This document shows positions 1-33,921 of a stretch of DNA of 33,921 bases, piece after piece. Source of the DNA: an uncultured Lachnospiraceae bacterium (lineage in GTDB: Bacteria; Bacillota; Clostridia; Lachnospirales; Lachnospiraceae); contig CAOKQK010000037.1 of the NCBI GenBank assembly GCA_948470905.1, forward strand, positions 1 through 33,921, read 5' to 3'. Each line of letters begins with the position of its first letter. Positions within the stretch are counted from its first letter, which is position 1. A model generated the notes under the pieces. It did no database searches and had not been told where the DNA came from. It was given only the letters and a program-made list of their open reading frames with translations. The translations under genes and the position numbers were made by a program.

Positions 1-1
1 G

Positions 2-469
2 CTGTCGGAGACCGAGAAGCGGATGGAGACTCTGATGGACGGGAAGCTGTCGGAGTCGGAGAAGCAGATGGAAGCTTTGATGGACAGGAAGCTGTCGGAG
101 ACTGAGAAGCGGATGGAGACTCTGATGGACGGGAAGCTGTCGGAGACCGAAAAGCAGATGGAAGCTTTGATGGACAGGAAGCTGTCGAAGACCGAGAAGC
201 AGATGGAGGCTCTGATGGACAGGAAGCTGTCGGAGACCGAGAAGCGGATGGAGACTCTGATGGACGGGAAGCTGTCGGAGACCGAAAAGCAGATGGAAGC
301 TTTGATGGACAGGAAGCTGTCGAAGACCGAGAAGCAGATGGAGGCTCTGATGGACAGGAAGCTGTCGGAGACCGAGAAGCGGATGGAGACTCTGATGGAT
401 GGGAAGCTGTCGGAGTCGGAGAAGCAGATGGAGGCTCTGATGGACAGGAAGCTGTCGGAGTCAGAGAAT
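2..469 (+). repeat. 45-bp tandem repeat with a 135-bp higher-order unit
   Basis: Ten 45-bp units run from 23 to about 469, and a further partial unit lies at the window edge. They fall into three sequence types (ending EKQ or EKR, with DGK or DRK in the middle). Three units form a 135-bp block, 113-247, whose next copy at 248-382 is identical base for base, which points to a recent duplication. Units at 23-67 and 383-427 differ by one base. The period is a multiple of three, so copy changes keep the reading frame. Confidence 0.95.
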
Positions 470-661
470 CTTGTTTTAGAGGAGTTGGAGCGTACAAGGA
501 ATATATTGGAAAAGCAAATAGATTTGATCCAGAAAAATTTGGATGAATTAAATCGATACTACAGGATTACAAAACTTGAAAATGACAACACGACAATGTT
601 GTTAAGGATGATTGACGACCTGTCAAAGAGAGTTGATGAGTTGGAAAAGAGAACGGCATAA
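2..661 (+). CDS. Coiled-coil repeat protein, 5' end outside window
   Basis: The frame is open from base 2, so the protein starts upstream and only its C-terminal 219 residues are visible. Residues encoded at 23-469 are ten tandem 15-residue units of the type MEALMDRKLSETEKR, with hydrophobic residues at unit positions 1, 4, 5 and 9. A non-repeated helical tail follows, rich in Leu, Glu and Lys (LEELERTRNILEKQIDLIQK and onward) and ending in a heptad-like stretch, DDLSKRVDELEKRTA. A 15-residue period (3.75 residues per turn) is not a heptad; it is known from right-handed coiled coils such as the YadA stalk. The family is not recognised. The tail resembles the short coiled-coil proteins often annotated as hypothetical in Firmicutes. 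No membrane segment or catalytic motif is visible. Function unknown; the role could be structural or a scaffold. Confidence 0.75.
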   Translation: MSETEKRMETLMDGKLSESEKQMEALMDRKLSETEKRMETLMDGKLSETEKQMEALMDRKLSKTEKQMEALMDRKLSETEKRMETLMDGKLSETEKQMEALMDRKLSKTEKQMEALMDRKLSETEKRMETLMDGKLSESEKQMEALMDRKLSESENLVLEELERTRNILEKQIDLIQKNLDELNRYYRITKLENDNTTMLLRMIDDLSKRVDELEKRTA

Positions 662-797
662 AAAAATATAGGTACTTGGAAGCTTGCCCTGCCTTAATGG
701 GTGATCATGGTAATGAGTTATCTGTTGCGTTGCAAGCAAGATTGATTCCCTGTGGGCTTGCAGCAGGGTGTTGATTCTGTAGGTTTTTGATGTCGTT

Positions 798-826
798 TTT
801 ACACTTGAGGCACATAATTATAATAT
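798..826 (+). promoter_or_regulatory. Putative promoter of the GH13 glucosidase gene
   Basis: TTTACA at 798-803 and TAATAT at 821-826 are separated by 17 bp in a very AT-rich stretch 44 bp before the start codon. TATAAT at 819-824 is an alternative -10 with a short 15-bp spacer. The rest of the gap (662-797) holds only a hairpin, TGCAAGC 731-737 with GCTTGCA 756-762, which has no T-run behind it. Confidence 0.4.
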
Positions 827-869
827 ATATTTTATATTTTATGCACCATATAGAAAGGCAGGTAAATTA

Positions 870-2534
870 ATGATGGAGAGCACGAAGCACACATGGTGGA
901 AGGAAGCCGTGGTGTATCAGATATATCCCAAAAGCTTTATGGATAGTGACGGGGATGGAATTGGCGATATTCGGGGAATCATTGGCAGGCTGGATTATTT
1001 GAAGGAGCTGGGGATAGATGTCATTTGGCTGTCCCCCGTATATCAGTCGCCCAATGCGGACAATGGTTATGATATTTCTGATTATCGGGCGATACAGAAA
1101 GAGTTCGGAAGTATGGAAGACTTTGACGAGCTGCTGGACAAGGCCCATAAGATGGGGATAAAGATCGTTATGGATCTGGTGGTAAACCATACATCTGATG
1201 AACATCCCTGGTTTGTGGAGAGCAGGAAGTCAAAGGATAGCCCTTACAGAGATTATTACATATGGAAAGAGGGAAAGGCAGGAGGGCCGCCTAACAACTG
1301 GGGAGCCTCCTTTGGAGGTTCCGCATGGGAGTATGATGAAAGTACGGAAATGTATTACCTGCATTCTTTCCATACAAAGCAGCCGGATCTCAACTGGGAG
1401 AATGAAGATGCGCGGAAGGCTGTCTATGATATGATGCGCTGGTGGTGTGACAAGGGGATAGATGGTTTCCGCATGGATGTGATCAGCATGATCTCCAAGG
1501 ATCAGAATTTCCCGGATGCACAGGTTCATGGCGGATTGTATGGAAATCTGGGAGAGTTCACCATGAATGGTCCCAGAGTGCATGAATTTCTGAAAGAAAT
1601 GAATCGGGAGGTATTGTCCCGGTACGATATCATGACTGTTGGAGAGACTGCAGGAGTCACCATAGAGGAGGCGAAGCGATATGCAGGAGAGACAGAGGAA
1701 GAACTGAATATGGTATTTCAGTTTGAGCATGTCTGTCTGGGTGACGGAAAGCTTGGAAAGTGGAATGACAGCCGCGTGGACCTGCGGGAGTTGAAGGCTG
1801 TTATGAGCAAGTGGCAGACAGAGCTTTCGGGAACGGCCTGGAACAGTCTCTATCTGGGAAATCATGACCAGCCGCGCTCTGTTTCACGGTTTGGCGATGA
1901 CAGACCTGAATATCGGGAGATATCAGCCAAAATGCTGGGGCTGTGCCTGCACTTTATGCAGGGAACTCCTTATATCTATCAGGGGGAGGAGCTGGGCATG
2001 ACCAACCCATACTTTGACAGGTTGGAGGATTACAGGGATGTGGAGTGCATCAATGCGTACCATGAGCTTACAGAGGCGGGGCTTGTCTCTCAGAAGGATA
2101 TGCTCCGATATATCCAGCTGCGAAGCAGGGACAACGCAAGGACACCCATGCAGTGGGATGGCGGAGAGAATGGAGGATTTACAAGAGGGATTCCCTGGAT
2201 TGGCATAAATCCCAATTACTCACAGATCAATGCAAAGAAAGAGTTGAAGGATCCCCATTCTGTATTTCATTTTTACAGGAAACTCATACAGCTGCGGAAA
2301 GAAAATAAAATCATGGTCTACGGTACTTATCAATTGCTGAGTCCCGAGGATGACAGTATATATGCCTATGAGAGGGCATACCAGGGAAAGAGAATCAGGG
2401 TGTTGTGCAATTTCACGGACCGGATTCTTCCCTGTGAGTGGAAAACCTGTGAAGAGGGCGTTGTTCTGATACGAAACTGTGAAAACACAGACAAAACCCT
2501 TTTGCCCTATGAGGCGGTTGCCTTTTGGGTATGA
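870..2534 (+). CDS. malL: GH13 oligo-1,6-glucosidase / alpha-glucosidase
   Basis: A 554-residue intracellular glycoside hydrolase that would release glucose from the non-reducing end of alpha-1,6-linked oligosaccharides such as isomaltose and panose. Seen in order: a calcium-site-like loop DSDGDGIGD (26-34), GH13 region I DLVVNHT (102-108), region II GFRMDVI with the nucleophile at Asp203, the general acid Glu259 in VGETAG, and region IV NHDQ with Asp333. Val204 directly after the nucleophile is the residue typical of alpha-1,6-specific enzymes; alpha-1,4 enzymes usually have Ala or Thr there. No signal peptide is visible. The start follows AAAGGCAGG; a second ATG comes directly after the first. 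The gene has its own promoter and converges on the LacI gene with a 4-bp gap. Length is normal for the family. Trehalose-6-phosphate hydrolase or sucrose isomerase are less likely alternatives; the RLDRD loop of isomaltulose synthases is absent. Confidence 0.9.
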   Translation: MMESTKHTWWKEAVVYQIYPKSFMDSDGDGIGDIRGIIGRLDYLKELGIDVIWLSPVYQSPNADNGYDISDYRAIQKEFGSMEDFDELLDKAHKMGIKIVMDLVVNHTSDEHPWFVESRKSKDSPYRDYYIWKEGKAGGPPNNWGASFGGSAWEYDESTEMYYLHSFHTKQPDLNWENEDARKAVYDMMRWWCDKGIDGFRMDVISMISKDQNFPDAQVHGGLYGNLGEFTMNGPRVHEFLKEMNREVLSRYDIMTVGETAGVTIEEAKRYAGETEEELNMVFQFEHVCLGDGKLGKWNDSRVDLRELKAVMSKWQTELSGTAWNSLYLGNHDQPRSVSRFGDDRPEYREISAKMLGLCLHFMQGTPYIYQGEELGMTNPYFDRLEDYRDVECINAYHELTEAGLVSQKDMLRYIQLRSRDNARTPMQWDGGENGGFTRGIPWIGINPNYSQINAKKELKDPHSVFHFYRKLIQLRKENKIMVYGTYQLLSPEDDSIYAYERAYQGKRIRVLCNFTDRILPCEWKTCEEGVVLIRNCENTDKTLLPYEAVAFWV

Positions 2535-2538
2535 GAGA

Positions 2539-3573
2539 CTATTCTTTTTCCGTAGTTTCCCTGCGGAAAAATACAGGCGGTATCACCTTGTGTATGGGGG
2601 TTTCCAGAGGGATTGATCTGCGTTTTTTGCGTTCATTCATCTGCTCTACAAGAAGGTTTACCGCCTCATAAGCAAGTTTGTCAATCTGCTGCCCCATGGT
2701 GCTGATGGGGAGGACGGCTTCCCTGGAAATGGGGGAATTGTCAAAGCCGATGATCATATAGTCCTCCGGCAGATGCCCGTACTTGCGCATCAGCAGATTC
2801 AGAAGCACATTGGCATGAGTGTCGCTGGACAGAAAAATCCCTTTTTTAAGACCGGAATAAGAGGTGTCCAGATGTTGTAAAATGTCTGAAAGCAGCGGCT
2901 TTGCGGTTTCGTAGGTATTTCCTAATTCTTTTATGATGATCTCGTGATTTATATTATGTTCCTGACAAAAATCAGAGAAAGCTTTGAGTCTGCCATAGGC
3001 GGGGACTTTTTCTGGTGTGGGAGTGTTGATGTGGATCAGGACGTCACAGGCATGTCTGAGCAGAAGGCTTGTGGCCTGATACCCTCCCATATAGTTGTCT
3101 GTGTTGATGCTGCACACATATTCATCTTCTCTTTCAATCGTCACGATCGGAATAGGGAGTTGGGCAAGTTCTGCAGAGGGGATGGTATGGCTTAAAATAA
3201 TCATGCCCTCAATCTTGTAGGCAAGCAGTTCTTTGATGTAGCGTCTTTCTGTCTCCTCTTTTTCATTGCCGATAAACACCAGGAATTTATAGCCGAAAGT
3301 CTCGTAGGTAGAAAGGATCTGATCTAATATTTCCGAATAGAAATGATGATACAAATCGGGTATGATTATGCCCACAAATTCTGTTTTCCCGCTGGCAAGT
3401 ATCCTTGCCACTTTATTTTCTTTATAATTAAGTTTTACAAGGGCATCTGAAATAATCTGCTGGTTTTCCAGGGTGAGGGAGTCGGGATTGTTAAAGTAAC
3501 GGGAAATGGTAGTCTTGGAGAAATTTGTATATTTTGCAATATCGTCAAAAGTTACGTTTTTTTTCCGTGCCAT
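2539..3573 (-). CDS. LacI-family transcriptional regulator
   Basis: A 344-residue sugar-responsive repressor. The N-terminus VTFDDIAKYTNFSKTTISRY (about 7-26) is the LacI-type helix-turn-helix, followed by the hinge region VARILASGKT (about 56-65) and a periplasmic-binding-protein-like effector domain (GIIIPDLYHHFYSEIL onward, with IIGFDNSPIS near 270). The start codon is preceded on the minus strand by AAAGG. The gene lies between the glucosidase gene (convergent) and the ABC/GH operon (divergent). The likely targets are the AACCGGTT operator pairs in its own upstream region, so it probably represses the raffinose/sucrose operon and perhaps itself. The inducer is not readable from sequence; a raffinose-family sugar, melibiose or sucrose is the inference from the neighbours. 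Confidence 0.92.
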   Translation of the reverse strand: MARKKNVTFDDIAKYTNFSKTTISRYFNNPDSLTLENQQIISDALVKLNYKENKVARILASGKTEFVGIIIPDLYHHFYSEILDQILSTYETFGYKFLVFIGNEKEETERRYIKELLAYKIEGMIILSHTIPSAELAQLPIPIVTIEREDEYVCSINTDNYMGGYQATSLLLRHACDVLIHINTPTPEKVPAYGRLKAFSDFCQEHNINHEIIIKELGNTYETAKPLLSDILQHLDTSYSGLKKGIFLSSDTHANVLLNLLMRKYGHLPEDYMIIGFDNSPISREAVLPISTMGQQIDKLAYEAVNLLVEQMNERKKRRSIPLETPIHKVIPPVFFRRETTEKE

Positions 3574-3602
3574 GGTAAAGCCTTTCTATAAAACATCTTG
3601 CG

Positions 3603-3632
3603 AATATATCACAATACAAATAAAGTAAACAA
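3603..3632 (-). promoter_or_regulatory. Putative promoter of the LacI-type gene
   Basis: On the minus strand TTGTTT (3632-3627) and TATATT (3608-3603) are 18 bp apart, about 30 bp before the start codon. The whole region is AT-rich, so other pairs can be drawn. Confidence 0.35.
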
Positions 3633-3644
3633 ATATAATACAAA

Positions 3645-3740
3645 ACAAATAGGGCATAAGACAAATAAAACATAAAACAAATAAGACATAAAACAAATAA
3701 AGCATAAGACAGATAAAGCATAAAACAAATAGAACCTAAA
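3645..3740. repeat. Six direct 16-bp AT-rich repeats upstream of the regulator
   Basis: Six head-to-tail units of ACAAATARRRCATAAR begin at 3645, 3661, 3677, 3693, 3709 and 3725, each exactly 16 bp; the sixth has one extra deviation (CCTAAA) and the array then degenerates. The array sits just upstream of the putative regulator promoter. It is not coding and is too short for CRISPR (no spacers). It could be a curved or UP-like element, or a binding array. Confidence 0.85.
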
Positions 3741-3890
3741 ACGTAAAATAAAATAAGTAAAATTTAGAACACACCCAAATAAAACATATCATTCCAGTTC
3801 TGATATCTCAGATATCAAAGGATAACGCAAATATTGGTGCAGTTATCAACACATACATCATAGCAAAAAACATTTAAAAAGACAAGCGAG

Positions 3891-3910
3891 TACCGGTTAA
3901 GTAACCGGTT
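3891..3910. promoter_or_regulatory. Upstream double LacI-type operator (O2)
   Basis: Two dyads, ACCGGT (3892-3897) and AACCGGTT (3903-3910), have centres 12 bp apart. The central CG dyad is typical of LacI-family operators. The arrangement is the same as in the pair at 4015-4038. Confidence 0.75.
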
Positions 3911-3974
3911 TTGTTGCTTATGCATAATTTTTTTATATCTATTTTAGCAATTATAATGAAAAATAAATTGACTG

Positions 3975-4003
3975 TTGACGTATTATGTGTCTAATGTTAC
4001 CAT
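3975..4003 (+). promoter_or_regulatory. Promoter of the sugar ABC/GH operon
   Basis: TTGACG (3975-3980), a 17-bp spacer, and TACCAT (3998-4003) with an extended-10 TG at 3995-3996. Transcription would start near 4010, placing the downstream operator pair at about +5 to +28, a position that blocks initiation or escape. Confidence 0.5.
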
Positions 4004-4014
4004 ATGATTATAAA

Positions 4015-4038
4015 GTAACCGGTTACTTAACCGGTTAC
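4015..4038. promoter_or_regulatory. Promoter-proximal double LacI-type operator (O1)
   Basis: GTAACCGGTTAC (4015-4026, a perfect palindrome) is followed without a gap by TTAACCGGTTAC (4027-4038). Centres are 12 bp apart, and each centre is 126 bp from its counterpart in the upstream pair. The LacI-type regulator encoded next door is the natural ligand. Confidence 0.8.
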
Positions 4039-4080
4039 GAAAAACGTAGAAAATTGTAGGAAATGGAGGAAGAAAGTACA

Positions 4081-5451
4081 ATGAGAAGGAAAGCAGTATC
4101 GTGTATTTCGCTGGGGCTTTCAATGGTATTGTTGTCAAGTGTACTGTCGGGATGTACCTTCGGTTTTGCCAGTGACCCGGATGATCCAAACCAGGTGGTC
4201 ATGGAAGATCCCATTGACACATCGGTGGATACCTTCCAGTATGACAGTTCATTGCAGGGAACCAGGATCACGCTCCTGAATTCAAAAGCAGAAATCCAGG
4301 TGGCGCTGGAAAAGATGGCAGGTGAGTATGAGAAAAAGTCCGGCGTCCATGTGGAAGTAATGCCGGTGACGGATGGAGATTCTCCCTATACAAAGCTTGT
4401 CAGCCTGTATAATTCGGGCAATCCGCCCACATTGTCCATTCTGGATACCACGGATGTGATCGCTCTGGCCAAGGAGAAGGCGGCAGATCTGACAAAGGAA
4501 GCCTGGGTAGCGGAGGCAGAGGGCTATCTGACAGAAATAGATGGGAAAATATACAGTTTTCCTCTCTGCATTGAAGGCAGGGGCATTATTTACAATAAGA
4601 CTGTAATTGAAGATACATTGGGCAGCTCCTTTGATCCTGCTTCCATTACGACTTTGGAGGAGTTCAAGGCGCTTTTGGACCGGCTGGTGGCTGCAGGGAT
4701 GGAGAGGCCCCTGTCTCTGGCAAAAGAAGACTGGTCCCTGGGAGCGCATCATCTGCAATACATATACGAGACTTATGACGGGACTTCGGAAGGAGCTCAG
4801 CAAGTGATTGAACAGATTAAGGCAGGTCAGCTGGATCTGGCGTCCTATGACAGGATGGAACAGTTTCTGAATGCCTTTGATGTGTTGAAGCAGTATAATG
4901 TGTCCGTGAAAGATCCGCTGGGAGCGGACTATGATGAGATGGCTATCGATTTGGCAGATGGCAAGACAGCTTTCTGGTTCAATGGCAACTGGGCATGGCC
5001 TAATCTGTCGGAGGCAGGTGCAGACAGAGAGGATGCCTATGGCTTCCTTCCCTATTTTCTGAATAATGATCCGACGGATTTTGCCAATCAGATGATACAG
5101 GGATCCCCCTCTAAGCAGATAATGCTGGACGGCCAGATGGCGTCGGAGAAGCAGCAGGCGGCGGCAAAGGAGTTCTTAAACTGGATTGTCTTCAGTGAAA
5201 TCGGGCAGCAGATGTTGGCAAAGACCTGCAATATCATTCCGCCTTTCAAAAATAATCCTTATGAGCCCAGCGATCCCCTGAGCCGGGATATTTACGACAA
5301 GGTTCAGGAGGGTAAGGCTTTCAACGCGTCAGCCATTGTGCCAAACGACCACTGGGCGGTGCTGGGAGCAGCCATGCAGAAATATCTGGCGGGCAGAAGC
5401 GACAGGCAGGAACTGATTGATTCCATCCAAAAATACTGGGATGGGCAGTGA
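4081..5451 (+). CDS. Sugar ABC transporter substrate-binding lipoprotein (MsmE-like)
   Basis: A 456-residue extracytoplasmic solute-binding protein of the family-1 (MalE/MsmE) type that captures oligosaccharide for the two permeases that follow. The N-terminus MRRKAVSC, a hydrophobic stretch and LSGC form a lipoprotein signal, with lipidation expected at Cys25. Characteristic family features are the YEKKSGVHVEVMPV strand near the N-terminus, AFWFNGNWAWPNL in the ligand cleft, and the helical C-terminal end with FLNWIVFSEIGQQML. The start at 4081 is chosen because GGAGGAAG lies at an ideal distance; the in-frame ATG at 4063 would put that Shine-Dalgarno sequence inside the gene. This is the first gene of the operon behind the operator-controlled promoter. 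The substrate is inferred from the downstream hydrolases to be raffinose-family or sucrose-type oligosaccharides. Confidence 0.93.
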   Translation: MRRKAVSCISLGLSMVLLSSVLSGCTFGFASDPDDPNQVVMEDPIDTSVDTFQYDSSLQGTRITLLNSKAEIQVALEKMAGEYEKKSGVHVEVMPVTDGDSPYTKLVSLYNSGNPPTLSILDTTDVIALAKEKAADLTKEAWVAEAEGYLTEIDGKIYSFPLCIEGRGIIYNKTVIEDTLGSSFDPASITTLEEFKALLDRLVAAGMERPLSLAKEDWSLGAHHLQYIYETYDGTSEGAQQVIEQIKAGQLDLASYDRMEQFLNAFDVLKQYNVSVKDPLGADYDEMAIDLADGKTAFWFNGNWAWPNLSEAGADREDAYGFLPYFLNNDPTDFANQMIQGSPSKQIMLDGQMASEKQQAAAKEFLNWIVFSEIGQQMLAKTCNIIPPFKNNPYEPSDPLSRDIYDKVQEGKAFNASAIVPNDHWAVLGAAMQKYLAGRSDRQELIDSIQKYWDGQ

Positions 5452-5499
5452 TAACGGCGGGGGCGTAGGAGAGAAGATGCAGCCGAAGCGACGTTACCA

Positions 5500-5536
5500 A
5501 ATTGCCGCTTGTGGCAATTCGTGCTGCTCGCGCAGC
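5500..5536 (+). promoter_or_regulatory. Two tandem hairpins between binding protein and permease genes
   Basis: AATTGCC (5500-5506) pairs with GGCAATT (5513-5519), and GCTGC (5523-5527) pairs with GCAGC (5532-5536). They sit between the binding-protein stop and the GGAGG of the next gene. There is no T-run. Such intercistronic structures usually protect upstream mRNA or lower downstream expression, which would suit a high binding-protein:permease ratio. Confidence 0.55.
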
Positions 5537-5562
5537 GACTTTAATTACCAGGAGGAAATGAT

Positions 5563-6435
5563 ATGAGATCTAAGAGCAATGGAAAAGATTTTTGTGTGTT
5601 CGCATTGCCTGGGCTGTTCTGCTTTGTGGCAGTCCTGATCGTTCCTTTTCTCTATGGCGTCTATCTGACGCTGACGGACTGGAACGGCGTATCCCAGGAG
5701 AAGAACTTTGTAGGGTTACGGAATTTTACGGCAGTAATGCATGATGAGCAGTTTTGGAGATCGCTGCTTCTTACGTTTGTCTATGTGATCTTCGTGGTGG
5801 TGATCGTAAATGTGCTGGCGTTTGGGATTGCCTGGCTGCTGACAAGGGGGATGAAAGGGCAGAACTTCTTCAGGGCAGGTTTTTTTACTCCCAATCTGAT
5901 CGGCGGCATTGTGCTGGGATATATCTGGCAGTTCGTGTTTTCACGAGTGTTTGTGAGCATAGGGGATGCCACGGGCTGGAGCCTGTTTGAGGCGTCATGG
6001 CTGTCAGATCCCATCAAAGCCTTTGCGGCGCTGGTCCTGGTATCTGTGTGGCAGCTGTCCGGTTATATGATCCTGATCTATGTGGCGGGCTTCATGGGAC
6101 TGAGCGAGGATGTGATGGAGGCTGCCAGCATTGACGGGGCAGCGGGATTTATCAAGTTAAAAAACATTATCATGCCCCTGATGATGTCTTCCATCACCAT
6201 TTGTCTTTTCCTGACGCTTTCAAGAGCGTTTATGGTGTATGATGTGAACCTGTCCCTCACAGGCGGCGCGCCCTATGGGACGACGGAAATGGCGGCAATG
6301 CATGTGTATGAGAAAGCCTTTACTTCCAGGCAGTTTGGCGTAGGTCAGGCGGAGGCTCTGGTCCTGTTTATCATTACCGCATGCATCAGTGGTCTGCAGG
6401 TATATCTGACTAAGAAAAAGGAGGTTGAAGCGTAA
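5563..6435 (+). CDS. Sugar ABC transporter permease (MsmF/MalF type)
   Basis: A 290-residue integral membrane protein, one of the two channel subunits of the sugar importer. Hydrophobic segments begin at about residue 11 (FCVFALPGLFCFVAVLIVPF) and recur through the chain, giving the six-helix pattern of CUT1-family permeases. The EAA loop that docks the ATPase is EAASIDGAAGF...IIMPLM, starting near residue 186. The start codon follows CCAGGAGGAAATGAT. The stop codon overlaps the next start by one base (TAATG), so the two permeases are translationally coupled. No ABC ATPase is encoded in the operon; a shared MsmK-type ATPase elsewhere in the genome is the usual arrangement for CUT1 importers in Firmicutes. 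Confidence 0.93.
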   Translation: MRSKSNGKDFCVFALPGLFCFVAVLIVPFLYGVYLTLTDWNGVSQEKNFVGLRNFTAVMHDEQFWRSLLLTFVYVIFVVVIVNVLAFGIAWLLTRGMKGQNFFRAGFFTPNLIGGIVLGYIWQFVFSRVFVSIGDATGWSLFEASWLSDPIKAFAALVLVSVWQLSGYMILIYVAGFMGLSEDVMEAASIDGAAGFIKLKNIIMPLMMSSITICLFLTLSRAFMVYDVNLSLTGGAPYGTTEMAAMHVYEKAFTSRQFGVGQAEALVLFIITACISGLQVYLTKKKEVEA

Positions 6436-7295
6436 TGGCTCAGACACAGGTAGGCAAGAGTAAGAAAAAAGTGACAAAGACACTTTCCATGGCGGGATTG
6501 ATTGTCATATTTGCCGCGTACATGTTTCCGTTTGTGATGGTGCTGATCAATTCCCTGAAGCAGAAGCGGGATATTATCAAGAGCCCCTTTTCATGGCTGT
6601 TCACCATCAAGGGACTGTCCTTTGACAACTTTGTCAAGGCATTCACCCAGATGGATTTCCTGAGGGCTTTCTGCAATTCGCTGATCGTGACCGTATCGGC
6701 GACAGCGCTGGTGACAATACTTGCCTCTATGCTGGCATACTATGTGGTCCGTCATAAGAATAAGCTGTCCAAGATTATTTTTGCCCTGATGGTGGCTTCC
6801 ATGATCATACCTTTTCAGGCTATCATGATCCCTTTGGTGAGTATCTATGGCGGTACCCTGAATATCCTGAACCACAGGCTGACATTAATCTTCATGCATA
6901 CGGGATTTTCCATGGCAATGTCAGTATTTATGTTCCATGGATTCATCAACGGCAATATTCCCATTGCGCTGGAGGAGGCCGCTTATATTGACGGATGTAC
7001 CCATATGCAGACTTACTTTGGCATTGTGTTCCCGCTGCTGAAGCCAATCATCTCCACGATGGTCATCTTGAATGCACTGGCATTCTGGAATGACTTTCTG
7101 CTGCCGTCCCTGGTGCTGACGGATAAGAAGCTTCTGACTCTGCCGCTGTCCACTTACAGCTTCTATGGAACATACTCTGCGGATTACGGGACGATCATGG
7201 CGGGATTGCTGTTGTGTGTGATACCCATACTGATCCTGTATGTGCTGCTGCAGAAGCAGATTATCAACGGCGTGGTGGCAGGTGCGGTCAAGTAG
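6435..7295 (+). CDS. Sugar ABC transporter permease (MsmG/MalG type)
   Basis: A 286-residue integral membrane partner of the preceding permease. The N-terminal segment LSMAGLIVIFAAYMFPFVMV is a first membrane helix followed by NSLKQKRDI, a typical MalG-class feature. The EAA loop is EEAAYIDGCTHMQTYF...FPLLKP starting near residue 178. The C-terminus ends in QKQIINGVVAGAVKG-like sequence (here GVVAGAVK), the usual ending of this family. The start overlaps the previous stop by one base. The unit would be a heterodimeric channel loaded by the lipoprotein. Confidence 0.93.
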   Translation: MAQTQVGKSKKKVTKTLSMAGLIVIFAAYMFPFVMVLINSLKQKRDIIKSPFSWLFTIKGLSFDNFVKAFTQMDFLRAFCNSLIVTVSATALVTILASMLAYYVVRHKNKLSKIIFALMVASMIIPFQAIMIPLVSIYGGTLNILNHRLTLIFMHTGFSMAMSVFMFHGFINGNIPIALEEAAYIDGCTHMQTYFGIVFPLLKPIISTMVILNALAFWNDFLLPSLVLTDKKLLTLPLSTYSFYGTYSADYGTIMAGLLLCVIPILILYVLLQKQIINGVVAGAVK

Positions 7296-7306
7296 GACAC
7301 AAACGT

Positions 7307-7341
7307 AACAGTCCAGTAACCGGAGAGCTGTCTGGGCTGTT
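7307..7341 (+). promoter_or_regulatory. Intercistronic hairpin before the GH32 gene
   Basis: AACAGTCCAG (7307-7316) pairs with CTGGGCTGTT (7332-7341), ten pairs including one U-G. The loop contains GTAACCGG, a half-copy of the operator sequence. There is no T-run, so this is more likely a processing or stability element than a terminator. Confidence 0.45.
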
Positions 7342-7386
7342 GCGCCAATTGCCGGTAGAAGCGAAATTGACAGACAGGAGACCAGA

Positions 7387-8706
7387 ATGAAAAATATACT
7401 GCATTTAAAGGCACCGGGAAACTGGATCAACGATCCCAATGGATTCATCTATTACCAGGGAAAATATCATTTGTTTTATCAGCATTTTCCCTATGCTCCT
7501 GCCTGGGGCACCATGCACTGGGGACACGCGGTGAGTGAGGATCTGGTGCATTGGGAGCATTTGGGTATTGCGCTGTTCCCCACAAAGGAATACGATAGGA
7601 ACGGGGTTTTTTCAGGGAGCGCCCTGGAGAAAGATGGGCGGCTGTATCTCTACTATTCGGCGGTGCGGTATCTGGAGACAGATAAGGAAGATATCCACAG
7701 GGCGGTCTGCGATCATTATGAGACCAGTCAGGCTATGATCATCTCGGAGGACGGGTTCCATTTTGACAACTGGGGCAGCAAAAGACAGATCATTCCCGTG
7801 AGCCGCAGGGAGGATATGGCAAACGCCACGCATACCAGAGATCCCAAGGTCTGGAGGGAAGACGGAAACTATTATATGGCATTGGGCAGCACCTTTGAAG
7901 AAAAGGCGGGGCGTGTGCTCTTTTACAGGAGCCCGGATGGGGAAAACTGGGAATATGCAGCCCAGTGCAGGCATGAGAAGCTTGGGCGGATCGTGGAGTG
8001 CCCGGATGTGTTCCGGGTGGGAGAGACGGATGTGTTTATGGCATCCCTCATGTATATCGGGGAACCGGGGAAGGGATACGAAAATATGTCGGTCTGCGCA
8101 CCGGCGGAATTTGACAGGCAGAGCTGTGAGCTGACACTTCCCGAAAAATTTCAGTATGTGGACTATGGGATGGACATGTACGCCCCCCAGACGAACCTGG
8201 ACAGGGAGGGAAGGCGTGTGATGGTGGCATGGATGCGGATGCCAAGAACCGTGGAAGACGGCGGGACGCCCTGGAACGGGATGATGTGCCTCCCCAGGGT
8301 GGTGGAAACCGAAAAAGGTCATATTTTCTTCCGGGTACATCCGGAGGTGGACAGATATTTTTCCGAGGAACAGGAAGAAAGGGAGAGCCTTTTGGGAGAG
8401 GGTCCCTGGAGGATACGGACAGTACTGGAAGAAGGAGAAGAACTGGACATCGGGGGATACCGCATCCGGATGGAACGGGGATATGTAAAGACGGACAGAA
8501 GCAGGGTGTTTGAGGGGATAGAAGGAGTTGCGTTCACCAGCAGCACGCCGGAGCGCCTGGAGCGGTGCAGTCTGGATATCTTTGTGGATCTCAATCTGAT
8601 AGAAGTGTTTATCAATGAGGGAGAATATGTGATCAGCAATGTGGTCTATGACCTGGGGAGAAAGGCTGCAGGGAAAATCGGGCATATTTATACAGGCGGG
8701 CAATGA
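7387..8706 (+). CDS. GH32 beta-fructofuranosidase (sucrose/raffinose invertase)
   Basis: A 439-residue cytoplasmic enzyme that removes beta-linked fructose from sucrose or raffinose-family sugars. Visible family motifs are WINDPNG with nucleophile Asp16, the RDP motif (Arg151-Asp152, transition-state stabiliser) and VECPD with acid/base Glu204; they lie in the five-bladed propeller. The C-terminal beta-sandwich is recognised by the stretch around residue 400, SLDIFVDLNLIEVFINEG. There is no signal peptide, so the substrate must be imported first. The length is slightly shorter than the usual 470-500 residues. The start follows CAGGAG. Its product fructose is the substrate for the fructokinase gene of the same operon. 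Whether raffinose or sucrose is preferred cannot be told from sequence. Confidence 0.93.
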   Translation: MKNILHLKAPGNWINDPNGFIYYQGKYHLFYQHFPYAPAWGTMHWGHAVSEDLVHWEHLGIALFPTKEYDRNGVFSGSALEKDGRLYLYYSAVRYLETDKEDIHRAVCDHYETSQAMIISEDGFHFDNWGSKRQIIPVSRREDMANATHTRDPKVWREDGNYYMALGSTFEEKAGRVLFYRSPDGENWEYAAQCRHEKLGRIVECPDVFRVGETDVFMASLMYIGEPGKGYENMSVCAPAEFDRQSCELTLPEKFQYVDYGMDMYAPQTNLDREGRRVMVAWMRMPRTVEDGGTPWNGMMCLPRVVETEKGHIFFRVHPEVDRYFSEEQEERESLLGEGPWRIRTVLEEGEELDIGGYRIRMERGYVKTDRSRVFEGIEGVAFTSSTPERLERCSLDIFVDLNLIEVFINEGEYVISNVVYDLGRKAAGKIGHIYTGGQ

Positions 8707-8819
8707 ACAACAAGTCCAAGGAGCCATTCCTACGAAAGGTTCACATCAATGGGAGCTTGGCTAATGTCGCAGGAGAGCTTTGCTCCTTGCAGTTCACACG
8801 ACGGAAAAGGAGAGCGGAA

Positions 8820-11018
8820 ATGGCGATTGTATACGATGAGGAGAGAAGGATATTTTCTCTGCACACAAAGAAAACGACTTATCAGATGATGGCGGACGGG
8901 TATGGTTATCTGCTGCATTTGTATTATGGGAAAAAGCTGGATGCTTCCATGGAATATATGATCACCTGTTTTGACAGAGGCTTTTCCGGAAATCCATATG
9001 ACGCAGGGGCGGACCGGGGGTATTCTCTGGACGCGCTGCCGCAGGAATTCCCGGTGCTGGGCACGGGGGATTATCGGAGCACGGCATTTCAGGTAAGGGA
9101 GGAGAATGGGTGCTTTGGCTGTGACCTGCGCTATGCGGGGTATTGTATTAAGGATGAAAAATACGCCCTTCCGGGATTGCCCGCAGCCTACGGGGAGGGA
9201 CAGACTCTGGAAATCCTGCTCCGGGACCAGAGGCTGGGATTGGAAGTCACGCTATTGTACGGTGTTCTTGAGGAGTGTGATGTGATCACAAGAAGCGTAA
9301 AAGTTCAAAAGGTTGCCGGGGAGGAATGCGGGGGAAAGGTGTATCTGGAGAAAGTGTCCAGTGCATGCCTGGACTTTCTCCATGGCCAGTTTGATTTCAT
9401 AACATTCTATGGAAGGCATGCCATGGAGCGGAATCTGCAGAGGGCGCGGATCTCCCATGGAAAGCAGTCTGTGGGCAGTACCAGAGGAGCCTCCAGCCAT
9501 CAGTATAATCCCTTTGTGATCCTGGCAAGATCTGAGACATCGGAAGAAACGGGGGAGTGCTATGGAGCTTCCTTTGTATACAGCGGAAGCTTCAGCGCAG
9601 AGGCGGAGAAAGACCAGTATGACCAGATCCGTTTTGTCATGGGGCTTTCTGAGGAACAGTTTTCCTACCCGCTGGACAAGGGAGAAATTTTCCATGCTCC
9701 GGAAGTGGTGCTGTCCTATTCGGCTGAAGGGTTTCAGGAGCTTTCCTGTCATTTTCATCAGTGTGTCCGGGAGCATATCTGCAGGGGCAGGTATAGGGAC
9801 CGGATCAGGCCGGTACTGGTGAACAGCTGGGAGGCATGTTATTTTGATTTTAATGGGGAGGACATTGTCAGGCTGGCGGAACAGGCTGCGGAACTGGGGA
9901 TAGAAATGGTGGTGATGGACGACGGCTGGTTTGGCCAAAGGGAGGATGACAATTCTTCTCTGGGGGACTGGGAGGTCAATGAGCGGAAACTGGGCTGTAC
10001 ACTCTCACAGTTGTCAGACAGGGTTCATGAAAAGGGAGTGCAGTTTGGAATATGGATCGAGCCGGAGATGGTTTCTCAGGAGAGCAGGCTGTACCGCGAG
10101 CATCCGGAGTGGGCACTGCAGATACCGGGGAAAAAACCGGTGAGGGCGCGGAACCAGCTGGTGCTTGACTTTTCTGATTCTGATGTAGTTCAGTATATTT
10201 ATGATAAAATCTGCTCTGTTTTAAGGCAGGGTGATATCCAATATGTGAAATGGGATATGAACCGCAGCCTTGCAGATATCTATTCCGGAAAAACGCGGCA
10301 GCAGGGAAAAGTCCTGTATGACTATATGAAAGGCGTTTACTCCCTGTTGGAGCGTCTGACGGCGGAATTCCCGGATATTCTCTGGGAGGGCTGCGCCGGC
10401 GGAGGCGGCAGGTTTGACCTGGGAATGCTTTATTATACGCCGCAGATATGGTGCAGTGATAATTCTGACGCCATAGACAGGGTATGTATTCAATATGGGA
10501 CTTCTTTCGGGTATCCTATGTCTGTTATGGGTGCCCATGTGTCAGCCGTGCCGAACCATCAGACGGGCAGGGTCACGGATCTGCATACCAGAGGCGTTGT
10601 GGCAATGACAGGAGCCTTTGGATACGAGCTGGATCTGGGCAGGTTGAGCGAAGAAGAAAAGGAGCAGGTGCGGGAACAGGTCGCCATGTACCGCCGGATG
10701 GCTCCTCTTTTACAGCAGGGCCGCTATTATAGGCTGAGCAATCCCTTTGAGGATTCCCATGGTGCCTGGATGGTGGTGGACGAGGACCAGAAACAGGCTC
10801 TGTGCAGTGTGGTCCTGCTGGAAAAGCATGGGAATATGCCGGTGATTTATGTGCGCCTGCAGGGGCTTAAGGAAGGTGCAAAATACAGGGATCATGCCAC
10901 CGGGGCGGTATATTCCGGCGCTGCGCTTATGGCTTATGGTATGCCGATTCCCGTTGGACTTGGCGAATATCAGTCCTGGCAGATTCTTTTCGAGGAATGG
11001 GAGGAGAACAGGCTATGA
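8820..11018 (+). CDS. GH36 alpha-galactosidase
   Basis: A 732-residue intracellular retaining alpha-galactosidase that would cut terminal alpha-1,6-galactose from raffinose, stachyose or melibiose. Seen: the GH36 N-terminal beta-domain, VNSWEACYFDFNGE at the start of the catalytic barrel, VVMDDGWFG, YVKWDMNR with nucleophile Asp479, and the acid/base region CSDNSDAIDR (547-550). Length fits the bacterial tetrameric GH36 group. The start is placed at 8820 because AAAAGGAGAGCGGAA precedes it and MAIVYDEERRIFSLHT is a normal family N-terminus. An in-frame ATG at 8703, overlapping the GH32 stop (ATGA), would add 39 residues with no family resemblance and only a weak ribosome site. The stop overlaps the fructokinase start by four bases. 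Confidence 0.93.
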   Translation: MAIVYDEERRIFSLHTKKTTYQMMADGYGYLLHLYYGKKLDASMEYMITCFDRGFSGNPYDAGADRGYSLDALPQEFPVLGTGDYRSTAFQVREENGCFGCDLRYAGYCIKDEKYALPGLPAAYGEGQTLEILLRDQRLGLEVTLLYGVLEECDVITRSVKVQKVAGEECGGKVYLEKVSSACLDFLHGQFDFITFYGRHAMERNLQRARISHGKQSVGSTRGASSHQYNPFVILARSETSEETGECYGASFVYSGSFSAEAEKDQYDQIRFVMGLSEEQFSYPLDKGEIFHAPEVVLSYSAEGFQELSCHFHQCVREHICRGRYRDRIRPVLVNSWEACYFDFNGEDIVRLAEQAAELGIEMVVMDDGWFGQREDDNSSLGDWEVNERKLGCTLSQLSDRVHEKGVQFGIWIEPEMVSQESRLYREHPEWALQIPGKKPVRARNQLVLDFSDSDVVQYIYDKICSVLRQGDIQYVKWDMNRSLADIYSGKTRQQGKVLYDYMKGVYSLLERLTAEFPDILWEGCAGGGGRFDLGMLYYTPQIWCSDNSDAIDRVCIQYGTSFGYPMSVMGAHVSAVPNHQTGRVTDLHTRGVVAMTGAFGYELDLGRLSEEEKEQVREQVAMYRRMAPLLQQGRYYRLSNPFEDSHGAWMVVDEDQKQALCSVVLLEKHGNMPVIYVRLQGLKEGAKYRDHATGAVYSGAALMAYGMPIPVGLGEYQSWQILFEEWEENRL

Positions 11019-11980
11019 AAAAATATGACGTGATTGCATTGGGTGAATTGCTGATTGATATGACGGATAATGGGCTGTCCGCCCAGGGGAACACCTTGTT
11101 TGAGGCCAACCCCGGCGGGGCGCCCTGTAATGTTCTGGCGCTGCTGGCAAAGCTGGGGCATGCCACAGGATTTATCGGCAAGGTGGGGGATGATCTGTTT
11201 GGCAGGAAATTGCGGGGAACCCTGGAGGAACTGGGGATTGATACCGTTAATCTCTGCGTGGATCCTGAGTGCAGGACGACCCTTGCCTTTGTGGAGACGA
11301 AAGCGGACGGTGACAGGGATTTTTCCTTTTACAGAAATCCCGGCGCGGATATGCAGCTGGAAAAGAGAGATATCCATGAGGAATTGCTGGAACAGGCCAA
11401 AATCTTTCATTTCGGCACCCTCTCCATGACTCACGACAAAGTGCGGGAGGCTACACGGTATGGGGCGGAGTACGCAAAGGCGAAAGGGGCGCTTATCTCC
11501 TTTGACCCCAACATCCGGGAGCCCCTGTGGGATTCCATGGATCATGCCAGAGAACAGGTGGAGTATGGACTGGGCATCTGTGATATCCTGAAAATCTCCG
11601 ACAATGAGATCACATGGCTCACGGGTGAGGAGGATTATGACAGGGGGGTGGAGAAAATCCGGGAAAAACACGCTGTTCCCCTGATCCTGGTATCCATGGG
11701 AAAGGAGGGCAGCCGGGCATATTACAGGGATATGGTAGTGGATAGACCGGCATTTCTGCAGCCTGGCACCATAGAGACCACAGGCGCCGGCGACACTTTC
11801 ATGGGGTGTGTGCTTCACGGAGTGCTGGAAAGAGGGCTTGACAATCTGAAATCGGAGGACCTGGGTGATATGCTGGAATTTGCCAATGCGGCGGCATCCC
11901 TTGTAACGACCAGGAAAGGAGCGCTTCGGGTGATGCCCGGAGAGGACGAAATTCGCAGGGTGGTGAGGAATTATGAGTAG
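11015..11980 (+). CDS. scrK: PfkB-family fructokinase
   Basis: A 321-residue sugar kinase that would phosphorylate the fructose released by the neighbouring GH32 and GH13 enzymes to fructose-6-phosphate. PfkB signature 1 is present as GGAPCNVLALLAKLG (34-48) and signature 2 as TTGAGDTFMG, with catalytic base Asp260. DPNIREPLW near 164-172 is typical of bacterial fructokinases. The start at 11015 follows GGGAGGAG and overlaps the alpha-galactosidase stop (ATGA); an upstream in-frame start at 10997 lies inside that gene and has no ribosome site. The end overlaps the next gene by 8 bp. The product feeds the 6-phosphofructokinase reaction. Confidence 0.9.
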   Translation: MKKYDVIALGELLIDMTDNGLSAQGNTLFEANPGGAPCNVLALLAKLGHATGFIGKVGDDLFGRKLRGTLEELGIDTVNLCVDPECRTTLAFVETKADGDRDFSFYRNPGADMQLEKRDIHEELLEQAKIFHFGTLSMTHDKVREATRYGAEYAKAKGALISFDPNIREPLWDSMDHAREQVEYGLGICDILKISDNEITWLTGEEDYDRGVEKIREKHAVPLILVSMGKEGSRAYYRDMVVDRPAFLQPGTIETTGAGDTFMGCVLHGVLERGLDNLKSEDLGDMLEFANAAASLVTTRKGALRVMPGEDEIRRVVRNYE

Positions 11981-13847
11981 TGTCTTGAAAAATGTCGGGG
12001 ACAGCGTTGTGGATGACCAAATGGAAACTTTCTCAAAGAGACTGGAAAGGCATCATGATGAACTGCGCTGGCTCTATATGGAGCTTTATGGAAATGACTC
12101 CATGTTTGCGGAACTGTGCAGCTGTATGGGGCAGTTTTGGATGGAGAGGAAAGAGGATCTCAAAAGCCGGGACAGAGACAGGGAGGCAGATCAGGGCTGG
12201 TACAGGAAAAATGATATGCTGGGGATGATGTTTTATATTGACAATTTCGCCGGCAATATGAAGGGAGTGGAGTCAAGGCTTGGCTACCTGGAGAAATGCA
12301 ATGTGAATTATATCCATCTGATGCCTTTTCTGGACACGGTGGAAGGCCGTTCTGACGGCGGGTATGCGGTGAAGGATTTCAGGAAGGTGCAGGAAAAGCT
12401 GGGCTCCATGGAGGATCTGGAAAGTCTCACAGACGCCTGCCACAGAAAGGGCATTAATGTCTGCATGGATTTTGTCATGAACCATACCTCCGAGGATCAT
12501 GAGTGGGCCAGGAGGGCAAGACAGGGTGACGGAGAATATATGAGCCGTTACTTTTTCTTTGATCGTTGGGAGGAACCTGCCCAATATGAGAAGACGGTGC
12601 CCCAGGTATTTCCCACGACGGCGCCGGGGAATTTTACCTGGATTCCCGAAGCAGGACATTATGTGATGACCAGCTTCTATCCCTATCAGTGGGATTTGAA
12701 TTACAAAAATCCCAGGGTGTTTAACGAGATGATGTATAATTTCCTGTATCTGGCTAACAGGGGCATTGACATTATCCGCATTGATGCGGTGCCTTATATC
12801 TGGAAGGAGCTGGGTACTCAATGCCGAAATCTTCCCCAGGTACACACGATTGTGCGTATGATGCGAATGATCGGCGAAGTGGTGTGCCCATCCGTTTTGC
12901 TCCTGGGGGAGGTAGTCATGGAGCCGGAGAAGGTGGTGCCTTATTTCGGGACTGTGGAAAAGCCGGAGTGCCATATGCTCTATAATGTCACCACCATGGC
13001 GACCACATGGCATACGGTGGCAACCAGGGATGTGAGGCTTTTGAAAAGGCAGCTTGATATTGTGAACGCCCTGCCCAAGGAGTATGTGTTCTTAAATTAC
13101 CTGCGCTGTCATGACGACATTGGCTGGGGGCTGGATTACGGAACCCTGATGTCGGAAGGGATCGGGGAGCGCTCCCACAAGCGGTATCTGAACGATTATT
13201 TCCAGGGCTATGAGGGAAACAGCAACAGCAGGGGAGAGCTATACAATGCCGATCCCGTCACCGGGGACGCCAGATTCTGCGGGACGACGGCGTCCATGTG
13301 CGGTATCGAGAAAGCGGGATTCGAGCAGGACCTTCAAGCCATGGAGAAGGCAATCCGGCTGGATGTGATGCTCCATGCCTATATGTTCATGCAGTCGGGA
13401 ATACCGGTACTCTACAGCGGGGATGAGATTGGCCAGGTCAACGATTATACCTACAGGGAAGATCCTCTGAAAGCCGCCGATTCCAGGTATATCCACAGGG
13501 GAGCCATGAACTGGGAGCTGGCGGGGAACATTGAGAAGCCGGGCACTGTGGAGAAGGAAATCTTTGAAAAGCTGGGAGAGCTGGAGCGGATTCGCAGAAC
13601 AGAGAAGGTATTTGTGTCAAACGCGGATACCTGGACCATTGAGACCTGGGATCGGGGCATATTATGCATAGGCAGGTATTTTGAAGGAGAGAAGGTAATC
13701 GGCCTGTTCAATTTCAGCGAGACGGATCGGACAGCGTGGATCAATGAGACGGACGGCGAGTACGTGGAGCTGATTTCTGGCAGGAAAATGCAGGCGGCGG
13801 GGGTTGGCGTGCAGGGGTATGGATTCTGTTATTTAAAGAAGCTGTGA
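11973..13847 (+). CDS. Amylosucrase-like GH13 (subfamily 4) sucrose-active enzyme
   Basis: A 624-residue alpha-retaining enzyme related to amylosucrase and sucrose hydrolase. The helical N-terminal domain (about 1-80) precedes the barrel, which starts DMLGMMFYIDNFAG. GH13 regions: DFVMNHTSEDHEWA (166-179), nucleophile Asp271 in IIRIDAV, general acid Glu313 in LLGEVV, and RCHDD with Asp381. The spacing 271/313/381 tracks that of Neisseria amylosucrase (286/328/393). The segment SDGGYAV (127-133) is also shared with amylosucrases. The enzyme could transfer glucosyl from sucrose to glucan or simply hydrolyse sucrose; this cannot be decided here. Sucrose phosphorylases (GH13_18) are about 490 residues and lack the N-terminal domain. 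It is the last gene of the operon; the start ATG at 11973 lies in the fructokinase 3' end behind GTGAGGA. Confidence 0.85.
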   Translation: MSSVLKNVGDSVVDDQMETFSKRLERHHDELRWLYMELYGNDSMFAELCSCMGQFWMERKEDLKSRDRDREADQGWYRKNDMLGMMFYIDNFAGNMKGVESRLGYLEKCNVNYIHLMPFLDTVEGRSDGGYAVKDFRKVQEKLGSMEDLESLTDACHRKGINVCMDFVMNHTSEDHEWARRARQGDGEYMSRYFFFDRWEEPAQYEKTVPQVFPTTAPGNFTWIPEAGHYVMTSFYPYQWDLNYKNPRVFNEMMYNFLYLANRGIDIIRIDAVPYIWKELGTQCRNLPQVHTIVRMMRMIGEVVCPSVLLLGEVVMEPEKVVPYFGTVEKPECHMLYNVTTMATTWHTVATRDVRLLKRQLDIVNALPKEYVFLNYLRCHDDIGWGLDYGTLMSEGIGERSHKRYLNDYFQGYEGNSNSRGELYNADPVTGDARFCGTTASMCGIEKAGFEQDLQAMEKAIRLDVMLHAYMFMQSGIPVLYSGDEIGQVNDYTYREDPLKAADSRYIHRGAMNWELAGNIEKPGTVEKEIFEKLGELERIRRTEKVFVSNADTWTIETWDRGILCIGRYFEGEKVIGLFNFSETDRTAWINETDGEYVELISGRKMQAAGVGVQGYGFCYLKKL

Positions 13848-13851
13848 ATGT

Positions 13852-13902
13852 GAAAAAGGGGACTGTTGCATGATAGTGAATTCATGGGCGGCGCCCTTTT
13901 TC
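13852..13902 (+). terminator. Possible terminator of the sugar operon
   Basis: GAAAAAGGG (13852-13860) can pair with CCCTTTTTC (13894-13902), with a smaller GGGCGGCGCCC structure abutting the T-run at 13897-13901. It lies five bases after the last operon gene. The long loop makes it unorthodox. Confidence 0.45.
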
Positions 13903-13999
13903 CGTGACAGACAGTCCGCATGGAGGGAACCTGCCCCTGACAGCTGTATCTAATAAAAGGATGAATTGTAGAACAGATGAAAAATTATATCTTTTGACC

Positions 14000-14028
14000 T
14001 CGAAAAAAACCACCAATTGGTGTAGAAT
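14000..14028 (+). promoter_or_regulatory. Putative promoter with a 12-bp palindrome in the spacer
   Basis: TCGAAA (14000-14005), 17 bp, TAGAAT (14023-14028). The perfect palindrome CACCAATTGGTG (14011-14022) fills the second half of the spacer and abuts the -10, where a bound regulator would block polymerase. It is about 90 bp before the phosphatidyltransferase gene. The remainder of 13903-14118 shows nothing else that can be named. Confidence 0.45.
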
Positions 14029-14118
14029 AAAGGAAGTACTTATCCATAAAAAGAACGATTTTAAGGAAGTCATGCTTTAGTCCGTGCTTCCCTGAGATTG
14101 GATTCACGAGGAGGACAA

Positions 14119-14673
14119 ATGTCAAAGGATTCATATGAAAATAAAATAATTACAATTCCCAATATCCTTTCTTTCTTCCGGATATGTCTGATTCCGGTGA
14201 TCGTATGGCTGTATTGTGCAGGGCATTATGCATGGACAGGGTATATCCTGCTTCTGTCCGGCGCCACAGACCTGGTGGACGGCTATATTGCCAGGCGCTT
14301 TCACATGATAAGCAATCTGGGAAAGGCACTTGACCCTATTGCGGACAAGCTGACACAGGGAGTAGTGCTGTTGTGCTTATTGTTCCGTTTTCCGCTGATG
14401 ACGGCGCCATTCGTCCTGTTCATAGCGAAAGAAATATTTATGAGTATAAGCGGTCTTTTGATCATTCGGAGGACAGGGGCTGTACATGGCGCAGACTGGC
14501 ACGGTAAGGCGGCAACCTGTTCCCTGTATGGCATGATGATACTCCATGTGTTCTGGTATGATATTACCCCTGGGGCTTCACTTGCTGTTATTGCCGTCTG
14601 TACGCTGATGATTGGCGTTTCATTTGGGCTTTATGTGGCCCATAATGTAAAGCTGCTGAAAGGCGGCGAATAA
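14119..14673 (+). CDS. CDP-alcohol phosphatidyltransferase family protein
   Basis: A 184-residue membrane enzyme that transfers a phosphatidyl group from CDP-diacylglycerol to an alcohol, making phosphatidylglycerol phosphate or cardiolipin. The full family motif D-x2-DG-x2-AR-x8-G-x3-D-x3-D is present from residue 54: DLVDGYIARR then GKALDPIAD. Several hydrophobic helices surround it (ILSFFRICLIPVIVWLYCAG, MTAPFVLFIAKEIFMSISGLLI and a C-terminal pair). The start at 14119 follows GAGGAGGAC; an in-frame ATG at 14098 would place that site inside the gene. It could be PgsA or the clostridial cardiolipin-synthase-like paralogue; the N-terminus KIITIPNILSFFR does not settle this. It is apparently transcribed alone. 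Confidence 0.88.
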   Translation: MSKDSYENKIITIPNILSFFRICLIPVIVWLYCAGHYAWTGYILLLSGATDLVDGYIARRFHMISNLGKALDPIADKLTQGVVLLCLLFRFPLMTAPFVLFIAKEIFMSISGLLIIRRTGAVHGADWHGKAATCSLYGMMILHVFWYDITPGASLAVIAVCTLMIGVSFGLYVAHNVKLLKGGE

Positions 14674-14795
14674 CAGCTGGCTGATTGGCTTTGTATGGAG
14701 GCGAAAGAAAGGATCACGTCAGGCTTTACAGATCCTGGCATCTGGTTTGGATAGGATAGCGGCGCGGAGAATAATAAAAAAGGTAAAAATTTAGG

Positions 14796-14863
14796 ATGGT
14801 CATTTTTGAATGCACATGGTACAATATGTCCGTATTCAAGGCCTGGAACGACCGGATGACCAT
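14796..14863 (+). promoter_or_regulatory. Promoter enclosed by nested inverted repeats
   Basis: TGGTCA (14797-14802), 17 bp, TACAAT (14820-14825), with extended-10 TG at 14817-14818. Around it lie two nested inverted repeats: ATGGTCAT (14796-14803) with ATGACCAT (14856-14863), and TTGAAT (14806-14811) with ATTCAA (14834-14839). It drives the membrane protein gene at 14932. These could be operators or a leader-RNA stem. Confidence 0.5.
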
Positions 14864-14931
14864 GATTGGTCCGTGTTCATGGCATCATGGGAATACAAAA
14901 GGACAGCATGTGAAAGGAGAGGGAGTTTGAA

Positions 14932-16293
14932 ATGAAAAAAGTTCTGGACATTTTGGCGACGGTGTGTATGTTGGCGGCAGCAGTGGTTTTTCTGGTGCTG
15001 GGCGGAGGGAATTTCCTGAAGCTGATGTCGGGCGCCGAGCCTTTGGAGGACGGGGTAAGCTTCGCGGAGGCGGAGGGGAAGTACATTATTTATGAGGCGG
15101 CGTATCCGGTGGGGTCCTATGAGGAGGAATATTATTCCGGGGATCCTGACAGAGTGAGCAAATTGGGTTATGTGCTGTATGACGAGGCCAGGCAGGCGTT
15201 TTTGTATGTGGTGGTAGCCCAGCAGGACAGCGGCAGCCTGCAGAATCTGCTGACCAATCGCAAATATTCCCTGGAATCACTGGCAAAATACAATATTAAG
15301 ATAGAGCCTGTCACTGTGGAGGGCAGCCTGGTACGCATGGATGCGTCCATGATAGAGCATGCAAAAAAAGCGTTGAAAGACAGGCGCACGGAAGATGAAG
15401 CATTGGCGGCGGTCTGGGATACGATCGCGGCAACTCAGAAAGACTGGTATATGATCGAGTACGGCGCTGTGGGCGGCATGGAAGCCATGGATATCTGGCT
15501 TTGCGCGCTGGCGGCGATTACCAGCCTCCTGATATTTGTGGTCCGCCTGATCGGAATGTTTACCAGGGGCAGGAAGCAGGAAGTGCTGTCCGATTCGTTC
15601 GACAGCAGGTATGAGCAGTTCTTCGCCATGCAGAGAGGGCGTATTCAGGAATGGTGCGAGCATGTGCATTATCGGAGCAACAAAAGCTATTATATGTCCG
15701 TGTTTTTTACAACGGTCGCCCTTACGGCCATTGGCTTTCTGGTGGGATATCCTGCCGGGGATGTGCTGGTGCGGCATGTGCCGCTGGGACTGTTCTTTGG
15801 GGAAGTAGTCGCCATATTTTGTTGGCTTGCCATCAGGAAAAGGTCTGACTGGAAAAACATCATGAAAAAAATCCGCAGGAATCTGGGAAAGGAATTCCCC
15901 TCTGCCGGGCAGCAGGATGAGTTTGCACAGGATTATCTGGACTGCAGCAGGGAGTGGGAGTACGAGGGAAAAGGAAAAGATGCCATGACGTTCGGCGTGC
16001 TGGGGAACCGTTACTGGACGCTGATCTCCGGTCTGGGGAATGTCACCGTTATCAAAGCAGGCCAGGTAAACCGTGTGGCTACCTATGTGGATTCGGAGAG
16101 GGTAGCTTATGGCAAGTACCGTGGCAGAGTCATATCCTATGTGGCGAAATTCTTTTTGAGGGATAATGCGGGTATGGTTTCCGAGACAAATTACCTGTTC
16201 CCCACGGAAGCGGCGATGGATGCCTTTGCGCAGCTTTTGAAGCGGCGCGTGGATGGCAGGATCGAAGTGGCTGAAGAAGGGGTAAAGGCATAA
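14932..16293 (+). CDS. Hypothetical four-helix membrane protein
   Basis: A 453-residue protein whose family is not recognised. A signal-anchor-like helix at about 5-27 (LDILATVCMLAAAVVFLVLG) is followed by an extracytoplasmic region of about 155 residues containing the charged, Tyr-rich stretch EAEGKYIIYEAAYPVGSYEE. Further helices lie at about 186-210, 255-280 and 281-301. The last 150 residues are soluble and include LGNRYWTLISGLGNVTVIKA and repeated basic patches. This layout fits a sensor or an envelope protein, but no catalytic or binding motif is seen. The start follows AAAGGAGAGGGAG. The gene is followed after 19 bp by a small PH-like gene that probably belongs to the same transcript. 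Confidence 0.8.
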   Translation: MKKVLDILATVCMLAAAVVFLVLGGGNFLKLMSGAEPLEDGVSFAEAEGKYIIYEAAYPVGSYEEEYYSGDPDRVSKLGYVLYDEARQAFLYVVVAQQDSGSLQNLLTNRKYSLESLAKYNIKIEPVTVEGSLVRMDASMIEHAKKALKDRRTEDEALAAVWDTIAATQKDWYMIEYGAVGGMEAMDIWLCALAAITSLLIFVVRLIGMFTRGRKQEVLSDSFDSRYEQFFAMQRGRIQEWCEHVHYRSNKSYYMSVFFTTVALTAIGFLVGYPAGDVLVRHVPLGLFFGEVVAIFCWLAIRKRSDWKNIMKKIRRNLGKEFPSAGQQDEFAQDYLDCSREWEYEGKGKDAMTFGVLGNRYWTLISGLGNVTVIKAGQVNRVATYVDSERVAYGKYRGRVISYVAKFFLRDNAGMVSETNYLFPTEAAMDAFAQLLKRRVDGRIEVAEEGVKA

Positions 16294-16312
16294 AATAACA
16301 AGGTGGATCAGT

Positions 16313-16594
16313 ATGAAAGAGTGTTTCTATGCAAGCGCATGTATCAATGGTCTTCACGGCGGAGCGGCATATTTGACGGATAACGGATTTTATTTCCGCT
16401 GCCAGAAAATCACAATAGCGGAGGAATACAGGAGTCTGCGGATACCTTATAAGAACATCAGGCTGGTTTCCGAGGGGAAAAGGGTGCTCTTTATCCCCAC
16501 AACCGTGATCGAAACATGCGACGGAAAGAAGTACCGCTTCCTGATCTTTAACAGGAAAAAGTTTATGGGCAGCATAAAAAGCTGCAGCAGTTGA
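16313..16594 (+). CDS. Small hypothetical protein, PH/GRAM-like fold suspected
   Basis: A 93-residue soluble protein without membrane segments. The pattern AAYLTDNGFYFRCQ...YRSLRIPYKNIRLVSEG...FIPTTVIETCDGKKYRF has the strand order of small bacterial PH or GRAM-like domains (a strand with an aromatic Phe-Tyr-Phe, then an I-x-Y-x-x-I turn, then a hydrophobic hairpin); this is an inference from pattern only. The start follows AAGGTGG, 19 bp after the membrane protein gene. It ends in a Lys/Ser-rich tail with Cys91. A sRNA-type promoter overlaps its stop codon. Confidence 0.7.
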   Translation: MKECFYASACINGLHGGAAYLTDNGFYFRCQKITIAEEYRSLRIPYKNIRLVSEGKRVLFIPTTVIETCDGKKYRFLIFNRKKFMGSIKSCSS

Positions 16595-16620
16595 AACGCT
16601 TGTCTCTGGCAAAGTATAGT
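16591..16620 (+). promoter_or_regulatory. Putative promoter of structured RNA copy 1
   Basis: TTGAAA (16591-16596), 18 bp, TATAGT (16615-16620). The -35 overlaps the stop codon of the small PH-like gene. Start of transcription would be near 16627, about 25 bases before the structured RNA. Confidence 0.45.
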
Positions 16621-16626
16621 AGTGTA

Positions 16627-16755
16627 AAATGCAGGCAGTTCCTACAGTTTATTCCCGCGGGCAATGAGTCATAAGTCCGAGAAGTTTACTTCTCTGGGAC
16701 CTTGACGAATGCCGCGAAGGTCAAAAACCCCATCAGCTTGCTGCGGGGTTTTTGA
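16627..16755 (+). ncRNA. Structured RNA element, copy 1 (upstream of pfkA)
   Basis: An unidentified RNA shared with 18228-18310. Outer stem: CGCGGGCA (16656-16663) with TGCCGCG (16710-16716). Second stem: AAGTCC (16673-16678) with GGGACCTT (16696-16703). Apical hairpin: GAGAAG, loop TTTA, CTTCTC (16679-16694). Unpaired ATGAGT and GACGAA are identical in both copies. Copy 1 ends in a perfect terminator hairpin, so with the promoter at 16591 it looks like a free-standing RNA of about 130 nt. It does not match the SRP RNA, 6S, T-box or common riboswitch consensus sequences known to me. Confidence 0.55.
16721..16755 (+). terminator. Intrinsic terminator closing structured RNA copy 1
   Basis: TCAAAAACCCC (16721-16731) pairs perfectly with GGGGTTTTTGA (16745-16755), with an inner CAGC/GCTG. 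The T-run is part of the 3' arm. No such hairpin follows copy 2. Confidence 0.75.
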
Positions 16756-16783
16756 TAATGTAGGGACTGCTTTATGCAATGAA

Positions 16784-17037
16784 AAATGTTTGAAAACATT
16801 TGAATTTACTGCATTTGCGCCCATTCCTTGATATAATGGAAGTGCAGAAAAAATGCTTGTTTTATGAATAAACCTGCGCGCCTCAGAACACAAGCTATCC
16901 CCAGGATGTCAATCCCCTGAACGAAGTCCGTGAGAACCTTAAAGGAATGATTGACGAACTTTGATACGAATACGGTTGCGAAAGAATGAATAAACTCCCA
17001 TGCAATAGTTGCAAAATGATCTTGAAAAGGGTAAAAT
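16784..17037 (+). promoter_or_regulatory. pfkA upstream region: dyad and two putative promoters
   Basis: A dyad AAATGTTT-GA-AAACATTT (16784-16801) lies upstream of an extended-10 element TGATATAAT (16829-16837). A second, better promoter is TTGCAA (17009-17014), 17 bp, TAAAAT (17032-17037), about 100 bp before pfkA. Between them, 16882-16965 can be read as an open tail ending NPLNEVRENLKGMIDEL and a stop; it has no usable start and looks like a gene remnant. Confidence 0.45.
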
Positions 17038-17141
17038 TTATTGTAACCATATTAAAGGAGATGGTCGGTTATGCTGCTGCCTGTATTTGGCGCAGGCAGA
17101 TTCGGCAGGCTATCATGGCAGAATGACAGGAGGACGTGAAC

Positions 17142-18215
17142 ATGAAAAGAATCGGTATGTTGACCAGCGGAGGGGATTGCCAGGCATTGAATGCGGCGAT
17201 GAGAGGTGTTGTCAAGACTTTGGATCACAGTAAGGAGAAAGTTGAGATCTATGGTTTCCTTGACGGATACAAAGGATTGATCTACAGCAAGTTTCAGATG
17301 CTGACAGGGCGGGATTTTTCAGGTATATTGACAAAGGGCGGCACTATTTTGGGAACCTCCCGAACCCCTTTCAAGACGATCCAAGATCCTGATGAGAATG
17401 GATTGAATAAGGTAGACGCAATGAAGCAGAATTATTATAAGCTTCAGCTGGACTGCCTGGTCATCCTGGGAGGCAACGGTACGCACAAGACCGCTAACCT
17501 GCTCCGGCAGCAGGGGCTGAACATTGTTACCCTGCCCAAGACCATTGACAATGATCTGTGGGGGACAGATATGACTTTCGGTTTCCAGAGCGCGGTGAAC
17601 ATTGCCACAGATGCCATCGACTGTATCCACACTACCGCATCTTCACACGGAAGGGTGTTTATTGTGGAGGTAATGGGGCATAAGGTGGGCTGGCTGACCT
17701 TGAACGCCGGCATGGCAGGCGGCGCTGATATCATCCTGCTGCCGGAGATTCCCTACGATATTGACAAGGTGGTGGACAAGATAGAGGAGAGGGACAAGCG
17801 CGGCAGCCGCTTTACGATCATTGCGGTGGCGGAAGGCGCGATCTCCAAGGAGGACGCGGCGCTCTCCAAGAAGGAGTACAAGAAGAAGCTGGAGAAGCGG
17901 GCATTGTCTTCCGTTTCTTACGAGCTTGCGGCGGAGATTCAAAAAAAGACCGGCCGGGAAGTCCGTGTCACAGTTCCCGGGCATATGCAGCGCGGCGGCA
18001 GTCCCTGCCCCTATGACCGTGTGTTTGCCAGCCGTCTGGGAGCGGAGGCAGGCAGGCTGATCCTGGACAATCAATACGGCTTTATGGTGGGCTATAAGAA
18101 CCGTGAGATTGTCAAGGTGCCCCTGGAGGATGTGGCTGGCAAGCTCAAGATGGTGGAGCCGGATTCTACGATCGTGCAGGAGGCGAAGCTGCTGGGCATT
18201 TCCTTTGGGGACTGA
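17142..18215 (+). CDS. pfkA: 6-phosphofructokinase (group III-like)
   Basis: A 357-residue glycolytic kinase converting fructose-6-phosphate to fructose-1,6-bisphosphate. Seen: MLTSGGDCQALNAAMRG at the N-terminus, GGTILGTSR, GGNGTHKTA (Asn112-Gly113), PKTIDND with catalytic Asp136, VEVMGHKVGWL and GHMQRGGSP. The Gly at position 113 is the residue associated with ATP rather than pyrophosphate use, while PKTIDND with Lys is common in pyrophosphate- and group III enzymes. Two positions are unusual: Asn112 replaces the Asp of GGDG, and MGH replaces MGR. The start at 17142 has AGGAGG eight bases upstream; a GTG two codons earlier is less likely. The donor therefore needs testing. It is followed seven bases later by structured RNA copy 2. 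Confidence 0.88.
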   Translation: MKRIGMLTSGGDCQALNAAMRGVVKTLDHSKEKVEIYGFLDGYKGLIYSKFQMLTGRDFSGILTKGGTILGTSRTPFKTIQDPDENGLNKVDAMKQNYYKLQLDCLVILGGNGTHKTANLLRQQGLNIVTLPKTIDNDLWGTDMTFGFQSAVNIATDAIDCIHTTASSHGRVFIVEVMGHKVGWLTLNAGMAGGADIILLPEIPYDIDKVVDKIEERDKRGSRFTIIAVAEGAISKEDAALSKKEYKKKLEKRALSSVSYELAAEIQKKTGREVRVTVPGHMQRGGSPCPYDRVFASRLGAEAGRLILDNQYGFMVGYKNREIVKVPLEDVAGKLKMVEPDSTIVQEAKLLGISFGD

Positions 18216-18227
18216 TGCCGATATTTA

Positions 18228-18310
18228 TTCCCGTGGGCAATGAGTTACAAGTCCCAGGAAGTAAACTTCCTGAAAGCTTGCGTTTCCGGGACTTTGACGA
18301 ATGCCGCGAG
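18228..18310 (+). ncRNA. Structured RNA element, copy 2 (dnaX leader)
   Basis: Same fold as 16651-16718. Outer stem CGTGGGCA (18232-18239) with TGCCGCG (18302-18308); second stem AAGTCCC (18249-18255) with GGGACTT (18288-18294), perfect; hairpin AGGAAG-TAAA-CTTCCT (18256-18271). It has an extra small hairpin (GAAA 18272-18275 with TTTC 18283-18286) absent from copy 1. Base changes between copies keep the pairing: GAGAAG/CTTCTC versus AGGAAG/CTTCCT. It lies 58 bp before the dnaX start, so here it would be a 5' leader. A weak hairpin AGTC-TTT-GACT follows at about 18325-18335. Confidence 0.55.
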
Positions 18311-18367
18311 GGTGAAAAATCAAAAGTCTTTGACTGCCTGCGGGGATAAATCCAGAAAGGGGATCAT

Positions 18368-19954
18368 ATGTCATACACAGCATTATACCGGAAATTCCGT
18401 CCGGACACCTTTGCATCTGTAAAAGGACAGGATCATATAGTTACTACTTTGAAGAATCAGTTAAAGGCGAACCGGATCGGCCATGCTTATCTCTTTACTG
18501 GGACCCGCGGAACAGGCAAGACGACCATTGCAAAGATATTTGCCCGCACGGTAAACTGTGAAAATCCTACGGAGGACGGACCCTGCGGGCAGTGCCGCAG
18601 CTGCCGCGCCATTGCGGCAGGAGCGAGCATGAACGTCATTGAGATAGATGCCGCCTCCAACAACGGTGTGGACAATATCCGCGAGATCGTGGAGGAGGTT
18701 TCCTATTCTCCGGCGGAGGGAAAATACAAGGTTTATATCATAGATGAGGTGCATATGCTTTCCATAGGAGCCTTTAACGCGCTGCTTAAGACTCTGGAGG
18801 AGCCGCCGTCCTATGTGATCTTTATCCTTGCAACCACGGAGGTGCATAAGCTTCCGGTCACGATCCTGTCCCGGTGTCAGCGGTATGATTTCAGGAGGAT
18901 TTCCATTGATACCATTGCCGGAAGGCTGCAGGAGCTGGTCATGGCGGAGAATGTTCAGGTGGAGGACAGGGCACTGCGCTATATTGCGAAGACAGCGGAC
19001 GGTTCTATGCGTGATGCCCTGAGTCTTCTGGATCAGTGTATTGCATTTCATCTGGGAAAGGAACTCACCTACGAGAAGGTTCTGGACGTACTTGGAGCTG
19101 TGGACACGGAGGTGTTCAGCCGTCTGCTGCGCTGTATCCTGGAGCAGGAGGTGCTGGGCTGTATTAAGCTTTTGGAAGAAATTGTCATGCAGGGAAGGGA
19201 GCTTACTCAGTTTGTGACGGATTTCGCCTGGTATCTGCGCAATCTGATGCTGGTACAGGCGTCGGATGACCTGGAGGATGTCATCGACATGTCCGCAGAT
19301 AATTTAAAGAGGCTGAAAGAGGAGTCAGAACAGGTGGACATGGAGCAAAATGTCCGTTATATCAGGATTTTTTCGGAGCTGTCCAACCAGATACGCTATG
19401 CGGCACAGAAAAGAATCCTGGTGGAAATAGCGCTGATCAAGCTTTGCAAACCGCAGATGGAAGTGAGCCAGGATGCGGTGCTCGACCGCATCCGTCAGAT
19501 GGAGGATAAGCTGGACAATGTAAAAGTGGTCCCGGCATCAGAGATGACAGGGCTGCCCGCAGCGGGAGCAGGGACATTTCAGGAGGAACCGCCAAAGGTA
19601 CAGATGCCCAAGGCAATCCCTGAGGACGTGAGGTACATTGTGTCAAAATGGCCATCCATCGTGGGCAGTGCGGAGAATCCCATGCGTACTTATATCAAAG
19701 ACGCGAAATTAAGCCTTGGAGATGACAGCAGGCTGATGGTGGTGCTGGAGGACGGCATTGCTTCGGATTATTTTATCCAGGATCCTGATCACAAGACACA
19801 GTTGGAGAGGCTTTTATCGGACTTTGCATGCAAGGAGATCGAGGTCAGTATCCAGGTCATGAAAGAGAACCAGGATTTTGCACAGAGCTTTGTGGATCTG
19901 TCGAAGCTGGTGCAGATGGATATAGAGATAGAGGAAGAAGACGAAACGGAATAA
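18368..19954 (+). CDS. dnaX: DNA polymerase III subunit gamma/tau
   Basis: A 528-residue clamp-loader ATPase. Walker A is GTRGTGKT (45-52), the zinc site is Cys64, Cys73, Cys76 and Cys79, Walker B is IIDEVH (Asp126-Glu127), and the sensor/arginine-finger motif ILSRCQRYDF follows near 165-175. The AAA+ lid and the collar domain are present (to about 370); a variable linker with Pro and a C-terminal domain of about 120 residues follow. This is the long tau-type product; no obvious poly-A slippage site for a shorter gamma form stands out. The start follows AAAGGGGATCAT. It heads the conserved dnaX-ybaB-recR cluster. The usual SRP RNA gene upstream of dnaX in Bacillus is not present; the structured RNA occupies that spot. 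Confidence 0.97.
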   Translation: MSYTALYRKFRPDTFASVKGQDHIVTTLKNQLKANRIGHAYLFTGTRGTGKTTIAKIFARTVNCENPTEDGPCGQCRSCRAIAAGASMNVIEIDAASNNGVDNIREIVEEVSYSPAEGKYKVYIIDEVHMLSIGAFNALLKTLEEPPSYVIFILATTEVHKLPVTILSRCQRYDFRRISIDTIAGRLQELVMAENVQVEDRALRYIAKTADGSMRDALSLLDQCIAFHLGKELTYEKVLDVLGAVDTEVFSRLLRCILEQEVLGCIKLLEEIVMQGRELTQFVTDFAWYLRNLMLVQASDDLEDVIDMSADNLKRLKEESEQVDMEQNVRYIRIFSELSNQIRYAAQKRILVEIALIKLCKPQMEVSQDAVLDRIRQMEDKLDNVKVVPASEMTGLPAAGAGTFQEEPPKVQMPKAIPEDVRYIVSKWPSIVGSAENPMRTYIKDAKLSLGDDSRLMVVLEDGIASDYFIQDPDHKTQLERLLSDFACKEIEVSIQVMKENQDFAQSFVDLSKLVQMDIEIEEEDETE

Positions 19955-19975
19955 TTTTTGGAGCAGAGGCGGAAA

Positions 19976-19995
19976 AGTTCCCACAAGTGGGAACT
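19976..19995 (+). promoter_or_regulatory. Intercistronic hairpin between dnaX and ybaB
   Basis: AGTTCCCAC (19976-19984) and GTGGGAACT (19987-19995) form a perfect stem just ahead of the AGGAGG of ybaB. There is no T-run; likely an mRNA stability or translation element. Confidence 0.5.
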
Positions 19996-20014
19996 GAGAT
20001 AGGAGGAAAATAAA

Positions 20015-20359
20015 ATGGCAAAACGTGGAGGCTTTCCCGGGGGTGCAATGCCCGGAAATATGGCTAATTTGATGAAGCAGGCGCAGAGGATGCAGCGCCA
20101 GATGGAGGAAGGGCAGAAGGAGCTGGAAGCGAAAGAGTTCACAGCGGCGGCGGGCGGCGGCGCTGTGGAGGTGACGGTAAGCGGCAAAAAAGAAATTTTG
20201 AAGATAAAGCTGTCTGAGGAGGTGGTAGATCCGGAGGATATCGAAATGCTGCAGGATCTGATCATGGCGGCGGCAAATGAGGCGATGCGTCAGGCAGACG
20301 AGGCAAACTCCCAGCTTATGGGCAAGATGACGGGCGGTTTGGGAGGCTTGCCGTTCTGA
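20015..20359 (+). CDS. ybaB: YbaB/EbfC nucleoid-associated protein
   Basis: A 114-residue DNA-binding protein of the YbaB/EbfC family, a homodimer with a tweezer-like fold that coats DNA. The N-terminus has a Gly/Met-rich stretch (GGFPGGAMPGNMANLMKQAQ), then a helix of Gln/Met/Glu (MQRQMEEGQKELEAKEF), then strands AVEVTVSGKKEILKIKLSEE, as in the family. Length is usual. The start follows AGGAGG. Its stop overlaps the recR start (TGATG), a layout conserved in many bacteria and a sign of functional linkage to recombination repair. Confidence 0.95.
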   Translation: MAKRGGFPGGAMPGNMANLMKQAQRMQRQMEEGQKELEAKEFTAAAGGGAVEVTVSGKKEILKIKLSEEVVDPEDIEMLQDLIMAAANEAMRQADEANSQLMGKMTGGLGGLPF

Positions 20360-20955
20360 TGGAGCTGTACAGCGGATATATTAACAAATTGATAGAGGAG
20401 CTGGCGGCGCTTCCGGGAATCGGGAGCAAATCCGCCCAGCGCCTTGCTTTTCATCTGATCAATATGCCCCAGGACAAGGTGAACAGGCTGGCGGCTGCGA
20501 TCGTGGATGCAAAGGCGAATGTGCGTTATTGTAAGGAGTGCTATACGTTGACGGACAGGGAGGTGTGCCCTGTCTGCGCCAATCAGAAGCGCAACCACGG
20601 GCTGATCATGGTGGTGGAGAATACCAGGGATCTGGCGGCATATGAGAAGACAGGCAGGTATGAGGGCGTGTACCATGTGCTGCATGGAGCTATTTCGCCC
20701 ATGCTGGGAATCGGTCCCGGGGATATCAAGCTGAAAGAACTTATGGCAAGGCTCCACGATGACGTGGAGGAGGTCATTATCGCCACCAACTCCAGCCTGG
20801 AGGGAGAGACTACGGCAATGTATATCAGCAAGATGATCAAGCCTGTAGGTATCAAGGTGACACGGATCGCCAGCGGCGTGCCGGTGGGGGGCGATCTGGA
20901 ATATATTGATGAGGTGACGCTTCTGCGCGCGCTGGAAGGCCGGGTGGAGCTGTGA
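20359..20955 (+). CDS. recR: Recombination protein RecR
   Basis: A 198-residue recombination-mediator protein that forms a ring clamp with RecO/RecF to load RecA at gaps. Helix-hairpin-helix: LAALPGIGSKSAQRLAFHL (about 14-32). Zinc finger: Cys55-x2-Cys58 and Cys67-x2-Cys70 (CKECYTLTDREVCPVC). Toprim domain starts with MVVENTRDLAAYEKT (about 80) and includes EEVIIATNSSLEGETTAMYI. Length is standard. It is translationally coupled to ybaB. Confidence 0.97.
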   Translation: MELYSGYINKLIEELAALPGIGSKSAQRLAFHLINMPQDKVNRLAAAIVDAKANVRYCKECYTLTDREVCPVCANQKRNHGLIMVVENTRDLAAYEKTGRYEGVYHVLHGAISPMLGIGPGDIKLKELMARLHDDVEEVIIATNSSLEGETTAMYISKMIKPVGIKVTRIASGVPVGGDLEYIDEVTLLRALEGRVEL

Positions 20956-21107
20956 TGTAGCGCGGTCGCACGCGGGGAGGGCTGTCGGAACAGCAGGGAA
21001 GTGTCGTCGCATGCGGAAAGCGGGCGGAGCTGTCAGGGACCTTGCTGCACACCGAAAGTTTTACATGGGATGGTAAAAGAGCGGCGCAGCCGTTTGGGCT
21101 GGCATTA
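20956..21107. other. Gene-free stretch after recR
   Basis: GC-rich spacer. A short hairpin GCTGT-CGGA-ACAGC is visible at about 20981-20994; there is no T-run. No ribosome site or promoter can be supported. Confidence 0.5.
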
Positions 21108-21263
21108 AGGAGCTGTCAAGAAATAACTTTTAATTTGACGTAGGATAAATCCGCATAGGCAAGGAGGAAGAAGGAGGCGTACCGGGGTACGCTGACTGAT
21201 GACGACGCAGTCCTATGTGGATTTAGACAAGTCAAATTGAAAGATTATTTCTTGACAGCTCCT
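21108..21263. mobile_element. 156-bp palindromic element, MITE-like
   Basis: Termini are perfect 19-bp inverted repeats: AGGAGCTGTCAAGAAATAA at 21108-21126 and its complement at 21245-21263. Inner blocks also pair: AATTTGAC (21132-21139) with GTCAAATT (21231-21238), and TAAATCCGCATAGG (21146-21159) with CCTATGTGGATTTA (21212-21225, one G-T). A central palindrome is GCGTACC-GG-GGTACGC (21177-21192). TA flanks the arms (21106-21107 and 21263-21264), so a TA target duplication is possible but weak. No transposase is encoded. It could also be transcribed as a long hairpin RNA. It reaches to 18 bp before the MutS-like start. Confidence 0.65.
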
Positions 21264-21281
21264 AAGATAGCGGAGGTCGAA

Positions 21282-23015
21282 ATGGGGGATGAGAACTGTT
21301 ATTTCAGCCTGTTGTGGGAAGATGAGGAAAGCTGCAGGGAATGGCGTGGGAGCCTGTATGTCAGGGATAAAGGGTATATTGACGACCTGAATTTGGGTCT
21401 TGTCTATGAGGAGGTCTGCCGGGCGGGCAGGTTCGGAGAGCAATACGATTTTTCGGAGGTCTTCCTGCATCCCTGTGCCAGGGTGTCCACGGTAGCGTTT
21501 CGCCAGAAAATTATGGGGCAGTTGTATCAGGATGAACTTTTATATGAGGCAGCATTGGAGTTTGTAGCCTGTGTGTCGGAGGTTCAGCAGAGGCTTGAGA
21601 GGTTTGACGGTGCGACAGCAAAGAAGGCGGTGGCAGCAGATAGGGTTGCTATGGCGGCGCGGGTTGCCGCGGCAAGAAAGGCTGCCCTGTCAGGGAATGT
21701 GGCTGTGGGAAAGGAAGCCATGGCTCCCATGGATGGAAAAAGAGACGAAACCAAGAAAATGATTGCCGCCCTGCAGATACGATATGATTTTCTTAAAAGT
21801 CTGGGAAACATCTGTAAAAAGGTGTCAGGATATGTAAAAAAAGGAACGCCGCTGTCTGAATGCGCGGAGAAGCTGGCAGATTTTGTCTCTGACAGCAGGG
21901 TGGTTTTGGAGATAGAAGAACTGTCAGAATTTTTGTCTGCACTGGATGGAGCTGCGCCTTGCAGTATTCTGCTCAACAAGGACCGGGGACAGAACTGCAG
22001 GAGTCTGGTCATTGACCCGGAGGGGACAAGGGAGTGCGGATATACCGAAAGGCTGCTAAAGAGCGCAGAACCTTTTCTGGGGAAGTATGATTTTAAAGTA
22101 AGGGTGTACCAGAACACGGATATCTCATATCTTGACAAAAAGCTCCAGGAGCATATCTGTCGTCAGCAGCCGCAGCTTGTCAGCGGGCTGGAGAGCTTAT
22201 ACGAAAAATATGGAAACTATGATATATTCCAATTTGATCGGATTGCGAAGGAGCTTGTATTCTATCTTGCCTGTATTCGATTTGTGCAGCGATATGAGGA
22301 GGCGGGCTTCTTTTTTACCATGCCGGTCTGTAACACATTGCAGGGTTCGGAGGTCAGGGATGCTTATGATATGACTCTGGGGATCAATCTGTACCGGAAT
22401 AACAGGGGCTGCAGAGTCGTGCCGAACAATTACAGCTTTGATGAGAAAAAGAATGTCTTTATCCTGACAGGCGCCAATCAGGGCGGGAAGACTACCTTTA
22501 TCAGAAGCGTCGGGCTGATCCAGTGCCTTGCGCAGGTGGGGATGTTCGTCCCCTGCAGAAGGGCATCCCTGAAGATGGCGGAACAGATACATACGCATTT
22601 CAGCAGGGAGGACGAAAGCGGCGCCTCTGTGGGCAGATTTGAGCAGGAGCTGCAGAGGATACATGAGATTCTGGCAAATCTGAAGGATGGAAGCATGATT
22701 CTGCTGAATGAGACTTTTACCAGCACCCAGAGGACTGTGGCAGTAGTTTTGTTAAGGAGGCTGCTGCAGGAAATGGACCGCAGGCATTGCTGCGGCGGGC
22801 TTGTGACACATTTTTATGAGGTGTGCGACGGACTGGAGGGAGACAGCTTTTACAGCCTTGTCACGGAGGTTGCGGGGGACGGGGAATCCAAGGAGCGCAC
22901 CTATAGGATCAGGGAAGGGGAGTCTTTTCGGTATTCTTTTGCAAAGGATATCGCGGTCAAGTGCGGTGTCACCTATGAGGGGCTGATGGAGCGGTGCGGG
23001 CAGGACAGGAACTGA
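21282..23015 (+). CDS. MutS-family ATPase 1 (domain V type)
   Basis: A 577-residue protein with the C-terminal MutS ATPase and a preceding lever/clamp-like helical region, but no N-terminal mismatch-recognition domain. Walker A: GANQGGKTTF (397-406, Lys403). A long helix follows with FVPCRR. Walker B is MILLNETF with Glu477, so the usual Asp before Glu is Asn. LVTHFYEV resembles the MutS His motif. Residues about 120-165 are a low-complexity Ala/Lys-rich insert. The start at 21282 follows GGAGG. A longer reading from TTG at 21237 would begin inside the palindromic element and is not favoured. It is followed by a paralogue of similar size. These MutS-like pairs are not MutS1 or MutS2 (no Smr domain); function in DNA metabolism is presumed, not shown. 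Confidence 0.85.
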   Translation: MGDENCYFSLLWEDEESCREWRGSLYVRDKGYIDDLNLGLVYEEVCRAGRFGEQYDFSEVFLHPCARVSTVAFRQKIMGQLYQDELLYEAALEFVACVSEVQQRLERFDGATAKKAVAADRVAMAARVAAARKAALSGNVAVGKEAMAPMDGKRDETKKMIAALQIRYDFLKSLGNICKKVSGYVKKGTPLSECAEKLADFVSDSRVVLEIEELSEFLSALDGAAPCSILLNKDRGQNCRSLVIDPEGTRECGYTERLLKSAEPFLGKYDFKVRVYQNTDISYLDKKLQEHICRQQPQLVSGLESLYEKYGNYDIFQFDRIAKELVFYLACIRFVQRYEEAGFFFTMPVCNTLQGSEVRDAYDMTLGINLYRNNRGCRVVPNNYSFDEKKNVFILTGANQGGKTTFIRSVGLIQCLAQVGMFVPCRRASLKMAEQIHTHFSREDESGASVGRFEQELQRIHEILANLKDGSMILLNETFTSTQRTVAVVLLRRLLQEMDRRHCCGGLVTHFYEVCDGLEGDSFYSLVTEVAGDGESKERTYRIREGESFRYSFAKDIAVKCGVTYEGLMERCGQDRN

Positions 23016-23157
23016 AAAACGGTTTCGGAAGGGAGGCGCCCCCGTAGGGGATTTAAGACGCCACATCGTCAGAAATACCTTCCAGCCCAGGGGGCGTAGA
23101 AGTGCAGGGAGCGGAACGGTTCCCATAAACGGGAATTATGAATAGGAGGCGGCAGGG

Positions 23158-24867
23158 ATGATATGGTTTGATTTACTGTATCCAAGCGAGGAAAAATGGG
23201 AACAGGGAAAAGCGGGTGGGAAGGTGAGTTCGTCCCTGGTGCATGACCTGCAGCTGGAAAGAATGGTGGAGGAGCATGTCCTGGACAGGGAAGAATTTGC
23301 GGGGCTCTGCCAGGAGCTGGAGCATCTTCCTGTGGACAGAGAGGTGATCCTGTTCCGGCAGGAAGTGCTTCAGGATCTCATACATAACCCTCACTTCCTG
23401 GACAAGTGCAGCGATTTCTGCAAAAGGCTGAAAAACAATGCCCCGACTAAAAGGGATATATACAATCCGTCTGATCCTGTCTATAAAAACCTGGAGGAGC
23501 ATATTGGCGTCCTGGAGGCAAACTACCATGCCCTGTGTACGGCAAACCTGGGGGCGGATACGAAATTCCGGTCGGACGCCCTGGTACAGCTGGCGTATTT
23601 TATGGAAAATAATGAATATAAAGACCGGCTTCGGGAGATTATCGGGCTGCTGAAAGAGATATTGGAGGCAGGGGCGGTCAGATACCTGCCCGAATATACC
23701 TATGGACAGGTTATGGAGTCTGTGGTGATACAGGGACTTTCCAGGGAAAATACATATGTGATGAAGGAAAAGGGGCTCTTGAAGAAGACGGTGGTTGACA
23801 GGGATTATCTGATCCCGGCGGACAACATTATCCTGAGCAACAATATGGAGGAGATTTATTCCAAGACCATTGTCAGGCTATGCGACTTTGCGTCCAGATT
23901 GAACAGTACGATCGTAGGCGCCTTCCGGAGGATACAGAAGGAGATCCCTTATTATCGCGCGGGAATCCGTCTCTATGAAATGTATTGCGGGCGGGAGCTT
24001 TCGCCATGCCTGCCGCAGGTAGAGGAGGGATGCGGGGCGGGCATGGAATTTACGAATCTGTATCCGATTCACCTGCTGGCAAGGAAACCGGTCAGGGAGA
24101 TACAGAGTAATTCTTATTCTAATAAAGAGGGAAGGATCGCCATTATCACAGGGCATAACAGCGGCGGAAAGACGACCTTCCTGCAGGCGGCAGGGACAGC
24201 GCAGATCATGATGCAGCTTGGCTTTTTTGTCCCGGCGGACTTTTATAAGGCGTCTGCCGCCCCGTTTATCTGCAGCCTGTATGCTGGCAGTGAAGACGCG
24301 GATACGATCTATGGCAAGCTGGAGCAGGAGCTGGTGGAGATCCGTGCTGCGTCTGGGATGATTAAGGAGGGCAGCCTTTTGCTGATGAACGAGATTTTTG
24401 CCACAACCTCTGAGAGAGAGGGCGCCGACATTGCGGCGGAGGTTCTGCATGCTTTTTCCCACACCTATTCCCATATGATATTTGTGACCCATTTAAAATG
24501 TCTGGCGGATATGGCGGAAGCTGGGAAGCTGACCCTGGCGGACGGGGAGCGGGCGGTGAATTATGTGACAGAGCGGGTTGCTGGTGCGGAGAGGACGGAA
24601 GGACCGGGACAGGTTCAAGGTGCGGAGAGGACGGAAGGACCGGAACAGGTTCAAGGTGTGGAGAGGACGGAAGGGTCGGGACAGGTTCAAGGTGTGGAAC
24701 AGGCGGAAGGGACTGATGGGGGCAGCGAAAAGGTCAAAAAGACCTACCGTATTGTGAGGGGGCATCCTGAGGCAGGAATATTTGAAAGAGAATTGTTTGA
24801 TAAGTATTTTGGGACGGCGCTTGGGAGCACATGGACGGATAATGGCATAACGGACGGCGGACATTGA
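23158..24867 (+). CDS. MutS-family ATPase 2 (domain V type), with repeat insert
   Basis: A 569-residue paralogue of the preceding ATPase. Walker A: TGHNSGGKTTF (Lys338). Walker B: LLLMNEIFATTSEREG with Glu412, again Asn in place of the usual Asp. FVTHLKCL follows, like the MutS His motif. Residues about 476-520 are a 12-residue tandem repeat (GAERTEGPGQVQ) inserted between the ATPase core and the C-terminal strand TYRIVRGHPEAGIFERELFDKY, which continues the family fold. The helical N-terminal half lacks a mismatch-binding domain. The start at 23158 has AGGAGG eight bases upstream. A strong terminator lies just after the stop. Co-transcription and heterodimer formation with ATPase 1 are inferred from adjacency. 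Confidence 0.87.
   Translation: MIWFDLLYPSEEKWEQGKAGGKVSSSLVHDLQLERMVEEHVLDREEFAGLCQELEHLPVDREVILFRQEVLQDLIHNPHFLDKCSDFCKRLKNNAPTKRDIYNPSDPVYKNLEEHIGVLEANYHALCTANLGADTKFRSDALVQLAYFMENNEYKDRLREIIGLLKEILEAGAVRYLPEYTYGQVMESVVIQGLSRENTYVMKEKGLLKKTVVDRDYLIPADNIILSNNMEEIYSKTIVRLCDFASRLNSTIVGAFRRIQKEIPYYRAGIRLYEMYCGRELSPCLPQVEEGCGAGMEFTNLYPIHLLARKPVREIQSNSYSNKEGRIAIITGHNSGGKTTFLQAAGTAQIMMQLGFFVPADFYKASAAPFICSLYAGSEDADTIYGKLEQELVEIRAASGMIKEGSLLLMNEIFATTSEREGADIAAEVLHAFSHTYSHMIFVTHLKCLADMAEAGKLTLADGERAVNYVTERVAGAERTEGPGQVQGAERTEGPEQVQGVERTEGSGQVQGVEQAEGTDGGSEKVKKTYRIVRGHPEAGIFERELFDKYFGTALGSTWTDNGITDGGH
24583..24717 (+). repeat. 36-bp minisatellite inside MutS-like gene 2
   Basis: Units begin at 24583, 24619 and 24655, with a partial fourth at 24691. 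Each encodes a variant of GAERTEGPGQVQ. Units differ by a few bases, and 36 is a multiple of three, so copy changes keep the frame. The sequence is hydrophilic and probably an unstructured linker. Confidence 0.93.
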
Positions 24868-24872
24868 TCACG

Positions 24873-24924
24873 GCGGGCAGGTGAGCCAAAGCCTGCAGGA
24901 CCTCGGCTCATTGCCCGCTTTTTT
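24873..24924 (+). terminator. Strong intrinsic terminator after the MutS-like pair
   Basis: GCGGGCA plus TGAGCC (24873-24887) pairs with GGCTCA plus TGCCCGC (24905-24918), interrupted by one bulged G, and six Ts follow (24919-24924). It begins six bases past the stop codon. Confidence 0.9.
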
Positions 24925-25025
24925 ACTTTAACTTTACTTTACCATAATATGGTTATCCGGTTTTCAAACTTATCATAATTGCCGCTGCTGTAAGTCAATA
25001 TGTTGTCCGGCATTACAAGGTATAC

Positions 25026-25337
25026 GCAAGAGGGTGGCTGAATTATTACGGAATAGCGAGCATGAGAAACAACATAGACGACATCAATAAATGGCTCTAT
25101 CACAGGATACGTATGTGCATATGGAAACAGTGGAAGAAACCGAAAACGAGGCTGCGAAATCTAAGGAGAGCGGGAGTGCCAAAGGATCTGGCATGGAAAG
25201 CGGCAATGAGCAGACGGGGCTATTGGTACACAACACATATAGTTGCCGTAAATAGGGCAATGACAAAAGAAAGACTGATAAACAGCGGCTTTTATGATTT
25301 AGCCGCGGCCTACCAGTCAGTGCGTGTCAACTATTGA
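25026..25337 (+). pseudogene. C-terminal remnant of group II intron reverse transcriptase/maturase
   Basis: From about 25026 the frame reads ARGWLNYYGIASM and continues into HRIRMCIWKQWKKPKTRLRNL, then VPKDLAWKAAMSRRGYWYTTH and AYQSVRVNY before the stop. This is the group II intron maturase C-terminus (domain X and the end of the thumb). The reverse-transcriptase palm and fingers are missing. Upstream, the same frame stays open (24930s on) but its residues do not look like the maturase. The first ATG is at 25062, without a ribosome site. It therefore cannot supply reverse transcriptase. The RNA domains of the intron follow directly. Confidence 0.85.
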
Positions 25338-25418
25338 AGGTGCCGTGTACCGAACGGTATGCACGGTGCTGTGAGAGGTTGGAAATTTCTCTGTCAGAGA
25401 AATTTCCTCCTACTCGAT
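25338..25418 (+). mobile_element. Group II intron domains V and VI, 3' end of a truncated intron
   Basis: Domain V is visible as GTGCCGTG, TACC-GAAC-GGTA, a two-base TG bulge and CACGGTGC (25341-25368), followed by GTGAGAGG. Domain VI is GGAAATTTCT (25381-25390) with AGAAATTTCC (25398-25407). The typical intron end CCTACTCGAT lies at 25409-25418. Together with 25026-25337 this is a 5'-truncated copy; no domain I is seen upstream. 25419-25545 holds a small hairpin CTTTG-TGGGAA-CAAAG and nothing else recognisable. Confidence 0.75.
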
Positions 25419-25545
25419 TCTTTGTGGGAACAAAGACACTGCTTGCGAAAGAGTGTACCCCATCCTCTGCGGCTCCTTTGTCCTCAGACCTCACCGAAAT
25501 TTTCAATTTCTATTTGAAAAAAGTGTTTCACTGTTCCGTCACCCA

Positions 25546-25554
25546 TGGTATAAT
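25546..25554 (+). promoter_or_regulatory. Extended-10 promoter of the XRE-SIMPL-hsd operon
   Basis: TGGTATAAT (25546-25554) is an exact extended -10, about 54 bp before the XRE gene. No good -35 is seen at the right distance, which is common for extended-10 promoters or ones needing an activator. Confidence 0.55.
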
Positions 25555-25607
25555 AATCATCAAGCAGCTACGTTGGTCTAAACCCAGTTGAGATGAGGTG
25601 AGCACAG

Positions 25608-25811
25608 ATGGGAATGAGTTATAAACCGCTATGGAAACTCCTGATTGACCGGGACTTAACAAAAGGCCAGTTGCGAGAGCTGCCAGGAATAAGTATAAGG
25701 CAGTTGGCGAAAATGGGAAAGGGCGAGGACGTGAGTACAGATGTTCTCCGCAAAATATGTGATGTCTTGGATTGTTCCCTAACCGACATCATTGTGATGA
25801 CGCCGAACTAA
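25608..25811 (+). CDS. Small XRE/Cro-type helix-turn-helix regulator
   Basis: A 67-residue DNA-binding protein consisting of a single Cro/C1-type helix-turn-helix: LWKLLIDRDLTKGQLRELPGIS (about 8-29), the recognition helix region SIRQLAKMGKGEDVSTDVLRKICDVLDCSLTDII. Length is typical of the stand-alone XRE proteins of Firmicutes. The start follows GAGGTGAG; a second ATG two codons in is possible. It is the first gene after the promoter and is 53 bp before the SIMPL gene. By position it may act as a control protein for the restriction operon, as C proteins do for type II systems; this is inference. Confidence 0.85.
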   Translation: MGMSYKPLWKLLIDRDLTKGQLRELPGISIRQLAKMGKGEDVSTDVLRKICDVLDCSLTDIIVMTPN

Positions 25812-25864
25812 TCAATATACTCTGCACAAATTGCTATGATTATTATCAGGAGGAGGGTCTACTG

Positions 25865-26536
25865 ATGCCAAAAACAATTACTGTAAAAGGGGTAGGCAGA
25901 GCGTCAACAAAACCGGATTATGTTGTGTTTTCCATGAACCTTGAATCTCGTGATATGGAGTATGGCAAGGCGATGGAACTGGCGGGTGAACACATCCAAA
26001 GTTTGAACGATGCACTATCGAAAGTCGGCTTTGAGAAGGATGCAGTCAAGACGACCAACTTCAATGTGCGTACTGACTATGATAGAGAACGCGACCAGCG
26101 CGGAAACTACAAACAGATTTTCAGAGGCTATGTTGTGACACACAGTTTGAAATTAGAGTTCGATTTTGATATGGGGCGGCTCTCTGAGGCACTTTCTGCC
26201 ATAGCAGACTGCCTGTCCCATCCGCAGTTGTCCATAGCGTTCACCGTCAAAGACGCAACCGAGATCAATGAGAAGATGCTCCGTTCTGCCGCAGCTAACG
26301 CCCGGCGAAAAGCTGAAATTCTGTGTGAGGCTTCCGGCGTTTCTCTGGGTAGCCTGAGAGCGATAGATTATAACTGGGGCGAGTTAGACATTGTTTCACA
26401 CACCAATTACAGTATGGCGGATGAATGTCTGGCAGCACCTATGATGGCAAAGTCCATCGAAATCGAACCGGAAGATATTGATGTGACCGATACGGCCACC
26501 TTTGTGTGGGAGATTGGGCAGGAGGAGACCTTATGA
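25865..26536 (+). CDS. SIMPL-domain (DUF541) protein
   Basis: A 223-residue protein with the SIMPL fold: N-terminal ITVKGVGRASTKPDYVVFSM, then helix GKAMELAGEHIQSLNDALSKVGF, KTTNFNVRTDYD, the central strand RGYVVTHSLKLEFD, and the C-terminal half with MLRSAAANARRKAEILCEASGVSLGSLRAIDY and a final strand TATFVWEI. Bacterial SIMPL proteins are often secreted; this one starts MPKTITVKGV without a signal peptide and is therefore cytosolic. The start at 25865 has AGGAGGAGGG in front; the upstream in-frame start at 25772 would run through the XRE 3' end. The stop overlaps the hsdM start (ATGA), so it is coupled to a type I methyltransferase. Its role there is unknown. Confidence 0.88.
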   Translation: MPKTITVKGVGRASTKPDYVVFSMNLESRDMEYGKAMELAGEHIQSLNDALSKVGFEKDAVKTTNFNVRTDYDRERDQRGNYKQIFRGYVVTHSLKLEFDFDMGRLSEALSAIADCLSHPQLSIAFTVKDATEINEKMLRSAAANARRKAEILCEASGVSLGSLRAIDYNWGELDIVSHTNYSMADECLAAPMMAKSIEIEPEDIDVTDTATFVWEIGQEETL

Positions 26537-29088
26537 ACAAACAACAGCTTGCGTCCCGGATCTGGGAATCCGCCAACCGGATGCGCTCCAAAATCGAGGC
26601 CAACGAGTACAAGGACTACATTCTTGGTTTTATTTTCTACAAGTTCCTGTCGGACAAGGAGGTCAAGTACCTCCGGGAGAACGACTGGACGGACGAGTAT
26701 CTCCCGGAGTTGACCGAGGAGGATGCTGAAACGGTGGAGAGCATCCAGAAAAACCTGGGCTACTTCATCTCCTATGAAAACCTGTTCTCCACCTGGATTG
26801 CCAAAGGCAGCGATTTCTCGGCGGAGAATGTGACCGATGCCTTGTCCGCGTTCAGCCGCCTGATTAACCCGTCCCACAAGAAAGTGTTTGACAACATTTT
26901 TGCGACCCTTCAAACGGGGCTTTCCAAGTTGGGTGAGACCTCCGGGGCCAGGACGAAAGCCATTCGGGGACTGATCTACCTCATCAAAGATATTCCCATG
27001 GACGGCAAACAGGACTACGATGTTCTTGGCTTTATCTATGAATACCTCATCAGTAATTTTGCCGCCAATGCGGGGAAGAAGGCCGGAGAGTTCTACACGC
27101 CGCACGAAGTCTCCCTCCTGATGAGCGAGATTGTGGCCCATCACCTGAGAGGGCGCACGGAGATCAAAATCTATGACCCCACCAGCGGCTCCGGTTCCCT
27201 GCTCATCAATATCGGTAAATGCGTGGCGCGGTACATGGGCAACGGCGACCACATCATGTACTACGCCCAGGAACTGAAAGAGAACACCTACAACCTGACC
27301 CGGATGAACCTTGTCATGCGCGGCATTCTGCCGGACAACATCGTCACCCGCAATGGCGACACGCTGGAGGAGGACTGGCCGTACTTTGACGAGAACGACC
27401 CAATACATACTTACAATCCGCTCTATGTGGATGCGGTCGTTTCCAATCCTCCCTACTCTCAGGCGTGGAACCCAGTGGACAAGGAGGCTGACCCCCGTTA
27501 CGCCCGGGTCGGTGTCGCGCCGAAGGGAAAAGCCGACTACGCCTTTTTGCTCCATGACCTGTTCCACCTGAAAAGCGACGGCATTATGACCATCGTTCTC
27601 CCCCACGGCGTTCTGTTCCGGGGCGGCGAGGAAGGGACTATCCGCAAAAACCTCATTGAAAACAACAACATTGACGCGATCATCGGCCTGCCCGCTAACA
27701 TCTTTTTCGGAACCGGCATTCCCACCATTATCATGGTTTTGCGGCAGGCGAGGGAAAACACAGATGTGCTGATCGTGGACGCCTCCAAAGGCTTTGCGAA
27801 ACAGGGAAAGAATAATGTCCTGCGAGCCTGTGACATCAAACGGATTGTGGACGTGGTGACTACCCGCAGCAGTGTGGAGAAGTTTTCCAGATTGGTCAGC
27901 CGGGAGGAAATTCGCCGGAACGAGTACAATCTGAATATTCCCCGGTATGTGGACTCCTCGGAGAAGGCGGAGAGCTGGGACATTTACGCCTCCATGTTTG
28001 GTGGTATCCCTGACAGCGAGCTGGAGGAACTTCATCGGTATTGGGACGCTTTCCCCGACCTCCGGGATGCGCTGTTTGCCTCTGACAACGGAGCCTATTG
28101 CAGGCTGAATGTGCCGGACTTGGTTTCGGCTGTCCGGTATCATCCGTCCGTGACCGATTTCTTCTCCCGCTATGAAGGGACATTCCGTGACTTCCCGGAT
28201 TTCCTTCGCCGGGAACTTCTGGACGGGATGCAGACACTCAACACCGCGCAGGAAGAAGCGACTTTGAGCGACGCGATTTTCTCCCGGCTGGAGGGTATCC
28301 CCCTTGTGGACCGCTACGGGGCCTACCAGCTTTTGGACGAGGTATGGAGCAAGATTGCGGTGGATTTGGAGATCATTCAGACAGAAGGCTTTGCCGCCGC
28401 CAAACAGGTTGACCCCAACATGGTCTCCAAGAAAAAGGACGGGCAGGATCAGGAGGTGCAGGACGGCTGGACCGGTCATGTGCTCCCCTTTGACCTGGTG
28501 CAGAAAGCCCTGTTGCCAGAGGCTCTGTCGGCATTGACCGCCCTGGAGACCCGCCTGTCCGAAATCTCCGGGGAATACGATGCGCTGCTGGAGGAGCTTT
28601 CCGAGGAAGATAAAGAGCTGGATTTTGTGGGCGACAGCAAGGACGCCTTTGTTGCCGCCGAAGTCAAGAAAGCGATTAAGGCGAAAGAAGTCGAGCCGCA
28701 GACGCTGGCAGTTCTGAAAAAAGTCGATGCACTCATAAACGAGGAGAAAACACTCCGAAAGCAGCTCAAAACCGATTCCGCCGCGCTCCATCTCAAAACG
28801 AAAGAGACCATCGAGACCCTTTCTGATGCGTCCGCCCTGGAGCTGTTGGCGCAAAAGTGGATCACCCCGCTGGTGGACAGCCTCCGATCCCTGCCGGACA
28901 CGATCCTCGCCGACTTCACCGGCAAACTGGATGCCATCTGCAAGAAATACGAGACCACCTTTGCCCAGGTTGAGGAGGAAATTGCCGACACGGAACGGGA
29001 GCTGACCGCTCTGCTGGACGGGCTGACAGGCAGCGAGTTTGATATGCAGGGCCTTGCGGAGTTCCGCAAACTGCTGGGGGGTGAATAA
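26533..29088 (+). CDS. hsdM: Type I restriction-modification methyltransferase subunit
   Basis: An 851-residue adenine-N6 methyltransferase of the EcoR124I-like (type IC) class. The N-terminal helical domain runs LASRIWESANRMRSKIEANEYKDYILGFIFYKFLSD. S-adenosylmethionine motif I is DPTSGSGSLL from Asp215, and catalytic motif IV is NPPY at Asn305-Tyr308. The catalytic core ends near residue 480. The last 350 residues or so are an extension rich in Glu and Lys with coiled-coil-like stretches (ALETRLSEISGEYDALLEEL; VEEEIADTERELTALLDGL). Typical IC subunits are about 520 residues, so this is the long variant. The start at 26533 overlaps the SIMPL stop and follows AGGAGGAG. It is followed by hsdS one base after its stop codon. 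Confidence 0.95.
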   Translation: MNKQQLASRIWESANRMRSKIEANEYKDYILGFIFYKFLSDKEVKYLRENDWTDEYLPELTEEDAETVESIQKNLGYFISYENLFSTWIAKGSDFSAENVTDALSAFSRLINPSHKKVFDNIFATLQTGLSKLGETSGARTKAIRGLIYLIKDIPMDGKQDYDVLGFIYEYLISNFAANAGKKAGEFYTPHEVSLLMSEIVAHHLRGRTEIKIYDPTSGSGSLLINIGKCVARYMGNGDHIMYYAQELKENTYNLTRMNLVMRGILPDNIVTRNGDTLEEDWPYFDENDPIHTYNPLYVDAVVSNPPYSQAWNPVDKEADPRYARVGVAPKGKADYAFLLHDLFHLKSDGIMTIVLPHGVLFRGGEEGTIRKNLIENNNIDAIIGLPANIFFGTGIPTIIMVLRQARENTDVLIVDASKGFAKQGKNNVLRACDIKRIVDVVTTRSSVEKFSRLVSREEIRRNEYNLNIPRYVDSSEKAESWDIYASMFGGIPDSELEELHRYWDAFPDLRDALFASDNGAYCRLNVPDLVSAVRYHPSVTDFFSRYEGTFRDFPDFLRRELLDGMQTLNTAQEEATLSDAIFSRLEGIPLVDRYGAYQLLDEVWSKIAVDLEIIQTEGFAAAKQVDPNMVSKKKDGQDQEVQDGWTGHVLPFDLVQKALLPEALSALTALETRLSEISGEYDALLEELSEEDKELDFVGDSKDAFVAAEVKKAIKAKEVEPQTLAVLKKVDALINEEKTLRKQLKTDSAALHLKTKETIETLSDASALELLAQKWITPLVDSLRSLPDTILADFTGKLDAICKKYETTFAQVEEEIADTERELTALLDGLTGSEFDMQGLAEFRKLLGGE

Positions 29089-29089
29089 T

Positions 29090-30256
29090 ATGCAGGAAAA
29101 GGCCAGTGTACCGGCTATCCGGTTCGCCGGTTTCACGGATGATTGGGAACAGCGGAAGTTGGGAGAGGTGATAAAAGCTGAACCTTTCAAGCAATATCTG
29201 AAAGAACCCGAAATTGATGGGAAATATGAAGTTGTACAGCAGGGTGATACTCCTATTCTCGGTTATGCAAATGGAAATCCATTTCAAGACTATGGAAATG
29301 TTGTGTTGTTTGGAGATCACACATTGTCACTTTTCAAACCCGAAATGCCTTTTTTTGTTGCAACTGATGGGATTCGCATTGTTTCAAGTATAAAAAAGAT
29401 GGACAGAGATTATTTACATTGTCTTCTTGAACGGTACAAGCCAAAATCCGAGGGATATAAGAGATATTACTCTATTTTGACCGATTGCGGTTGCACTCTA
29501 ACCAATGGTATCAGTGAACAGCGGCAAATCGGCACATTCTTCCGCCACCTCGTCCACCTTATCACCCTTCATCAGCGTAAGTTTTCACGCTTGTACAACA
29601 TCAAGAAATCCATGCTGGAGCGGATGTTTCCCCGCGAGGGTGCTACTGTTCCCGAAATCCGGTTTGCGGGATTTACTGACGCTTGGGAACAGCGTAAGTT
29701 GGGGGACTTTGCTGATTTTTACAACGGGGACAGAAGTTCAAGGTATCCAAAGGACAGCGAATTGGTTACTGAGGGTGTACCGTTCATAAACGCTGGCGAT
29801 TTGGTGAACGGCAGGGTAAAACTAGACACAGCAAATAGGATAACAAAAGCAAAATATGAGGAATTGTCTGGAGCAAAGATTAGACTTGGAGATATAATCT
29901 ATTGCCTGCGAGGAACCCTTGGAAAGAACGCATTTGTCGATAATTTTGACTTTGGAACGGTAGCTTCATCACTTGTAGATATAAGACCGAAAGATATTGA
30001 CGGGAAATATCTTTTTCATGTCCTGAACTCAGATATAGAATATAGGCAAAGAGTGGTTCATGATGAAGGTGCTGCACAGCCAAATTTATCTGCGAAGAAC
30101 CTTTCTGAGTTTACAATTCCGGTGCCAGATAAGCAAGAACAAGAGCGGATTGCTTCGTTCCTTGACGACCTCGACCACCTCATCACCCTTCATCAGCGTG
30201 AGTTGGAACGGCTGCAAAACATCAAGAAATCCTGCCTTGAAAAAATGTTCGTTTGA
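29090..30256 (+). CDS. hsdS: Type I restriction-modification specificity subunit
   Basis: A 388-residue DNA-recognition subunit with two target-recognition domains, each opening with VPxIRFAGFTDxWEQRKLG (7-25 and 187-205). TRD1 spans about 26-143 and TRD2 about 206-345. The two conserved helical spacers are near-copies: EQRQIGTFFRHLVHLITLHQRKF (143-165) and EQERIASFLDDLDHLITLHQREL (about 343-365), each ending in NIKKSxLExMF. The two recognition domains are unrelated, so a bipartite asymmetric target is expected. Starts at 29090 behind GGGGGGTG, just after hsdM. A stretch of 25 bp at 29682-29706 recurs exactly downstream of hsdR. Confidence 0.94.
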   Translation: MQEKASVPAIRFAGFTDDWEQRKLGEVIKAEPFKQYLKEPEIDGKYEVVQQGDTPILGYANGNPFQDYGNVVLFGDHTLSLFKPEMPFFVATDGIRIVSSIKKMDRDYLHCLLERYKPKSEGYKRYYSILTDCGCTLTNGISEQRQIGTFFRHLVHLITLHQRKFSRLYNIKKSMLERMFPREGATVPEIRFAGFTDAWEQRKLGDFADFYNGDRSSRYPKDSELVTEGVPFINAGDLVNGRVKLDTANRITKAKYEELSGAKIRLGDIIYCLRGTLGKNAFVDNFDFGTVASSLVDIRPKDIDGKYLFHVLNSDIEYRQRVVHDEGAAQPNLSAKNLSEFTIPVPDKQEQERIASFLDDLDHLITLHQRELERLQNIKKSCLEKMFV

Positions 30257-30273
30257 GGTGGAAAGGAGGGCGC

Positions 30274-33200
30274 ATGGCATTCACGAAAGAGGCCGAATTT
30301 GAGGCCGCATTGATTAGAATCCTGTCTGAACATGGCTGGGAAAAGGAAGTTTTGCATAATTATACGGAACAGCAGCTTGTTCAAAACTGGGCGGATATTT
30401 TGTTCCAGAACAACCGGGGGATTGACAGGCTGAACGACTATCCCCTGACTGGTGGCGAGATGCAGCAGATCCTGGAGCAGGTCGCCACCTTGCGGACGCC
30501 GCTGATGCTCAACGGGTTTATCAACGGCAAAACCGTCACCATCACGCGGGACAATCCGGAGGATACCCAGCACTTTGGCAAGGAAGTTTCGTTGAAAATT
30601 TATGACCGCCGGGAGATCGCAGCCGGACAGAGCCGCTATCAGATCGTTCAGCAGCCCCGGTTCCCCAGTAAGTCCAAACTGTTGCAGGACCGGCGGGGAG
30701 ACCTGATGCTCCTGATCAACGGGATGCCGGTAATCCATATTGAGCTGAAAAAGAGCGGCGTTCCGGTCAGTCAGGCATGTAATCAGATTGAAAAGTACGC
30801 GGCGGAGGGCGTTTTTACCGGGCTTTTCTCTCTGGTACAGATTTTTGTTGCGATGAACCCGGAAGAAACGCTCTACTTTGCCAACCCCGGCCCGGAGGGC
30901 AAGTGGAACCCAGCGTTCTATTTCCACTGGGCGGACTTCAACAATAACCCCCTCAACGATTGGAAGATCATCGCTTCCACGCTGTTGTCCATCCCTATGG
31001 CGCACCAGCTGATCGGGTTTTACACGGTGGCCGACGGCACGGACGGCGTGTTGAAGGTGATGCGCAGCTATCAGTATTATGCCGCTAACAAGATTTCTGA
31101 CCGAGTGTCCAAGACGAAGTGGGAGAATGGGGGCCAGCGGGGCGGCTTTATCTGGCATACTACCGGCTCCGGCAAGACCATGACCAGCTTTAAGTCAGCG
31201 CAGTTGATTGCAGGCTCCAAGGATGCGGACAAAGTTGTTTTCCTGATCGACCGCATCGAGCTGGGAACCCAGAGCCTGAAGGAGTACCGTGGCTTTGCCG
31301 AGGCAAGCGAGGAAATTCAGGCAACGGAAAACACCCATGTTCTGATTGGGAAGCTGAAAAGTCCCAACCCAGCAGACACGTTGATCGTGACCTCCATCCA
31401 GAAGATGAGCAATATCCGGGAGGACCCGGAGACCCCCTTGAACGCCGCCGACCTCGCCTTGATCCAGTCCAAACGGATCGTGTTCATCGTGGATGAGTGC
31501 CACCGGTCCGTGTTCGGCGAGAACATGATGCCGCGTATTAAAGAGACTTTCCCACGGGCGATCTTCTTTGGTTTCTCCGGGACGCCTATTCAGGATGAAA
31601 ATCAGAAGAAAGGCAGCATAACGGCAACTATTTTCGGCGATGAACTGCACAGGTACAGCATCGCCGATGGCATCCGGGACGGGAACGTGCTGGGGTTTGA
31701 CCCGTACAAAGTGCTGACTTTCAAGGATTCGGACTTGCGGGAAGTTGTGGCATTGGAAAAAGCAAAGGCTGATACTGTGGCGGAGGCTATCGCCGACCCG
31801 AAGAAAAGCAAGGTCTATTATGAGTTTATGATGCAACGGCCAATGGCAGGAAAAATCACGACTGACCCGGATACCAGGGCGAAAGGAATTGAGGATTACC
31901 TGCCCAACAGCCAGTATGATGATAATCCCATTCACCACAGTATGGTCGTTCAGGATATTCGGGATAACTGGTTGACTTTGAGCCACATGGGGAAGTTCCA
32001 TGCCATCTTTGCCACCTCCAGTATCCCGGAGGCCATACAGTATTACCGCCAGATCAAGGCGGAAATCCCGGCTATGAAGGTGACGGTCCTGTTTGACCCA
32101 AGTATTGACAACAACGGGAACGGTCTCGCCAAGGAGGACGGCCTGACGGAGATCATACTGGACTACAATCAGCGATACGGACAGGATTTCAAAATTGCCA
32201 CATTTGCCAAGATGAAGAAGGACATCTCCGCAAGGCTGGCGCATAAGCGGCCCTATGAGCGTATTGAGACTACCCCAGAACAGCAAATTGATTTGCTGAT
32301 CGTAGTTGACCAGATGTTGACAGGTTTTGATTCCAAGTGGATAAACACCCTATATATGGACAAGGTTTTGCAGTACGAGAACATCATTCAGGCATTTTCC
32401 CGCACAAATCGCCTCTTTGGGCCGGAAAAGCCCTTTGGAACGATCCGCTACTACCGGAAACCCCACACGATGGAGCGTCTGGTGGAGGCGGCAGTCAAGC
32501 TGTACTCCGGCGATAAGCCCCTTGGGCTGTTCGCAGAGCGGTTGGACAAGAATCTGGAGGGAATGAACTTCGTTTTTGCTCAAATCAAGGACCTGTTTGA
32601 ACAGGCCGGGGTAGAAAACTTCACCCGTCTGCCCGATGAGACGATTGAGCGGAAGAAATTTGCGGACCTGTTCAAGGCGTTCAACGACTATTTGGAGGCC
32701 GCAAAGGTTCAAGGTTTCACCTGGAAACGCCTTGTCTACGACAGCGCACCCGATTCAGACCGGAGTTACCATATTGAAGTCGCGCTGGATGAGGTCGTTT
32801 TCAAAATCCTTGCCCAGCGGTATAAAGAGCTGTTTGAGCCGGGAGGCGGCGCCGGTGGCGGCGATGGTGACGTTCCATACGATATTTCTGGTTATCTGAT
32901 TGCGATTGATACCGAGAAGATCGACGTGGACTACATGAACTCCCGGTTTGAAAAATACATGAAGGTGCTTCACCAGCAGGGTGCTGGAGCGGATGCAATT
33001 TCCCAGGCCGAGAATGAGCTGCACAAAACCTTTGCATCTCTAACCCGTGAGGAGCAGAAGTTTGCTAATATTTTTCTGCATGATATTCAAAGCGGAGATA
33101 TTGAGCCAGAGGAGGGAAAGACCTTCCGCGACTACGTTACCGAGTATCTCTCCCGGGCAAAGGACGACCAGGTTCATCGAGTGGCCGTGGTACTGGGCCT

Positions 33201-33441
33201 TGACGAAGAAAAGCTCCGGGAAATGATGGCGCTGCACACGACTGACGCAAATATCAATGAGTTTGGGAGGTTTGATGCACTAAAGGCTACGGTAGACAAA
33301 CAAAAGGCAAAAGCATACTTTGAGGCGATTGAGGACAATCGTATCATCCCACCAAAGGTTCCGATGAAAATTGATAAACTGTTGCGTGACTTTATTTTGC
33401 GGGGTGGATTTGATATTGATATGCCGGACACAGATGCTTAA
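30274..33441 (+). CDS. hsdR: Type I restriction-modification endonuclease/translocase subunit
   Basis: A 1055-residue motor and nuclease subunit. The nuclease motif PD-ExK type reads GDLMLLING...VIHIELKK, with Asp143, Glu157 and Lys159. Helicase motif I is HTTGSGKT (Lys301), motif II VDECH (407-410), motif III FFGFSGTP, and the later QAFSRTNRLF helicase motif VI follows the LLIVVDQMLTGFDSKW stretch. A helical C-terminal part of about 250 residues binds the methyltransferase. All residues needed for activity appear intact, so the system could be active. AAGGAGGG lies four bases before the start at 30274, which is 17 bp after hsdS. Its base composition, like that of hsdM, looks richer in G and C at third positions than the XRE-SIMPL part. 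Confidence 0.95.
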   Translation: MAFTKEAEFEAALIRILSEHGWEKEVLHNYTEQQLVQNWADILFQNNRGIDRLNDYPLTGGEMQQILEQVATLRTPLMLNGFINGKTVTITRDNPEDTQHFGKEVSLKIYDRREIAAGQSRYQIVQQPRFPSKSKLLQDRRGDLMLLINGMPVIHIELKKSGVPVSQACNQIEKYAAEGVFTGLFSLVQIFVAMNPEETLYFANPGPEGKWNPAFYFHWADFNNNPLNDWKIIASTLLSIPMAHQLIGFYTVADGTDGVLKVMRSYQYYAANKISDRVSKTKWENGGQRGGFIWHTTGSGKTMTSFKSAQLIAGSKDADKVVFLIDRIELGTQSLKEYRGFAEASEEIQATENTHVLIGKLKSPNPADTLIVTSIQKMSNIREDPETPLNAADLALIQSKRIVFIVDECHRSVFGENMMPRIKETFPRAIFFGFSGTPIQDENQKKGSITATIFGDELHRYSIADGIRDGNVLGFDPYKVLTFKDSDLREVVALEKAKADTVAEAIADPKKSKVYYEFMMQRPMAGKITTDPDTRAKGIEDYLPNSQYDDNPIHHSMVVQDIRDNWLTLSHMGKFHAIFATSSIPEAIQYYRQIKAEIPAMKVTVLFDPSIDNNGNGLAKEDGLTEIILDYNQRYGQDFKIATFAKMKKDISARLAHKRPYERIETTPEQQIDLLIVVDQMLTGFDSKWINTLYMDKVLQYENIIQAFSRTNRLFGPEKPFGTIRYYRKPHTMERLVEAAVKLYSGDKPLGLFAERLDKNLEGMNFVFAQIKDLFEQAGVENFTRLPDETIERKKFADLFKAFNDYLEAAKVQGFTWKRLVYDSAPDSDRSYHIEVALDEVVFKILAQRYKELFEPGGGAGGGDGDVPYDISGYLIAIDTEKIDVDYMNSRFEKYMKVLHQQGAGADAISQAENELHKTFASLTREEQKFANIFLHDIQSGDIEPEEGKTFRDYVTEYLSRAKDDQVHRVAVVLGLDEEKLREMMALHTTDANINEFGRFDALKATVDKQKAKAYFEAIEDNRIIPPKVPMKIDKLLRDFILRGGFDIDMPDTDA

Positions 33442-33466
33442 AAAAATCGTGACTGACTTATTAACG

Positions 33467-33504
33467 CCAAGAGCCGGGGATTTACCTCGGCTCTTGGTTA
33501 TTTT
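33467..33504 (+). terminator. Terminator of the hsd operon
   Basis: CCAAGAGCCG (33467-33476) pairs with CGGCTCTTGG (33488-33497), followed by TTATTTTC. It lies 25 bp after the hsdR stop. Confidence 0.85.
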
Positions 33505-33562
33505 CTTGGGAACAGCGTAAGTTGGGGGAAATCGGGAAGTGTCAGTCTGGAGTTGGGTTTTC
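33505..33562 (+). pseudogene. hsdS: Truncated silent hsdS fragment
   Basis: From 33507 the frame reads WEQRKLGEIGKCQSGVGF, the conserved opening of an HsdS half-domain followed by the first residues of a recognition domain different from both in the active gene. It has no start codon and loses resemblance within about 20 codons. The first 25 bases (33505-33529) are identical to 29682-29706 in hsdS. It looks like a residual or donor cassette. Confidence 0.65.
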
Positions 33563-33778
33563 TACTATTGGAATTATGGTCGTCAGAAAGGACATTCTGG
33601 AACCGCCATTCTTATTAAAGAGGCGCCTATCAGTGTGACAGGCGGTTTTACAGGTGAGTTTAAGGACCACGAGGGCAGAATCCAAACCGCCGAGTTCCCT
33701 AAAGTATATATCGTCAATGTGTATGTGCCTAATTTACAAAAGAATTTGAACCGACATGATTACCGCATTGTGTGGTAA
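33551..33778 (+). pseudogene. Exonuclease III (xth/exoA) internal fragment
   Basis: The frame at about 33551 reads VFYYWNYGRQKGHSGTAILI, then SVTGGF and later HEGRIQTAEF, PKVYIVNVYVPNLQKNLNRHDYRIVW and a stop. This matches the middle of exodeoxyribonuclease III/ExoA (the WNYAxxKGYSGTA block and the VNVYxPN block). About 75 of some 250 residues are present; the N-terminal metal-binding half and the C-terminal half are missing, so it is dead. The 5' side joins directly to the hsdS fragment in a different frame. Confidence 0.75.
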
Positions 33779-33811
33779 AATTATTATCTGTCGATGACTG
33801 CAGAAGTAGAC

Positions 33812-33860
33812 GGAGGCATTTTGAGAAAAATCTTCTTCTCTCAAAATGCCTCCTAAATTT
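33812..33860 (+). terminator. Perfect 15-bp hairpin near the right edge
   Basis: GGAGGCATTTTGAGA (33812-33826) pairs perfectly with TCTCAAAATGCCTCC (33839-33853), followed by TAAATTTTT. It could terminate in the + direction or end the minus-strand frame beside it. Confidence 0.5.
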
Positions 33861-33921
33861 TTAGGCGAAAATATCCTTGACAAATCCCGTCTTGGTTCTC
33901 AATGCTCACGGATTCCCCGGC
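33853..33921 (-). CDS. Possible C-terminal end of a minus-strand gene
   Basis: Read on the minus strand from the window edge, 22 codons are open (AGESVSIENQDGICQGYFRLKI) and stop with TAG at 33855-33853, exactly against the 15-bp hairpin. The family is not recognised, and the stretch is too short to be sure that it is coding. Confidence 0.25.
   Translation of the reverse strand, partial: AGESVSIENQDGICQGYFRLKI

What the first reader, a model, noticed from the sequence alone, without database searches (positions are those of the whole stretch)
16651..18310. Two copies of an unidentified structured RNA, upstream of pfkA and in the dnaX leader
16651-16718 and 18225-18310 share primary sequence in the loops (ATGAGT, GACGAATGCCGCG) and have a common three-stem fold. 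Differences preserve pairing: hairpin GAGAAG/CTTCTC versus AGGAAG/CTTCCT, and C-G versus U-G in the outer stem. Copy 1 has a promoter and terminator of its own; copy 2 is a 5' leader without a terminator. Conserved loops with changing stems are the mark of a selected RNA such as a riboswitch, a protein-binding leader or an sRNA. I cannot match it to a class that I know.
Basis: partly seen in the sequence, partly recalled or inferred. Interest (0 to 1): 0.72.

Follow-up and report, generated by a model that had tools for sequence, protein, structure and literature searches.

The report
Mobile hairpin repeat, not regulatory RNA
The two look-alike hairpins are copies of a short jumping DNA element without a gene of its own, of which this gut bacterium carries about 120 copies or remnants; it inserts just after the letters TTTATT, and the enzyme that moves it is not yet identified.

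Summary
The two structures are real, but they are not a private pair of regulatory RNAs. The left end occurs 121 times in the 3.7 Mb genome, and a third, decayed copy lies at window 8688-8776. A model of the hairpin hits 81 of 200 genomes of the family, patchily. The element has sharp ends, random flanks and no site-specific target duplication (2-6, 8 and 9 nt tested). Two copies sit inside another repeat whose uninterrupted copies give the empty site ...GATTTATT|CTTCGTC..., so it inserts 3' of a pre-existing TTTATT. Copy 2 is absent from the pfkA-dnaX gap in 28 of 28 relatives read, so it is no dnaX leader. Pairing is kept between lineages, but G-U and A-C departures are equally common (43:38 and 20:20), as expected of decaying DNA hairpins. 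Best reading: a new REP/IS200-like non-autonomous palindromic element, probably moved as single-stranded DNA. Strand bias supports this in some sets but not in two genomes. Y1 transposases show neither shared ends (53 loci) nor significant co-occurrence; the mobiliser is unknown.

The parts
16648..16653 (+). TTTATT: target sequence 3' of which copy 1 is inserted
   Evidence: Empty sites in a host repeat show TTTATT present before insertion; TTTATT precedes 43 of 61 places found through the inner motif alone
16654..16757 (+). Copy 1 of the mobile hairpin element (CCCGCGGG...TTTTTGATA; the last letter of the usual GATT is changed)
   Evidence: CM R1 16651-16721, 65.4 bits; nhmmer 16649-16756; ends defined by 56 copies
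16654..16720 (+). Left hairpin of copy 1: CCC/GGG (one pair lost, C facing A), GCG/CGC, GCA/TGC, internal loop ATGA/GAA, GTCA/TGAC, variable apical hairpin
16721..16755 (+). Right hairpin of copy 1, TCAAAAACCCC...GGGGTTTTTGA, terminator-like on both strands
   Evidence: DNA z -5.2; a right end was recognised in 45 of 58 sequence-distinct inner-motif copies with a loose pattern
18224..18229 (+). TTTATT target of copy 2
18230..18351 (+). Copy 2 of the element, between pfkA stop and dnaX start; its right end GCCTGCGGGGATAAAT is nearly the inverse of its left end
   Evidence: CM R1 18227-18313, 61.7 bits; ends pair in the fold; absent from the same gap in 28 of 28 relatives read
8688..8776 (+). 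Third, decayed copy
   Evidence: nhmmer 29.3 bits; CM R1 18 bits, E 0.0017
21108..21263 (-). Host repeat ('MITE-2', my name), other copies of which are the empty and occupied sites; this copy is empty (GGATTTATCC on the minus strand, about 21143-21152)
17136..18215 (+). pfkA (phosphofructokinase), not part of the element
   Evidence: Pfam PFK E 3.3e-107
18368..19954 (+). dnaX, not part of the element
   Evidence: Pfam DNA_pol3_delta2 and others

Best explanation
It is a non-autonomous mobile DNA element, 65-250 bp in the copies with both ends and most often about 125 bp, made of a left imperfect hairpin, optional middle modules and a right hairpin ending in TTTGATT. Shown: it is dispersed (121 left ends), and it inserts exactly 3' of a pre-existing TTTATT without a site-specific target duplication. 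Shown: the hairpin pairing and its unpaired letters (ATGA/GAA, GA bulge) are kept across the family while the apical stem changes. Inferred: the hairpin is recognised as single-stranded DNA by a trans-acting HUH-type (Y1-like) nuclease that cuts after TTTATT at the left and after GATT at the right, and pastes the element after a new TTTATT, preferably on the lagging-strand template. Inferred: inserted copies have no RNA role of their own, though the right hairpin may end transcription from either side. The mobilising gene is not identified.
For: 121 left ends, reversed-pattern control 0; 63 inner motifs, control 0. Sharp boundaries and random flanks in 56 copies; no excess of identical flanks over shuffled pairs for 2-6, 8 or 9 nt. 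Empty sites: L355 (C49) reads GCCTTGCCTGCGCGGATTTATTCTTCGTCATCTGCACAAG; the copy on C22 has the element exactly between TTTATT and CTTCGTCA, and its joined flanks match L355 at 98.6% over 74 nt. A second occupied copy (C4, 90% over 50 nt) and a second empty copy (L362, C1) agree; L357 (C58) looks like a deletion scar. Absent from the pfkA-dnaX gap in 28 of 28 relatives read. Patchy spread: 81 of 200 family genomes. Covariation: 51 double-changed cells against 19.2 shuffled (0 of 500), slid versions at most 16. Strand bias towards the G-rich strand: 49 of 67 own copies and 40 of 47 in public loci, 18 of 21 in G203, although intergenic TTTATT is commoner on the other strand (63 against 104; 85 against 122). 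Palindromic copies L312 and L323 resemble REPINs.
Against: No strand bias in G201 (11 of 20) or G135 (9 of 24); the bias rests on local G-C skew, not a mapped origin, and copies run with both neighbours more often than against both in public loci (18 against 9). Y1_Tnp genes do not co-occur significantly (14 of 19 rich genomes against 102 of 181; 5 rich genomes have none; p 0.22), and none of the 53 Y1 loci held carries the hairpin. No master copy with a gene between the ends was found in held DNA. Both junctions carry ATT (TTTATT, GATT), so a fixed ATT duplication cannot be excluded. The clean empty sites all come from one host repeat; a second host (L250) is diverged. In one search the outer stem has no double change, and the number of pairs with double changes (6) equals shuffles (6.1); RNAalifold's own covariation term was only -0.2. 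As single-stranded DNA the two strands of copy 1 fold equally well, and copy 2 folds little better than shuffles (11 and 30 of 200 as good). The conserved letters are overstated to some degree, because copies were picked with patterns holding them (up to 5 mismatches per arm).
Confidence: 0.62

Rival explanations
1. It is a selected RNA (riboswitch, protein-binding leader or sRNA).
For: Stable fold, covariation, conserved ATGA/GAA internal loop resembling tandem G-A motifs (resemblance recalled, not tested), a promoter-like site upstream of copy 1.
Against: 121 dispersed left ends, empty sites, no widely recurrent neighbour gene, absent before dnaX in 28 of 28 relatives read, G-U about equal to A-C, no Rfam match.
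Confidence: 0.05
2. It is a classical MITE moved by a DDE transposase with a fixed 3-bp ATT target duplication.
For: ATT stands at both junctions; some copies (L312, L323, window copy 2) have inverted ends.
Against: The usual ends TTTATTCCCGC and GGGGTTTTTGATT are not inverse copies; no duplication that varies with the site; hairpins with strand-specific bulges are not needed by a DDE enzyme (recalled); strand bias in several sets.
Confidence: 0.14
3. It spreads through an RNA copy (group II intron-like or retron-like), inserting at the lagging-strand template.
For: Strand bias; structured unit with terminator-like 3' end; no site-specific duplication; a group II intron fragment lies in the window.
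Against: Ends CCCGCG and GATT are not intron ends (recalled); G-U does not exceed A-C clearly; the left end is nearly always present (56 of 58 distinct inner-motif copies), unlike 5' truncation by target-primed copying.
Confidence: 0.06
4. The repeats are kept because they serve the host, as two-way terminators or mRNA stabilisers, and spread is secondary.
For: Strong right hairpin with facing A and T runs; mostly intergenic (58 of 72 by simple ORF calls).
Against: Patchy presence (81 of 200 genomes); copies without a recognised right end; neighbour orientations near balance in the own genome (19, 19, 18 and 13), though less so in public loci.
Confidence: 0.13

Closest known systems
REP / REPIN / BIME sequences with RAYT (TnpA-REP)
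   Same: Short extragenic hairpins with a bulge, a conserved short motif at the 5' foot, high copy number, inverted doublets, a non-autonomous way of life (PMC6006769 abstract and passages, PMC3116915 passages)
   Different: Foot motif is TTTATT, not GT[AG]G; longer and modular with a separate right hairpin; no RAYT found linked to it
Non-autonomous derivatives of IS200/IS605 elements (name 'PATE' recalled)
   Same: Insertion 3' of a short fixed target without visible duplication; hairpins at both ends; strand bias in some sets
   Different: No Y1 element with these ends found (0 of 53 loci held); the left hairpin starts directly at the cut, not some bases inside
BOX elements of Streptococcus pneumoniae (recalled)
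   Same: Modular structured repeat with fixed ends and variable middle modules
   Different: Different host group; not compared by sequence here
MITEs
   Same: Gene-free, intergenic, many copies
   Different: The usual copies lack terminal inverted repeats and a site-specific target duplication

Membership tests
REP sequences | GTAG or GTGG tetranucleotide 0-2 nt 5' of the hairpin (PMC6006769, passage) | tested here: not met
   The six letters before the hairpin are TTTATT in 43 of 61 places and no listed variant is GTAG or GTGG
REP sequences | Extragenic, high copy number | tested here: met
   121 left ends; 58 of 72 intergenic by simple ORF calls
REP sequences | Imperfect hairpin with a bulge between stems | tested here: met
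   Bulged R, GA bulge, ATGA/GAA loop
REP sequences | RAYT gene linked to the repeats | tested here: not met
   No hairpin in the 53 Y1_Tnp loci held, about 1.5 kb each side; co-occurrence p 0.22. Many further Y1 matches were not examined.
IS200/IS605 non-autonomous derivative | Insertion 3' of a fixed short target, no target duplication | tested here: met
   Empty and occupied sites; the ATT ambiguity remains
IS200/IS605 non-autonomous derivative | Ends shared with an autonomous Y1 element | tested here: not met
   0 of 23 loci and 0 of 53 loci
IS200/IS605 non-autonomous derivative | Insertion into the lagging-strand template | tested here: inconclusive
   Bias in own genome, public loci and G203, none in G201 and G135; the G-rich strand was used as proxy
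MITE (DDE type) | Terminal inverted repeats | tested here: not met
   Usual ends are not inverse copies; a few palindromic exceptions
MITE (DDE type) | Target-site duplication | tested here: inconclusive
   None that varies with the site for 2-6, 8 or 9 nt; a constant ATT cannot be told apart
Known RNA family (Rfam 15) | Match to a covariance model | tested here: not met
   No match to the element at gathering score; only unrelated chance-level matches at E up to 10

The most novel reading that the evidence does not exclude
A large, undescribed class of hairpin transposons in Lachnospiraceae-type gut bacteria is moved as single-stranded DNA by an enzyme that is not a Y1 transposase, that is, by an unknown mobilising nuclease or a domesticated host protein encoded away from the repeats.
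Probability: 0.22. Interest if true: 0.8.

Novelty: new variant of a known kind. Interest (0 to 1): 0.5.

Why it matters
Some gut bacteria carry dozens to more than a hundred copies of this repeat, yet no name for it turned up: no Rfam match, no paper holding three of its 15-16-letter stretches, none found by topic searches. It can mislead searches for riboswitches and sRNAs, because it is structured, covarying and next to genes. It is also a marker of genome plasticity and a handle for finding the enzyme that moves REP-like DNA in Firmicutes.

Tried and rejected
Rfam at gathering score and at E up to 10: no class matches the element. dnaX leader idea: against it, 28 of 28 relatives read; these are the 29 relative loci among the best 30 dnaX matches of 61 genomes, less one without pfkA in the stretch. 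Y1 partner: no shared ends in the loci held and no significant co-occurrence (the copy counts are capped at 26 and typed). Master copy with a gene between the ends: 5 candidate left-right spacings (one a repeat of another), with ORFs that look unrelated by eye. Neighbour gene families: top 25 clusters seen, none in more than 5 genomes. Phage and plasmid collections: no match; one viral contig carries a complete-looking element just after a tRNA-like 3' end (L414). Strand bias first looked general and was then not found in G201 and G135. Published names: searches gave no description. Rows dropped: 52 of 110 left-end copies had no recognised right end within 300 nt and 2 more lacked full flanks, leaving 56. 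In one search, the 61 left flanks are the inner-motif places with a left arm. One search counts 58 inner-motif copies, because copies identical around the motif are counted once there. In one search only copies with both arms count (67 own, 47 public), against 72 left ends (51 of 72 on the G-rich strand).

Full report
What is there. Copies 1 and 2 are at the stated places, fold better than shuffled sequence as RNA and share the loops. A pattern taken from both gave 28 exact matches in the window's own genome. The right arm of the left hairpin occurs 63 times with up to 3 mismatches. The left end occurs 121 times, 60 forward and 61 reverse, with 0 matches for the reversed control. A third, decayed copy lies at 8688-8776. 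So the finding is a dispersed repeat. Some of the 121 are remnants.

Anatomy. In the 56 copies with both ends and full flanks, the commonest length from TTTATT to GATT is 125 bp (12 of 56; range 65-250, with the search ending at 300): TTTATT, then CCCGCGGGCA-ATGA-GTCA..., a variable apical hairpin...TTGAC-GAA-TGCCGC-GA-GGG, and a right hairpin TCAAAAACCCC...GGGGTTTTTGATT. Some copies have extra middle modules, some lack most of the apical hairpin, and a few are near-perfect palindromes (L312, L323). Among 58 sequence-distinct inner-motif copies, a left end was recognised in 56 and a right end in 45 with a loose pattern; three of the 58 lie close to an end of their stretch. In other genomes the left hairpin has the same unpaired letters (ATGA in 62 of 64, GAA in 55 of 64, GA bulge in 59 of 64) with quite different apical stems. 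These copies were picked with patterns that hold those letters, allowing up to 5 mismatches per arm, so the figures are upper bounds.

Pairing is kept between lineages. On 40 aligned copies the named structure has 51 double-changed cells against 19.2 in shuffles (0 of 500 as high) and at most 16 when slid, and a covariation score of 0.183 against 0.089 shuffled and at most 0.086 slid. Against this: the number of pairs with a double change (6) is no higher than shuffled (6.1); five of those six are in the apical stem, one in the second stem and none in the outer stem; RNAalifold alone gives a covariation term of only -0.2. G-U and A-C departures are about equal: 43 and 38 in 83 own copies, 20 and 20 in 64 others. 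Selection for RNA pairing on one strand should favour G-U. The near-equality fits copies that drift after insertion. As single-stranded DNA, copy 1 folds better than shuffles on both strands alike (z -2.8 and -2.9), while copy 2 hardly does (11 and 30 of 200 shuffles as good).

Insertion. In 56 copies, composition is near random up to TTTATT on the left and after GATT on the right, and identical flanks of 2-6, 8 or 9 nt do not exceed shuffled pairs. Two copies (on C22 and C4) lie inside another palindromic repeat that is also in the window (21108-21263). Uninterrupted copies of that repeat on C49 and C1 read ...GGATTTATTCTTCGTCATCTGCAC... and ...AGATTTATTCTTCGTCTTCTATAC...; other uninterrupted copies, the window's included, read GGATTTATCC. 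The occupied copies have the element between TTTATT and CTTCGTCA. The joined flanks of the C22 copy match the C49 empty site at 98.6% over 74 nt, those of the C4 copy at 90% over 50 nt. A copy on C58 (L357) looks like a deletion scar. When copies are found through the inner motif, without using the left flank, TTTATT still precedes 43 of 61. Because both ends finish in ATT, a constant ATT duplication cannot be told from none.

Not a leader. dnaX was found in all 61 genomes of the genus searched, and loci were given for the best 30. Of the 29 that are not the own genome, 28 have pfkA directly before dnaX in the stretch, and none of these has the element between them. Among 603 ORFs within 1.5 kb of 179 copies from 37 genomes, the most recurrent family is in 5 genomes and looks by eye like an ABC transporter.

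Spread. A covariance model of the left hairpin finds 81 of 200 genomes of the family at E up to 0.001, own genome included, with 1 to at least 26 copies (26 is the number scored per genome). At order level it finds 13 of 246 at E up to 0.0001; 7 are in the own family, and the 6 from other families have one or two matches each at about 40 bits or less. The strict left-end pattern is found in 25 of 99 genomes, all of the own genus (own included), and in 0 of 38 genomes of other families. Records with both arms include Acetatifactor muris (L215), Parablautia intestinalis (L173) and an assembly named Blautia (L199). Some hits are not the element: L160, L207 and L230 share what looks like coding sequence.

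How it may move. Insertion 3' of a fixed target, no visible duplication, and hairpins with strand-specific bulges are the marks of single-stranded DNA transposition by HUH enzymes, which target the lagging-strand template (PMC6006769, abstract and passages read). Taking the G-rich strand as a proxy, copies lie on it in 49 of 67 own cases (29 of 40 regions) and in 40 of 47 public loci. This is so although intergenic TTTATT is commoner on the other strand (63 against 104 own, 85 against 122 public; counting coding DNA too, 312 against 272 and 329 against 343). It holds between convergent or divergent genes (19:7 and 10:3). But of three further genomes with 20 or more copies only G203 shows it (18 of 21); G201 (11 of 20) and G135 (9 of 24) do not. 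I therefore count it as support, not proof.

Who moves it. PF01797 (Y1_Tnp) is in 21 of 61 genomes of the genus and 116 of 200 of the family. Genomes with at least 10 element copies have it in 14 of 19 cases against 102 of 181 others (p 0.22), and 5 rich genomes have none. No Y1 locus held carries the hairpin (0 of 53, about 1.5 kb each side; many more Y1 matches were not looked at). The one Y1 gene found in the own genome has an in-frame stop and other ends. The mobiliser is open.

Comparison. It works like REP/REPIN sequences and IS200-derived repeats but fails the REP foot motif and the link to a known Y1 element. I file it as a new variant of that kind. No published description was found in the searches named; of the papers listed there only passages of PMC6006769 and PMC3116915 were read, and papers outside that library were not seen.

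Noticed in passing
window 21108-21263: A second palindromic repeat (52-nt arms, 77% complementary) with four further full-length copies at 92-99% identity and many partial ones in the genome; relatives of it host two element insertions.
   Followed up: partly
L367-L370, L373 and further contigs (query 54-106): A segment of about 53 nt of that repeat recurs at about 79% identity on many contigs, apparently within another repeat.
   Followed up: no
window 1-585: 45-bp direct tandem repeats.
   Followed up: no
window 3611-3754: A-rich tandem repeat with a 16-bp period.
   Followed up: no
window 24571-24710: Three direct repeats with a 36-bp period.
   Followed up: no
window 25338-25418: Rfam group II intron match (43 bits, cut-off 40).
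   Followed up: no
window 29102-30249 and 33505-33529: Imperfect direct repeats of 65-113 bp, with a 25-bp stretch of 29682-29706 recurring exactly at 33505.
   Followed up: no
L257, gap between pfkA and dnaX: Relative G005 has a different hairpin-rich sequence in the same gap, perhaps another repeat family (by eye).
   Followed up: no
L129 about 1353-2150: IS200-like element with an in-frame stop whose right end TCTTGACTT resembles the tail of the studied repeat; a short CCCGCGGGGGGATTGACT stretch follows it (by eye).
   Followed up: partly
L414 about 3103-3120: A viral contig carries a complete-looking copy directly after a tRNA-like 3' end.
   Followed up: partly
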